From Peronospora farinosa (Eukaryota > Oomycota > Peronosporomycetes > Peronosporales > Peronosporaceae): a DNA stretch of 64,000 bases. Every line of letters begins with the position of its first letter. Position 1 is the stretch's first letter. The notes under the pieces were generated by a model. The model did no database searches. It was not told the DNA's origin and saw only the letters and a list, made by a program, of their open reading frames with translations. Positions 1 through 64,000 of this stretch are shown one piece after another. Position numbers and translations under genes: made by a program. The stretch lies in NCBI GenBank assembly GCA_947646735.1, contig CANTFK010000994.1:682001-746000 (forward strand). Direction: 5' to 3'.

Positions 1-1840
1 AGCCAGTGAACGCGATAATATCGCGTTTATATAATAATACTTATTATAAACTAGGTTTGTCTGAGCGCAGGCGGCGCCATGAACAGTCTGAGGTGGGTCA
101 CGATGTCCTAAGATCCTTTCCACAAGCCAATGTCGATCTTAGCGCTGTCAACCAGCGGTGGTGGACCGTCGCGCTGAAACGCAGCGTGAGGCACCGGAGT
201 CTAAACGACCGGTGCCTACTCCTTCGGTCGTGGCGCAGCTCACCGAGGTTAATCGGCGGGTGACGTTCGTAGACCATGATGCAAGTCAAACACGTGATTT
301 GGCTGAGGCTGCGGAGAGTCTCGCGGAGGAGGCTTCTTCTGCGATTGCTAGGTTCGCTCAGCAACTCGAGTGTTTGAAACAGTCAAATGCTGCTCTTCGA
401 CGGTACAACGCGAAGTTGCGCGGGCTGCGCCAGCTTGATCCGCCAAGACCTCCGCGTTATCGGGGACCGCGTTATGCACCTGCATTGGATCAGTCGTCGA
501 CGAGAGGATCGCCGGCCAGTAACGCTTGAGACGACCGATGTAGAAAGTAGGGTGTAGACGCATCGACGAAGGGATGTCCAGTTCGTAGGCATCCCTGTTA
601 ACCTTAATCACCTTGAATGGACCAATATACCGTGGTGCTAGTTTCAATGTGCCAAGATTTATCACTGATGCGTCGAGTATGCTTGTCGTCGAAAGTAGAA
701 CCAAATCGCCAGCCTCAAACTTCTCAAGTTTCTTGCGTTCTCGCTGGTCTGCGGACGCCTTCTGCTTATCGACCGCAATGGCGTCGCGCACAAATCGCGC
801 GATAGATTGACGATGTATCACAAATTCGTCGATAAAAGTAGAGTCCGACAGACGGACTCCAGATGGAGACTGAGCTGCGCTAGCCAAAGGAAAAATATTC
901 TGTGACTAGGAACGTGTTTTCACTGCATGTAGCGAGTCGAAAAATGTCTTCTCGAGGACGCTAGTGGCAACGAGACATCCGCTGCTTCTCCTCCAACAAG
1001 AGTAAAAGAATCGGACGTACCAAGAAGAGCCGGAACGCGCGGATGACGGCTGTATTCACGAAAAGGGAGTCAATCCAGTCAAAGCGTGAACAGCTTTGTT
1101 TAACGCAAACTCAGTGATGGGAAGGAACTCGCTCCATGACGCAAAAGACGTGGCGTAACTCTGCAAAACAGATTTTAACACGCAATTGACACGCTCGGTC
1201 TGTCCATTCGTTTCTGGGCGCGCGGTAGTAGACATCATCAGACGAGTGCCGAGAATCTCGAACAAGCGAGACCAAAATGTGGTCGTGAAACGAGTATCGA
1301 GTTCGGAAAAATTGTGGCGGGCATGGCATGATGTTTAAAGACCATGTCTACGAAGAGACCCGCGGTCTCCTTGGCCGTGATGGAAGCAGCGACCAGTGAA
1401 AGATTCGCCATCTTACTAAACCTGTACACGATGACTAGAATGCATGTGCGTCCCTGCACATCGGCTAGTAATCCAACGACAAAATCCATGCTCACGGAAA
1501 TTTAAGACTCCTGGCTTATAAGAGAGGGAAAAGCGGGGCCTGTGCCGACGGGGCCGGATTCACACGTAGGCACACCTCACAGGACCGAACCCACTTGCGG
1601 AACCATGAGGCTAATAGAAGTTCCGAGACAGTGCGAAATACGTCTTTTCGAGACCCAGATGGCCACTGCTGGCGCTATTGTAATGCTTGAGGAGAACACG
1701 GGCACGAAGATCGTCGTCTAGTGGAACGATAATACGAGAACTGTCAAACTGATCAATTTGATACATGAGAAACTTTCCATCGAAGGTGGACCGTGCAATG
1801 TGGGCACGAGTGGAAGCTGAGAGCGAACGCAATGCTTCAT
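1..1840 (-). pseudogene. Gypsy element 1 integrase region, broken
   Basis: Integrase pieces are spread over several frames. The HHCC-side segment with GHLGLEKTYFALSRNFY is at about 1611-1832. The catalytic core follows: MDFVVGLL and DRFSKM-like YRFSKMANL at 1238-1495, then RPETNGQTERVN and EFALNKAVHALTG at 1056-1265. The C-terminal domain, with LHPTFYIGRLKRYWP at 348-887, links integrase to the usual chromodomain-like tail. The part below 350 is too damaged to define a chromodomain. Frameshifts separate all these blocks, so no functional integrase can be made. Confidence 0.85.
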
Positions 1841-2099
1841 CATAGGGGTCGCTACAGTAGCGGACGATCGGTCAGTAAAATATATCACGTGAATACGCCT
1901 CTGCGATGTCATCACGCAACGGGCGACCGCGGACACAGCCGTGGTATTAATTCCAAGCGTCGTACACGCGATGCAGTCGTCTTCATCGGCGTCCTCCGTG
2001 GCCACAGCCAAATTATCGTCGCGGGAAGCATAATCGGGTCTTTGCGATAAGGCATCTGCGATAATGTTTGTTGATACAGGCTTTTAATGTACCACAAAG

Positions 2100-3600
2100 T
2101 TGTACTTAGCGAAAAATGACAACCAGCGCGCCATGCGCTGGATAAGATGCGGGCTCTTAGTCACGGTCCGTAAGGACGCATGATCGGTGTACATGTGAAT
2201 TTCTGTTCGTCAAGCAGATAAACGCGAAGTTTTACGAGTGCGTAAAGCATCGCTAGCAGCTCCTTGTCGTGAACTTGAACTGGATGATTGCGCTCGGCAG
2301 GTTTTAACTGCCGAGATTGGTACGTTCGTTACCATTCTCGTCATGCTGCATTAACGCACATCCTATGGCGAAGTCACTCGCATCGCAGACAGCATGAAAC
2401 GGGGTGTAATGATTAGTCAGCGCTAATATTGGCGCTGTAGAGAGTCTCGTCTTAATCTCATTGAATGCAGATTGGTGCTCCCGGCGCCATATCCAAATGG
2501 CGTCCTTCTTCAGCAGTTGTGACAGCGGGTAAATCACGGACGCGAAGTCCTTCGCGTATTGATGAAGGAAGTTGGACTAGCCCAACCATTGACGAAGATT
2601 CTTCTGGTCCTTTAAAACTGGCCAAAACCAATCGCCGAAACGTTTTCCGGGTCAGCGCGAACACCCTTTGCGCTAGCATAGCAACACGGGAATCTCAGAG
2701 GCACAAAAGATGCATTTCTTCATGTTCGCGTAGGATTGCTATCGCGAATCGCTTCAAACACCTTACGTAGGTGGCCTAGATGGACATACAGGTCTTTCGC
2801 GCCCTCAGTGGCGCGACTGTGTACGAATATATCGTCAAAGTAGCTCGGCGCGAAATCGCGGAATGGACGAAGAACGTGAGATACCATACGGCTAAAAGTA
2901 GCAGGGGCATTTTTGATTCCCTGCAGCATCACAAGTCACTCCCACAACATAACGGTATGCGTGATGACGGCGGCTAGCGGAACATCCTCAGGACGCATCA
3001 ATATTTGGTTAAAGCCGTTCCGTCAGGTCTAAGGACGAGAAATCGTGCTTCCAGACATGGTATCCAAAACCATGTCTTTCCATGGAATTGGTGTCTGCGC
3101 CAAAATTGTCGCACCGTTTAGCTTGTTAAAAGCGTGAACAATACGCCATTCACATGTCGCCTTCTTGACACAGAAGGTGGGACTCGAGTGTGGCGATGTG
3201 CTCTCGCGCACATGGCCAGCCTGACGACTCCCTTCAAAAAAAGACGTCAATAGCTTCAACCTTTTTACGTAACAACGGCCACTGACGTGTCACGCAGTAC
3301 TTCGACCCAGGAACGAGATCTATCTCGTGTCACACATCTCTGTCAGCGGGAAAAACTGCTAGAATGGTGTCAGGAAAGGCATCATAGAATTCGCGCGCGA
3401 GGGCGAGAACAGGGTTTTTCCACACTTCGAGTTCTTCCCACGATTGAGCCTCAAAACGCTCCTCGCGAGAGACTTCGGCTCCATTCCTTTTGTGCGCTTA
3501 TAATTTTGGAGTGCCGGAGCTTGAACGACTACAAATAGTTGTTCGATATCTTTCCCCTTCAAGCCACGCAGCATCTCTTCCCAAGGAAGCTCTGGGAGCG
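2100..3600 (-). pseudogene. Gypsy element 1 reverse transcriptase and RNase H, broken
   Basis: A linker beginning LRGLKGKDIEQLFVV (3359-3574) leads into reverse transcriptase. SSPTFCVKKA, WRIVHAFNKLN and TPIPWKDMVLD lie at 3029-3259, and the catalytic YFDDIFVHS block is at 2720-2932. RNase H begins near 2537 with PILAL and the conserved VCDASDFAIG. The catalytic YxDD motif is intact but the reading frame is not. The order fits Ty3/gypsy pol (RT then RH then IN). Confidence 0.88.
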
Positions 3601-4118
3601 GTGTTAATCAGACGCGTCGCGAGGCGACCTCGCGATTGCAACGGATGGCTGGATGGACCAACACCAGTTATGTTTACGACATTAATGGCCTCAAGAAGCG
3701 GCTCTGGCGTGGGAGGGCTCGACGGCACAGCGGCGCGGGGACGCACATGGCACCGTCTACGTCGTCGCGACACAGAAACACGAACCGGATACTCAACCGG
3801 ACGTACGGAAGCCACTGCTTCTGCGGAACTCTCTAGATGCCTCTGCCTCGGCGTTGTTTCCTCAACGTTGGATGGACACGGGTGCAACTGCACGCTCTTG
3901 AAGTACAGGAATCCTCTTCTTCGGTACGGTTTTGGAAGAATTTGCATGTTCAAAAGCCGCTGCTCGACCCGAAGTCACTGATGCGGGTTAGATTATTGAC
4001 TCAGGAATACTGTTCGACTGAGGAGGAGCATATTGCTGAATTGTACAACACGCGCGAAGAGTCGTCGCACACTTCGGGGTAGGTGAGTCATGGGATCAGG
4101 ATCCACGATGGAAACATG

Positions 4119-4596
4119 CTACCACGTACTGGCAAGGATATCGAGGACTGCGAGTACCGATTTAACATCGACTTCACGTGGCTGGACAGTACATTTCAGC
4201 CAATCAATGTCGGGTCGATTCCGTGCAAGCCACGAAATCCCAAAGATACAGTCAAAGGATCCACTCAAGTCAAAAACTTGGAATTCATCACTACTGGTAA
4301 GTATAGAACCGGTAAGGGAACACCACCGAACGTTTCCGGTGCATGCGAGGATTGCCGTCTGCATACATAACGACCATCTCCCCAGTAGACCCATGTACAC
4401 TCAACCGTGAGGGGAGGATCGATAGACTGTCGGCGCGGACAAAATTGTTCGTCGCGCCGGAGTCCAGCAAAGCGCGAAGTGGACGCGACGCACCGTTGAC
4501 GTGAACACTGAGCACAATCAAACGCGGATCATTGCTGGACGTGGTGGCATTCAGCTGTGAATAATGCACAGCGGGGATAGGAGAACGTGTCGCCAC
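4119..4596 (-). pseudogene. Gypsy element 1 retropepsin-like protease, broken
   Basis: The minus-strand reading carries the aspartic protease signature LLDSGATNNFV near 4430-4470 and the downstream flap and ILG-like region FDCIFGISWLARNRPDIDW near 4150-4230. A frameshift separates the two halves. Retropepsins cut the gag-pol polyprotein. The downstream stretch 3498-3953 (minus) is a proline- and arginine-rich linker before reverse transcriptase and shows no domain I recognise. Confidence 0.82.
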
Positions 4597-5671
4597 CTAA
4601 AGCACGTTCTTCCGTCTCCGCCCAGTAGGAAGCCCGCGCCTACTGGTTCTCGCCGTTTTTTGGCTGCCCGGCGAGGGAGACGGAGACGTCAGACTCGACG
4701 ACATCGAGCACTGGTTCAGGCGTGCGGCAGACGGCTGCGCGATGAACAGGCTTACGACAGCGTAATCAGACCAGGTTCTTCGCTGTTGCAGGCTTCCCAG
4801 AATTATGTCTGAAAGCACGCCGATGACCTGGGGCGTGCTCGATTGCATCGAGCTCCATTGGTTCAGGCTCCTGAGCAGCGCGTTGGGGAATCGAGTAATC
4901 CACTTGCGAAGCCAAGACACTGAAGTCTTCACGCAGCGCAATGCTGAACGTCTCTATAAGAGAAGCGGGGGGGGGGCTTCCGCGCTAAATAAAAACGCTG
5001 ATGCCCAGCATTTATCCTGATCACGAACACATGGGCTTGTGTCACCGTGTTGAAAGGATCGGAGACTATGCACGATTCCAGATGTCGCGCATGTAGTCCA
5101 TCATTGACATACTACCCTATCGCAACGCAAGGAATACGGATCGATGGTGTTGCTCGTCTTGCGGAGGCTCAAACGCTAAGCGTAAGTCGTCCTTTAGGGC
5201 CTGCATGTTCGGGAAACACCCCGGATTGGCAACAAGCTTTCACCATGCTCATTCTTTTGCCTTTCCAGTCAACTTAGACAGGAGGAAGTGAGTACGCGTG
5301 AGCTCCATCGTTAACTGGCGGGCTTGGACAGCGATGTCCGCTTCACAAAGCGATCGATTGAGCGCGTGGCGCTTAGGACCCTCGCCACTGTAACTAGAAA
5401 CGTCGAGTTTAATGACGTTAGACCCCGTGACAACGGCGGGAGTTGAAGCTTGCAGGCGTAATTCGGCGAGCTCGCGGTTGACGAAGTCTTGAGTGGCTAC
5501 ACGTTGGAGCCACTTCGGCGTATCTTTGAGCATGGCAACTACGGTAGTAAGGCCAGAAAAGTCGGTCAGGCGACGTAAAGCTTCCCACTCGAAGAGAGTC
5601 AGATGTTCAAAGTCATCGTGTGAAAACCTTCCCCCCCCCCCGATTAAGCTCTGTATCGGCGGAGCGCTCAT
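4597..5671 (-). pseudogene. Gypsy element 1 gag, broken
   Basis: An open stretch at 5249-5671 starts with MSAPPIQSLIGGGGRFS and contains the gag core LDVSSYSGEGPKRHALNR followed by HFLLSKLTGKAKE. The family continuation (FEPPQDE and a run with IALREDFSVLASQVDYS) follows in other frames down to about 4600. Gag forms the particle core. The homopolymer runs at 4970-4977 (G) and 5630-5640 (C) are likely frameshift points. The start codon sits just inside the LTR, which is normal for these elements. Confidence 0.85.
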
Positions 5672-5685
5672 ATTCGCTGGAAGGA

Positions 5686-5701
5686 CTACGAAGTGCTACT
5701 A
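5686..5701 (-). other. Candidate primer-binding site of gypsy element 1
   Basis: Sixteen bases just inside the LTR match the candidate site of the third gypsy element (13130-13145) at 13 of 16 positions. All three differences are C-to-T on the plus strand. The intact version ends in the CCA expected of a tRNA 3' end, so this is best read as a mutated tRNA primer-binding site two bases from the LTR. Confidence 0.6.
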
Positions 5702-5703
5702 GG

Positions 5704-6023
5704 TGTAACGGGGCTAGAGCTCCGTTACTTACTAACACTATAGGTCTTACAGGAGCGTAAGGGAGCACGCAGAACTTGCGTGCTAAGGTAAATTTTTTTA
5801 TTTTTATATTTTCAATGTTTTAGGCTAAGTACGATGGTTTCCAAACGCATGGGAACCACTCAACTACAGATCTCTCTCCTATTGGCTGATAATGAGACTG
5901 ATTCTCACTTACCTGCAAAAGGAGATACGAATGGCTACACCCGCTATCTCGGGTGTAGCATATAACTACTTATGTAATATGAAATTAACTATACCTAATT
6001 GTGTACCGGTACACCCCGTTACA
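5704..6023 (-). repeat. 5' long terminal repeat of gypsy element 1
   Basis: This 320-bp block begins and ends with the inverted repeat TGTAACGGGG / CCCCGTTACA, giving the TG...CA ends of an LTR. On the minus strand it precedes gag directly. It contains a perfect 14-bp palindrome GTGTACCGGTACAC at 6001-6014, an inverted repeat around the GCACGCAG/TTGCGTGC stretch near 5766-5784, and an AT-rich run at 5790-5820. No second copy is in the window, so age cannot be estimated here. Confidence 0.85.
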
Positions 6024-6239
6024 AAAATAGTTAGAAGGATAGGACTATATTAAATACTACTCAATTTGCGATCTACGTGGCACGACTCCGTCGCCCAAAA
6101 AAAGCTTGCTAATATATTTATTATATTAAATTATTATTTTTCTAAGCTGCCCACCTGTTCCAGGAAAGGGATACATTTTGGCCCCGTTGAAGACAGTTGC
6201 GTGGTTAAGTTTAAGTGCGAATAGAGCTACAGGATATAT

Positions 6240-7350
6240 TTGGCCTGTGAGCTTGCTAGATTAGCAACACCCCCAAGACCCGCCATCGGAAGCGGTCTCC
6301 TTTACCTCACGGTCCGGGAGCAAAGTAAAGGTCAGGTGGTTAATACCCCTAAAACAAGAAGGAAAAGGCCAGGGACGACAAGCTCCCTGAAGAATTTAGC
6401 TCTAAGCCCACTCTCGACAAGTTCGATCGAGTGGCCACCTACCGGCCCACCGAGTGAAGCATACCCATTCGAGGGCCCCAGGTCTACCTCTCTTAAGGCA
6501 TACGTCTACAACTTCACGTAAGTCTTTCCAAGAGTGCAACCCGCGAGCCGAAGGGTACACAAGGTGAAAGAAGGTTCATACGCGGCATCAGGGCACCAGC
6601 TCCGACAGTCGGAAGTCCAACACAGTGAGTGGTTTGGGGTCTCATCATACAATATTGATAACCCACTCCACCACATTGGTCTGTCCATTTCTAAGCTTGG
6701 CGAAAGAGCTAGAGAGTGGGCTCTAACGAGCGATATGTCTCTGTAAACGCCGCATTTACCGTGTGGGAAATGCTTATAAGGAAATAACTTGCGTGTTTGC
6801 ACCGCCTAATCAGGCTAATCGTGTGCGCTCACGCTTCCTAGCTACCTGACAGGGTAAGAAAATATTTGTCGGACTATTTCCAAGAATTGTGAACTCTTAT
6901 TGCCGCTATGCAGCGGGACTCTCTGGTAGAGGAAGTCCTAGTAACCATTATTATGGAAGGACTCCGTAAGGGGTCGCCAGGACAGAAATTTTTCGTTTCC
7001 AGCGTTCGACTTTCGAAGAGGAGTGTTTAAAGCTAAATTCAATATTAAATCTGCTCGCTATGGTCTGCCATGGTATCATTCAAATGCCTTAAATAGGGCG
7101 GAAACCATGGACCTCAGCCATGCTGAAGGGGAAGCAGGTGAGCTTCAAGGTAAAATCAGTAGATGTTACATGTGCGAAGCACTAGGCATCTCCACCCTAG
7201 ATGTCCGTTGCGAAAGCATCGTCAGAATCGGTAGAACCGTAGCTCTACTCCTATCCAAAAGGCGAGCACGGCAGGAGAAAACGTCAACTCCCAGTAGACG
7301 CGGGTCGCCCTACTGGAAAAGAATTAAGTTTTGTTGGACCTCTAGGAGGT
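6240..7350 (+). pseudogene. Gypsy element 2 gag, heavily decayed
   Basis: Recognisable gag pieces occur in changing plus-strand frames. They are ISKLGERAREWALTSDMS (about 6690-6740), then a segment with IAAMQRDSLVEEVLVTIIME and GLRKGSP (about 6900-6980), and later MDLSHAEGEAGELQGK followed by RCYMCEALG (about 7108-7185), which is the start of a degraded zinc knuckle. Order and spacing match Phytophthora-type gypsy gag. No continuous frame remains. Confidence 0.72.
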
Positions 7351-7379
7351 AAAGGTAAACAGGGCTTAGCCCCAGGTGA

Positions 7380-7770
7380 TTCTGTGGATGCTTCCATGGA
7401 ACAGGATTACAAGCCAGGCTTGTTGGTTGTGTCGACAACCGTTAAAGGTTTTAAAAAACCATGGTCAATTCTAATTGACTCAGGGGCGTCGGGTAATTAT
7501 GTTCGACGTCGTTCCCTTGAAGAGTCAGCTGTACGCTGAGGCGCTAGAAGCGAAAGAGGGTGACAGTATAATCGTTCGTCTCGCAACTGGTGTATGTTTC
7601 ACCACTCCTAAAGTTATGTTGAACTTAGGTATGAAGGTTTTAGACTTCAACAGCGTTGAACGCTGACTTGTCCTAGATTTGGACTTGAGATATGATCTCA
7701 TTCTCCGTATGCCTGGCTAAAACGTCATAAGCCATGGATCGATAGGAGGTCCAAAACCTTAGGCACAACG
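7380..7770 (+). pseudogene. Gypsy element 2 aspartic protease, broken
   Basis: The segment translating as KPGLLVVSTTVKGFKKPWS leads to the catalytic LIDSGASGNYVRRRSLEES near 7460-7525. In a shifted frame, YAEALEAKEGDSIIVRLATG and MKVLDFNSVER follow at 7515-7666. The catalytic Asp-Ser-Gly triplet is preserved. A frameshift just after it and further stops inactivate the domain. Confidence 0.82.
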
Positions 7771-8639
7771 CGCAATGTTCCTAGCGAAGCTTTGGAGAGT
7801 CATAAACTTACCTAAGCTAAAAAAACAGAATCGCTATTGGCGCGAGCCATTAACTGAGTCAGTTAGTGTGCTGGACATTGGAGTGTCTGAGTTCTAAATA
7901 GCAACGTCAATAATAGTGTCGAGCATAGCTCAGTGACACCTAGTGGAACGGCACGTAATCTATTAAGTGATGACCATAGTGATATTGAGACACTGGATGT
8001 CGGTTTTGACATCGGCTCTCGTATAGAGCGAGTTAAGGTCGATGACCTTGTTGGTGAAGTCACTGGTACTAGTGACCTACTGGATGTCAGTACTGACATC
8101 GGCTTTCGCATAGGGCAGGTTAAGCGTCAAGGAGTCTGTTGACCTTGGGGATGATGATATCCTAAGTACTTTGAAGAGGTACGGTCTCGTCAATGAGACG
8201 GCAGCGTCGCCAGATGGCGGCTGAGAGACGCCAAGCGTCTGTTTTATCACGTGGTACTGTCAGTGACACGTTGTACACCGTGGTCAACGGAGTGACAGGT
8301 GATGTAGATGGTGAGGTTGACCTTGAGTCCCTCTCATCATTAAATGATCTCTTAGAGCTAGACGAAATGTTTGTGGATGAATTTTATCAAGCCTTGAAAG
8401 CTGGTGATTTATTCGATATGGTGGTCATTCGACCTAACCTCAAGTTGCATTTGTCCTCGCTTGTCGAGGAGATAGTCCTCGAAGATACAAAGGCGGCACT
8501 AAGTGCACGTAGTGGAGCATCTATTCTGAACAACCCTTCATCTTCTTACTACCCTTTGATTAAGAGATTTCAGGACGTGGTGTGTCACGATCCACCGTCT
8601 GTTCATTTATTATACAAAACTTCTAAAAACCACTTATAG

Positions 8640-9900
8640 AAAGATCTTTACGTAAGTACCTCCTGTTAGAGATGTACGTCATGAGATTGACTTAATTCCT
8701 GGAACCAAATACTGGGTAACACGGCAGTGGCCTCTGACCAACGAACAGTGTGACTTCATTGACGAGTTCTTTCGTGCAAAGTACGCGGCGGGTATGGTGC
8801 GCGAGAGCAAATATCCGCACTCGACACCCACTTTCTGTGTCAAGAAACTTAATGGTAAGTGGCGTATTGTTCATGCTTATAATAACCTCAATGCAGCCAC
8901 TATACCTGCACCGACGCCAATACCCAAAAAGGATGTTCTTCAGAACAATATGGTCGGTTGTACCATGTACAATGCGCTCGACTTAGTCTATGGTTATTAC
9001 CAATTGCTCGTGCAAGCTAGCGATATTCCGCTTACTGCTGTTAGTACTCCGAGCGGTATGTTCTGGGAGTTGTTGGTGATGCCTGACGGGCTATCGAATG
9101 CTCCGGTAACGTTTAACCGTTTGGTGATCCAAATGTTTCGACCCCATCGAAGTTATGCACAGACGTACTTTGATGACATTTTTGTCCATAGTCGTGATGA
9201 AAATGGGCGTTCGGATACCGAGAACCATATCTGTTCATTTACGAGCTGTGCTCGAGTGAATGCGAACTATGCTAATGCATCTAAACACATCTTCGGTGCG
9301 AAAGAAACCCCCTTTTTAGGGTGCTTCATTGGAAAGTGAGGCCTCGGAGCGGATCTTGCTAAGGTCAAAGCCATAGTGGATTGGCCTGTTCCACAGTCTC
9401 AGAAGGACTTGCGTAAATGGCTTGGCCTTGCCAATTACTTGCATAAGTACAGCGAGAATTACGCTGATATGGATCGGCCATTGACCAATCTTTAAAAAAG
9501 GATCTGGAATGGTGTTGGCATTCCGAACACGAGGACGACTTTCAAACGTGAAGGCAAGCCTTCTTCATGCTCCCATTTTGGCTTTGCCAGACCCTGATCG
9601 ACCGTTTAGCGTCGTCTGTGACGCGTCGGATTTTGCCATTGGCAGTGCTCTGCTACAAACAGATGATGAAGGCCGTGAGCGTGTGATCGCTTTTGAATCT
9701 CGCCAGCTGAAAGCTGCAGAGAAGATTATCCAGTTCATGACAAAGAGATACTTGCGATGAAGTATGTTCTTGTCAAATTCAGAGTTAATCTGCTGGGCTC
9801 ATAGCCTTTTGTGATCTATACCGATCATGCATCTTTACGCACTGCGACTCAGTAGTCTCTCTTTGCTGAATATAATTTTGAGGTGAAGTACAAGCCTGGC
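8640..9900 (+). pseudogene. Gypsy element 2 reverse transcriptase and RNase H, broken
   Basis: An open stretch at 8794-9339 carries the reverse transcriptase fingers and palm: STPTFCVKKLNGKWRIVHAY, TPIPKKDVL, and the catalytic TYFDDIFVHSRDE. The thumb (KAIVDWPVPQSQKDLRKWLG) follows in another frame near 9365-9430. RNase H with ILALPDPDRPFSVVCDASDF and ALLQTDDEGRERVIAFES is at 9509-9760. The catalytic residues seen are intact while the frame is not. A segment with LKYKPGKQ-like text and MADALSRRPDYELA near 9890-9950 marks the RNase H to integrase junction. Confidence 0.9.
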
Positions 9901-9913
9901 AAGCAAAAACGCT

Positions 9914-11484
9914 TTGGCTGATGCGTTGTCACGCAGACCTGACTATGAGCTTGCTCATGTTACGACGTTTTCGTCTTCGATCATTGATCTCATTCGATCG
10001 GCGTATGCTAAAGACGATCATTGTGTAGCTTTGATACATTCCCTTGGCAGTGATGAGTTTAAAGGCTCGGACATTAAATTGTCGGCGCGATTACGTGCGA
10101 GCCTCCATCGATATTCTATCGATCAGAGGCTGTTGTACTATTGTACATATGTGGCCATCCTCCGCGTATTGCGGTTTCTCATGATAAGGACCTGAAGTAT
10201 CGTATTCTCTATGAGGTGTATGACACCGCCATCGGGGGCTATTTGGGTCGTGAAAAGACCTATGGGGCGGTATGCCAAAGTTATTGGTGGCCCAAACTGT
10301 ACAAACGGGTGAGCACATATGTGCGTACGTGTGAAACATGTCAACGGGTGAAACCATCGTCCCATTCGGCGGTACCGCTGGCTAGTTTGACTATTCCCAC
10401 TGGGTGCTGGAAACCATTAGTATGGATTTTTGTGCTTGGTCTACCGAAAAATTCGCATGGCAACACGGGTATTGTGGTATTTGTTGACCGTTTGAGCAAG
10501 ATGGATCACTTGCGGCTGTGCCAGACTCGATCGATGGTGAAGGTAAATCGAAGCTGCTTATCGATCGAGTGTTTCGCCAACATAGCTTGCTTGTGGCAAT
10601 TGTTTATGTACGTGATCATTTTATAAGTATAGGTATAATTTATCTAATCGTTTTACGAGTAAGTTTGGAAGTCCGTTTTCCAGGTGCTGGGCACCCGTTT
10701 GGACATTTCCACAGCGAATCATCCGCAGAGCGATGGTCAAACTGAACGTGTTAATGTTGTTGAAGATATCTTACGCAGCGTTTGTGTTGAAACGCCTAAG
10801 CGTTGGAGCTCTATGCTCCTTGTAGTTGAGTTTGCACTAAATAACTCCGTGCACGCCTCTACCGGCTACACTCCGTTCTATGTGAATGACCTCACACACC
10901 CACGTGCTCCGTTAACGCTACCACCGAGTGTTTCAGGGATTGGTGGGGGAGAGTTTGCCGATCGACTCGCTGATGTCAGCCCTATTACTGTTAAGAAACA
11001 AGTGAGCGCGTTTCTCGCAACGCGACTGAATTTCTTACGACATGAGCGTGATGCAATGGCTGATAGCCAAGACAAACAGAAGGAATATGCGGATCCTAAA
11101 GACAGAAGCTGTATTGATTATTATGAGGTCGGAGACCAAGTCTTACTTAATGCTAAAAACCTACCTACCAATGTAGTATCTGCTGTCTTTAAGACGAAGT
11201 TGCGTCTGCGCTTCAACGGACCCTTTACGGTCGTTGCCAAGAAAGGCTTAGCGTATACGCTTAATCTGCCGCGCAAATTTCGCACGCATCCCGTGTTCTA
11301 TGTTGACATGCTCAAGTCATACCGGGATTCGTCCCACGTGAACGCTAAGGCGCTTGCTCCGAGCTCATCGGTACAGCCGCAGAACGTATCATTTGGAACA
11401 AGAGGTCAAGCTGCCCTCCACTTGGGTCCGAACCTGGTCCAACCACTCGAGGTGAGTACTCATCTGCTTCACAGTCTCGCGTAG
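9914..11484 (+). pseudogene. Gypsy element 2 integrase, broken
   Basis: The N-terminal zinc-binding HHCC domain is visible at about 10225-10350 (GREKTYGAVCQSYWWPKLY, then CETCQRVKP). The catalytic core continues with IVVFVDRLSKMDHL at about 10470-10510. After a damaged stretch, LGTRLDISTANHPQSDGQTE and FALNNSVHASTGYTPF begin at 10684. The 266-codon open stretch 10684-11484 ends with the SH3-like C-terminal domain (LRLRFNGPFTVVAKKGLAYT, RTHPVFYVDMLKSYRD). The core is split by insertions and frame changes near 10560-10690. Confidence 0.9.
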
Positions 11485-11599
11485 TCTCTTCACCTCCTGT
11501 GGTATCTCGGCATGAGCTTGTGCCCGATACACCGGCCTCCTCCGGCATTGCTCGATGAGCAGGTAAGCTTCAGTTCCATGTGGAACTTCTTCTGTAGAA

Positions 11600-11830
11600 G
11601 CGTCGCTGCCATGGTCAAAACAAGTATTTGGTGAAGTGGAGGGATACCCCGAGTCGTGGAACTCATGGGAATACGAGGTTCCTCTACGGCAGGATTGCCC
11701 ATACGCCGTGGACGTGTTTGAACGCGCGCAGGGCCAGCCTGTTGGCGATGGCGCTTCTCACCAGGAGCGGGGGAAGTGGTCGAGGTCACGTCCGGGGCCT
11801 GCTGTGAACTTGCGACTACAGACGTAGTAG
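11600..11830 (+). pseudogene. Chromodomain of gypsy element 2, split by a frameshift
   Basis: In one plus frame the sequence reads NKYLVKW (about 11619-11639). In the next frame it continues GYPESWNSWEYEVPLRQDC (about 11640-11700). Together these make the conserved chromodomain core (YLVKW, then GY, then WE), so one or two bases were gained or lost near 11636-11645. Chromodomains at the end of integrase direct insertion to marked chromatin in chromoviruses. This ties the element to the chromovirus branch of Ty3/gypsy. Confidence 0.75.
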
Positions 11831-11999
11831 AAGTACGGGAATCTTGAACGGCTGGCGCATAGCGCACTCGTTGCCTCCGCAATCGGCATCGGCCATTTAT
11901 CTTGGAGTATTCAAAATGCATCTTGCGTTCCAGACGAACGTCTGCCACACTGGCACTGGCGCGATGGGCTCACATGCTGGTCAAATGCCGCACATAATG

Positions 12000-12960
12000 T
12001 GCCCAGTGAACAAAGGCCCTATCGTCTTCATCTTTCGTTTCGCCTGCGAACAGCAAAGTAGGGGCCACTTTCATGGGAGGAATAGATGCACTACGTGCTT
12101 GCCTATCCAGGCGTGCTTTGCATTGTCTTGGAGTGGTCTTTACTCTTTTTCTAGATATCTTTGGCGGAGAGGTACTCGCGCGGCGAGCTTCTCAGGCGTA
12201 GTAGCCTCCGGTCCTATGGAAAATATGTCCGCGAATGGCCCGTGGCCTCTTTAAGACGTTCTTCGGCAGATCTTAGCTCAAAGACATAGTCTAATTGCCC
12301 TCCAAGAGGAGCAGGTTGATCCTGATGGGACCATCCGTCATTTTTGCTGAACACGTGTGTTCATCTATTGGAATAAGCACGATACAGCTAACAAGGTGTC
12401 GTATATGTTAAGCGTAGGCGTGTATATCACGTTTACCCTGTCGCACATTTTGCTCAGCCCGAGCCCTGATTCGGCCCGAGGAGGTTCAAACGTGTGTTTG
12501 AGCCGTGCCTTGAAGACATCGTACGTTGGAAAACGTATGGATCATGCAGCTTGAGCCCTAGGGCCCAGGATTTAGTACGTCCTGCCAAATTCGACATCGC
12601 GAACTTGACCTTCATCGATGTGACGATCCTCGATGGCACCGTCGAGTTCGACGAACCATCCTTACAAGGAGTCACTTTCGACTGCCTATTTCTTGGAGAC
12701 ATTAATCTTCAATGACTCGGGTCGACATATATGCGTCGAACCGGCAGCAAGCAGCACTAGCTTGCTGTTGTATCAACATCTCCGACTGTTGAGCACCATG
12801 CTGCATCAACAAGTCAGCTTGTTTTTGAGCGCCTTGCTCTCTCAGCAGCACCTTGCTCCTGAAGCAAGGTGAGCTTCATAAATGACTTCGTCGAGTTCAT
12901 ATAGTATAAATTTGGCGACAATAGCATGTTGTTCATCTCTACTCAGAAAAAGCAACATGG
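12000..12960 (-). pseudogene. Gag remnant of a third Ty3/gypsy element
   Basis: The minus strand carries gag text in shifting frames: KVKFAMSNLAGRTKSWALGL followed by LHDPYVF (12520-12610), then FEPPRAE and QGKRDIHAYAQHIRHLVS (about 12380-12500), and IRINLLLLEG (about 12300-12330). This is the Phytophthora gypsy gag core and is in the opposite orientation to element 2. Upstream (12700-12960) is glutamine- and serine-rich and leads toward a primer-binding site at 13130. No protease or polymerase follows below 12000, so only the 5' part of the element remains. Confidence 0.72.
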
Positions 12961-13129
12961 CACCAACGGCAGGGTTGCCGATGGTATTAGCCATATGCTA
13001 AACCGCATTCCTCCGAGATCACTAAATGACGAAAGTTATTACGCCACGCGTGGTGACTTTCGGAATTAGAGGATGACGTTCGTTCATTCGCTGATTTCAT
13101 GGCGGATGGTGCGGTGGTCGCTGAACGGA

Positions 13130-13145
13130 CCACGAAGCGCTACCA
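13130..13145 (-). other. Primer-binding site of gypsy element 3
   Basis: The plus-strand bases CCACGAAGCGCTACCA end in CCA like a mature tRNA 3' end. On the minus strand they would prime reverse transcription of the gag remnant downstream. The same site in mutated form lies inside the LTR of element 1. The tRNA species cannot be named from this window. Confidence 0.6.
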
Positions 13146-13147
13146 GG

Positions 13148-13469
13148 TACCCTCCGACTATACTGATGACAGTATAGTTTACCTTTACTGATTACAGTGA
13201 AAGCAAGTGCCTCAGAACCTTTTTTACACACAGAGGCATAGGAAGCTTTACTTCTAAACGACACGCTTAGAAGTAGGGAAAAAGAGAACTATATTAATAT
13301 TTTTGAAATGTATTAATAAAAGTAAATCATTAATAATCTTGTCTTGACTATATTAAAGTACTAATAGTGTATGCCCTCCATTCACTGCACGTGTCCATCG
13401 GTCATTAGTCAGCGCCTTGGTTGATTTAATGGCCTATATACCAAATATAAGACATCTCCAAGGACATGC
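13148..13469 (-). repeat. Probable 3' portion of the 5' LTR of gypsy element 3
   Basis: This stretch lies directly upstream of the primer-binding site on the minus strand. It contains hairpin-forming repeats (ACTATACTGATGACAGTATAG near 13157-13180 and the TACTTCTAAACG/CGCTTAGAAGTA stretch near 13251-13277) and AT-rich promoter-like sequence at 13430-13455. I read it as one part of an LTR whose other part lies on the far side of the LINE at 23174-23278. Confidence 0.45.
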
Positions 13470-13484
13470 GAGGACAATTTTATA
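13470..13484. repeat. Target-site duplication, left copy
   Basis: GAGGACAATTTTATA here is identical to 23159-23173. The two copies bracket the LINE exactly. Confidence 0.85.
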
Positions 13485-13560
13485 GAGAGAGAGGTTCAGA
13501 TAGTCTATTTACACGGTGTTGACTATGTGCAAGATCTCTGGAAAGTCCTAAGACAGGATA

Positions 13561-14386
13561 TCAGCGCCGGATGGCCCGACGGTATATCGTGGCTGACCGC
13601 CGTAGAACTCGGTGGCTCTCTAGGGTCGCGCTCAAGAAGTTCAATGCAAGCATAAAGCAAGGCACCTCGTGTGGCTGACGCAATTTTTCGATGCTCCCTC
13701 TTTGCGATTGCTCGGAGCTGACAAAGGCACGAGGCCCAAAAACTGGCGATGCTGCTGGGAATGTGGAGTGTGACAGCCTTGAAGACGGCTGCATTCCTGT
13801 CAATCCAAATTCGTGTTTGGCATATCGTCGCGAGGACATGCCAAATTTGTGTCCAGACGCGTTCGGCTTCATTGGCGTCATCCTGAAATCAGTCCGCTAG
13901 GATTTTTGTGCGGTGCTCGCGTATGCTGTCAACTCGTCGACTGGCACAGGCCCCTAAAAAGTTTTGGTTCACTTGGCGGGTGACGATTTGCCCGGTCCAG
14001 TGACCAATGAGCTTTTTCCAAAGCGCTGCAGCGCAATCGCATTCCTAAAACAGATGGAAAATGGTCTCCTTCCTGCCGCTGCAATCCGGCGTCTTTTTGC
14101 AACTATTGCGTTCGATTCTCTTGGCGTGATACAAATTTAATTGTCTTGTCGCCACCCGGTACCCTGTCCAGACTTGATATGGAGTGAGACCATTACTATT
14201 ATCCCACACTTGCGTCGGTGTTTGCTGGAGCGCTGCGCGTTGCCATTCATCCGTCGTTGCCGATTGTGAAAGGCAATCAACGAGGGCCGAAAGTTGACGG
14301 GCGAGAACTTTTTTGTGGGACCGGAAGGCTTGCTTGCCTAAGGCCTTCGTGACGAAGTGAACGAAGTTGTGTCTGGGACAGACCAA
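13561..14386 (-). pseudogene. LINE ORF2 C-terminal zinc-binding region
   Basis: The segment at 14045-14386 ends CKKTPDCSGRKETIFHLF, the Cys/His pattern of the zinc-binding domain found after LINE reverse transcriptases (zf-RVT: two Cys, then ETxxHLF, then Cys). The remainder to 13561 is in other frames and contains short open stretches without a recognised domain. The 3' end lies at 13485. Confidence 0.68.
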
Positions 14387-14594
14387 GGGAGCCGATGAAG
14401 CTGCGTGTGCGCCTCAATACGAGACCCCCTCTTCGAATAGCGCGCCCAATCGCCTGTCGGTCAGATGGTGAAGCGTCAGTGAGCTCCGGCAGTAATCCAT
14501 GGCAAAACCAATGGATCCCATCACCAGCTTGGTGCAAAGTGACGGGGCGGGTTTCGCCGCGTTCGACTCCGTTAAGTGGCCCACGATAATTCCT

Positions 14595-16811
14595 TTACCG
14601 AGTATCTTCCAGCGATAGCTTTTCAATTGTGGTGGTGCCTGTCGAAGTCGCAGTGGCGGTGTCGCGTTTAATTCTGTCCCGATGGGTAAGTCCGGGGATG
14701 ACAATAGGAGGGCTTTCACCACCGTCGAAGTTTCGCGTCCGAATGGGGACCGGGTTGACCCGGAGGTATAGGGACCCGCATGAAGAATTCCGCTGGCCCG
14801 TCCGCAAGATGTGAAGGTCTTTGAGGGTGCAGTCTTCAATCCTATTATACTTGGTCCTGGACAGCATGTTGCCGCTCTGGTCCCGAATCCATGGGTTCGC
14901 ACTCCATTTGAAGGTGGCCCAGAACCTCTGAATTTCTTCCGGAATATCATTGTACCCCAGTAGGTGTGTTGGGAAAGGGTCAATGAACGACAACACCAAT
15001 TTGTCCCCATCCCACCAGCTGGTAACTCGGTCAAGTAAAGCCGTCGAGCGAGCACGGATCCACGCGGTCAACTGGTCGTGTTGGTCTGTTGTCGGGGCGA
15101 GTCGTTCGCCCAGCTCTTGCTTCAGTTCCTGTCCTGGCGAGCGTGCTCGACTAGGCGATGCCCGTAGTTTAGCCTGAGCCGGCGTCACGATTATATCGTC
15201 CGGCCCCTGACTGCCCCGAAAGGCCCATACCCGCCAGGCATCAAAGTATTTATCCGGTTTCTGAGTAAGCCAAGTCACTGTATGCTTTATGTGTTGTGTT
15301 TTGACCGCTACAGAAACAGCCTCTAGCCCGATGCCTCTCGCTTGCTTTGGCGTCACAAGCAATCCAGGATTCACCTTGTGGCGACTGCTCTCCGTCGTTG
15401 TCGCGTGCGCCCACAGGAATTTCTTGTAAAGATTGTGCAGGTCCTTTTCCGCCCATCGTGGTAATGCAAAGACTATCGCAGTGAATAATAAAGAGGGAAG
15501 CACGATCGAGTTGTGAATAATAAAGAGGGAAGCACGATCGAGTTAAGAAGTAATACACGATTTTCAACGCTCGTTGCCACTCGTGTCGCTGTGAGAAGAC
15601 GCCTTTGAATCTATGTGGATCCTCTGGGCCCAGTTCTTGTTCACTAATTCCCCGGTTCCAATCTCATAGCCAAGGTACCGAGTTTTTTCTCCCGTGGGGA
15701 CGACAGCGATGCCCTCGTATTGCTCGAGCTTGACAGACCGATTTAAAAATATTAGCTGACTTTTCGACGGCTGAACATGGAGGCCGGAAAGAGCGCCAAA
15801 TGCTCGTACAACCTGTAAAGCGTGAGGGATTTGATCCGCTGTTTCCAGAAATAGAGTGGTGTCATCCACAAATGCCGAATAGAGATGGGTCTGACCAGAC
15901 TGCCCAGGCGCTTGTAGCCCGTGAAGATTGGGGTCCTGCTGCAGTGCAAGTCCCAATACCTCAACGACTAGCAAGAACAACAGAGGTTCTAGCGGGCACC
16001 CTTGCCGGATTCCTGACCGAACTGGGAGAGGTGTGGAATGACAACCGTTTACGACGAAATTGGCTGTCGTGCCGGTGTGAATTCGTCGGACTAAATCAAT
16101 GAAACGCACGTCAAACCCAAACTGGAGTAGAGTCTCGTACATAAATTCTCGGTCCACGGTATCGTAAGCCTTACGAAAATCCAGCAGCAATATTCAGCGG
16201 CTAGTTGCTGCTGGCACCTCCTCTTGCTCTTTTGCAGTCGACAGGAGAGCCATCATCATCATAACTGTTTTGGTCATTTTACGCCCATGAACAAAGCCTT
16301 GTTGGGAATCACTAATAACCTGAGGTAAAATAGACTGTAATCGCGTAGCCAGTACCTTGGCAAACACCTTGTAGCTGGTTTGTAGTAACGATATCGGTTT
16401 ATAATCCATCGCGTCGTCTGAGTCTCCTTTTCTACGCAGCGGGATAATTAGCGCTGCTAAAAATGAGGGAGGCAAGCTTGCCCCCTGAAGGATTTGATTG
16501 CCGACTTTGACCAGAGCTGACACCAGCAGCGCTGATGTATCCTTGTAAAAATCGTTGTTTAAACCATCTGGGCCGGCCGCTTTGTGTCTACTGAGCCCAT
16601 GAACGGCTGAGAGCGCCTCTGCTTCTGTAATTGGACGTAAGAGTCGGTTATTGTCGATAGCAGTCAAGAGCTGCTCCTTCGAAGTCATCGCAAAAGACTT
16701 AAGAGCAGCCGGTAATTCGGTCACAGCTGTGGTTCGGTGGCTGGAACTGATCACTGGTGCCCATTCAGATTCAATTTTATCCGCAATGGACATGTGTGTC
16801 TTAAGGGCCAC
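14595..16811 (-). pseudogene. LINE ORF2 reverse transcriptase, broken
   Basis: Three minus-strand blocks make the domain. At 16194-16811 are AGPDGLNNDFYK, MDYKPISLLQTSYK and QQGFVHGRKM. At 15564-16190 are LDFRKAYDTVDREFM, VRSGIRQGCPLEP and the catalytic FVDDTTLF. The thumb and beyond (LPRWAEKDLHNLYKKFLWA) are at 14595-15503. The first two blocks are out of frame at 16191-16194, and a 32-bp tandem duplication at 15481-15544 separates the second and third. Motif order is that of L1-like reverse transcriptases. FVDD is an accepted variant of the catalytic box. Confidence 0.88.
15481..15544. repeat. Perfect 32-bp tandem duplication inside the LINE
   Basis: Bases 15481-15512 are repeated exactly at 15513-15544. 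The unit begins GTGAATAATAAAGAGGGAAG. Because 32 is not a multiple of three, the duplication shifts the reverse transcriptase frame. Confidence 0.97.
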
Positions 16812-18430
16812 CCCATGTCGCGCTTGGCAAAGAAGTTACTCGCCGATTGCACTCCCAATTGGCGATCCGCTTGTAAGACCATCGTAAACGCTCCGCCGAC
16901 CGCTCTAACTGTTCGCCCATCCGAAATAGGTGCTCCTCTCGCATTTCTTCCATGTTAGCAGAAATCCACTGACGACGCATAAGAAATTGCCGTCGGTTGC
17001 GTTGGCGAATTTTGCAGATGGACCTCCTCCGCCTCTGTTTTTCTCGTCGAGTTACCGCTCGGATACAGTTGATGCACTCAATAATATCAGCATCCCAAGT
17101 CTGCACTGATGAAGTGTGTACAACCCCCATAATGTCCATTTCGTTCAACAAATTGTCCAGGACGCGGTCCGGCTGGTGAGTTTGAATGGGATACGTTGGT
17201 TGAAACCGCTTGGATGGTTTCCAATCTGATGGAGCGACGCGCAGATGTAGCTTGACTTGTTGATGGTCAGAATATAGGGGAGGTGGCGTCGAGGATACCC
17301 AAATACTTTCGGCGCCCAGTTCTGGGGCACGTAAAACCGGTCGATCCTGCTGGCCTTCTCTTTGTTCCAATAATATAATGATACGTCGTATCTACAGCCG
17401 CGTCTCCTCGGCATGTTACCTTAATAGCTGATCATCACTGAGTCCCGTCTCCTCTAGCAGTATCCCCCACCGACCCCAGGGGTGTAGTGGTCTAGCGCTG
17501 ACACTGGGACCGGGAGGTACCTGGATCGATACCTGCGGTGGGCGAGTTTCGATTACAGATCGCCGGAGATAGGCAAAATATATCCGTCAAGCAACCACCC
17601 AATGGGTGGCCGCCTGCCAACCCGCACCATATGGTGTGTGATAGTTGGGTGGCTGGAGGCCCCGATACCCGCAAATCCCCATAGTGTAATGAGGAGTGTG
17701 TCAAATCCCCACCTTAGGGTGGAGGTGATGAAGACGCAAACTAATTCTCTAGCAGTCGCCCCAGTGCTGGACTTTCTGGCCTGCTGGTTGACCTTTGGCC
17801 CAATCTATCTAATTGGGGACTTTGGACACTAATAAAATCCCCTAACAGGACATTAGTGTCGGATAACATATTCCATTCCTGTAGGCCCGTAAAAAACCTT
17901 CACGCTCAGCCCTATTGTTAGGTGCGTATACATTGAAGATGACCATATCATGTACTGTCACCCCAATGGCTCGTAAATTCCATCGATGTTCGTTCCACCC
18001 CGCGGAATTTGCCGCTGCTCGAGGCGTAAGTAAAATGGCAACCCCCGCAGCCCTGGATGAGCCTATGCTCCATTAAGACATAGGGTCCTGATTGATGTCT
18101 AGATGTTTACCCCATAAACGTTGCCACTCTAGTTGCAATTCAGAAACTTCATCCGTAGTCTCCACGTGAGTTTTCTGAATGCACCATGCAAGAGATTGTC
18201 GCTTGATCGGAGTGTGGCGCCAAGCTTCCATCCAGAGTTTTCGGGTGGCTTTCGTAAAACCAAGAACATTTTGGGTGAGTAGTCGACGATCCGCTGATGG
18301 AAGAGATGGGCGTCTTGATGAATTAAATTTGCTCAGTATCTCGTGACGTCCGAAGGCATCGGCAATTTCAATTGCAGATTTAAAATAGGACGTCTTCAAT
18401 GGTACCCGTAGAGAGCCCTAAGTACTAAAC
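16801..18430 (-). pseudogene. LINE ORF2 APE-type endonuclease region, inactivated
   Basis: TQNVLGFTKATRKLW (18073-18399) resembles the N-terminal endonuclease strand. The catalytic motif normally read as QETH is IQKTH here (Lys codon 18172-18174). Farther on, AAGVAILLTP, FNVYAPNNR (near 17916-17940) and the closing SRIDRFYVP and YSDHQQVKLHL (about 17255-17345) are typical of L1-type endonucleases, which nick target DNA. Several frames and stops divide the domain. Confidence 0.78.
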
Positions 18431-18749
18431 TAAACTGGATTCCACCTTGTGGACCAGTCTGGAGCAAAACAATCGCTCGATTGCAGCCCAATTAGCCGAT
18501 TTCGACGGGCTGTAATACGCCTCCTTGTAACGCTTATTCTGAATAATAAGTTAAAAATGGGACCGAAGTTTGTCTGACGTTCGTTTAGCCGTCGGTGTTC
18601 CTTCGATGAGAGCCGCAATTTCAGTGTCGTACAACAGTGCACACAATAGATGTTGACTGAGCCGGGTTCGACGCTGTGGATCACAAAATTTGAGAACGTC
18701 GTCCCCCGCATAATTGTGTGCACGTAGTTATTTCCAATCATCAGCGTTG

Positions 18750-20944
18750 TCAACTAACGGCGAAAGTTTCATTTGATCGCTGCGGTGCTATAAGTTGGCG
18801 ATCCATGGGCTGCTCACGATACTTCCTGAGCCCATCCTCCAAACAAGCACGTCGTCTGTCAGTCATCCATTGTTCGAAGACTGAAACATCCAAAATCTGC
18901 AGTAGTTTCCCTGGAAAAATAAAACTCTTAACATTCCATAGTAGTAGGTCCGATGCGTGCCTGTCTACTCTCTGCCACTCTGTCTTAGAGCTCCTAGCGG
19001 TGGGGAAAGGGATGTTGCCGGGATACGGCCACTCCTGAGCTAATGCCTCCCACGTTGCCGCCCAATCGTCCCGATCAACGCGCTCATAGTCCTCATCCTC
19101 TGTGATCGACGTCGAGGTGGTGTCGTTCCGTCCTTTTTTGATAATAGCCTCAGTGTGCTTGCTCCTCACGACACCCCCGGTCGACACCCGTTCGTCTGGG
19201 GAAGAATTATGGCTGCGTTTTCGGGCTACATCGGAAATTGATCGTATCCCGGCTGGAGTTGTAGTTGGTAGTGCCGGTAATACCGTTTGACCGCCCATCA
19301 AAGCTAAGTTTTGTTCAGCTGTAGGGTGGCGACGCACTAAAGCGCGACAATCTACCTCCAAGCTGCGACGAAGGTGCTGCGTTTCAGCCGGGCCTATGTC
19401 ATCCGCGAGTAAGCTTGAAATTTCTTGGGACGAAGGGCCACTGTGGCGATCGAACATTTGACAAATCTGCCAGCCGAGTGGAGCTGGTATTGCCAAAATT
19501 TTAATTTGTCATGCTTAACTTGCAGTTTTTGAATAAAAGAAAATTCGGCCTTCTCGTCTTCCCATCCACGTAATATTGCTGCAACCTGTTGTTGCTTCGT
19601 CATGTCCAGGGTCTTCACTGACGTGACAACCAGTGTTACTAGATCGCGATATTGTAGCAGCTCGTCAACCGTAAAAAGCACGTGGAGATCGTGTTGAATA
19701 TCGAGATGCACCGTATAAGCTTTTAACGCTGCCCAAACCTCGTCTGGAGCACCAGTCCAAGTCTCTGGGTCCCATTGTCCATCCATAAATTCGTCCACCG
19801 CAGCCGAACACGTCACGAGGTGTTGTAAAGTTGTGGTGTCGGGTGTCACCAACGGTTCAGTGGCCTTTTTATTCGCCAGAATCGTTACTTGAGTCTCCTT
19901 ACTGTCCACCTCATCTTCAAAGTCCGGAAGCTGACTGGTCCTACCAGTATGGAGAAGCGCCGAGTAATGGCGGCCCCAGAAATGCAGCAGAAGTGGTAGT
20001 TGTCCGGGATTCTCGATCTTTTCTGCCACCACTGCGTCAATCAAATTCTTCATTGACAGTGTATATTCCGCAGCTGTCTCAATAACTCGCCGATTTCGTG
20101 TGACCGTAGTCGGAATAAACTTCTTGCACCGCCATCCCGGTTTCGGGCCCTCTAACTGCTGTAGAACATAGATTTTTTTCTGCAGAAAATCGGCTGCCAT
20201 GCCGACCGTATCACTTTCTCCCCAAGTGTCCTCACTAACTTCGACTGTTCTGTCGGAGGAACTGCTTGCAAAATCCTAAAGGTACCACCGCGTTTGAGTG
20301 GCCGACTCTTACCGGGTCATGGAGGGCCATCCTCTCTTGACATTTGCGAGCACATGTACTCTATGGTCATGTGCAAGTTGCCCTTCGAGATCAATCAGCC
20401 CTGTATATTTAATGCCTCGCTTTAGGCTGGCAGTAAGTAATTCAAGGGTTTTGTCTGGCCCATCCAAAGTTGCTTCTGCTGTCGCCTGCTCCAGCGCCAT
20501 AGCCATACAGTTTCCGGTCGCAGGCGTGGCGACCGATCGGACTCCTAGTTGAAGTTCCACCTCTGCCAATGTAACTGGTGAAGATGTTGATCTAGCGCCC
20601 AATGGTAGCGCCGGAAGTTTCATGGACTCCGTTCCAGTGACTAGCTTGTAAAATGCCGTTGTCTCTTTCCGTTTATGCGTGAGGATAACGGGATCCGCTG
20701 CTATCGGTGCTGGACCGCGCAATGTCCCTGCCGATTGTCGGTGCTTTTCCTCAAATGTGAGAGGCAATTTTCCAGTGGGCCCATGCCCGTCCTGAGAGTT
20801 CTTTGTTAAATCGACCACGGTTTCTTGCACAAGCTGAGTCTCACTATTACTCTCTGGGTTAGCTTTACTTTCCAAATTGTGGTCGTCCTCCATGAGCACC
20901 TGGTATACTCCGGACGTGGATACAGAGGCCGCATTTGTAACCAT
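18750..20944 (-). pseudogene. LINE ORF2 N-terminal part with OTU-like cysteine protease
   Basis: ORF2 opens at 20944. After an acidic leader, the segment with PATGNCMAMALEQATAEATL holds the OTU-type catalytic cysteine (codon 20507-20509) in a GNC context. The frame breaks near 20300. The continuation with ESDTVGMAADFLQKKIYVLQ leads to HFWGRHYSALLHTG, whose histidine (codon 19967-19969) fits the OTU catalytic histidine in an HYxxL context. OTU proteases remove ubiquitin from proteins, and a role in protecting or maturing LINE proteins is only a guess. The C-terminal linker to 18750 is charged and matches no domain I know. Confidence 0.72.
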
Positions 20945-20948
20945 TTGT

Positions 20949-23119
20949 TTATCCCACTGTGACCGTCCCCCTTTGTTTGACTTCGTTAGCCACGGTTGCT
21001 TGGGTGGAGGGGCCGGTTCCGGTTGAAGATGGATATACTTTGATCCTTGTTCGGCCTGAGGAGTGCTGCTGGTGATGTGGACCCCTGGTACCCCTGACGT
21101 AGACTCTGTAACGTCGGCGAACCGTGTTGGCGTTACTGCTGCCTGGACTGCCCCTCCGCCTCCATCTGGAGCTCAAGTCGTTGGGCCGCCATAGCATTAT
21201 TTCTGCAAGACTGGAAAAAGCTTTTGCTAAATCTGCGAGATACTGAACGTCCTCTTCAGTCACCTCAATGCCTCCGGGACCCCGCAGTTGGTCTTCTGTG
21301 AATCGACAGCGAGCTAGGGTGTGACCTAGGTTACCACACTGCAGGCATTGAATGCGATGACCGACATTGGGGTGTTTGAAGATAATGGTTGTGCCATACC
21401 ATAGTATTCTGACCACCCTATTTAAAAAATGTGGGACATCCTGCCAGATTGAAAGCGACCTTCCAAAATGTGGACGTCCGAGAATCCGGGGTATGAGTAT
21501 ACAAATTTTCCATATCGAAATCAGTCGGAATCTTCGCCTTCAAAAAAGCTGCAATGCGACCGATATCGTTGAATCGGGTAAGGTTGTGTAGCTGCACCGT
21601 GTATTCCACCCGTCGCCCGGTAGCTGTGCCATTAAGACCCTGCTGTCGGAGCCAAACCGATCCCTTCTCTGGCCTGTGGGCATTTTGAAGCCGATACACG
21701 CCTCCATAATACGGCACTCGCACCTCTTGGTGCTGTTCCGCCGTTTCCCTAGTAAAAAAGTAGAAATGGATTGACTTGGTTACTTGGTCATAGCTTATTG
21801 TCTTCGTCTGACTTAGCATTCGATGGAGTGCTTGAAGATTAATCCGAGCGAGTTCCGCCGATTCCAAAATTCCTTCCGTAATTGCTTTGGTAGTCTGCCT
21901 GCTCACCTTGACCACACGAGATTTATCCAAGTGTAAAATCAATTCACCTTCCACTTGAGCTTGGATGGTGCTATACAAACGTAGCCTCTTCTCACTCTTT
22001 AGAATATGCTTGAGAAAATCAGGTATGCGACGACACACCACCGTGCGATTATCGCCCATTCATCGTCGGTACCCTCCCGTACGTATTGTTGCCGTGCTGG
22101 GTATGCTGGTGCTGCGCACAGCGCTTTCAATCGTTCGATTTCTGCGCACGAAAACTTCGCGGGATCGAACATAAATTCTCAAAAGACTGAGTACCTGCGC
22201 GAACCGGTGGCCGACGTGATGACTACCCTCCACGTTGAACTACTTGAGTCCACTGATTTAGAACCGGAGCGTGGGCCCACTTGTGCCTGCTAGCTAGTCG
22301 TCGAACAATCTCCTTAAATGCCCATTTTGTGGCCAGCAGCTCATGCGTGATGGACTTCGCCATTATTTTCCATTCCACAAAACTTTCTTTACCCTCGACA
22401 AAAACTTGCTCAAACAGGCCTAATAAGCTAGCTGCCTCTGCCTCACTCAGGGTAGGAAAGCGTTTCCTCTCGGTAGGCAGTGCCTCTGATTTACACGGAA
22501 TTGACGTGTAAACGTCCGCAAATAGCTTACGCACTGTCTGGCACCATGCGTCGACCTGTCCTACGTTAGGCGAGTAGATCATGTCTTCCACCAGTGCCGT
22601 GAACATATCTTCTGACGATGCGCGCAGCGGTACTGGCGACGGCGCGACTGGTGCTTTGCCGGTGTTGTGTGAGTTGGGGCAACAGCTTTACCAGCACTAT
22701 CCATGGTACCACTAGCCCTCCGTGTAGCCGTCGACTGCATACTTGAACCGGGCGGACCCTCCGCTGCCACTGGCGCTTCTTGTTGAGCGTGACTGCTGCT
22801 CGACTCTTTTACCAAACGGGGCTTGGAGGTAGCTACACTGCTAGCTTTACCCTGTAACACTTGGTCCGTAGAGGATGATATCGAAGCCGCCAGGGTCTAA
22901 GGCACTACCCGTGATTGTAGCCATACTTTCTTGGTGGTTAGAGCTTTCATTCTCCATTATGTCAACGGAGCTCTGCCCGTTACCATGGCCATTCCCTGTC
23001 GATGTGGCCGAGCTGGCCGTGTCTATCCCTCCTTCCGGAGGAGGCAGGTGAAAAGGCATCATCGCTCTCGCTGTCGGTGACGTTTGAGCCAGTAAAGACC
23101 CGTTCCTTTTATACTTCAC
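20949..23119 (-). pseudogene. LINE ORF1, gag-like with CCHC zinc knuckle
   Basis: Reading from 23119 downward, a low-complexity Ser/Gly-rich N-terminus shifts frame near 22850 and again near 22590 and 22220. A 213-codon segment (21418-22059) with regular amphipathic character follows. The frame changes once more into a segment with HRIQCLQCGNLGHTLARCRF at about 21307-21363, which is a perfect CX2CX4HX4C knuckle typical of nucleic-acid-binding gag and ORF1 proteins. ORF1 ends with TAA at 20949-20951, four bases before the ATG of ORF2, which suggests translation re-initiation in the living element. Confidence 0.8.
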
Positions 23120-23158
23120 CGTGATCAGATGTAATCACTGCGCCGCAATTTGGGGAGT

Positions 23159-23173
23159 GAGGACAATTTTATA
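23159..23173. repeat. Target-site duplication, right copy
   Basis: Identical 15 bases to 13470-13484. On the minus strand this copy precedes the 5' end of the LINE. Confidence 0.85.
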
Positions 23174-23278
23174 AGAAATAGTGATATTGTCATATATTAT
23201 GAGCTATAATAATACAGTATTCTTATTGACACTTATTTTTTTAGTGTCAATATTATGTAACGGGCCTACCCCGTTCCA
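23174..23278 (-). repeat. Probable 5' portion of the LTR of gypsy element 3
   Basis: On the minus strand the block starts TGGAACGGGG, close to the TGTAACGGGG start of the LTR at 6023. It then runs through GACACT...AGTGTC, an inverted repeat at about 23228-23249. It ends at the LINE target-site duplication. Rejoined across the LINE it would give an LTR of about 440 bp. Confidence 0.4.
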
Positions 23279-23460
23279 AATACTCCTCGCCAATGTATAT
23301 TGTCTACTAGCTCGGCATTTTTATCGTCCTCAGCAAATAGGTCGATTAATAGACGCGGGATTAGGAGCATTATGTTGTACCATAATGTGCGACGGCTGCT
23401 TTCTTTTATTCTTCCTCTATTGCATAACTTTCGATCTATCGCTGAATACGTTACCGTCAA

Positions 23461-23765
23461 ATGGCTACAGCAGAAAGGTTTTGTCTATGGAGATGTCCAA
23501 AGGAACAAGCCCGACTCGAACAGCTCGATTCACATCAGCAACTTATTAAACGCGTATCCTTAGTCGGTCTTCTAGCTACAATTGCTCGTGTGTTTATCAA
23601 AGTGACAGTTTGTATGTTAATCAGACTCTGCTAGCAATACGTAAAAGAAGAAGCACTTTAAGTTCTAAAAAAAGCAGAAACGGTCATGAATCTTACTCAA
23701 CGACCAAGGATCATCTGGTGCTCCGCCGCCACAGTCGCAGGAGCGCACAAGAAAAGCTCTTCTAA
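23461..23765 (+). CDS. Possible small basic protein gene, structure unclear
   Basis: From the ATG at 23461 an open stretch of 58 codons (MATAERFCLWRCPKEQ start, amphipathic QLIKRVSLVGLLATIARV) reads as plausible protein. One frame over, a second stretch beginning TLLAIRKRRSTLSSKKS runs to a TAA at 23763-23765. Joining the two needs either a very short intron (about 23 nt) or a one-base shift. I do not recognise the protein. It lies between the retroelement cluster and the first clear host gene and could be a decayed gene. Confidence 0.25.
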
Positions 23766-24469
23766 GGAAATGTATACTTGCAAAACTTTAGGAATGGAAA
23801 ACGTGGAGCGGTACAGAGAGACGCAGGCGCAAAGTCGTTTACCAACCAAACAATGCAGTGAACCCCGGATCCAAACACATTTTCGAGAACGAGACCTGCC
23901 TATTTTAACATTAACAACAGCATACTGTCATGCAAGAAGCGTGTACAAAATGAGATGTGGACGTGACAATCTGATGCTGCAGATCCCTCATACATCTCAC
24001 ATGTCTTTTTAAAGCAGTACATGCAAGAAGTCGTAGGCAGCACTACTTTCCGCATTTTGAACACAGCCTCCGTCAGCAGAGCCATCAGGTTATCACATGG
24101 CATGCATGCACTCCTTTGTCCATTCTTCCGTTTATCTTTCAGACATCGTCATAAATGGTTACGAAAAAGATCAAAAACCAAAGACGTACTGAACTGTATG
24201 ATTTGAAGTACAACCAACTAAAAGACAAATAGTCAAGCACGCCGTCATGTCATCCCTTCACGGTTTGATGCAGTAATTGTCGAGCTAAACAGAAAAATAA
24301 CAAAGCGCAATCATTTTATGACTTTTGATACCTTTCACGCGTAAACAAAAAGATGACGCATCATCTTGTATCATACTCACTTCACAACACCGTGATCGAT
24401 CAATGGAAAAAAGCTTCCCTCTAAATGTTTTATTCCATGCTTTATCCAGCTGTATTATTATAAATGAAA
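23766..24469. other. Intergenic stretch, nothing recognised
   Basis: AT-moderate sequence between the possible small gene and the J-protein gene. Short open stretches on both strands show no family motif, splice-supported exon or repeat. Confidence 0.6.
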
Positions 24470-25184
24470 TCAGCGCTTCTTCGACTGTTCCTTAAGGGTG
24501 CTCAAATTAATACCCCACAATGCCACCAATCCAATGGGGAAGGCCAGCCAGGCCAATGTTGCAGATTGTGTCGGCAACTTCGAGTTGGCAGCACGAAATT
24601 GTTTTCTCTCAATAAGGTTTGTCGCTCTTCGTCCAATAGCAGATGGTGCTACATGGGAACGTTGTCGATGGAATTGGGCCGTTGTAAAACGTGCATAAGT
24701 GTTTAATCCGCCAAACATCTCGTGCACATCTTGGGAATTCATGGGTTTGTAACTGCCAGTAGGTTTCTCTCCCATTCGATGGTCGTAAGTGGGGGCAGAA
24801 GAGACACCAAACATTTCAACGTCATACTTGATACGAGATGACTCATCACTTAGTATATCGTATGCAGCGTTTATGTGCAATATCGCAGTGTTCTATTATG
24901 TCACCAGAAAAAGGACATTAGATTAGGACCAATTACACAAAAAATAGACGGCATACATTTCCATCGTTTTGTTGGACAGAGCTTTTGGTCTTGGCGTGAT
25001 TGCGATCGGGGTGGTGCTCCAGTACTACACATACAATTGTCAGGACTAGAACAAGGAGTCAAATACTGGAAGAACCTAGAAACAGACCGAGCTTGCGATA
25101 GGCGAGTTTAATGTCGTCTGTGGATGCAGAGCGCTCGACGCCCAACACGTCGTAATAATTCGGCTGAAGGTGGGTTTTATCCAT
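24470..25184 (-). CDS. J-domain (DnaJ/Hsp40) protein with C-terminal membrane anchor
   Basis: Three exons were resolved by splice signals and frame: 25184-25088, 25024-24957 and 24892-24470, giving 195 aa. The N-terminal J domain (residues about 9-75) begins NYYDVLGVERSASTDDIKLA, carries the Hsp70-stimulating HPD in HHPDRNHAK, and continues INAAYDILSDESSRIKYDV. No Gly/Phe region or zinc finger follows, so it is a class C J protein. Near the C-terminus LAWLAFPIGLVALWGINL is one predicted membrane helix followed by a short basic tail, suggesting a tail anchor in the ER or mitochondria with the J domain in the cytosol. J proteins deliver clients to Hsp70 and trigger its ATPase. Introns are 63 and 64 nt with GT-AG ends. 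The neighbour upstream is the GFA-like gene in the same orientation, about 200 bp away. Confidence 0.85.
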
Positions 25185-25386
25185 GGTGAAACTAAATATG
25201 ACCTCACTTTTGTGACAGGAAGTAGATTCTTAAGATAGACAAGCTAAATTTAGAAATTTGAAGGAGTTTCAGCTGCACTATTTTTACATCTTTTACCTCC
25301 AAGAGATCGCAAATCGTTTCAAAATACAGGAATATGAAGAACCTGCACATTGATAAATTTGAGAGATTAGTTTTGGAAAGTTGCAA

Positions 25387-26586
25387 CTACACGCGAAACT
25401 CTTCGTCCAAAGGATTATGCAAATGACGCTGTCACATCAAGTAACGGTTATTCAATGGATTCAGATAGAAAACAATACTTTACAAACCTTGAGATAAAAC
25501 TCCAGCTGGTCCTTTGTCACGGATGTCGTGTCTTCTGACGATGCAAACGAAAAGCGCCTGGCGGGGCTGGTCGAGCTGACGGTAGAATGCGTGTCATCCG
25601 ATGGTAGTTCTCGGTACTTTTCGTGATTGTCCAGACGGGCCCACATCATCATCTGCTTCTGGAACGCACTGAAACGTGAAGACGCAAGCGAAGGAGTCAG
25701 AGTTGCTGAACGAGGAGTTACAATGTCATGCCAGCATCGTACATGATCGACTCATCACTGTCTTCTCGGACAGTGTCGAATCCCTGAGACTGCAGTGGAC
25801 GTCGATACGGCTGCTCCGACGGCAAAGGCAGTCGGTTGGCTTGTCCGAAGACTGGCTTTGCGCCTCTTGGAATAAATATGATCTATTGGATTTTCAGCCA
25901 CCAATGCAGGATAAATAAGTACCGCATCAAGATGATATAAGACGTCTCTGATCTGACACGAGCAAGCGAGCAGCATGTAGTCGCACCTTTATGTCGTCAA
26001 AGTTCTCGTCTTCCACGCAGTACAGATTGACAGCAACGCAGTCTGGCTGTGTCTGATCGAATTGGAAGATGTGAATACCTGTTACACATCAACGCCGAAA
26101 GCCGAACATTGACAACTCCAGTCAGTCTCTAGCAAGTAGCCACCTTGTATCTCTGGGATTCCACCATTATCAACCTACCACATTTGGCGCAAAAGACATG
26201 TTGGCATGACGTAGCTTGACTCTCATACAATGACACATCCGATGACTCCATCATCTCAAAGCAAGACGTCGAGACAATCTAACCACCACCACTAAACGAT
26301 CAGTCACCTTCACCCTCTCCCGTATCTCCACATTCACACCCACACACTTACCAGAAGCGGAAATCTTCCTTTTTTGCACGAAAACGTGTTACTATCATCA
26401 AACGCCTCGACTCTTTTTGGTGCAAGGACCATAAATCTATACATACATCATAAAACAACAACAAATATCAACCTACAACTTTCTTCTCTCTACAATTGCC
26501 AGTCGACAAAACAGGCACACAAATCCTCACCGCAGAGAACCACAATCGCAACCTCCTCGATGCTGGAATAATGGCAACTTGGGCAT
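25387..26586 (-). CDS. GFA / CENP-V-like (Mss4-fold) zinc protein
   Basis: Seven exons join in frame: 26586-26531, 26436-26352, 26278-26179, 26078-25987, 25855-25722, 25668-25488 and 25428-25387, for 229 aa. The N-terminal half is a glutathione-dependent-formaldehyde-activating/CENP-V fold: HRGGCDCGSLRFMVLAP, then HVFCAKCGIHIFQFDQ, then PDCVAVNLYCVED. The structural zinc ligands (CxC and CxxC) are present. The second, catalytic-type site usually reads CxCxxC, but this region reads FDDSNTFSCKKGRFPLL with one cysteine only. The C-terminal half is charged and Ser-rich with no domain I know. Substrate and role are unknown; members include carbon-sulphur lyases and CENP-V. The start ATG is inferred from family N-termini and an upstream exon is possible. 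The fourth-to-fifth exon junction is the least certain. Confidence 0.72.
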
Positions 26587-27738
26587 CCCATACTTTTTCC
26601 TACAAGAAAATAAAGATCGAAATCACAGCACAAATATTTCCAGGACAGATGCTTGTCAAAAGTCTGTCCGTCAATAAAGTCACTACCCCCACGCACTGAT
26701 AATAGACGTCCTTTCCACCTCCATCCAAGTCACAACGTTCCCATTTGCCCTGATTGTCTCGTATACTTCGATACAATTCACGTAGCTGTATCACAAAAAA
26801 AATATCCGAAAAATATCCACTTCATACAAAATTTTATCCGACAAGTTACAATATCATTTCTCATCGTACCACGAGCAGCCCGACGCTTATAAATAGCGTT
26901 GAGAGACCACCTATAACTTGATCCACTTCACGCACCATTCCTTTGGTCATTGCAAAGACCACAAAAGTCTCACGCACAAAGAGAGGCCAAAGAAGTTTAA
27001 TTACTGTCGGTCTGCACCGTCGCTTTGGATAATTGTGTATAGTGCCGTACTTAATGGAATTTGAACACCCACCCTTTTTATCGTATTTAAATCAACCTTT
27101 TTATATATTGTTTAAATTAGATTTTAACCCTTAACTGAATCGAAAGTGATAGTGATTCTGTTATCACCACCACGAGCTGATTCATCTGAGTAGACCAGTA
27201 TCAATCAAAGAGATTTAAAGTTGCACGATCAACAGTTGTCAGCTAAGAAAATTGGGTCCAAATTAAATGGTGCGTTGCTTGATTTCTTACAGGTCAAGGT
27301 CCAAATGCTCGAAATTTTATCCGGAACCACACCAAGAATGGCCTCGGCTGTTCGTGTCTGAAATGCATTGCAAGTATCTTGAATACCAAAGCAAAAGGTA
27401 AAAGCTCAGCACTGTCTGTACCCAGGAATAGCATGAACGTCTAAAAATGAAGGTTACAATAGTAGAAGACGTGAACTTTTCAATGAAGACCCGGTCCAGG
27501 AGATCTTCCATGAACACGGAGAAGGTCATCGGTAGTGCAGTAAACTACGTGGTCCATTAACCGTAGATTGATACACATGAACAGCCGCAATCTACCATGA
27601 TTGTCAAATTTGTGTCGTCAAACTTTTAGCCCTTCCATCTCACATGGTCATGAGGTTCTCCGTACCCACATCGCGACACGGAATTTGTGCCACCCTTTTT
27701 GTTTTGAGAGTTGTACAGAAGGTTGGACTAAGCCTTCG
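26587..27738. other. Intergenic region between GFA-like and JmjC genes
   Basis: About 1.15 kb without a supported gene. It includes the likely 5' leader of the GFA-like gene, pyrimidine- and A-rich stretches near 26790 and 27060-27120, and the 3' flank of the JmjC gene. Short open stretches here show no domain. Confidence 0.6.
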
Positions 27739-29295
27739 CTAGTCAAAGTTAAAGCCAAATCCGAAAGTGCTCCCACAGCTGGCTGTCATTGCTCTATCAG
27801 TCAATGCTATGTCATTCTCGTTCGAGGCTTCAGCAATAAGCATTTCCCATTTGGTTTTACGATTCTTGCGCTCATTTTCTTCCTGTAATTCCTTGGTCAC
27901 CTTGGCAAAAAGTTCCGGAAAGTGGTTGGTCATCACGTCTCGAAACATCCCGCTTAGCTTAGAACGCTGCTCTATTGAGCAGCCAGACACTTGCTCTGGC
28001 TTCTCTGACAGGAAATTCAACACACTCTTCACATTGCCAGAACTTACAAAGTTCTGAGTCACAGCGATACTCTCCTCGATATTAAGCACTGTGTGCCACC
28101 AGCCATGCGGTACAAACATAGTCTCGCCCTCACGGCAAATGCCTTCTAACGGCTTTAGATGTGCAGGCAACTTCTGCACAACCTTGTAAAACGTCACGAA
28201 CCACTCCATTAGAGACACTGGCGTAGACACCTCGCTACCATCCTCGCTTGGATGAATTCCAGGCGGGACTTGGCCAGGAGGGAACATGATCCACTTCTTA
28301 CTGCCTCGAATCACGCTGTTCCACGCGTTCGTAGCATTTGGGTCGATGTGAAAGCTGGAACCAGATTTCTTGGGACCAATGATGAGCCAGCGATAGTCCG
28401 GTCGCTTCTTCTCATCGAGGAGAGCAAAATAATCCTCACAAAAGTATTCAGGCACCACGTAGTCTTTTGCAAGCTGGGGCACCTTCGTAGCAAACTCTTT
28501 ATCGAAAACAAACAGTGGTTGATCATCCTGCAACACGCGTGCATAGTTCAAATAAGCATCCATAGGGAACTGAAACCCGCCAGCGTAGAATGTCGTGCCC
28601 TTGCAAACGTCACCTAAGTACTCATCCGTCCACTTGTCCATCGCCGCCCAGTTGTCAATAGCACCCGTGATGATCACCGGTAGATTAGGACCTTCAAAAT
28701 CCCTCTTAAAGTCTGCTACCGTCATGTTTGTAGCACTTCGACGCTCAATATTTTCTATCATCAGCCACGTTTCTTCAATTGGTGCAGCTGCACAATAAAA
28801 AGACTGAAACAATAGATCGGAGTACACTCCCTGCACATGAATTGAGCCTCCATCTTTTACCTTGTCATCATACTTGGTGTTCAAGTACGTAGCTTTCCAT
28901 GTAGACTTGGGCTTAAATTGTGCCTGCATTTGTTCAAGCACCAGCACTCGCCATAGTTCGTCGTGTGTGGCGTACACGTAGGCAGCGCGACTGCAAGCTG
29001 CCAAGTTCACCAAGTCCACAGCCGAGAAATAATTCAATAGTGAAAGTATCTGAATATCCGGCAGTATTCCCAGTCTGCCTAAACCTGATGTACGACACTC
29101 TATAACGCCATTGATAATGTCTTCGAAGTAGTTGCCAATAGGTTTAACACCCAGCGGATGTTTCAAACGACGCGCTCTTGGACTGTAGACGAAGTTGTTG
29201 CTGCTTGTATCTAGTGATGTCTTGACTTTCTTTGCTACTCGACTAGCAATTCTGTCGCCAGTACGGATGCATGTGGCGGCCGGAGGCTCACGCAT
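27739..29295 (-). CDS. F-box and JmjC domain 2-oxoglutarate oxygenase (JMJD6-like)
   Basis: This is a single exon of 518 aa. Residues about 74-122 form an F-box-like helix bundle (ILPDIQILSLLNYFSAVDLV, then CSRAAY and LWRVLV). Residues about 185-420 form a JmjC jelly roll. Iron ligands are His316 and Asp318 in SSFHIDPNAT and His401 in FVPHGWWHTVLN; Lys333 or Lys334 in GSKKWIMFPP probably binds 2-oxoglutarate. The downstream AVTQNFVS matches JMJD6-type enzymes, which hydroxylate lysines (and are reported to act on arginines) in nuclear and splicing proteins. An F-box before a JMJD6-like domain would allow docking to an SCF ubiquitin ligase. The basic N-terminus suggests nuclear entry. It faces the same way as tubulin gene A, 149 bp upstream. 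Confidence 0.88.
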   Translation of the reverse strand: MREPPAATCIRTGDRIASRVAKKVKTSLDTSSNNFVYSPRARRLKHPLGVKPIGNYFEDIINGVIECRTSGLGRLGILPDIQILSLLNYFSAVDLVNLAACSRAAYVYATHDELWRVLVLEQMQAQFKPKSTWKATYLNTKYDDKVKDGGSIHVQGVYSDLLFQSFYCAAAPIEETWLMIENIERRSATNMTVADFKRDFEGPNLPVIITGAIDNWAAMDKWTDEYLGDVCKGTTFYAGGFQFPMDAYLNYARVLQDDQPLFVFDKEFATKVPQLAKDYVVPEYFCEDYFALLDEKKRPDYRWLIIGPKKSGSSFHIDPNATNAWNSVIRGSKKWIMFPPGQVPPGIHPSEDGSEVSTPVSLMEWFVTFYKVVQKLPAHLKPLEGICREGETMFVPHGWWHTVLNIEESIAVTQNFVSSGNVKSVLNFLSEKPEQVSGCSIEQRSKLSGMFRDVMTNHFPELFAKVTKELQEENERKNRKTKWEMLIAEASNENDIALTDRAMTASCGSTFGFGFNFD

Positions 29296-29444
29296 TTCTA
29301 TGGTGTTGAAATACGTGCAATTTACAATATAGAAATGACTTATAGAAATGAAACTTTAGACAAAAGGTGAAGTAATAGCAAAAATCGATTCACAAACCAG
29401 ACCTATTTCAACCTATTGCTTCTAAAGCAAAGTGTAACACCTAG

Positions 29445-30803
29445 TTAATACTCGTCGCCAAAGGTTTCGTCCTCACCTTCGCCATCGGCAGTCTCAGCTG
29501 ACACTTCTTCGTAATCCTTCTCCAGAGCAGCAAGGTCTTCGCGAGCCTCCGAGAACTCGCCTTCTTCCATGCCCTCACCCACATACCAGTGCACGAACGC
29601 ACGCTTCGCGTACATCAGGTCGAACTTGTGGTTGATGCGTGAAAACACCTCAGCAATGGCGCTCGTGTTCGAGATCATGGCCACAGCGCGCTGTACGCGC
29701 GCGAGGTCACCGCCTGGCACCACCGACGGCGGTTGGTAGTTGATGCCGCACTTGAAGCCTGTCGGACACCAGTCCACGAACTGAATGGTGCGCTTCGTCT
29801 TGATCGTGGCCACGGCAGCGTTCACGTCCTTAGGAACAACATCACCTCGGTACATGAGACACGTAGCCATGTACTTGCCATGACGAGGGTCGCACTTGGC
29901 CATCATAGAGGTCGGCTCGAAGGCGCTGTTAGTGATCTCAGCAACCGAAAGCTGTTCGTGGTAGGCCTTTTCAGCTGAAATCACTGGAGCGTATGAGCTG
30001 AGCATGAAATGGATACGCGGATACGGCACCAAGTTGGTCTGGAACTCGGTAATATCCACATTCAACGAGCCATCGAAACGAAGCGACGTGGTCAACGATG
30101 AGATCACTTGTGCAATCAGTCGATTGAGGTTTGTATACGAGGGGCGCTCAACGCTTAAAGAACGACGACAAATGTCATAGATAGCTTCATTGTCCAACAT
30201 AATAGCCACGTCCATGTGCTCTAGCAACGAGTGCGTAGACAGCACCGAGTTGTACGGCTCTACGACAGCTGAAGACACTAGAGGAGACGGGTAGATCGTA
30301 AAGCCCAATTTGCTCTTACGACCATAGTCAACTGACAGACGCTCAAGTAGCAACGAGCCAAGACCGGAACCAGTACCTCCACCTACAGCATTAAACACCA
30401 TAAAGCCCTGAAGACCAGTACAAGCATCTGCAAGCTTGCGGACACGGTCTAGTACTTGGTCTACAACTTCTTTGCCAATAGTGTAGTGGCCACGTGCATA
30501 ATTATTAGCAGCATCCTCTTTTCCTGAAATGATCTGTTCTGGATGGTACAATTGACGGTACGTGCCCGTCCGCACCTCGTCACAGACAGTAGGTTCCAAG
30601 TCGACAAACACGGCACGAGGGACGTGTTTTCCTGATCCTGTTTCAGAGAAAAAGGTCGAGAACGAATCGTCTCCCATGGCACTAGAGTCACTAGGGATTT
30701 GACCATCGGGTTGAATACCATGTTCAAGACAATAGAGCTCCCAACAAGCATTACCGACTTGGATACCGCCTTGACCGAGATGAATTGAGAGGATTTCACG
30801 CAT
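29445..30803 (-). CDS. Alpha-tubulin, copy A
   Basis: This intronless gene encodes 452 aa, the usual length. [20 protein letters not shown] begins it, the tubulin GTP loop is GGGTGSG, the alpha-specific catalytic Glu is in [18 protein letters not shown], and the tail ends DEY so the C-terminal tyrosine is present. Alpha-tubulin pairs with beta-tubulin to form microtubules. Position 40, normally the acetylated lysine in alpha-tubulin, is replaced by serine ([10 protein letters not shown]). Differences from copy B include Met for Thr in [19 protein letters not shown] for DIERPTYAN, Asn for Asp in SRINHKF, and a TFGDEY tail. It is head-to-head with copy B across 569 bp and nearly identical to it in DNA over the first 500 bases. 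Confidence 0.98.
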
Positions 30804-31372
30804 GTCGAGTTTGAATGTGTGGCTATTGTCAAACTTGACAAATGACGTAGGACAACGCGAAGATAATTCGACTTACATATTGATAGAGGTTGATGGAATG
30901 TTACTGGTTTTTTGTTTCGTATTAAATATACAGAAATAGTGTATATCACCCGAATATAGAATCAAACAGGTTCAATTGTGCCGCATTTCTGCATATTTGT
31001 AGCAATTCGTGGGCGACAATCCGTAAAGTTCCTAAAATAGTCAGATCGAGACATACTACCCGAGCTTTTAAAAATGAATATTACATTAGTACATTTGTCC
31101 TTAAAGCGACAGGTCACATATGCGAGACGGGTGGTGTGCGTAGCAGGAGCGTTTTTATTGGGTAGGATTGTGCCACTCTAGCATCTGATTGGTTCAAACC
31201 TCCTTTGCAGTCGTAAAAGAGTCTACTTTTCAAATATTCAAATATTCTGGAACTCCCTTTCCCGCCTGTGCCTTTCTCGTCGTCATTCTAAAATTCGACT
31301 ATAAACGCCCTCATAACGTTTAAAGTTGATCCAAATAAGAACCTCCCACAGTCTTAATCGCCAATAAAAAAT
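30804..31372. promoter_or_regulatory. Bidirectional promoter region between two alpha-tubulin genes
   Basis: These 569 bp separate the start codons of divergent tubulin genes, so both promoters must lie here or overlap it. The flanks next to each ATG differ although the coding starts are almost identical. No other gene is seen inside. Confidence 0.7.
31283..31296 (+). promoter_or_regulatory. Candidate oomycete initiator of alpha-tubulin B
   Basis: TCATTCTAAAATTC, about 77 bp before the ATG, resembles the oomycete core promoter consensus (TCATTYYNCAWTTT) with two mismatches. It is the best such match upstream of this gene. Confidence 0.35.
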
Positions 31373-32731
31373 ATGCGTGAAATCCTCTCAATTCATCTCG
31401 GTCAAGGCGGTATCCAAGTCGGTAATGCTTGTTGGGAGCTCTATTGTCTTGAACATGGTATTCAACCCGATGGTCAAATCCCTAGTGACTCTAGTGCCAT
31501 GGGAGACGATTCGTTCTCGACCTTTTTCTCTGAAACAGGATCAGGAAAACACGTCCCTCGTGCCGTGTTTGTCGACTTGGAACCTACTGTCTGTGACGAG
31601 GTGCGGACGGGCACGTACCGTCAATTGTACCATCCAGAACAGATCATTTCAGGAAAAGAGGATGCTGCTAATAATTATGCACGTGGCCACTACACTATTG
31701 GCAAAGAAGTTGTAGACCAAGTACTAGACCGTGTCCGCAAGCTTGCAGATGCATGTACTGGTCTTCAGGGCTTTATGGTGTTTAATGCTGTAGGTGGAGG
31801 TACTGGTTCCGGTCTTGGCTCGTTGCTACTTGAGCGTCTGTCAGTTGACTATGGTCGTAAGAGCAAATTGGGCTTTACGATCTACCCCTCGCCTCTAGTG
31901 TCTTCAGCTGTCGTAGAGCCGTACAACTCGGTGCTGTCTACGCATTCGTTGCTGGAGCACACGGACGTGGCTATTATGCTGGACAATGAAGCTATTTACG
32001 ACATTTGTCGTCGTTCGCTGGACATTGAACGTCCGACTTACGCAAATCTTAATCGACTGATTGCACAAGTGATCTCATCGTTGACCACATCGCTTCGTTT
32101 CGATGGCTCGTTGAATGTGGATATTACCGAGTTCCAGACCAACTTGGTGCCGTATCCGCGTATCCATTTCATGCTCAGCTCATACGCTCCAGTAATTTCT
32201 GCTGAAAAGGCCTACCACGAGCAGCTTTCGGTTGCTGAGATCACTAACAGCGCCTTTGAGCCGACCTCTATGATGGCCAAGTGTGACCCTCGTCATGGCA
32301 AGTACATGGCTACGTGTCTCATGTACCGAGGTGATGTTGTTCCTAAGGACGTGAACGCTGCCGTGGCCACGATCAAGACCAAGCGCACCATTCAGTTTGT
32401 AGACTGGTGTCCGACAGGCTTCAAGTGCGGCATCAACTACCAGCCGCCGTCGGTGGTGCCAGGCGGTGACCTCGCGCGCGTACAGCGCGCTGTGGCCATG
32501 ATCTCGAACACGAGCGCCATTGCTGAGGTGTTTTCCCGCATCGACCACAAGTTCGACCTAATGTACGCCAAACGTGCGTTCGTGCACTGGTATGTGGGTG
32601 AGGGCATGGAAGAAGGCGAGTTCTCGGAGGCTCGTGAGGACCTTGCTGCTCTGGAGAAGGACTACGAAGAAGTGTCAGCTGAGACTGCCGATGGCGAAGG
32701 TGAGGACGAGGAGTTTGGTGAGGAGTACTAA
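31373..32731 (+). CDS. Alpha-tubulin, copy B
   Basis: This intronless gene encodes 452 aa. All alpha-tubulin landmarks are present: the GTP loop [27 protein letters not shown], the catalytic Glu in VDITEFQTN, and a C-terminal acidic tail ending EEFGEEY. As in copy A, residue 40 is serine ([10 protein letters not shown]), so the canonical acetyl-lysine is missing. The middle and 3' part diverge from copy A at synonymous and some replacement sites, while the first 500 bases are nearly the same. Its residues match the common alpha-tubulin consensus better than those of copy A, making B the more conservative copy. A 77-bp-upstream initiator-like site may drive it. Confidence 0.98.
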
Positions 32732-34156
32732 GATGATCAGTGCTCTGATTGAATTGAGAGTCTAGCAGTCGAGTAGCGTTCGTCTATATTCGTTCGAACA
32801 ACTCACCAATACATTGAACCTGCCTGCTTTCAAAGTGACAATGCTTCCAATATCTACTAATGTAAATTTGCAGGATTTCGACTACAAATTAAGATTGGAA
32901 TGTAATTGTTAGGATATTCAAGATACCTGATTACAAGCCAGATACTAATTTTGTCCGTTTCAGATTAATTTGTGTGGGGTTCGAGCGTCCTTTTTGATTA
33001 CTCTTAAGTTCGCATTGGCTAAATTTGACCATTATTCTCTCTTTTTAATATTAATTGTAATTATAATATGGTGCGCGAAGTCTTTCACCTAACAGAAGCA
33101 ATAATAATTGTTTTGGGACGCAAAGGGTTGTTAAATGGTACTAAGTATCCGGTTTAATTCAATAGATGCTAACAAGAAACATCACTTCGGTGGCAATGCA
33201 TCTCTTGGACAGCAAAAGACCATGCTGTCCGCCAATGTTGTCCTGTTGACAACATCTGCTCATACTCCACGACGGCCTATTCCCGTTCGTTTGGTCCAAC
33301 CCCCATACAACCACTTACGATCCGCGCAATAGTGTTGCTCTACTTTAGCAGAGCTCACCATTTCTGCGATGTAATTATTGTTTGGATGTGTCCACAAAAA
33401 ATTGGGATTTTTTCCGTGTGTTTACGTGATTTATGGACTGATCAACCAATTAGCTTCTTCTCGGCTTTGCCACGACATTGCAGCATTTTTGTGATCATTT
33501 TAAACCAAATGTTGCTTCCATCGGGTCAAGAAATAAGCGTTTAGAGCGAGTCAATGCATCAAAGAGTTCAAGATGAATCTTTTTCTTGGATAAGCCATTG
33601 TTGTGATTCCTTTAGTAACGAATGAATTATAGTTGAATTCCGACAGGCGAATTGCATCGCTTGTTAGTTCAAGCAGGTGATGCGTCGTCAGCTGACACTT
33701 TGTTGTCAGGCGGAGAAGAGGTGTTCAAATAATTATGTAGAGATATAGCAATTATAGTAAAAAAAAATGTAAGAAACTTCCTATCGGATTGGGTGCTGCT
33801 GTACCATTTCTTAATTTGGGTTCCTACATTAAAAATTTTTGGTCCGAATTATAGAACTAGCGATTCATTTATAGAATTGTGCATCCTATTATCGATCATG
33901 ATTTATGTGGTAGCCACATTGTGTCACCAAATGATACAATAACTACTGACAGCATATAGTATAGTAGTAGTAATAGTGCGTAGTACTCCCTACTTACTAC
34001 TCTACCGAGTATTATCTAATTCAGGAGCATGCGAAGGGTGTTACAATAATACGGGACAATGCTAAAAGGTGGCACATGTCCCATAATAATCGTGTCCACA
34101 ACATGAAACCAACTTCATAATTTTGTCTGGCAGTCAGACCCCAAGGCAAGGAAAAA
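32732..34156. other. Intergenic region, nothing recognised
   Basis: About 1.4 kb of AT-rich sequence between tubulin B and the SNARE gene. It holds microsatellite-like TAGTAGTAATAG text near 33960 and short open stretches (33135-33544) that show no motif. No RNA gene was recognised. Confidence 0.6.
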
Positions 34157-35376
34157 ATGACGGTATTTGATGGATATTATGACGATTATCAACATGCTCA
34201 GCAAGAGGCATTGGAAGCTATTGATGAATACAAACACACTTTGAATTCCGGTATGATAATAATAATAAGCAAAAAATATTCTTGGGTGTGTAAAAATATC
34301 ACTTTTTTAATATTTTTATGTGCTGTGCACCAGTTGATCGGGAACAATTGGCCGTGACTGCAAAAAATAATGTTGATGAAGTGGAACGATATGTAAGTGA
34401 CTTAAAAACGTGTTTTTACGTTAAAATGTGGGTTTAAAAATAATTGATAATAAAAAATAATAATTTGCATGTTGGGAACAGATTCGTATATTGGAAAATG
34501 AAGCCAAGACCTTGTCGTCTCTTACTGAAAAAAGAAAAATGATGGAAACAGTGTATCACTGTAAAACCAAATGGATGGGATTAAAAGCTTCATTGGAAAA
34601 GGAAATGTTGGTGGGTGATGTTCGAGGAAACAATTTGCCCATTTCGTCATCTGATGCGACGACGGTTTGTTTTCATGAGCTCATCTTTTTTTTTTAAAAA
34701 AAAAGTCAAACAAGCTACTGACATTTTTTTTTCATGGTTGTTTGATACTGTCACAGACAGAGCAATTAGAAAGCTGTGCCGAACGCATTGATAGGTTTGT
34801 ATTTGTATTTGAAAAGTCTTTTGAATTTTATGCTGGTACAGTTGGGTTCATACCTCATGTTTTTTTTCTTCTTAGAACTGGACGTCATTTAGATGATGCA
34901 CAGCGCACCCTTGCCCAGACAGAAGCGATCGGTAGGTGATAGATACTGCACGGACATTTTTATTTATCTTATTCATTCATTCACCTTCTTTTTGAATTGA
35001 ATGGTGAATGCTTTTGTAGCGGAGAACGTTTCAAACAACTTGTTACAGCAACGGAATCAATTGGAACATACTGAGCTGAATGTACGGAATGACACGAGCA
35101 CATGTATGAGGAAGTTGTGTCTGATGGCATGCAAAATTGTGTGTGTAGATCGCACAAACGCAAGATGAAACTGAGGAGGCTAAAGGCTATATTCGTTCGA
35201 TGGCATTTAAAGCGTGCACAAGTCGAATTCTCTTGTTCCTGGTGATGTTGGCGCTCGTGGCTGCCATCGTTTTGGTCTCGTACTTCAAGTGGTATCCACG
35301 CAACCAAACGGATCACTTGGGAATCTTGCCTAACTCCAACACGACCAACTCTACTACTGGCGCAGCTTCTCAGTGA
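34157..35376 (+). CDS. Vti1-type Qb-SNARE
   Basis: Seven exons were resolved: 34157-34250, 34334-34392, 34482-34664, 34757-34794, 34876-34931, 35020-35081 and 35149-35376. They give 239 aa in one frame with GT-AG introns of about 70-95 nt. The N-terminal helices (YYDDYQHAQQEALEAIDEY, VERYIRILENEAKTLSSL) match a Vti1 helical domain. The SNARE helix starts TGRHLDDAQRTLAQTEAI and ends QTQDETEEAKGYIRSMAF. A membrane anchor (ILLFLVMLALVAAIVLVSYF) follows, then a short luminal tail with NxT sites. The central zero-layer Gln lies in the LLQQRNQLEH area. Vti1 proteins act in Golgi-endosome-vacuole fusion. It converges on the MED13-like gene, whose stop is about 280 bp away. Confidence 0.88.
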
Positions 35377-35658
35377 CGATGGAAAGGTGATGAAAGCGCC
35401 ACAGCAGATAAGGATATTGAACAGCAATAAAGCGAAGCGCGTTTCTTATCTTTCTTCTCAAAAGTTCCTCGTAGAGTACAAATTTTGCTGCAAGTGCGGC
35501 CACTGCAATGAGAAGACCGCGTAGCACTTAGAACAGACGAAGACTAATTTTGAATGTGCTCTCGCTCAATCCGCAGTTGTTTATTACGCGTCAAAACATC
35601 ACCACATCAGGCCATATTCAACACTCGTTGCTGGCTGCAATTCGCCTCTAGATATGTG

Positions 35659-38600
35659 TCATCGCGTCTGCAAGGGGTCCGTTGTTAATTGGGTCTCCAA
35701 TACTTGTAATTCCCGGCTCATTTTTGAAATAGCAGCCAGGTAATGAGGTAGTGGCGATTGCCTCTCCAACGTGATCGGATGCATCGTCAAGTACGACTGG
35801 GCGTGGAAATCCCGTAAAATAGCAGTCATCATGCTTGGTGGTGCCGATTCTGTCACTTTACCGTTCTTGGGATCGTTATCTTTCTTCAGCAATGCAAGTA
35901 CTAGCGTCACTTTCAAAACCCTCGCCTCTCGCTTGTGAGCTAGTGTATGCTGCGCGTGAAGCAAGGAAGTGGACTTCCAGGCATCACTACCAGTGGAAAG
36001 TACAGCTCTACTGTTGGCACGAGCGGCAGTGTTCTCTTGAGGAGACATGACGGCGAATCCGAGGTTGTCAGAAACGTATAAAGCTGTAGACGACGGATTT
36101 TCACGCAGTTGTACCTCCTCATTCGATGCTGCATTGAGCTGCAGAAGCAATACACACGATAGAAGCGGTATAAATGCCATTGGTATCAGCTCCTTCATTC
36201 GATTGGATCGTAGCGTCTCCCATGCAGCTTTCTCGTCGTCATTTAAACACGACGCCCCAGACATGTCATTCAGCCGCGTGACTACAAGCACGCTCTTCTC
36301 ACCGAAGAGTGCAAGAAAGTGTAGCATCTTCAGCATCATCTTAAGCAAAGCGTTTTCAAGGCCACTTCCATCTTTGACAGGAATCATATATGTCTCAAGA
36401 ACTGAGCCAACTGCATCTGTGCAGCTGCATGCGATCCATTTGCGGTCCTCTGAAAGCAAGTACCCGCCATAAATGTACGGCGGCGGCTCCATCTGAACTT
36501 GCTGATTCTCAGAAAGCTTGCCTGCTCGCCAATCAGCTAGGTGGTACAGACGCTCACAAAGAAACCGAGATCGACCGGCACAACTAACCACTCCATCAGC
36601 TGGCTTCAAATTTACATTCTCACATATACGGTCGTAAAGACCAAAACAGTTTGGCATCAGCATCAATGGGCTTGGGTTCACCTCCACTTCATACAAGTCA
36701 TCCAAGTAGACCATCTCAATCGTCACACTATCTTTCCAACCACTGACCTCGGTGATATTTTCCATTCCAAACAAGCCGCTTGAAAATGCTCCTAAAGTCC
36801 ACATTTTGTGCTTCACATCGCTTCGGCGAAATGGAACCATCAAGTATACGACATTAGCAACAGCTGACCTTGAAAAAGCCTGTGTTGTTTTGGTAGCGCC
36901 CGATAATAACACAGGATTCAAAAGCTTTCCAGCCGTGCGGAAATTAGCGAAGGGGTCCAAACTACTCTCGGCGCAGTCAACAAGTAGCAGTCCATTAGAA
37001 GTATCCACGCTCACATAATGATTTCCTTCCACTTGGGCAAGATCGATGGGAGCCAAATCGCCCATATGGCACTGCGCATACATACTCCGGAAGCAGGAAA
37101 AATAAGATAGCGCGAGAGAGGCAAACCACTGTGTCGGAGACTGTGGGCAAACGATCACGTAGTCTACTGGCTTTGGTGCCGATACCGGATACAAATCACG
37201 CAATAAATATTCCGAAATGATAGCGGGTGCAACGTGATAGCTTGCCTCCAGCGTAGATACACAAAACTTTGGCACTTCCTCTACACGGACGCACTCAAGT
37301 CGTTTGTTGCCACGTGTTCTCATCGGAGCTTGAGTGTATTCCTCCAAGCTCATCCAGTGTCGGTCCCACTTGGTTTTTCTAATTTCACTTTCGTTCTTGT
37401 CTTCTTTTTTCAGAAGCAATAACAGGCTCTGCAAATAAGGCTGCACGCGATGCACTATCTCGTTCTTTTCCAACGTACTTGCTGTACTGACCTGCAAATT
37501 TGAGTGCGTGGACCACTCCTTGATTCCATCTGGTTCTTGTCGCCAAGTCACCAACGCGTCCGAAGCTGCCATTTGAATGCCTATTGAAATCTCGCTATCT
37601 CGTACATTTAACTGATCATAACTATTCCAATTCTTCACCGCCTCCTGTTGAGCACGTTCTTCAAACGCAAATTCGTCAAACTCAAGAAGAAGCCGACGCT
37701 GCTGTTCCTTCTTCTGCTGACGACCATTTTTTGGATACTGCAGTCTTGTGTACTCAGACCGCCAGCACTTGAAACGATCAGAGCACAAATGAAGACGCAG
37801 TTGGTCAGCTGTTGCACGGTTGATTGAAAGCCGGCCGACTGTTGATCGAAGTGCGGGTGGAATATACGTCTCTGCGTTAGGCAGGAACTTGACTTTTGGC
37901 GACACAATTGAGGTTAGCTTTGCCTCAATATTTAACTTGGCTTCATCATCAACATAATCTTGAAGTGCTTGTAGCAGAGGATGTGTCTTCACAGGCCGGC
38001 CGTCCAACACCTCATGTTGTTCGTTATGAGAAAGTGATTCCACAAGCGATACAGCCACACTTTGAGGTTTAACTTCATTTTTCAGCATAGTGAACGTTGG
38101 TCCAGACTTCGAGAGAGACGCTTTTGCCATGGAGTATAATTGGGCAGGGTCCAATGCAGTTCCCTTTATGCCAGTGCTGACACGTACCAAAGGCTGAGTC
38201 GTCGCACTGGGACTGGTACTATTAGGCTTGATCGGTCCAAATGTCAGCGAGAAGCCCGAGTTGTTTGCTCCCTTCACTTTGTAGCCGCTTCGCCGCCGTT
38301 TAAAACGTTTAACCCCAGTGTCTACTCGTAAGCGTAAGTCATTGTCATGTGGGAGCGTCATTTGGATAATCGGACCAACTGCATCGGGTGTATTTACATG
38401 CATGTCAGGAGACGTTGGTGCAAAGGATTCATCGTTCTCCGTCGAATCAGCACTGTCACGCTTCCGTTTTGCCTTTGCTGCTCCACCAGTTACAGCACGT
38501 CGTAGTAACTCATCTGTTTCCACGTCAGCCTCTTGGTTGTTGTCATCATCGTCCTCATCTGCATCTTCTTCGTTCTCATCCTTTTTCACTTCCTCTTCAT

Positions 38601-39570
38601 TTCCACTGCCTTCACCATTCTCCAATCTACGCTTATGTGTCCGCTTCGAGATTGTGCGAAACCACGGCGTCACATCCATGTATTTTGTCTCGGCTATTAT
38701 CCGCGGTACTAAGCCATCCTTCATGTGCCATACATCCACCATTGAGTGGTCCTTCTGCGTCGGCAAACCTACAAGCCGTTCCCAGGAACATCTCATATCT
38801 CCCACTTCCATACCTGTTTCACCATCCAATGCCAATGAGCCTTCTCTCCTCACTACATCCACTGCAACAGTCAGAATGTTGCTCAGCTCGAGCAATTTAA
38901 AGTGCAATTGGAATACTGGAATCGGAAACTCCTCTTGCAAATACACTTCCACGTGATTCAATCTCGTCAGCGACGGACAGCGGAAAATAAAATTGGCTTC
39001 GTTTGGTTCATAGAACCCTTCATCAGTGAGTATAAACTCGTCTTGAGCGAGCAATTTTCGGCTAAGAACGGATGTTAATGCAGCAAAAAACTGCTTCTGG
39101 ATTGCTGTATCAAGAGGCTTGGTAGCAGCTGTCCAGGACCCCGTCTGGGTCTCCCTGACCCCTGTAGATGGTTCAATTGGGACTCCACTCTGCATTCCAT
39201 TGACAATAAAGACCCAGAGTTCTCTAGAGCTGCTGAAGGACAGAGAAGAGGACGTAATGTCCTTTTCAACGTCTTGGAGGACACAAACAGCGTTACGCTG
39301 CTGTAGACGCTGGAAAAAAACTGCCAGAGCCGTATCATCTGTCTGTAGAGCATTAGCGTTGACTGCTTTCTTACTTGTCGTCTTCTTGCTTGGACCAGCC
39401 TCGTCTATTGGTACACAATGGCTGTACACGTGCCATTCTAAGGACTGTAAATCACACTATTATGAATTATGAGAGAATATAAGTTAATACGTTATTCCAA
39501 AATATTAATTTAAAGAGGTAACACATACGAGGGTGAAGATGCTGGTCATTAGTGGCGATACAGACGCCAT
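35659..39570 (-). CDS. Probable Mediator complex subunit 13 (MED13)
   Basis: Exon 1 (39570-39529) encodes MASVSPLMTSIFTL, and the long exon 2 (39444-35659) continues SLEWHVYSHCVPID, giving about 1275 aa across an 84-nt intron. The middle is acidic and low complexity (about residues 290-345) with a basic KRRR patch. The C-terminal half holds VDYVIVCPQSPTQWFASLAL (a PIWI/MID-like fold in MED13). The end, SYLTMHPITLERQSPLPHY, matches the typical MED13 C-terminus with its LP(x)H(Y/C) signature. MED13 tethers the Cdk8 kinase module to Mediator and holds it away from RNA polymerase II. At 1275 aa it is shorter than animal and yeast members. Identification rests on both ends, and the middle was not recognised. 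Confidence 0.65.
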
Positions 39571-40109
39571 TTGGTCCGTTTTTTGACAGTAATGCAATCT
39601 TCAGAGACACGGGACTTTATTATACAGCAGAGATGGTGAATAAACACTCGCTACGCACTGCTACAAGCCTTAGAAGGCCACGCACCGTTAATGACTTGTA
39701 TACGATCTGAAAAATAATAATATCAAGTTCAACAATGTATATTATGTGGTACACGTCAATTTCTACCACAAAACAGTCAATATGGCTACATCCAGCTTCA
39801 ACGTCATATTTAGATGCCGGTTGACAGAATGTGAGCAATTACATGGCAAAAGAGTGAGGATGAAGACAGAGCACACGAGATAAAAAGGTTTGTTTATAGA
39901 TGGAAAACCCAACTCCATGACCAAATTGCTGAGATTGTCGACTATCTTTCGTGCATTTGCCATCGTGTCCATTCGTTCATATGTTTGGCACACGATTTTT
40001 CCAGATATTCTTGTAACGTTCTTGTTTATCCTCGATCACTCTCGCTCCAGTGGGGCAATAAACATGCACTATCTTGATCTGACCTGCAGACATGTAGCAG
40101 ACGATCGAC
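39571..40109. other. Short intergenic region with possible minus-strand exons
   Basis: Between the MED13-like and prolidase genes, the minus strand has an ATG at about 40092 opening 38 codons (MSAGQIKIVHVYCPTGARVI start), an adjacent helical-looking stretch with TYERMDTMANARKIVDNLSN near 39920-39993, and a TTTTTCAG acceptor-like site near 39712. These could be exons of a small gene, but I could not join them in one frame and do not recognise them. Confidence 0.25.
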
Positions 40110-41771
40110 CTACGTCTTTTGCATGATCGCCTCAATCTCCTCAACCGTTCTAGGTACTTTGCTCATGCACTCGACGCCAGTTGCAGTCACGACAACATCC
40201 GACTCGATTCGAACACCTCCAGTGCCACGAAAACGAGATAGCATTTCCTGGTTAATAAACTTGGCAGTCACGGCGTTGGCTAGTACTGCCTGAATCTGAG
40301 CCTCAATAAAGTAACAACCAGGCTCCACGGTCAGCACCATATTCTTCGCAAGGTTGCGCACACAACGCAGTTTGGCTAGAATTTTCTTTGTAGAGCGGGT
40401 GTAGCCCACGGGAATACCACCAACGTCGTGGGTATCGAGACCCATCAAGTGGCCGAGACCATGAGGATAAAAGTATGCCGAGATTTCATAATCCATTAAC
40501 TCGTCCACCGTACCGTTCTGGAACAGGCCATACTCAAGAAGGTATTGCGTCAGCACACGGTGTGACAGCAAGTGCAAGTCAACATAGCTCACACCCGGCT
40601 TAATGGCATCCATCACGGCGTCGTGCACCTTCAGCACACCTTCGTAGACCACACGCTGGTCGGCAGAAAAGACACCATTAACAGGCCACGAGCACGTAAT
40701 GTCCGACGTGTATCCATGAAGCTCACCACCCATGTCGTTCAAGAACAAATCACCATCTTCCAGCAACTTGTCATTTGGTGCACCAGCGTGACCATAGTGA
40801 AGCGCCGACGCATTGTGACCACTGCCACAGATACATGTGTAAGCATGAAAGCGAGCACCACCATTACTATACACATAGTGCAAAAAATCACTTTCCGCGT
40901 GGAACTCCATCTTGCCCGGACAAATGTTCTTCATCACATTAATATGAGCACGTGACGACAGTTTATTCACAAACCGCAGCAACTCCAATTCCTTCTCCGT
41001 CTTGATCACTCGACACTCGACCAGTATTGGGTGCAGTGCCTCTTTATCCACTTCAAATTCGTCCATCCCTTCAAAACTCGACGTCGTCGTCGTTACCAAC
41101 CCACTGTCTGTGTTTGTACCGTGTAGCACGTACAGTTTCTTAGCCTGGATTTTCTCAGCCAATACAGCTGCAATCTCATCCACGTAAAACACGTCATCCA
41201 CCTTATAATGTGCTTTAAAATAGGCCAATGGTTTACGATCACCACACCAAAGTTCCCATTCATCACTCAGTCGTGGTACAAATAGTACAGCCTTTTGTGT
41301 CGTTAGATCCACAAGACCAGCACATCCCGGTTCACGGACTCCAAACAAGTATTGAAAAAAGCTCTCCTGATGAAAATTGTATTGAATATCCGTATCATAA
41401 CGGTCGATTTCAATGCCACCATGTAACAAAATGACTGCTGCATTCGTTTTAGCCTCGAAATGGGTCTCTAAAAATGTGTGTACCACATTTTGACGAATTT
41501 GTACGTGCATAGACAAGTCAATCGGAAAAAGCTCGTAATTGTCAGCGGGATCGACCAATGAGCGGCCGTTCTGTGTCATCAGATGTGTATGACCGTTAGC
41601 GACCCTATTCCTGGCGGTGGCTGTAGCAGCACTTGGACGACGAGAAGTATTAGTTGTAGCGTTCATAAGATTGTATGAAGAGGCACGCTTCTTTTGCAAG
41701 AGAGCGATGGATGTCATAGCGACGGTAGCTGTTGCTGCAGCCAGGAATCCATTTACGTGCTCAGAACTCAT
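40110..41771 (-). CDS. Xaa-Pro dipeptidase (prolidase, peptidase M24B)
   Basis: This single exon encodes 553 aa. The N-terminus has one membrane or signal-anchor helix (GFLAAATATVAMTSIALL) and a low-complexity linker to about residue 85; an aminopeptidase-P N-terminal domain follows. The catalytic pita-bread domain shows the two metal Asp residues in LNDMGGELHGYTSDITCSWP, the metal His in HGLGHLMGLDTHDVGG, and the two Glu ligands in LTVEPGCYF and GGVRIESDVVV. The five-residue metal set is complete. Prolidases split X-Pro dipeptides and recycle proline. The added N-terminal anchor, absent from the cytosolic animal enzyme, points to an organellar or secretory membrane location. Confidence 0.93.
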   Translation of the reverse strand: MSSEHVNGFLAAATATVAMTSIALLQKKRASSYNLMNATTNTSRRPSAATATARNRVANGHTHLMTQNGRSLVDPADNYELFPIDLSMHVQIRQNVVHTFLETHFEAKTNAAVILLHGGIEIDRYDTDIQYNFHQESFFQYLFGVREPGCAGLVDLTTQKAVLFVPRLSDEWELWCGDRKPLAYFKAHYKVDDVFYVDEIAAVLAEKIQAKKLYVLHGTNTDSGLVTTTTSSFEGMDEFEVDKEALHPILVECRVIKTEKELELLRFVNKLSSRAHINVMKNICPGKMEFHAESDFLHYVYSNGGARFHAYTCICGSGHNASALHYGHAGAPNDKLLEDGDLFLNDMGGELHGYTSDITCSWPVNGVFSADQRVVYEGVLKVHDAVMDAIKPGVSYVDLHLLSHRVLTQYLLEYGLFQNGTVDELMDYEISAYFYPHGLGHLMGLDTHDVGGIPVGYTRSTKKILAKLRCVRNLAKNMVLTVEPGCYFIEAQIQAVLANAVTAKFINQEMLSRFRGTGGVRIESDVVVTATGVECMSKVPRTVEEIEAIMQKT

Positions 41772-42094
41772 AAGGTCGTTTGGAAGAATATAATTAATTT
41801 TTAGTTTAAAATTTAAGAGTTGATCTGTAAATTGAAGAGTTAATTTGTAAATTATACGAGTTAATTTGTAGCTTTAAGATTTGGTTTGTAAACTTTAGTA
41901 GGTAAAGTTGTAGAAGGATTGATATTGCGTGCAATATTTTTGGAACGTAGTGATTTTGTCCTTCTCGATAAATATACTGGTTTAGTATAATCTATGGTCC
42001 TTATAACGATATAGTCGTTGACGACTTCAGACAAAGAGGCATTCCTTACTCATCACTCACTCAGTGTTCATTTTTCCCAACTCTTCTTCGATAG
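41772..42094. other. Intergenic region between prolidase and thiolase
   Basis: About 320 bp, AT-rich, with a degenerate repeated AGTTAATTTGTAAATT-like text at 41815-41910 (four imperfect copies). It must hold the prolidase promoter and the thiolase 3' end. No gene seen. Confidence 0.6.
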
Positions 42095-43330
42095 CTACGG
42101 CTCACGCTCAATGACTGCAGCAGCTCCCATTCCTGTGCCAATGCACATGGAAATGACTCCATAACGCTGGTTTTTTCGCTTGAGCTGATACAGCAACGTA
42201 GACATTTGGCGAGCGCCAGTGCAGCCCAACGGATGACCCAGTGCAATAGCTCCACCCTTTGGATTCACCTTCTCAATCGGAATGCCGAGCTTCTTGATGC
42301 AGTATGCTGCCTGGCTAGCAAACGCCTCGTTGATCTCAAAGACATCGATCTGATCCAGAGTCAAACCAGCCTTTTGCAGTGCTTCCGGGATAGCAACAGA
42401 TGGGCCAATGCCCATTAGAGAGGGTGGCACACCTGCCACAGCGTACGACACAAATCGGCCAAGGATCGGCAATCCCATCTTCTTGGCCACGGAGCGACGC
42501 ATAAGCAGCACGGCAGCTGCACCGTCACTTACTTGGCTCGAGTTACCAGCTGTGGTTGAGCCGCGTTCCTTGAACGCTGGTCGAAGCTTTGCTAGCTTTT
42601 CTGCTGTCGTGTCGACACGAATGCCGTCATCCCTAGAGACAATGACTGATTTCTCTGTTCCGTCCTTGTCCTTGATGATCGTCGACACGGGTGTAATCTC
42701 ATCCTTGAACCAACCATTGCTCTGAGCTGCTGCTGCCTTGGCATGTGAGAGCGCCGCCATCTCGTCCTGTTCAAGGCGTGAGATGCCGTACTTCTCGGCC
42801 ACATTTTCACTCGTGATGCCCATGGGCACGGTACAGTCCATGGCATCCTGCACAGCTCCAATACGTTCCCAGTTGACGGTTGGGACATCTTTACCAATAC
42901 TTGCAAGTGACATGCACTCAACCCCTGCAGCAATGCCAATATCATAATATCCAGCCTTAATGGCTGCTGTCACATTCGCAACAGCTTGGAGACCAGAGCT
43001 GCACTGACGATTGACAACGTGCAATGGCACCGTATGCGGGATACCGGCAGCCAACTGGGCCATACGGGCCATACCAGCACCTGCACCGGGTTGTAGTACG
43101 TTGCCTACAACAATGTCACCGACGAGCTTCGGGTCCACCTTGGCCTGATGAAGCACAGCCTGCAGCACGTGACCTAGCAACACATCGGGTGTCGTGTCTT
43201 TAAAGCCGCCACGACGGGCTTTGGTGATGGGTGTACGAAGTGCCGATACGATCACCACATCTTCTTCGAGTATTTCCGATTTGTCGAATCCATTGGACAC
43301 ATGGGAACGGATACGATCGATGCGATGCAT
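42095..43330 (-). CDS. Peroxisomal 3-ketoacyl-CoA thiolase
   Basis: This single exon encodes 411 aa. The acylated nucleophile Cys is in NRQCSSGLQAVANV, the His in GGAIALGHPLGCTG, and the second Cys in CIGTGMGAA, so the catalytic set is complete. The N-terminus MHRIDRIRSHVSNG has a PTS2-like arrangement R-I-(x)5-H-V at the same spacing as in animal peroxisomal thiolases, suggesting import into peroxisomes. The enzyme releases acetyl-CoA in the last step of beta-oxidation. Its start is separated by 425 bp from the end of tubulin C upstream. Confidence 0.93.
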   Translation of the reverse strand: MHRIDRIRSHVSNGFDKSEILEEDVVIVSALRTPITKARRGGFKDTTPDVLLGHVLQAVLHQAKVDPKLVGDIVVGNVLQPGAGAGMARMAQLAAGIPHTVPLHVVNRQCSSGLQAVANVTAAIKAGYYDIGIAAGVECMSLASIGKDVPTVNWERIGAVQDAMDCTVPMGITSENVAEKYGISRLEQDEMAALSHAKAAAAQSNGWFKDEITPVSTIIKDKDGTEKSVIVSRDDGIRVDTTAEKLAKLRPAFKERGSTTAGNSSQVSDGAAAVLLMRRSVAKKMGLPILGRFVSYAVAGVPPSLMGIGPSVAIPEALQKAGLTLDQIDVFEINEAFASQAAYCIKKLGIPIEKVNPKGGAIALGHPLGCTGARQMSTLLYQLKRKNQRYGVISMCIGTGMGAAAVIEREP

Positions 43331-43755
43331 AACGAAGAGAGGAGGGGACGGCTATAAAGGAAGTGCTTTAAATTAAAAATGAGATAAAACCACGTCTAAA
43401 TCAACCGGAATGTGGTTTTACGAGGATTTAAGCTGAGTATACAGTATGTATGGATTAATTAATTACAGCAATACATAGCTGTTGGAAAAGGCAAATGGGC
43501 CGAGTATATGAATAATAAAGAGAAGCAGCAATACTTGCAAGTAAAATGTAATGGAATCAAAGCTTGTGGCTTCTGACATTTTGATGTAGCAACATGCAGC
43601 ATTGGTGTCCGGCCCTCATCTTTTCCTTCAAATTTCGTTTCCTGTTGATCGTTTGTAGCTTCAATAGGTAGCCACTGACTGACCAGCAAGTGGAAAAGCA
43701 GTATCGTTGCGTTGCAACTCTAAGAGACCGGTAGTGGTCTTGAATGGTCAAGTAC
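43331..43755. other. Intergenic region between thiolase and tubulin C
   Basis: About 425 bp. It holds the thiolase promoter side and the 3' flank of tubulin C, including AATAAT/AATAAA-type text near 43510. No gene recognised. Confidence 0.6.
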
Positions 43756-45111
43756 TTAATACTCTTCACCAAACTCCTCGTCGTCGCCTTCGGCAGTCTC
43801 AGCTGACACTTCTTCGTAATCCTTCTCCAGAGCAGCAAGGTCTTCGCGAGCCTCCGAGAACTCGCCTTCCTCCATGCCCTCACCCACATACCAGTGCACG
43901 AACGCACGCTTGGCGTACATTAGGTCGAACTTGTGGTCGATGCGGGAAAACACCTCAGCAATGGCGCTCGTGTTCGAGATCATGCACACGGCACGTTGCA
44001 CGCGCGCGAGGTCACCACCTGGCACCACCGACGGCGGCTGGTAGTTGATGCCGCACTTGAAGCCTGTCGGACACCAGTCCACGAACTGAATGGTGCGCTT
44101 CGTCTTGATCGTGGCCACGGCAGCGTTCACGTCCTTAGGAACAACATCACCTCGGTACATAAGACACGTAGCCATGTACTTGCCATGACGCGGGTCGCAC
44201 TTGGCCATCATAGAGGTCGGCTCAAAGGCGCTGTTAGTGATCTCAGCAACCGAAAGCTGCTCGTGGAAAGCCTTTTCAGCAGAAATCACTGGAGCGTATG
44301 AGCTGAGCATGAAGTGGATACGCGGGTACGGCACCAAGTTAGTCTGGAACTCATTAATGTCAACGTTCAATGATCCATCGAAGCGAAGCGACGTAGTCAA
44401 TGATGAAATTACTTGGGCAATCAGCCGGTTTAAGTTGTTGTAAGTCGGACGTTCAATGTCCAGCGAACGACGACAAATGTCGTAGATAGCTTCATTGTCC
44501 AGCATAATAGCCACGTCCGTGTGCTCCAGCAACGAATGCGTAGACAGCACCGAGTTGTACGGCTCTACCACAGCTGAAGACACTAGAGGCGACGGGTAAA
44601 TTGTAAAGCCCAATTTGCTCTTACGGCCATAGTCAACTGACAGACGCTCAAGTAGCAACGAGCCAAGACCGGAACCAGTACCTCCACCTACAGCATTAAA
44701 CACCATAAAGCCCTGAAGACCAGTACAAGCATCTGCAAGCTTGCGGACACGGTCAAGCACGACATCCACGTATTCTTTTCCAATAGTATAGTGACCTCGT
44801 GCGTAATTGTTTGCAGCATCTTCTTTCCCCGAAATGATCTGCTCTGGATGATACAATTGACGGTATGTACCGGTACGTACTTCGTCACAGACTGTGGCTT
44901 CTAAATCCACAAAAACAGCACGTGGAACGTGTTTCCCTGATCCTGTTTCTGAGAAAAAGGTCGAAAACGAATCATCGCCACTACCAATGGACTTATCACT
45001 GGGCATAGTACCATCTGGTTGAATCCCATGTTCAAGACAATAGAGTTCCCAACAGGCGTTACCTGTCTGAATACCTCCTTGACCCAAGTGAATGGAAATG
45101 ATCTCACGCAT
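43756..45111 (-). CDS. Alpha-tubulin, copy C
   Basis: This intronless gene encodes 451 aa with the same landmarks as copies A and B (GGGTGSG, the catalytic Glu in VDINEFQTN, and an EEFGEEY tail). Unlike A and B, it keeps the acetylatable lysine at position 40 ([14 protein letters not shown]), has EATVCDEV where A and B have EPTVCDEV, and carries QTGNAC near the start. Synonymous sites differ widely from A and B in the 5' half, so it is an older paralogue outside the A/B homogenised pair. The start lies 225 bp from the divergent GMC oxidoreductase gene, so the two may share regulatory DNA. Confidence 0.97.
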
Positions 45112-45336
45112 GATGATAAGGGGATCTCGTTGACGTGTCCTAGAGTGACTTGGATAATGAATACGAGGAGATCGTGTGACGATATGTGTACTTTCAGTGG
45201 CAGTAAGGTACTACCTGGTAAACAGCATACTGAAGAGGTAATACCGATAGGTTTTTCGATAGGTTTATGATGTACAATACACGAGGATTTTGACATGCAG
45301 AAGGTCGGCTGATTAAGATGCACCTGACGCACGACA

Positions 45337-47890
45337 ATGGATCGCATTTCTCATCTTCGTCTTGTGCCATTTATCCACTCTACGTCTATGACTACTAGCG
45401 TTGTCGATGAGCGCTTATCGCTATTGCATCCACATGTCTCAAGACGAATTGGACGACGTACGCGACTCCTTATAAGTGGCTTGGTACTACTGTTGTTGTT
45501 TGCAGGAGGTGTCGCGTGCGTTGCCATTGTCTTGCGTCTCTTCCGAGGTGCTACTACACTCCCAATTATAATGAGACCGCTGGTATTTTCCGAAGAGGTC
45601 AAAAAAAAACCGGTATTCAAAAGGGTTTTGGTCCCCAAACCTTTGACTGACTGTATGGAAATGTTTGTCACAGTTTGATGCAATTGTCATTGGTGGAGGA
45701 CCGGCAGGATCAGTGGTAGCGAAACTGCTGAGTGATGATCCATGGCGACGCGTGTTGCTGATTGAAGCAGGGAACGCGTCCCAAAAACAGCTGGGGGGCA
45801 AGGTGTGTGCACCACAGAATGATGGTCATGGGGGTAGGGGAAAAGGCATTGATTTACGTTAATTTTGTCCATGCCAGAATGCCATTCAGTCACGATTCAA
45901 TGCAAAACAATTGACACCTTTTGATGTGCCGTTCTATTGGACAAATGTGGCCAATACACCCCAAGTGCATTGGGCGTATCCAGATGTTAATGTAGCCAAA
46001 GCATTAGGAGGATGTGGGATTCATAATGCCATGCTTTACGGTACGTGAAGTTGCAAGGAAGAAGATGAAGAGCGAGTTTCATTTACGTTTAATGCTGTTT
46101 GTTTGATTCCGATCCATGTAGTACGAGCTTTACCATCGGATTTAGATAGTTGGCAACTGGAAAAATGGTCTTGGGAAGAAGCACTGGCAATTTACATGGC
46201 TATTGAGGACTTTGATGGACCAAATTCAAGTTACCACAGCACAAAAGGATTTGTCCGTACGAGTCCACCAGCATACAAGACAAATTTTTCCAAAGAGTTT
46301 ATTGAAGCATGTGAGCAAGTAGGAATCCCACGGACGATGGATTTTAATAAACCTGGTGGACGATTTGGTGCTGGGTATTATCATTTTAATACCCGGGACG
46401 GGGTACGTGAGAGCGCTGCCAATACGTTTCTTGGACCAATACTGGATAGCAATACGGGAGAATCTACACGAAGTAACTTTCGTTTGATGCTGGATACGAC
46501 CGTCACGGTACGTACATGTCGTGTTCATCATGTTTCTATCGATCTAACACTGCAGTTGTTGGCTTGGTTAGAGAATTAAAATCAATGAGAAAAACGTGAC
46601 CGAAGGAGTCGAAGTGCGCTACGGAAACGGTACAGTACAGATCATACGACTGGCAGAGCATGGTGAAATCATTGTCACAGCTGGTGCGATAAATACGCCC
46701 AAAATTTTGATGCTTTCTGGGCTTGGACATCGTGATACGCTCAAGAAGGCTGGTTTGCCTCTGAAGAAGCACTTGCCACAGGTAGGCATGAATCTGCAGG
46801 ACCACCCTGTCGTAGGAATGACATTTGAGTGCAAGATCTCAAAAGCTATTGATCTCAAGTAAGTGTGTTTCTGATTATCTTTGCGGCAGCGGGTACCGGA
46901 TCTTGACGGTTGTGCTATTGAAATTGAAATTGAAGGGCGAAACTCGACTCGTACTTCGTGGCTACTAACACCAAGGGTTCTAATTCATCCCGCTTCGGAC
47001 CTTTTGGCTCTGCCGGCCTTAGTGCTGGGGCATTTCTTATTCCTCCCGGCGGGACGCTACCTGAAATTCAGCTCTCGCTGTTCCCCCGTAATTCTGAACC
47101 GCACATGTCCAAGAGCGCTACACTTGATTATGCCACAGAGGTTGTCATCACGATTGCACTACTGCACCCGCTAGCCCGTAATCGTGTGGTACTCATTCGC
47201 GATGACGTCGATTCGGTCGACGACAACAAAAGCGACGACTATTTGATCCCACGTGTCGTCTCGGAAGTGCCAGAGAGTAAGCCCGAACACCTCAAAGCGG
47301 GCGATGTATGGAAAATTTCCTGGGCAATTGGTGTGGTTCGAGATATTACATCGAAGCTAGGTAAGCATGAGTGTGATTGTCGACGAACCAATACCCAAGC
47401 ACACGACGCTGATCGCGTTTTTTGATTTTTGTGCATAACAGCTGAGAAGGGTCTCATCGGACGTGAAATCGCCCCAGGTATCGATATCACCTCTTCAAAA
47501 GGTATGCTTCATATGTTTCTTGAAAGTTGCCAGCAACGAATTTATCTTATCGTACTTTGCGTTCGTGGTACAGACTTGGACAATTGGGTGTTTAACTCTG
47601 TATTTCGCAACTCACACTGGGTTGGTAGTGCGTCCATGGGAAGCACTGAGGACGAAGGTGTTGTGGATAATCACTTGCGCGTCTTTGGAATCAAAAATCT
47701 CCGCGTGGCCGACGCTTCTGCTATTCCACGCATTCCAAATGGCAACGTCCACTCCTCCGTGGTTATGGTAGCCTACCGCGCCGCGCAGATTCTGCGTGAA
47801 GACGAAGCAGAATATCGGCAACGACATGCCTCACAGACAGCACAGGATACGTCTGCTACTTCAAGTACGAACAGCGAGAGCAAGCTTTGA
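45337..47890 (+). CDS. Membrane-anchored GMC (FAD) oxidoreductase
   Basis: Eight exons were joined in frame: 45337-45612, 45674-45802, 45878-46040, 46122-46507, 46572-46858, 46936-47360, 47442-47501 and 47574-47890, for 680 aa. A signal-anchor helix (LLISGLVLLLLFAGGVACVA) precedes the FAD-binding FDAIVIGGGPAGSVVAKLL at about residues 93-111 and a second GMC block (GGCGIHNAMLY). The substrate-side signatures follow: GAINTPKILMLSGLG, and near the end the catalytic His in NSHWVGS and His in GNVHSSVVMVAY. The family oxidises alcohols, choline or sugars and passes electrons to oxygen or quinones. The substrate is not evident. The anchor suggests a secretory or surface location. Introns are 58-81 nt. 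The second exon-to-intron boundary near 45612 was chosen because it restores the FAD motif. Confidence 0.87.
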
Positions 47891-48245
47891 CCGCGAGTTA
47901 TACGAAAAAAGGAAATTGGCGATGTCTTTGTTCGAAGCACCTTGTTACAGGGTGAGTGTTGAATTTTCTCTAGCATCTGTGAGAACATCACGATAGCAGC
48001 ATCGACAATACGAAAGCTGCGAGCTGTTAATACTCTCCAGATGCAGGACCTGTAGCAACGCATCGTCGTTTTTGTCATCAACATGACCATGAGCTGCAGC
48101 TTGATCCACTTCTTTTGTATATCCACTGGCAATATCCATTTCCTATCCACAGGCAAAATATCCATTCCATATCCATTGGACTGTATCCATGGTACGTGGT
48201 CCACACCAACCCATCCGTCTTATCCCTACCAACTCGTCGAAATAT
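47891..48245. other. Intergenic region before the GPHR gene
   Basis: About 355 bp. It contains a direct repeat of ATATCCAYT-like text (48118-48190, four to five imperfect copies of TATCCA). An in-frame ATG at 48189 could extend the next protein by 19 residues, but the ATG at 48246 fits family N-termini better. Confidence 0.55.
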
Positions 48246-49924
48246 ATGACGCACTTGTCGCTCGTGGCGGCTTTAAAGACATTGCCAGTCTCCGACACGG
48301 TCGTTTCCATCACAAGTTGGTTCCTCATCTTTCTTTTTTCTCGCTTGTTCTTTTCCTCGTGGCTTTTTCGTGATTATACAGTCCGTAGTGCCCTAACACC
48401 ACTGCTTTTTACAACATCGCTGACCTTTTCTCTCAGTCTTTTTCAAATGGTTTTGTTTGAAATGACGGATATTCTGGACGTTACAAGTCGTCAATGGATT
48501 TTACGAGTGGATCTGATTGTCATGACGTATTTAATTGTGGTGATTCTACCATTTTCGCTCTTTTATGAGCTTGCAAAGGAGTATTTTGGTGTGAAGACAA
48601 GAAAAGCTTGTGTCATGGCCATGGGGATGTTGGTTTTGTACCTTTATGGCTTTTATAAGCTTGGAGATGTAATGGAACAGGATTTACCCAATCAATCAGT
48701 TGAAGGTGAGTGGCATGGTGCAATTTAGAGTGAAATGGGAGCTCCAGAAGACGAGATATGACTTGATTTGATTTGTGATTGGGAGACTGATTGGTTTGTT
48801 GTTGTTACTTGCTGCTGCTGCTGCTGGTGCTGCTGCTGCAGCCTTGTTTTCTATCAGGAACTTTGTAAGTCGAGTGAGTTTGCTGGGTGTCGTCTTTATG
48901 GCGTTGCTGTCGGGTTTTGGAGCTGTTAATTGTCCCTACGAGTACATGACGTTCTTTTGGCGTCGAGTTGCGGAGGAGGACATTGAGTTTCTGGAGAAGC
49001 GAGTGAGGCATAATCTCGACATTTTAATAGCAAAGAAAAAGCGGTTGACACTTGAGCTGAGAGCGTCGGCGAGACGACAGGATGAGGCGGTGGCAGGTGG
49101 AAGCAAAAAGGGATCGTTGTTCTCGTGGGCATTTGGCTTCTGGTCGTCCAGCAAGAACGATACGACGTACATAAAGGGGTTGAAAGCCGAGATCTTGACA
49201 CTGGAAAGTCTTGGGCGCGAGCTGTTTTTGGAAGTGAATGATCTTCGAGATGCACAGGCTAGATCATTGCGTGCAAGCACGTTGCGAGGCCGTGTGTTCA
49301 ACTTCTTCGGCTACGCGATGTCGGTCTTCTGTATGTATAAAATGGTAATGAGTACTGTAAATGTGATCTTTCGAAGAAACCGTGACAAGGACCCGATCAC
49401 TGATGTTGTGGAAAAGCTGTTGTACATCTGGCCGTCGTTGGCGATGCAGCTGAATATCCGCTTCGTATCAGAAATAGCCTCACTCGGCTTTGTCGGAATT
49501 CTCGTTTTCACCCAGACACGAGGCTTCCTGGTGGCGTTGCTGAAGTTTTTCCGCACTTATTCGAGCACCGTATCCTCGAACAGCGTTGTGCTCTGGCTGG
49601 CACACCTCATGGGGATGTACTTTGTCTCGTCCTTTGTCCTCATGCGAATGAATCTCAGTTCGCTGCACCGGTACGGCATTGAGCTGATCGACCAAACACG
49701 GTTGCTCATAGTCTAATGGTTATTTCGTGTGCTTTTGTGCTTGATACAGGCAACGAATTGACGAAGTGCTGGGCGAAATTGAGTTTAACGTGTTCCATCG
49801 GTATTTCGACATGATGTTCGTGGTGAGTGCCTCATGGAGTCTCGGGATGTTGGCACTAACAAAATTTTCCAAGGCCTCGCGCACAGCCATCAATGATTAT
49901 GACGCTCACGACAAGTTTCCGTAA
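48246..49924 (+). CDS. Golgi pH regulator homologue (GPHR/GPR89)
   Basis: Three exons, 48246-48705, 48842-49670 and 49750-49924, give 487 aa. The family landmark LLGVVFMALLSGFGAVNCPY follows the first intron. N-terminal helices (residues about 14-140), a charged central loop with coiled-coil character (LEKRVRHNLDILIAKKKRLT to about residue 285), and C-terminal helices closing with VLGEIEFNVFHRYFDMMFVV all match GPHR, a multi-pass anion channel of the Golgi that sets luminal pH. Intron 1 ends in a (GCT)n run that supplies the acceptor CAG. Reading through it would give a spurious polyalanine. It converges on the SNAPC3-like gene 110 bp away. Confidence 0.88.
48808..48841 (+). repeat. (GCT)n microsatellite at the end of GPHR intron 1
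   Basis: Eleven imperfect GCT triplets (GCTGCTGCTG... with one GGT) run into the 3' splice site CAG at 48839-48841. Length changes here would alter the acceptor tract. Confidence 0.85.
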
Positions 49925-50033
49925 TGAAACTCTTTCGAGCTCGATACAGGTAGGTAAGAAGTGTAGGTGCGTTGAGTGGAGTCACTTAATTATAATTTTG
50001 GTGAAGGCAAATACGAATCGGGTCAGACCAGTT

Positions 50034-51480
50034 CTAGTCCTGAACGAAAGGAAAGCTCAAGAAGTCGTTGTAAAGCAGGTTCCCATTGGCGTCGTAGTGG
50101 GCAGCACGGTAGCAACGGTCGCAAAAGAACATAGGATCTACCACTGCGAGACGGTCGCCATAGCACACAAACTTGGCGCTGTAGTGTTGGCAGATCAAAC
50201 AGTTGCGAAGCGCGCGATTCAGCGAGTTGGGTAGTCGCAACGGGAAAAAGCCATCCTTTTTTGGCGAGTCGAACTCATGCGGCAAACGTGCATCTCGAAG
50301 CCGCAACAAGTGTTCACACTCTCCCTGGTGAATATATACCCCTGGCACGTCTACATACAACTCCAGATCAGCAAAAGTTGACGTGTGAAGGCTACAAGCC
50401 ATGCGATCATCGTCAGGAAAGACACCAAACTTGGTCTGACGCTCCGGCTTTGCTTTGATCCAGCGAACAATTTGTTTCGAGTAGTCCAGAGTCCCCGGAA
50501 TGCGTCGATCCACGAAAAACTTTCGACTAAAGTACACAAGCTTGGACGCTTTCGCGTGCTCGCTTAACCTTTCGTCATTAGCACACGCAATAAGATCTAC
50601 TAGCTCAGAAATTCGTTGCGATCTTCGTACAAGGAACGATTGAGTCCTTGCTGGGTCTTTGCTCGGATGAAGCACATCAAACCATAAAATCAAGTCCTTA
50701 TCCTGTATAGCATCATGTGTCTTGACCATTTCCATCTTCTCTGTCTTTTCCTGTTCATGCACATTGGACATTGGCCGCGCAAACTCAAAACTCAGTGCCG
50801 TCACTGTATCCGCGACTGACCTCTTCTGTGTCAATCGTCTCTTTTTAATTTTGAGCGTGTTCACAAACTTCTGTAGTCGTTCACTCGGTATTCTCTCAGC
50901 TCTCAACGCTTCAATATCCGCCAATTCTTTGAAAACACCTTCAAACCTCACTCGTTCCTCTTGTAATTCTCTCTGCATCTTTTTCCGTTCTCTCTTTTGT
51001 CGAGTCAATGCAGCAACAGCCGATTTCTCCTTTGCTACCACAGCTGCTCGATCCGTCACTTTTGTCTCTTCTTCTTCTTCCGATTCCGTACGAACCTCTT
51101 TCTTCTTCTTCTTCTTCTTCTTCTTCTTCAATTGTAGTATTCCCTATTCCATCCGGTTGCAACGCTAATGCAGCAATTCGATGGTATTTCTTGACTCGTT
51201 CAGAATAGGGTAATGCTTGATCCGTTAAGGCCGAGTCTCCTTCATTCCATCGTCTTAAAGCACGATAAATACCATTATCGACTGCTTTTTCTAATGGTAA
51301 TAGTACAATATCATCAACATTGATATCAATGGCGCTAAAATCTTCATCGTCTCGAGGCACAAGTGACGGAAAGAGCGCTTCAAAGTCCATTGGCTCGTCG
51401 TAGCCAATGGATTCAATCAATTTTAAAAGGGGATTTAATCGACTTGTCGTAATGACATAAACAGGACAATGTTGAAGTTG
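50034..51480 (-). pseudogene. SNAPC3 (snRNA-activating complex subunit 3) homologue, frame-broken at a GAA repeat
   Basis: Two overlapping minus-strand frames make one protein. The N-terminal part (ending near 51100; MDFEALFPSLVPRDDEDFSA, AVDNGIYRALRRWN) meets a polyglutamate run, and the C-terminal part (50034 to about 51100) resumes one frame over with EVRTESEEEEETKVTDRAAV. The C-terminal half carries the SNAPC3 zinc-binding block: CLICQHYSAKF, then CDRCYRAAHYDANGN, then a final PFVQD. SNAPC3 helps RNA polymerase II and III transcribe snRNA genes. One extra T (plus strand, 51099-51101) at the repeat edge breaks the frame, and this may be a sequencing or strain artefact. Open sequence without ATG extends to about 51480, so the true start is unresolved. 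Confidence 0.75.
51099..51129 (-). repeat. (GAA)10 microsatellite in the SNAPC3-like gene
   Basis: Ten TTC triplets on the plus strand (51100-51129) encode polyglutamate on the minus strand. The triplet run ends with TTT instead of TT at 51099-51101, which shifts the frame. Confidence 0.9.
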
Positions 51481-51856
51481 CTGTTCCAGTAGGACATCGG
51501 AACCGATAACCAGTCAATTACAGGACAGAGCGTTCAATTGAAGCTGTCGCTTCAACACGACCAATTTGGCACTACAGTGTATTTTTTAGGCATGCATGAA
51601 CCAACGGAATCGTGTTTCCTCAGACCATGTGACTTGTTTTTCAAGCAAAAAGTATTTTTAGAGCTTGCGAGGGTGTTTCAAAAACGTCGCTGGGTAAAAA
51701 TACACAATCTGGTCGACTAGAACGCCCCTACGCGTGCACTGTAGATAACCACATTGATCGATCGCATTGTCCTAGCAGCTTGCATCGCTAGATTTAACCG
51801 ACGTTACGTATTTTTTTGATCTAGTCAAGTTGCATCACGCCCATCCTGCAAGCAGT
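51481..51856. other. Intergenic and leader region before the P4-ATPase/cyclase gene
   Basis: About 375 bp with no gene recognised. It must hold the promoters of the divergent SNAPC3-like and P4-ATPase/cyclase genes. The short open stretch 51538-51720 shows no motif. Confidence 0.6.
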
Positions 51857-54800
51857 ATGGCGTCTTCACCACATCCGAAAGTCTACCCGTCGGAAATCAG
51901 GAATGTTGCTGCATCGACGAGCAATGTGACTTTGGTGTCTCAAAAACACGATACGATCTCATCTGCAGACTCAGTCGGGACATCCCACGATAGCAATGTC
52001 TTGTCACGCAATAAGCCAGGATGGTGTGCCAGGACATTACGTCGGAATCGAGTTGAGGACCATGCAAGAGATTCCACAAACACTGATGATAATAGTGACG
52101 ACTCAGAGGAACTTTGCAAGACTCGGCTCTTGTTTGTGAACAATGTTCGGCGGACGATGGAGTACGCCGCATACATGCAGAAACATCATCACGCAGACCC
52201 GTACTGGACCAACACTGTCTGTTCTTCCAAGTACACAGCGTTCAACTTTCTACCCAAGTCATTGTTCGAGCAGTTCCGTCGCGTGGCTAATTTCTACTTC
52301 CTCATTATCTCTCTCCTGCAACTGTGCACCAAGTTATCACCTACGAACGAGTATTCGACGATTGGACCCTTGACCATTGTATTGATCGCTACGATGATCA
52401 AAGAAGGGCTTGAGGATCGTGCACGGCATCGACAAGATTGGACGGTAAACCACGGAAAGGTTGAAACACTTGATGATGCAGAAGGAAGACGCAAAACGCA
52501 AGACACTAGAGGTCATGTCGGAGGATTCCGACCAACGTTTTGGAAAAACTTACGAGTCGGTCATTTGATCAAGATCTACGATCACGAACAGGTACCTGCA
52601 GATATTGTGCTCTTATTTTCAAGCCACGAGACTGGAGAGGTCATGTGCGAGACGGCCAGTCTTGATGGCGAGTCCAATCTCAAAGTTCGTCACTGTATCA
52701 AGTGGAACCGTCTTGTCCCTCATGAACCAAACGAGTTTGGCGATACGATTCATGGGGAGGTTCGTTGTGAAGCACCGAATAAACGACTGTACAACTTTGA
52801 CGGTGTTCTAAGACTATCTCGTGTCAAAGTGCAGGCGTTTGATGAACCTCAAAGACTGGCAAAGGATCAAGAATCAACGCATGAGACGGAAGAAATGTCG
52901 ATTACGATTGAGAATGTTCTACTCCGAGGAATGAAGCTTTGCAACACGAAATGGGTCATTGGTGTTGTCGTTGGCGGAGGAAATGACACGAAGCTCATGC
53001 AAAACATGAAGGCGATTCCATCCAAGTTTAGTCGTTTGGATCGTATCGCGAATCGCTGCATCTTCCTCATCTTTGCCGTACTATTTTGCATCTGCTGCTT
53101 CAGTTCCATTCAAGCATTGTTGTTAGCGACGAGAGTGCACAAGAAAACTAGTTTCACAACGACATATTTTGCTGTAACCAAGTCGACTCTCGCCTACTTT
53201 CTAGAAGCTTGGATAACGCATTTGATCCTCTACAACAACATGGTGCCGATATCACTCTACATCAGTTTGGAAGTGGTGAAATGGTATCAAGCGCGGCGAA
53301 TTGAACGTGACCCGAAGATGCGGTGCTCGATCACTGGTCGTGGTGTTACTGCACGCACTTCAAATGTGAATGAAGACCTTGGACAGATCAAATACATCTT
53401 TAGCGACAAAACGGGAACGTTGACGAAGAATCAAATGCTTTTTAAAGTGTGCAGTATTGGTGGAGTCATCTTTGATTCATCGAATATGCATCTTCGTCGG
53501 ACAGCACAAGACATTCACGATGATCTGAGAGAAGAGAATGACATGATGCTCAAGTTTGGTGCAGTGATTGGTGCCAACCGAGAAGGAACTGCAAATAAAA
53601 GACAGCCATCGAGTTATGTATCGGTCGTCGACAAGGATGTTCGAACACACTCTCAGCTGATAGAGTTTATGAAGAGCCCTTCTGGATTGTCAACGAAAGA
53701 TAAGCTTGCAGTGGAGTTGGCTCGACCGTTCTTTCGATGTCTACTGCTTTGTCATTCTGCCTCAGTGTCGATTGAAAAACCAAATGATCAGACTCATGAA
53801 CGCAGTGTAACTGGTCGAACATCAACTGACAATGCCGAAGGAAGTGGAAGTCAACGTCAAGATGGTGAAGTCAATTCTTCCATGAGTCAATCAACCGAAG
53901 CTACAGACGCATTTTCATTCCTTAGAAACGACCGCAAGTTTTTCGGTTCTTCACCCGACGAAGTAGCCCTCCTCAATGCTGCCCTGGAATTTGATTGTGT
54001 GTATGAACGACGTGACGGAGATGTCATTCACATTCGTTTGTTTGGCAAACCCGAATCATATCAACTGCTTGCATTGAATGAATTCGACAGTACGCGAAAG
54101 TGTATGTCCGTCGTCGTAAAGAGACTACATCAAGATGAGTCGGAAGTGAGCTTGGCGAATTCAATGCACACACAAACACGTGACAGCTTGGGGTATTCCG
54201 ATTCTTCCGAAACGGATGTCGATAGATTGAGCAATGACTCGGAACCGGACGATCATGAGATCCTGGTCTTTTCTAAGGGTGCAGATACTGTCATGTTTGC
54301 TAATGCACACAAGGATGAAGATATCAGTAAGTTTGCATTGCATGTGCATTACTTTGCAGCCATGGCATTACGTACCTTGTTACTTGGATACCGTACGTTA
54401 TCAAGTACAGAGTATCATACGTGGAAGTACCAGTTTGACGCAGCAAAGAAGGCTGTGTCTAACCGAGAACAGCAATGTGAAGAAGTAGCAAAACAAATTG
54501 AAAAGTCCAGCAAACTCCTTGGCGCCACAGGTGTTGAGGATGTGCTTCAGGATGGCGTTCGAGAATGCATTTCTCAATTGTCACTTGGAGGAATCAATAT
54601 CTGGATGCTCACGGGAGATAAGGACGAAACTGCAATCTCAGTCGCGCACATGTGTGGACTCATTGGTCCCAAGAGCAAAATCATCATCATCAAGGGCAAG
54701 AACAAGCAAGACTGTCTCGATGAAATTGCAAAGGCTCGACGAAAGCTGAAGCGAGACGGTGTGTGGGTCCCCGGAGTAGCTTCTCAGGACATCTCGCTGG

Positions 54801-57800
54801 TAATTAACGGAGAAGCATTGGAATACTTGCTTGCGGACGCACTACTTTCCAGCTCGCAAGCATTGTACGTCAATGCCGATTATCACGTGACTCCCAATTC
54901 TATCCAAGCGAGTCACTCAGACTCAACCTTTAGCCACAACGATACCTTGGACGGGCTAGGAAACGAACACGATTCAAGTCAAAGTGAATCGATGTCTTCG
55001 AAGCTGGTTGATGATGTGCCGATTCCAGCAATTTTGAATACTCGAGCCGGATCATCTCGCACGTGGATCACGGATACCAATGATACCGTTCAATTGGCAC
55101 ACGAGTTGTTTCAAGAGCTTGCATCTCAGTGTAGAACAGTGGTTGCTTGTCGGCTTAGCCCCATGCAAAAGGCTCAAGTGGTAAGTTTGATGAAGGCAGC
55201 ACCTGGCTCACCACTCACGCTTGCTGTAGGAGACGGAGGCAATGATGTCAGCATGATTCAAGAAGCTCACGTTGGCGTCGGCATTTACGGACATGAAGGA
55301 ATGCAGGCAGTCCGTGCTGCTGATTTTGCTATTGTCACGTTTCTTCATCTCTCTCGACTTTTACTTGTGCATGGACGTTGGAACCATCTTCGAGTTGCTC
55401 GGGTTATCTTGTTCTCGTTTTACAAGAACATGGCGTTGATAATGACGTTGTTCTTGTACTCTTTTTACAACGGGTTCTCGGGGCAAACATTGTACGAGTC
55501 TTACTTGATGGTTGGATGGAATGTGCTGTACACTGTCTTGCCGATTTTCGTGCTTGGAATCCTTGATGAAGACATTCGAGATCGTGCTGTGCTTCGATAT
55601 CCGTTTGTGTATCGAAGTTGTCTCAAGAAAAGCGAGCTAAGTATTCAAGGACTCGGTATCTGGATCGCAAACGCGCTGTTTCATTCGTGTCTGGTCTGTT
55701 TTGTGGTGTTGAAAACGATGGACGGGGTATCGTCAAAGTATAGTCATGCTAACGGCCTTTTCCCCGATGGGACTGCTGTCTACGGAGCACTGATCATCAC
55801 TGTAACTTTGAAAGCTTCTCTCCACATGCAATGCTTGTATCGCTGGACTCGAGCTCACTACATCTCTTTACTTGGAGGGTTTGGAATGTACATTTTGTTT
55901 GTGGTGACATACTCGCAAGCGTACCGAATGTTTCCAGGTTTCGACGTGTTTCGTGATTTCGAAGGTCTTGCACCGATACTTTTTTCCGAGATGCTGTACT
56001 GGAACCTCTTGTTCTTTACATCTATCACGTGCCTCTGTGCTGACCTGGCTGTCATGTATCTGAAGAAGATGTATTTGCCTTCAAGCAACGACATCATCCT
56101 TGAGATTGATAGTGGACTTGGTGATCTTCCTGCCGTACTTGTTCGCAATGCCGATAGATCCACTGGCAACATCCATGCAACAAAACTCATCTACAGTTCG
56201 TCCGATCGATCGGATGATGGAAGCTATGCAGGAGGTGGGAGTGCAGCTGGAAGTGCTCGCTCGTCAAACGGAAAATGGACACCATCGCTTCTCGAAGGCG
56301 AGTGGAGTCAACAGTTTCGTGATTTCGACCAACCTTCCGAGCACGATGAATTGTCGAAACAACTCGTCTTGATACAGCGTGATCTTTCTCAGGAGATCGG
56401 ACACCCGGACCCTTTCATGCAGGAAGATGATGTACACAGCTCACGAGCATTACGGGTGCAACCACCCATTCACCCTTTGACACTGGAATTTATGGGCGAG
56501 GAACATCAACGTCTTGAAATGGAATACGAGATTACGTTTGCCTTTCGTGAGCGCAGTCGTGTCATGCTATGCTTGAAGGTTATGGCGTTCATGATTCCCC
56601 TTTACGCCGTTTACGAATTGTTCTGGGAAGAGGAATCGATGTACATTTGGATTCGCGTGAGCTACTTCGTGTGCGACTTGTTGTTCATGCGCTTTGTCCG
56701 TACCAAGTACTTTGTTCAACACTACCAAATTGCGATTCTGCTGCCTTACTGCATCGTTGGTATGGTCCTTACGCTGACAATCTCAGATACAGGCAAATTC
56801 GCTGCAGCTCTTTATCCAGTTGGGCTTTTCGTGGTCATCCGCGTAAAGTTTCTCTACGCATTGCTGCTCTCGATGTATAACTTTGCCTTCTACATGCTGG
56901 CGGAACGATTGTGCTCAATGAATTATAGCAACGGTGTTGATATGTCCGATCTGATGCTCTTCGCCCTCTACTTGATGCTCGTGATTATCTTTGGAGCATA
57001 CGCGTGCTACTCGCTTCAGATCACCATGCGACGAGATTTCCTTCAGAGTCGATCACTCCTCATTGAACAGAAGCGTTCAACTCAAATTCTCCAGAATATG
57101 CTGCCCGAACACATTGTTCAACGCATGCAAAAGGGTGACACGTTGATAAGTGAAGACGAACAGGATGTGACGATCCTATTTTGTGATATCGCTGACTTTG
57201 CTTCCTTCGTAAACCGCTTCAGCCCCACAGAAGTCGTTTCTCTTCTCGATCGAGTGTACTCACTCTTTGATCAAATTTGCCAGAAACATGATGTTCGTAA
57301 GATGGAAACGGTTGGCAAAACTTACATGGCTTGTGCTGGTTTACAAGGCAAAGATCGAGGCAGAGAAGCAGCACTTCGTGCTGTATCAATGGCATTGGAT
57401 ATGTTGACCTGTCTTGAGAAATGTCGTGCATCGAATGGCAATGGCATAAAGCTTCGTATCGGAATTCATTCGGGTCGTGTTGTGAGTGGACTGGTAGGCA
57501 TCAAGAAGCAGCAATTCTCGTTGTTTGGTGACACTGTAAACACGGCATCGCGCATGCAGTCGACAGGTGTAACTGGACGGTGTCAAATCTCTCACGTTAC
57601 GTACACGAAGCTTGTTAAGCATTTCACGTTTGAAGAACGGCAAATTGATGTAAAGGGTAAAGGAAGCATGAAAGCGTACCTGGTAGGCGAACCGATTTCA
57701 CAAGTAGCACAAATGTCATGTGTCGGTCAGTTGGAGCTCACTTCTGAGCATGACTTGGTCTCGATGCCGTCGTTGGCAGTAAACGTAAGCTGCCCATTTG

Positions 57801-59707
57801 TCGTGACTCGAAACCGACTACTACGTTCGGCAAAACAGGGCTGGAAAAAACATAATCCGATTCGCATGCTGCTTGGAAAATCACCTGATCGAACTTCATG
57901 GGGAGGAACCAAAGACACGAGCGAGAGGATCGAGCAGCACATGCTTACGAAGATTCGATTACCGGATATGTGCTTTAAGGATGACGAGATGGAAAGCAAG
58001 TATCTCGAAATGACACGATCCGATCGAGTAGATGGAGCACGCACTACTTTCCTCGCTTTGGCAGCGTATGCTTCATTCACTTGTATGCGCGATCTCGTAA
58101 CGAAACTTTTCTCAGTATACAGCTCGTATGAAGATCAGGAAGATATCTCGCCGAAGATGTACATGATCCTGTTACTTTTTCGGGGTCCATTTGCAATCGT
58201 AGCGATATTGGTAGCACGGCGTGTCCGTGATGAGTTTGTCTGCTACTCGGAGACCAAGCTTCGTAATGTGCTTCTTGGGTTGTATCTCGTTGGACTCCTC
58301 GCATTTACGTTGGCTCAGGCACTTTTGTGGGGTCTCAGCTACGAAGCAGATATCGATACGTCACCTCGCTACGTGAATTTGTGCTTGGACACAGTGCTGG
58401 CGATGTTTGTCGTTTCCAACGGCCGCTCGATCTTGTATCGTCATGTGGTCGTGTTTAACGCCATAGCTCTGGTAATGGTGACTATCACTACACTGGTATC
58501 TCTGCAAAGGTATCATCAAGACGCTGCAAAGTTCAATTCCAAGTTCAAAACGAGCTACCCGATAGTACTCACGTACTTTTCAGTGGTGGCGAATATCATC
58601 GCATCACAAAGTACCGAGTTCTTTACACGGCGTCAAATCTGGCTCAAGACCCGTACTCAGCTGGAAACCATGAACGCTGATCGACTACTGTATCAAATGT
58701 TGCCAGCCGCTGTAGTTATGCGACTAAAAGAGGGAGAAATGGTCTGTGACGAGCATCAGCAAGTGGGAATCCTGTTTTCAGACATCAAGGGGTTCACGTC
58801 TATCGCTTCACAAGCTGCTACAGCTCAAGTTGTCGACATTTTAGCCTCGCTCTTTTGTGCGTTTGACAAGCTCACTGAAAAGCACGGTGTGTTTAAGATG
58901 CAGACCATCGGTGACGCGTACGTGATTGTTTCAGGTCTGCCGTACGCGGACATGAGTCTTGGTTCTGATCTAGTGACAAATTCCGCTAGTACTCCAAACA
59001 TGTCAAAGGTAGATGCTGCGTCAAGTTTGGGGCTCACATCCACGTTGCCTCGGGTAGCTAGCAACCGTGTTCTAAACTGGGAACGGAAGCATGGCGCAGT
59101 ACGAAAATTCGGTGATACCCCACAAGGCTCAGACACGAAGCTGAGATCGTTTCTACTGCAACGAAATGCGTTGAAAACCAAAGATCAAATGCATTTGCGC
59201 AGCCACATCCGTGATCTGCTTGCTATGGCTCGTGACATGCACCAGGAGGTGCGTAAAATACAAGACCCAAACACCGGTGAGCGGTTGCAAATGCGTATCG
59301 GCATCCACATTGGTTACATCATTGGTGGTGTGATCGGAACGACCACGCTACGTTACGACATGTGGGGTCCAGATGCACTCACAGCCAACGAGCTTGAATC
59401 CAATGGCGTTCCTGAGAAAATTCTTGTAAGTCCTGCTGTGCAAGAAGTCGTCAAGGACATGGCCGATATTCGTTGTACGCCCCATGGCAAGATCAATTGT
59501 ACGAACGTTCCGATGATGGACACATATCTCGTCGATTTCATTGAGCCGGTCGGAAGAATCAATGACAACAGCACCAAAAGCAGTGGAAAATGCGATCTAC
59601 TTCGACCAGCATCTAGCTTTGGTGACTTGGATCAAGGCAAAAGACACCATGATAACCCCCCACGTGAGCACCATCAGATAGTTATACAGCTATCGAATCT
59701 TCGTTAA
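51857..59707 (+). CDS. P4-type ATPase fused to two guanylyl cyclase domains
   Basis: One exon encodes 2616 aa, starting at the ATG at 51857. Residues about 80-1500 are a P4-ATPase (lipid flippase): QFRRVANFYFLI, DGES at 270-273, TM4 with PISLYISLEVVKW, phosphorylated Asp517 in DKTGTLTKNQM, KGAD, and GDGGND at 1125-1130, then further membrane helices. A second six-helix cassette (about 1570-1730) leads through QILQNMLPEHIVQRM into cyclase C1 (about 1770-1930), and a third cassette (about 2060-2260) leads into C2 (about 2300-2550). C1 has metal Asp1777, but Lys1821 replaces the second metal Asp; it keeps Glu1817, Ser1888, Asn1895 and Arg1899. C2 has both metal Asps (2309, 2353) but Leu2508 and Glu2512 replace Asn and Arg. 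One active site per pair is therefore expected, and Glu1817 favours GTP. Alveolates have the same fusion for cGMP signalling. Confidence 0.93.
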   Translation: MASSPHPKVYPSEIRNVAASTSNVTLVSQKHDTISSADSVGTSHDSNVLSRNKPGWCARTLRRNRVEDHARDSTNTDDNSDDSEELCKTRLLFVNNVRRTMEYAAYMQKHHHADPYWTNTVCSSKYTAFNFLPKSLFEQFRRVANFYFLIISLLQLCTKLSPTNEYSTIGPLTIVLIATMIKEGLEDRARHRQDWTVNHGKVETLDDAEGRRKTQDTRGHVGGFRPTFWKNLRVGHLIKIYDHEQVPADIVLLFSSHETGEVMCETASLDGESNLKVRHCIKWNRLVPHEPNEFGDTIHGEVRCEAPNKRLYNFDGVLRLSRVKVQAFDEPQRLAKDQESTHETEEMSITIENVLLRGMKLCNTKWVIGVVVGGGNDTKLMQNMKAIPSKFSRLDRIANRCIFLIFAVLFCICCFSSIQALLLATRVHKKTSFTTTYFAVTKSTLAYFLEAWITHLILYNNMVPISLYISLEVVKWYQARRIERDPKMRCSITGRGVTARTSNVNEDLGQIKYIFSDKTGTLTKNQMLFKVCSIGGVIFDSSNMHLRRTAQDIHDDLREENDMMLKFGAVIGANREGTANKRQPSSYVSVVDKDVRTHSQLIEFMKSPSGLSTKDKLAVELARPFFRCLLLCHSASVSIEKPNDQTHERSVTGRTSTDNAEGSGSQRQDGEVNSSMSQSTEATDAFSFLRNDRKFFGSSPDEVALLNAALEFDCVYERRDGDVIHIRLFGKPESYQLLALNEFDSTRKCMSVVVKRLHQDESEVSLANSMHTQTRDSLGYSDSSETDVDRLSNDSEPDDHEILVFSKGADTVMFANAHKDEDISKFALHVHYFAAMALRTLLLGYRTLSSTEYHTWKYQFDAAKKAVSNREQQCEEVAKQIEKSSKLLGATGVEDVLQDGVRECISQLSLGGINIWMLTGDKDETAISVAHMCGLIGPKSKIIIIKGKNKQDCLDEIAKARRKLKRDGVWVPGVASQDISLVINGEALEYLLADALLSSSQALYVNADYHVTPNSIQASHSDSTFSHNDTLDGLGNEHDSSQSESMSSKLVDDVPIPAILNTRAGSSRTWITDTNDTVQLAHELFQELASQCRTVVACRLSPMQKAQVVSLMKAAPGSPLTLAVGDGGNDVSMIQEAHVGVGIYGHEGMQAVRAADFAIVTFLHLSRLLLVHGRWNHLRVARVILFSFYKNMALIMTLFLYSFYNGFSGQTLYESYLMVGWNVLYTVLPIFVLGILDEDIRDRAVLRYPFVYRSCLKKSELSIQGLGIWIANALFHSCLVCFVVLKTMDGVSSKYSHANGLFPDGTAVYGALIITVTLKASLHMQCLYRWTRAHYISLLGGFGMYILFVVTYSQAYRMFPGFDVFRDFEGLAPILFSEMLYWNLLFFTSITCLCADLAVMYLKKMYLPSSNDIILEIDSGLGDLPAVLVRNADRSTGNIHATKLIYSSSDRSDDGSYAGGGSAAGSARSSNGKWTPSLLEGEWSQQFRDFDQPSEHDELSKQLVLIQRDLSQEIGHPDPFMQEDDVHSSRALRVQPPIHPLTLEFMGEEHQRLEMEYEITFAFRERSRVMLCLKVMAFMIPLYAVYELFWEEESMYIWIRVSYFVCDLLFMRFVRTKYFVQHYQIAILLPYCIVGMVLTLTISDTGKFAAALYPVGLFVVIRVKFLYALLLSMYNFAFYMLAERLCSMNYSNGVDMSDLMLFALYLMLVIIFGAYACYSLQITMRRDFLQSRSLLIEQKRSTQILQNMLPEHIVQRMQKGDTLISEDEQDVTILFCDIADFASFVNRFSPTEVVSLLDRVYSLFDQICQKHDVRKMETVGKTYMACAGLQGKDRGREAALRAVSMALDMLTCLEKCRASNGNGIKLRIGIHSGRVVSGLVGIKKQQFSLFGDTVNTASRMQSTGVTGRCQISHVTYTKLVKHFTFEERQIDVKGKGSMKAYLVGEPISQVAQMSCVGQLELTSEHDLVSMPSLAVNVSCPFVVTRNRLLRSAKQGWKKHNPIRMLLGKSPDRTSWGGTKDTSERIEQHMLTKIRLPDMCFKDDEMESKYLEMTRSDRVDGARTTFLALAAYASFTCMRDLVTKLFSVYSSYEDQEDISPKMYMILLLFRGPFAIVAILVARRVRDEFVCYSETKLRNVLLGLYLVGLLAFTLAQALLWGLSYEADIDTSPRYVNLCLDTVLAMFVVSNGRSILYRHVVVFNAIALVMVTITTLVSLQRYHQDAAKFNSKFKTSYPIVLTYFSVVANIIASQSTEFFTRRQIWLKTRTQLETMNADRLLYQMLPAAVVMRLKEGEMVCDEHQQVGILFSDIKGFTSIASQAATAQVVDILASLFCAFDKLTEKHGVFKMQTIGDAYVIVSGLPYADMSLGSDLVTNSASTPNMSKVDAASSLGLTSTLPRVASNRVLNWERKHGAVRKFGDTPQGSDTKLRSFLLQRNALKTKDQMHLRSHIRDLLAMARDMHQEVRKIQDPNTGERLQMRIGIHIGYIIGGVIGTTTLRYDMWGPDALTANELESNGVPEKILVSPAVQEVVKDMADIRCTPHGKINCTNVPMMDTYLVDFIEPVGRINDNSTKSSGKCDLLRPASSFGDLDQGKRHHDNPPREHHQIVIQLSNLR

Positions 59708-60139
59708 GTGAGTAAAACACTTTTGCCTTGTTCATGACAGTTGAAGTTGTCGTTTTGGGCCGTGATGTACCACCGACTACTCAAAGTCAAGTGCTAGACA
59801 TATCTCCATCATGATAAGTTGCTTCGGATCCGACCCAATGGATCAAATATGCGTACGCTAGGGATGGCGGCTAGTGCATGTCATCTGCACTATGTCGAGG
59901 CACTTTCCAGGCTTGCACAGCGTTTTCTTGGCGATAGTTGGGTGCAATAACTTGCAAGACCCGTCAGCGCGCGCTTGATGCAGGCAAGAATAGTTGTGGG
60001 GTTTGCTCATTTCTTGCCCGACAGGAAAAGAACGAATGCTGGAACGAACGAAGAGAAAAAGCGCCGTCGCCAAAGCGACGCGTTCAAGGGTAAAAGGTAT
60101 CCACCGTATAAAGCTACACGTACCAGTGTGTCATACATT
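59708..60139. other. Intergenic region between the convergent cyclase and ankyrin genes
   Basis: About 430 bp of 3' flanks. Short open stretches on both strands show no motif. Confidence 0.65.
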
Positions 60140-61975
60140 CTACAGCCATACGAACCACTGCCGCCATCCAGAAGGTTTTACAAGACTTGAGTGCTGCTCA
60201 TTTCTGGCTTCACTGAGGTTGTCGAGATGCGGCTGCTTTTGACACCATCTGGGACCTGGACGTACGTGATAGTGCTTTGATGAGCACGTACGGACGTCTG
60301 GATTCATCCAAGCCGATAGAAGTTCTGCCACACGAAAATGACCAGCCTGAAGAGCAGCATGGCGTGCTTCAAAAAGACAACCGCGAATTGAACACCGAAT
60401 CAATGCGTTGACACAATCTACGTTGCCTTGTGCAGCAGCAAGCTCAAGAGTAAATTCATGCGGGCCCTCCTTCCTGTGTTCGCCAAGAAAACGAACAACG
60501 TCTGCATGACCGTTAATAGCTGCGTTTGCCATGGCGTCCTTTGTACAACCTTCGACTCGGCATTCTTGCAAATATTTTACGATTTCCAAGTGGCCGCCAC
60601 TTGCAGCCATGTCCATTGCGTCGGTCGTACATGGTGCATTTCCCTGCTCATGAAGAAACTGCACGATCTCGAAATAACCATTTTGACAGGCAGTATCCAA
60701 TGCTTTGGAAGTGCAGCCATCCGAGCGGTTTGTTACCAAATACCGAACAACGTCAAGATGTCCTCTCCATGCAGCACCATCGATTGCTCTTGTTGTGCAT
60801 CCTTCGTTTCGGTTTTCATGCAAAAACGTGATAATTGACAAGCTTCCAACAAGCGCAGCACCGTCCATGGCATCCGTCGAACAACCTTCCTTACGCTGAG
60901 CATGTAGAAACTTTACCGTCTCCAAATGTCCACTACGAGCTGCTTCATCCATGGCTTTCGTCGTGCAACCTTCGTTGCGATTATCATGGAGAAAACGCAC
61001 GACTTCGAGGAAACCTCCAGCTGCAGCGTTGTCCATAGCGGCAGTCGAGCAGCCTTCTCCACGGTAAGTGTGTAGAAACATCACCATGTCAAGGTGTCCA
61101 TTGCGTGCAGCTCCATCCATAGCAGCAACAGTGCATCCTTCGGTCCGTTGAGTGTGCAAGAACTGCACCACCTCCATGTGTCCGTTTTGAGCAGCACCAT
61201 TCATGGCAGCAACAGTACATCCCTCCGTTCTATGGCGGTGTAAATACTGCACGATCTCCAAATGTCCGTTCGTAGCCGCGCCATCCATGGCGTCTTGCGT
61301 GCACCTCGTCAATAACCTTCCTTCGTCCTCTCTGTCCAGCAAAAACATCAACATCTCCATCTTCCCCGTGGTCGCCACCAAGTCCACAAGTCTTGGGTCT
61401 TCAAAGCCATTCGTCGCCAGCTCTCTCTCCTTTAAGAAAATTAACACTGGTACGCTAGATCGACTCAGATCTTCCGCTTGAACGTTCCTCAACGCCGACC
61501 TCGAAAACTTTTCAGCTACCCACTCGACAATCTCTACTTTGGATGTCGACTCTAGTACCTCTGAGTATCTCACTGCCCACCTCATCAACATACTCCCTAC
61601 TGTTGTACTAGTTAAAGCCTCTATCCCATTACTACTGTCTACTCGCAGCATCCCTGTATCTGCCAAGTACTTTAAAATCTCGAGATGTCCAAATTGAATC
61701 GCACAGCGCGTGGCCCCATCAAACGACAGCTCTGGATGCCGCTGAAACCTCTTAGCAGATGACAATCTCTTCACATGACGAAGCATTTCCATATCTCCCC
61801 GTTCAATTGCAACACGTGGTAAAGCGCCAATGGCAGACCATGGAACTCGTCGATGAATCCGTTGAAAATCAGCGACTAGTGACACGACGGAACCCGGAAC
61901 ACCGTCAATAAATTCCATGAGTAGACGAAAAAGAGATCGGTTGGTTAGAACTACAAAAGCAGCAGTGGATTCCAT
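60140..61975 (-). CDS. Ankyrin-type repeat protein
   Basis: A single exon; the ATG at 61975 (MESTAAFVVLTNRSLFRLLM) is preferred over an upstream start that would lengthen the protein by 41 mostly low-complexity residues, giving 611 aa. The N-terminal 200 residues are helical with degenerate repeats. From about residue 225 onward the protein is a run of about ten 31-33-residue repeats of the form AMDGAARNGHLDMVMFLHTY then R(x)EGC, ending about residue 560, with the variant ELAAAQGNVDCVNALI. The tail is short and basic. Such repeats are ankyrin-like and bind proteins. The EGCT(x)xAMDxAA pattern is typical of large lineage-specific ankyrin families in oomycetes. No other domain or signal peptide is seen. 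The partner is unknown. Confidence 0.88.
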   Translation of the reverse strand: MESTAAFVVLTNRSLFRLLMEFIDGVPGSVVSLVADFQRIHRRVPWSAIGALPRVAIERGDMEMLRHVKRLSSAKRFQRHPELSFDGATRCAIQFGHLEILKYLADTGMLRVDSSNGIEALTSTTVGSMLMRWAVRYSEVLESTSKVEIVEWVAEKFSRSALRNVQAEDLSRSSVPVLIFLKERELATNGFEDPRLVDLVATTGKMEMLMFLLDREDEGRLLTRCTQDAMDGAATNGHLEIVQYLHRHRTEGCTVAAMNGAAQNGHMEVVQFLHTQRTEGCTVAAMDGAARNGHLDMVMFLHTYRGEGCSTAAMDNAAAGGFLEVVRFLHDNRNEGCTTKAMDEAARSGHLETVKFLHAQRKEGCSTDAMDGAALVGSLSIITFLHENRNEGCTTRAIDGAAWRGHLDVVRYLVTNRSDGCTSKALDTACQNGYFEIVQFLHEQGNAPCTTDAMDMAASGGHLEIVKYLQECRVEGCTKDAMANAAINGHADVVRFLGEHRKEGPHEFTLELAAAQGNVDCVNALIRCSIRGCLFEARHAALQAGHFRVAELLSAWMNPDVRTCSSKHYHVRPGPRWCQKQPHLDNLSEARNEQHSSLVKPSGWRQWFVWL

Positions 61976-62196
61976 GCTAGAAGGCGACAAAGGGTGTCGA
62001 AAACAACACCAACTTGAGAAATGCTCGTGACAATTAAAGGGGTTTTTATAGAGGGGAGGGGGAGGTACGTTTGGTGAAAGAAACAGGACGATAAGCACCT
62101 GTCCAGGACGGTAATATATATAAATGATCCTTGAGTTGCAGTTGGTTTGTGCAACTTATAAAAATAACTTACCGGAATTTTGGGAATAAAAACCTG

Positions 62197-64000
62197 ATGC
62201 AGACTGTGGATCAGTCTTCCAGTATCAGCGTGTCGTTTCGTCCGACTGATATGGACATCAGCTTAATGGCTAATGAGGTATCACCTAGAAGCTATGATAA
62301 CTCATTGCAGGATTGTACACGTGAAGAAGAAGCGACTCATGAAGCAGAACAATTTAATTTTCACGCGTACGACCAAAATTTATTAGTAAAATGCTGAAAC
62401 CCTAATGTAATATTGCAATATATTGTGATATGGTGCTAGGTCTTTTGGGATCATGACTGGACGGCGATTACAACGTCGGTATCGAGGCGTGTATCAGAAA
62501 TACTCATTGGTGACCCAGTTGGTCACGTGGCTCCTTGTCATTTATATTATTGTCATATTCGCAGCAGGTGCTGTCAACAATTCCGGTACGAAATATCACG
62601 TTAGGGTTTTTTGTATTCTTAGGGTATATCGGGAACTCCTGACATTTGTTATTTGTGTTATTGTCATAGACACGGATGGACAGGCATCATTATCGGACAG
62701 TACTTTTTACTTTGTAGTGATTGTGCTTGGTCTGTACATTCTCGTCAAGTTGGCATTGATTGTGCGATGGATAATTTACTGGATTATTTTTGCTGAATTG
62801 CTAACGTATGCAATCACTGGTGATCTGTACTTGTTGTTCTGGAGTGGTGACGATGCCGTGACAAATACGGATCGACAAGTGCGTTCTGTCATGATCATTG
62901 TCCTCGTTTCGGTCGAAATTCTTACGGTAATTACGTATGGTTTCACACATTATGTGTATCCATGGATGGTGCTTGGTCAGAAATTTGATACCCAGGGGTG
63001 GTGGAATATTAAACCCGGTATCGAGACCAACACGTTGACGTATCGCTCTAAAGCGCGCTTTTATACACGAAAGCGCGACGTAGTCAAGTACTGTGGAGGA
63101 CTGAATGCACAAGGTCAACCACATGGATACGGCATGTGGACTGACACGGGGTATCATGGCGAGAAATTGACAGGACAATGGGAGAATGGTGTCCCTATTG
63201 GCCCATTCCGTAGTTTTGAGCACGGAAGTGGTTATTCATTTGTGAACATCCGTGTCGGATTTTGCCACAACCGAGCTGAGAAGGGGTCTACAGATATTTT
63301 CTTTTTTCCAAAGCACTCGGAGAACGGTTTAAACTGGGGTGTAGCAAGCGTGGAGTGCTCTGTGTCAGGCGGGTTTTTCAAATACTTGCCTACAGTGACG
63401 CACTTGACGCCATCATATGTGGATGGCGCTCCACTGAATGCGTCAGAATGCCTTTCAGTGCTGCGAACTCCGACGGATGATGTTGTGTTTAACCACAACG
63501 AAAAAGTGATGCTGGAAGGACAACCTCACAGGAAACAGGTCACTAAGCGGCATTTTTTCCGAGAAGAGTCTGCACCTGTGCTTAATTTACCTAGCAGCAA
63601 CGAGGACGACGGTAAAGAAGCATTGGTGCTGCTTCACGGCTACAACTGCTCGCTCGATTATGGCATGAATCGCCTCGCACAGCTTCTTGCGCTTGGGGAC
63701 TTTCCATCATTCATTCACCCTTTTGTATTCAGCTGGCCTAGCGGAGGTGTGCTAGCGTACTTCCAAGGTGAGCATGTTAGCGTTTTTAGTGTACATTGAT
63801 TGACCCATGTAACGCCTTTGTATCTGGATGTGGCAGCAAAACAGACTGGTAGTGAAAGTGAACGCACATCGCATGACTTCGTTTTGTTTCTAAAGAGCTT
63901 GATTGGTGCCGGCTACACAAAGTTGAACATTATCGCACACTCCATGGGAGCGCGTGTTTTCTTTGGCTCCCTTAACAAAGGGCTCTTTGATGAGGTTTTC
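62197..64000 (+). CDS. Multi-pass MORN-like and alpha/beta hydrolase protein, 3' end outside window
   Basis: Four exons are visible: 62197-62366, 62440-62585, 62670-63767 and 63837 to the window edge. The N-terminus is acidic and cytosolic. Membrane helices follow (SLVTQLVTWLLVIYIIVIFA; FYFVVIVLGLYILVKLALIV; a third pair near residues 160-190). A glycine-rich stretch resembling a MORN motif (GQPHGYGMWTDTGYHGEKLT) precedes the hydrolase. Its oxyanion-side text is LVLLHGYNCSLDYGMNRLAQ, and the nucleophile elbow is NIIAHSMGARVFF (GxSxG-type AHSMG). This looks like a DUF900-type esterase. The C-terminal catalytic His is not in the window. The exon 1 splice was chosen because it restores the membrane helix frame. 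Substrate unknown. Confidence 0.8.

What the first reader, a model, noticed from the sequence alone, without database searches (positions are those of the whole stretch)
51857..59707. Single-exon P4-ATPase/guanylyl cyclase fusion with catalytic residues split between C1 and C2
Seen: one open frame of 2616 codons joins a complete P4-ATPase signature set (DGES, DKTGTLT, GDGGND) to two class III cyclase domains. C1 keeps Asn1895, Arg1899 and Glu1817 but has Lys1821 in place of the second metal Asp. C2 keeps both metal Asps (2309, 2353) but has Leu2508 and Glu2512 in place of Asn and Arg. Known: alveolates (Plasmodium, Toxoplasma, ciliates) use this fusion for cGMP signalling, with the cyclase halves inverted relative to animal adenylyl cyclases. 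Inference: this protein follows that inverted layout (C1 is animal-C2-like, C2 is animal-C1-like), which gives one GTP-using site and makes the fusion a trait shared beyond alveolates. Whether the flippase half pumps lipid or only senses it is open.
Basis: partly seen in the sequence, partly recalled or inferred. Interest (0 to 1): 0.9.

Follow-up and report, generated by a model that had tools for sequence, protein, structure and literature searches.

The report
Lipid flippase fused to cGMP-making enzyme
A downy mildew gene encodes one giant protein that joins a lipid-flipping pump to an enzyme predicted to make the messenger cGMP; papers describe this design as special to malaria parasites and their alveolate kin, but it is also widespread in oomycetes and probably dates from their common ancestor.

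Summary
One open frame (51857-59707, 2616 codons) joins an intact P4-ATPase to a double class III cyclase, and every named residue checks. C1 carries Glu1817/Ser1888 and Asn1895/Arg1899; C2 carries metal Asps 2309/2353, so one GTP site should form across the pair, inverted relative to animal adenylyl cyclases. The nearest protein is from Peronospora effusa. Orthologues are named in Phytophthora, Pythium, Saprolegniales and the bicosoecid Cafeteria. In a C1+C2 tree of 64 chosen rows the fused rows (with two rows lacking a P4 half) form one clan apart from unfused double cyclases (100/95); oomycetes with apicomplexans is rejected (AU p 2e-59). Descent from before the stramenopile-alveolate split is the best reading, against papers that restrict the fusion to alveolates. 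The P4 half agrees less cleanly: five unfused P4s sit among the fused. All 41 complete oomycete rows keep six pump residues; 13 of 28 other complete rows do not. The genome shows one Dynein_heavy match, fitting a flagellum-less lineage, so a role beyond zoospore swimming is likely. New member of a known kind, with a wider and older range than reported; cGMP synthesis and lipid flipping are untested.

The parts
51857..59707 (+). whole ORF, P4-ATPase/guanylyl cyclase fusion, 2616 aa
52139..56146 (+). P4-ATPase module, residues 95-1430
   Evidence: TIGR01652 927 bits; PF16209, PF00702, PF13246, PF16212; limits as set
52664..52675 (+). DGES, actuator motif, residues 270-273
53246..53257 (+). PISL, P4 lipid-path motif, residues 464-467 (role recalled)
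53405..53425 (+). DKTGTLT, phosphorylation site D517
55229..55246 (+). GDGGND hinge motif, residues 1125-1130
56507..57100 (+). first membrane-helix block and long helix leading into C1, residues about 1551-1748
57152..57685 (+). cyclase domain C1, residues 1766-1943 (Glu1817, Lys1821, Ser1888, Asn1895, Arg1899)
   Evidence: PF00211
57983..58699 (+). second membrane-helix block, residues about 2043-2281
   Evidence: six long predicted helices
58700..59524 (+). cyclase domain C2, residues 2282-2556 (Asp2309, Asp2353, Asp2501; Leu2508, Glu2512 in place of Asn, Arg)
   Evidence: PF00211 in two stretches; limits as set

Best explanation
A single-chain membrane guanylyl cyclase with a lipid flippase as its input module. 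C1 and C2 pair as in animal transmembrane adenylyl cyclases, but with roles exchanged: C2 holds the two metals, C1 binds the guanine (Glu1817, Ser1888) and stabilises the transition state (Asn1895, Arg1899), so one of the two pseudo-symmetric pockets makes cGMP and the other is dead. The P4 half, probably with the genome's CDC50 subunit, cycles through phosphorylation of D517 and most likely gates the cyclase through the first membrane block in response to membrane lipid, with cGMP read out by cyclic-nucleotide kinases and ended by PDEs. The gene was inherited vertically from an ancestor of stramenopiles and alveolates. Shown: architecture, residues, predicted fold and its match, conservation, phylogeny. 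Inferred: cGMP product, gating and its direction, lipid identity, CDC50 pairing, effectors.
Against: No activity has been measured here. PMC6592433 reports that attempts to test recombinant Toxoplasma GC1, GC2 and GC1+GC2 were futile, though mutants showed a role in cGMP synthesis (passage). The P4 tree puts five unfused P4 proteins among the fused ones, and holding the fused rows alone together is rejected (p 0.004). Two rows without a P4 half (P0213, P0214) lie inside the cyclase clan. Three fusions lack the C1 Asn/Arg, and 13 of 28 complete non-oomycete rows lack pump residues, so neither half is required in every member.
Confidence: 0.72

Rival explanations
1. Independent fusions: stramenopiles and alveolates each joined a P4-ATPase to the same inherited inverted double cyclase.
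For: Unfused inverted double cyclases exist (P0237 and others), and five unfused P4s lie within the fused P4 group.
Against: Fused rows, with P0213 and P0214, form one clan in the cyclase tree (100/95) and, with the five P4s added, one side of a branch in the P4 tree (99), apart from 19 other unfused P4s and five of the genome's own paralogues.
Confidence: 0.15
2. Horizontal transfer of the fusion from an apicomplexan into oomycetes.
For: Both groups include parasites; the fusion is best known from apicomplexans.
Against: AU test rejects the 16 oomycete rows with five apicomplexan rows as one clade, p 2.2e-59; alveolate-type rows are one group at 100/100 without oomycetes; Cafeteria has it too.
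Confidence: 0.02
3. The P4 half senses lipid or acts as scaffold only, without pumping.
For: Related fusions lack pump residues: four Plasmodium GC-beta rows have Ala at the phosphorylation Asp; the Cafeteria-type rows P0058, P0060, P0061 and P0063 have lost the actuator Glu.
Against: All six pump residues stand in 41 of 41 complete oomycete rows; DGES/T, PISL and KGAD are present too in the 10 oomycete rows checked.
Confidence: 0.3
4. Two genes merged by a missed stop or by annotation.
For: Several public models in other oomycetes are cut, or carry extra ankyrin domains (P0007, P0009, P0015, P0016, P0019).
Against: The frame is uninterrupted here; full-length models recur in many oomycetes; assembled transcripts of unnamed species encode P4 and cyclase domains in one frame (P0056, P0057, P0062).
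Confidence: 0.03

Closest known systems
Apicomplexan/ciliate ATPaseP-GC (TgATPaseP-GC, PfGC-alpha, PfGC-beta)
   Same: One chain with N-terminal P4-ATPase and two C-terminal cyclase domains, each after a helix block; C1 gives nucleotide and transition-state residues, C2 the metals (PMC6592433, passages); same clan in the cyclase tree
   Different: Stramenopile host; 2616 aa against 4367 in Toxoplasma; uninterrupted frame against 54 exons; Glu/Ser guanine pair as in Plasmodium GC-beta rather than Toxoplasma Glu/Ala; pump residues intact where GC-beta lost them
Animal transmembrane adenylyl cyclases (AC9, AC5, AC8)
   Different: Catalytic roles of the two domains exchanged; Glu instead of Lys at the base-reading site; P4 module added
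Unfused inverted double guanylyl cyclases (P0237 and others)
   Same: Same exchanged assignment of residues
   Different: No P4 half; separate clan; a search with P0237 finds only the fusion locus in this genome. A Dictyostelium protein with two GC domains and no ATPase region is named in PMC6592433 (passage); it was not tested here

Membership tests
P4-ATPase/guanylyl cyclase fusion (ATPaseP-GC) | P4-ATPase and two class III cyclase domains in one chain | tested here: met
P4-ATPase/guanylyl cyclase fusion (ATPaseP-GC) | Inverted site: C1 nucleotide and Asn/Arg, C2 metals | tested here: met
P4-ATPase/guanylyl cyclase fusion (ATPaseP-GC) | Groups with alveolate members rather than with unfused proteins | tested here: met
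   cyclase half 100/95, (P0213 and P0214 inside); P4 half 99 only with five unfused P4s included
P4-ATPase/guanylyl cyclase fusion (ATPaseP-GC) | Makes cGMP | not testable with these tools
   residues only
P4-ATPase/guanylyl cyclase fusion (ATPaseP-GC) | CDC50 partner | tested here: inconclusive
   CDC50 gene present; binding not testable
P4-ATPase (flippase) | P4 profile and intact DGES, DKTGT, GDGxND | tested here: met
P4-ATPase (flippase) | ATP-driven lipid transport | not testable with these tools
Animal-type transmembrane adenylyl cyclase | Metals on C1; Lys, Asn and Arg on C2 | tested here: not met
   opposite assignment, Glu instead of Lys

The most novel reading that the evidence does not exclude
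The fusion is the ancestral cGMP receptor of the stramenopile-alveolate lineage, or of a still older one: a flippase-gated guanylyl cyclase whose original, pump-competent form survives in oomycetes, while Cafeteria-type and several alveolate lineages lost pump residues separately and turned it into a pure sensor. In flagellum-less downy mildews it may be the only complete guanylyl-type cyclase left and so must act outside swimming.
Probability: 0.4. Interest if true: 0.78.

Novelty: new member of a known kind. Interest (0 to 1): 0.6.

Why it matters
Four papers seen in passages restrict this fusion to apicomplexans or alveolates (PMC5348985, PMC6592433, PMC6532924, PMC7858053). Finding it across oomycetes and in Cafeteria moves its origin back, most likely before the stramenopile-alveolate split, and gives an entry point to cGMP signalling in oomycetes, where several public records name the protein only as a phospholipid-transporting ATPase. 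The natural series of pump-intact and pump-damaged relatives makes the open question of pump versus sensor directly testable by comparison.

Tried and rejected
Horizontal transfer from apicomplexans: rejected. Chance or artefactual frame: rejected. Adenylyl cyclase function: disfavoured by Glu1817 and Ser1888. A P4 tree with the 28 fused rows alone as one clade: rejected, so single origin is claimed on the cyclase half and only partly on the P4 half. The P4 tree was not rooted on ATP9/Neo1, as no row was identified as such. Distances in the predicted site could not be measured because no coordinates are handed out. The unlabelled metagenome and EukProt rows could not be named; P0252 and P0102 may be a glaucophyte by the style of their names (recalled, unproven). 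Whether Hyaloperonospora, Bremia or Albugo lack the gene could not be tested; none is named in the listings. I could not map PITG_09926 (judged guanylyl-type by residues in PMC5322657, passage) or PPTG_08439 (zoospore membrane cyclase, PMC12223298, passages) onto the orthologue. A claim that the fusion is the only guanylyl-type cyclase of the genome was checked and softened: of the six other cyclase places, the four on contig C193 lack the Asn/Arg pair, L031 reads Lys by eye at the base site, but L027 reads Glu by eye there (the alignment column is one off), with Asn and Arg, an Asp at the second specificity site and no first metal Asp. A mis-numbered column (1772) was corrected to D1777; a label D920 is residue D921.

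Full report
What was checked. The frame 51857-59707 is open for 2616 codons and encodes P0001. Pfam and NCBIfam give a P4-ATPase (TIGR01652, 927 bits, cut-off 431) followed by Guanylate_cyc in three stretches, one in C1 and two in C2. Additional residues: C1 keeps the first metal Asp, D1777, and has Ser1888 where the animal guanylyl cyclases of the set mostly have Cys.

Whose genome. The window lies in a 46.85 Mb assembly of 274 contigs. The closest protein is from Peronospora effusa (P0002, 99% by the search); a global alignment has 48 differing columns, gaps included, so this is P. effusa or a near relative. That is an inference; the source was not told.

Spread. A search with the cyclase half returned 99 proteins. 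Named orthologues with both halves include Peronospora, Phytophthora, Nothophytophthora, a partial model whose name is cut at 'Plasmo' (taken as Plasmopara), Globisporangium, Pythium, Lagenidium, Aphanomyces, Achlya, Thraustotheca and Saprolegnia, then Cafeteria roenbergensis, the ciliate Blepharisma, Cryptosporidium and Plasmodium GC-beta. No ochrophyte fusion is among the names shown. Assembled transcripts of unnamed species carry P4 and cyclase domains in one frame (P0056, P0057, P0062; sequences seen; P0062 begins inside the P4 half), which argues against two separate genes in those relatives.

Catalytic layout. I aligned the cyclase domains of 90 fusions that have two of them (21 further cyclase proteins, without a P4 half or with one domain, were set apart). 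C1 has Glu at the guanine-reading site in 90 of 90 and Asp at the second metal site in 0 of 90. C1 has both Asn and Arg in 85 of 90; of the five misses, two are gaps in damaged models (P0032, P0107) and three are other letters in unnamed rows that group with Blepharisma P0170 (P0163, P0169, P0185). C2 has the second metal Asp in 89 (one gap) and Asn at the transition-state site in 0 (two gaps). Forty-seven share the exact pattern of the window protein. The animal adenylyl cyclase control P0314 shows the opposite assignment. Many unfused double cyclases also show the exchanged assignment, so inversion is not tied to the fusion.

Descent, cyclase half. I concatenated C1 and C2 columns of 66 chosen rows, dropped the long row P0064 (a fusion) and the row P0220, and built a careful tree of 64. 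Alveolate-type rows are one group (100/100), oomycetes one group (100/100), and the fused rows together are separated from the 18 unfused double cyclases and the adenylyl cyclase by a branch of 100/95. Two rows lacking a P4 half, P0213 and P0214, lie inside; both may be incomplete. In the quick tree of all 66 rows the fused rows, P0064 included, are together at 94. Many rows are unnamed; I assigned them to groups from an earlier tree, and only Blepharisma, Cryptosporidium, Plasmodium, Gregarina, Cafeteria and most oomycetes are named. The internal order of the stramenopile side is weak (73/44 and 86/85). Holding the 16 oomycete rows with five apicomplexan rows costs 96 log units, AU p 2.2e-59.

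Descent, P4 half. In a quick tree of 57 rows with five of the genome's own P4 paralogues, the 28 fused rows plus five unfused ones (P0102, P0103, P0105, P0109, P0146) are one side of a branch at 99; holding the 28 alone is rejected, p 0.004. The five may be cut models, later losses, or pre-fusion relatives; they keep independent fusions possible. Several alveolate rows are long branches, and the root is not inferred.

Pump or sensor. Of 104 proteins with a P4 match over 150 bits and at least one cyclase domain, 59 were counted as oomycete (some unnamed, by similarity) and 45 as other. Of 41 oomycete rows with letters at all six pump positions (E272, D517, D921, D1126, N1129, D1130), 41 are intact; among the 18 incomplete oomycete rows three letters differ in damaged models. 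Of 28 complete other rows, 15 are intact and 13 are not. Four Plasmodium GC-beta rows have Ala at the phosphorylation site; the four Cafeteria-type rows (only P0060 is named) have Gln, Asp or Ala at the actuator Glu. So the oomycete form should be able to run a full pump cycle, while some relatives cannot. In Plasmodium falciparum, parasites with the GC-alpha Asp replaced could not be selected (PMC7858053, passages) and CDC50B binds GC-alpha and raises cGMP (PMC9426505, passages); in Toxoplasma the review PMC6532924 (passages) places phosphatidic acid upstream of, or directly on, this cyclase. Carrying this over to oomycetes is inference.

Genome setting. PF00211 gives ten matches: three in the fusion and seven on three other contigs, six places if the two neighbouring half-domain matches on C186 are one gene. 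Frames at all six places were scanned and each shows a single cyclase domain or part of one. None repeats the full residue set of the fusion's site (L027 is the nearest, see Tried and rejected). A search with the unfused double cyclase P0237 hits only the fusion locus. The genome has CDC50, PDEase_I at six loci, a frame with two cNMP domains, a kinase and PP2C (L033) and a kinase with a cNMP domain (L041). Dynein_heavy matches once; the 14 control genomes are prokaryotes and rang in none, so there was no positive control, but one chain fits a lineage without axonemes, as recalled for Peronospora. Retention of an intact fusion there argues for a role other than swimming.

Literature. PMC5348985 (passages) found no bifunctional orthologue outside apicomplexans with P. 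infestans in its set; PMC6592433 (passages) calls it alveolate-specific; [quoted passage not shown] Searches with oomycete, stramenopile, Phytophthora or dinoflagellate terms and for the fusion itself (30 of 37 and 22 of 22 listed) showed no title, abstract start or passage that reports it in stramenopiles; the listed papers were not read in full, and subscription papers were not searched. PMC12223298 (passages) names a third zoospore membrane cyclase, PPTG_08439, without describing its architecture in the passages seen. PMC5447177 (passages) reports about ten double-domain guanylate cyclases in Halocafeteria; the passages seen mention no P4 half. PMC3019232 (passages) counts six PKG-type kinases in P. 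infestans and one in Hyaloperonospora.

Verdict. Observation confirmed, interpretation supported. It is a member of a known kind by the features that could be tested, found where print says it should not be.

Noticed in passing
29445-30803 (-), 31373-32731 (+), 43756-45111 (-): Three full-length tubulin genes in one window, two of them divergent neighbours of 452 aa with nearly equal profile scores.
   Followed up: no
P0265 (Peronospora belbahrii, 631 aa): The public model of the orthologue covers part of the P4 half and the first membrane block and stops before C1; a broken gene or an annotation or assembly fault, not decided.
   Followed up: partly
P0058, P0060, P0061, P0063: Cafeteria-type fusions keep the phosphorylation Asp but have lost the actuator Glu, a natural pump-defective series.
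   Followed up: partly
P0049, P0050, P0051, P0053: Saprolegnia and Achlya carry a second, divergent group of the fusion (own clade 100/99), with two of its rows from S. diclina; P0051 also lists EF-hand and TPR accessions (family names recalled).
   Followed up: no
P0237 against G000: An unfused inverted double cyclase of Nothophytophthora finds only the fusion locus in this genome: possible loss along with zoospores.
   Followed up: partly
P0252 and P0102: A cyclase half and a P4 half of the fused type with contig names of one style, annotated apart; could be a pre-fusion state or a split model, perhaps outside stramenopiles and alveolates.
   Followed up: partly
L033:886-6708 (-): One 1941-aa frame with two cNMP-binding domains, a protein kinase and a PP2C phosphatase.
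   Followed up: no
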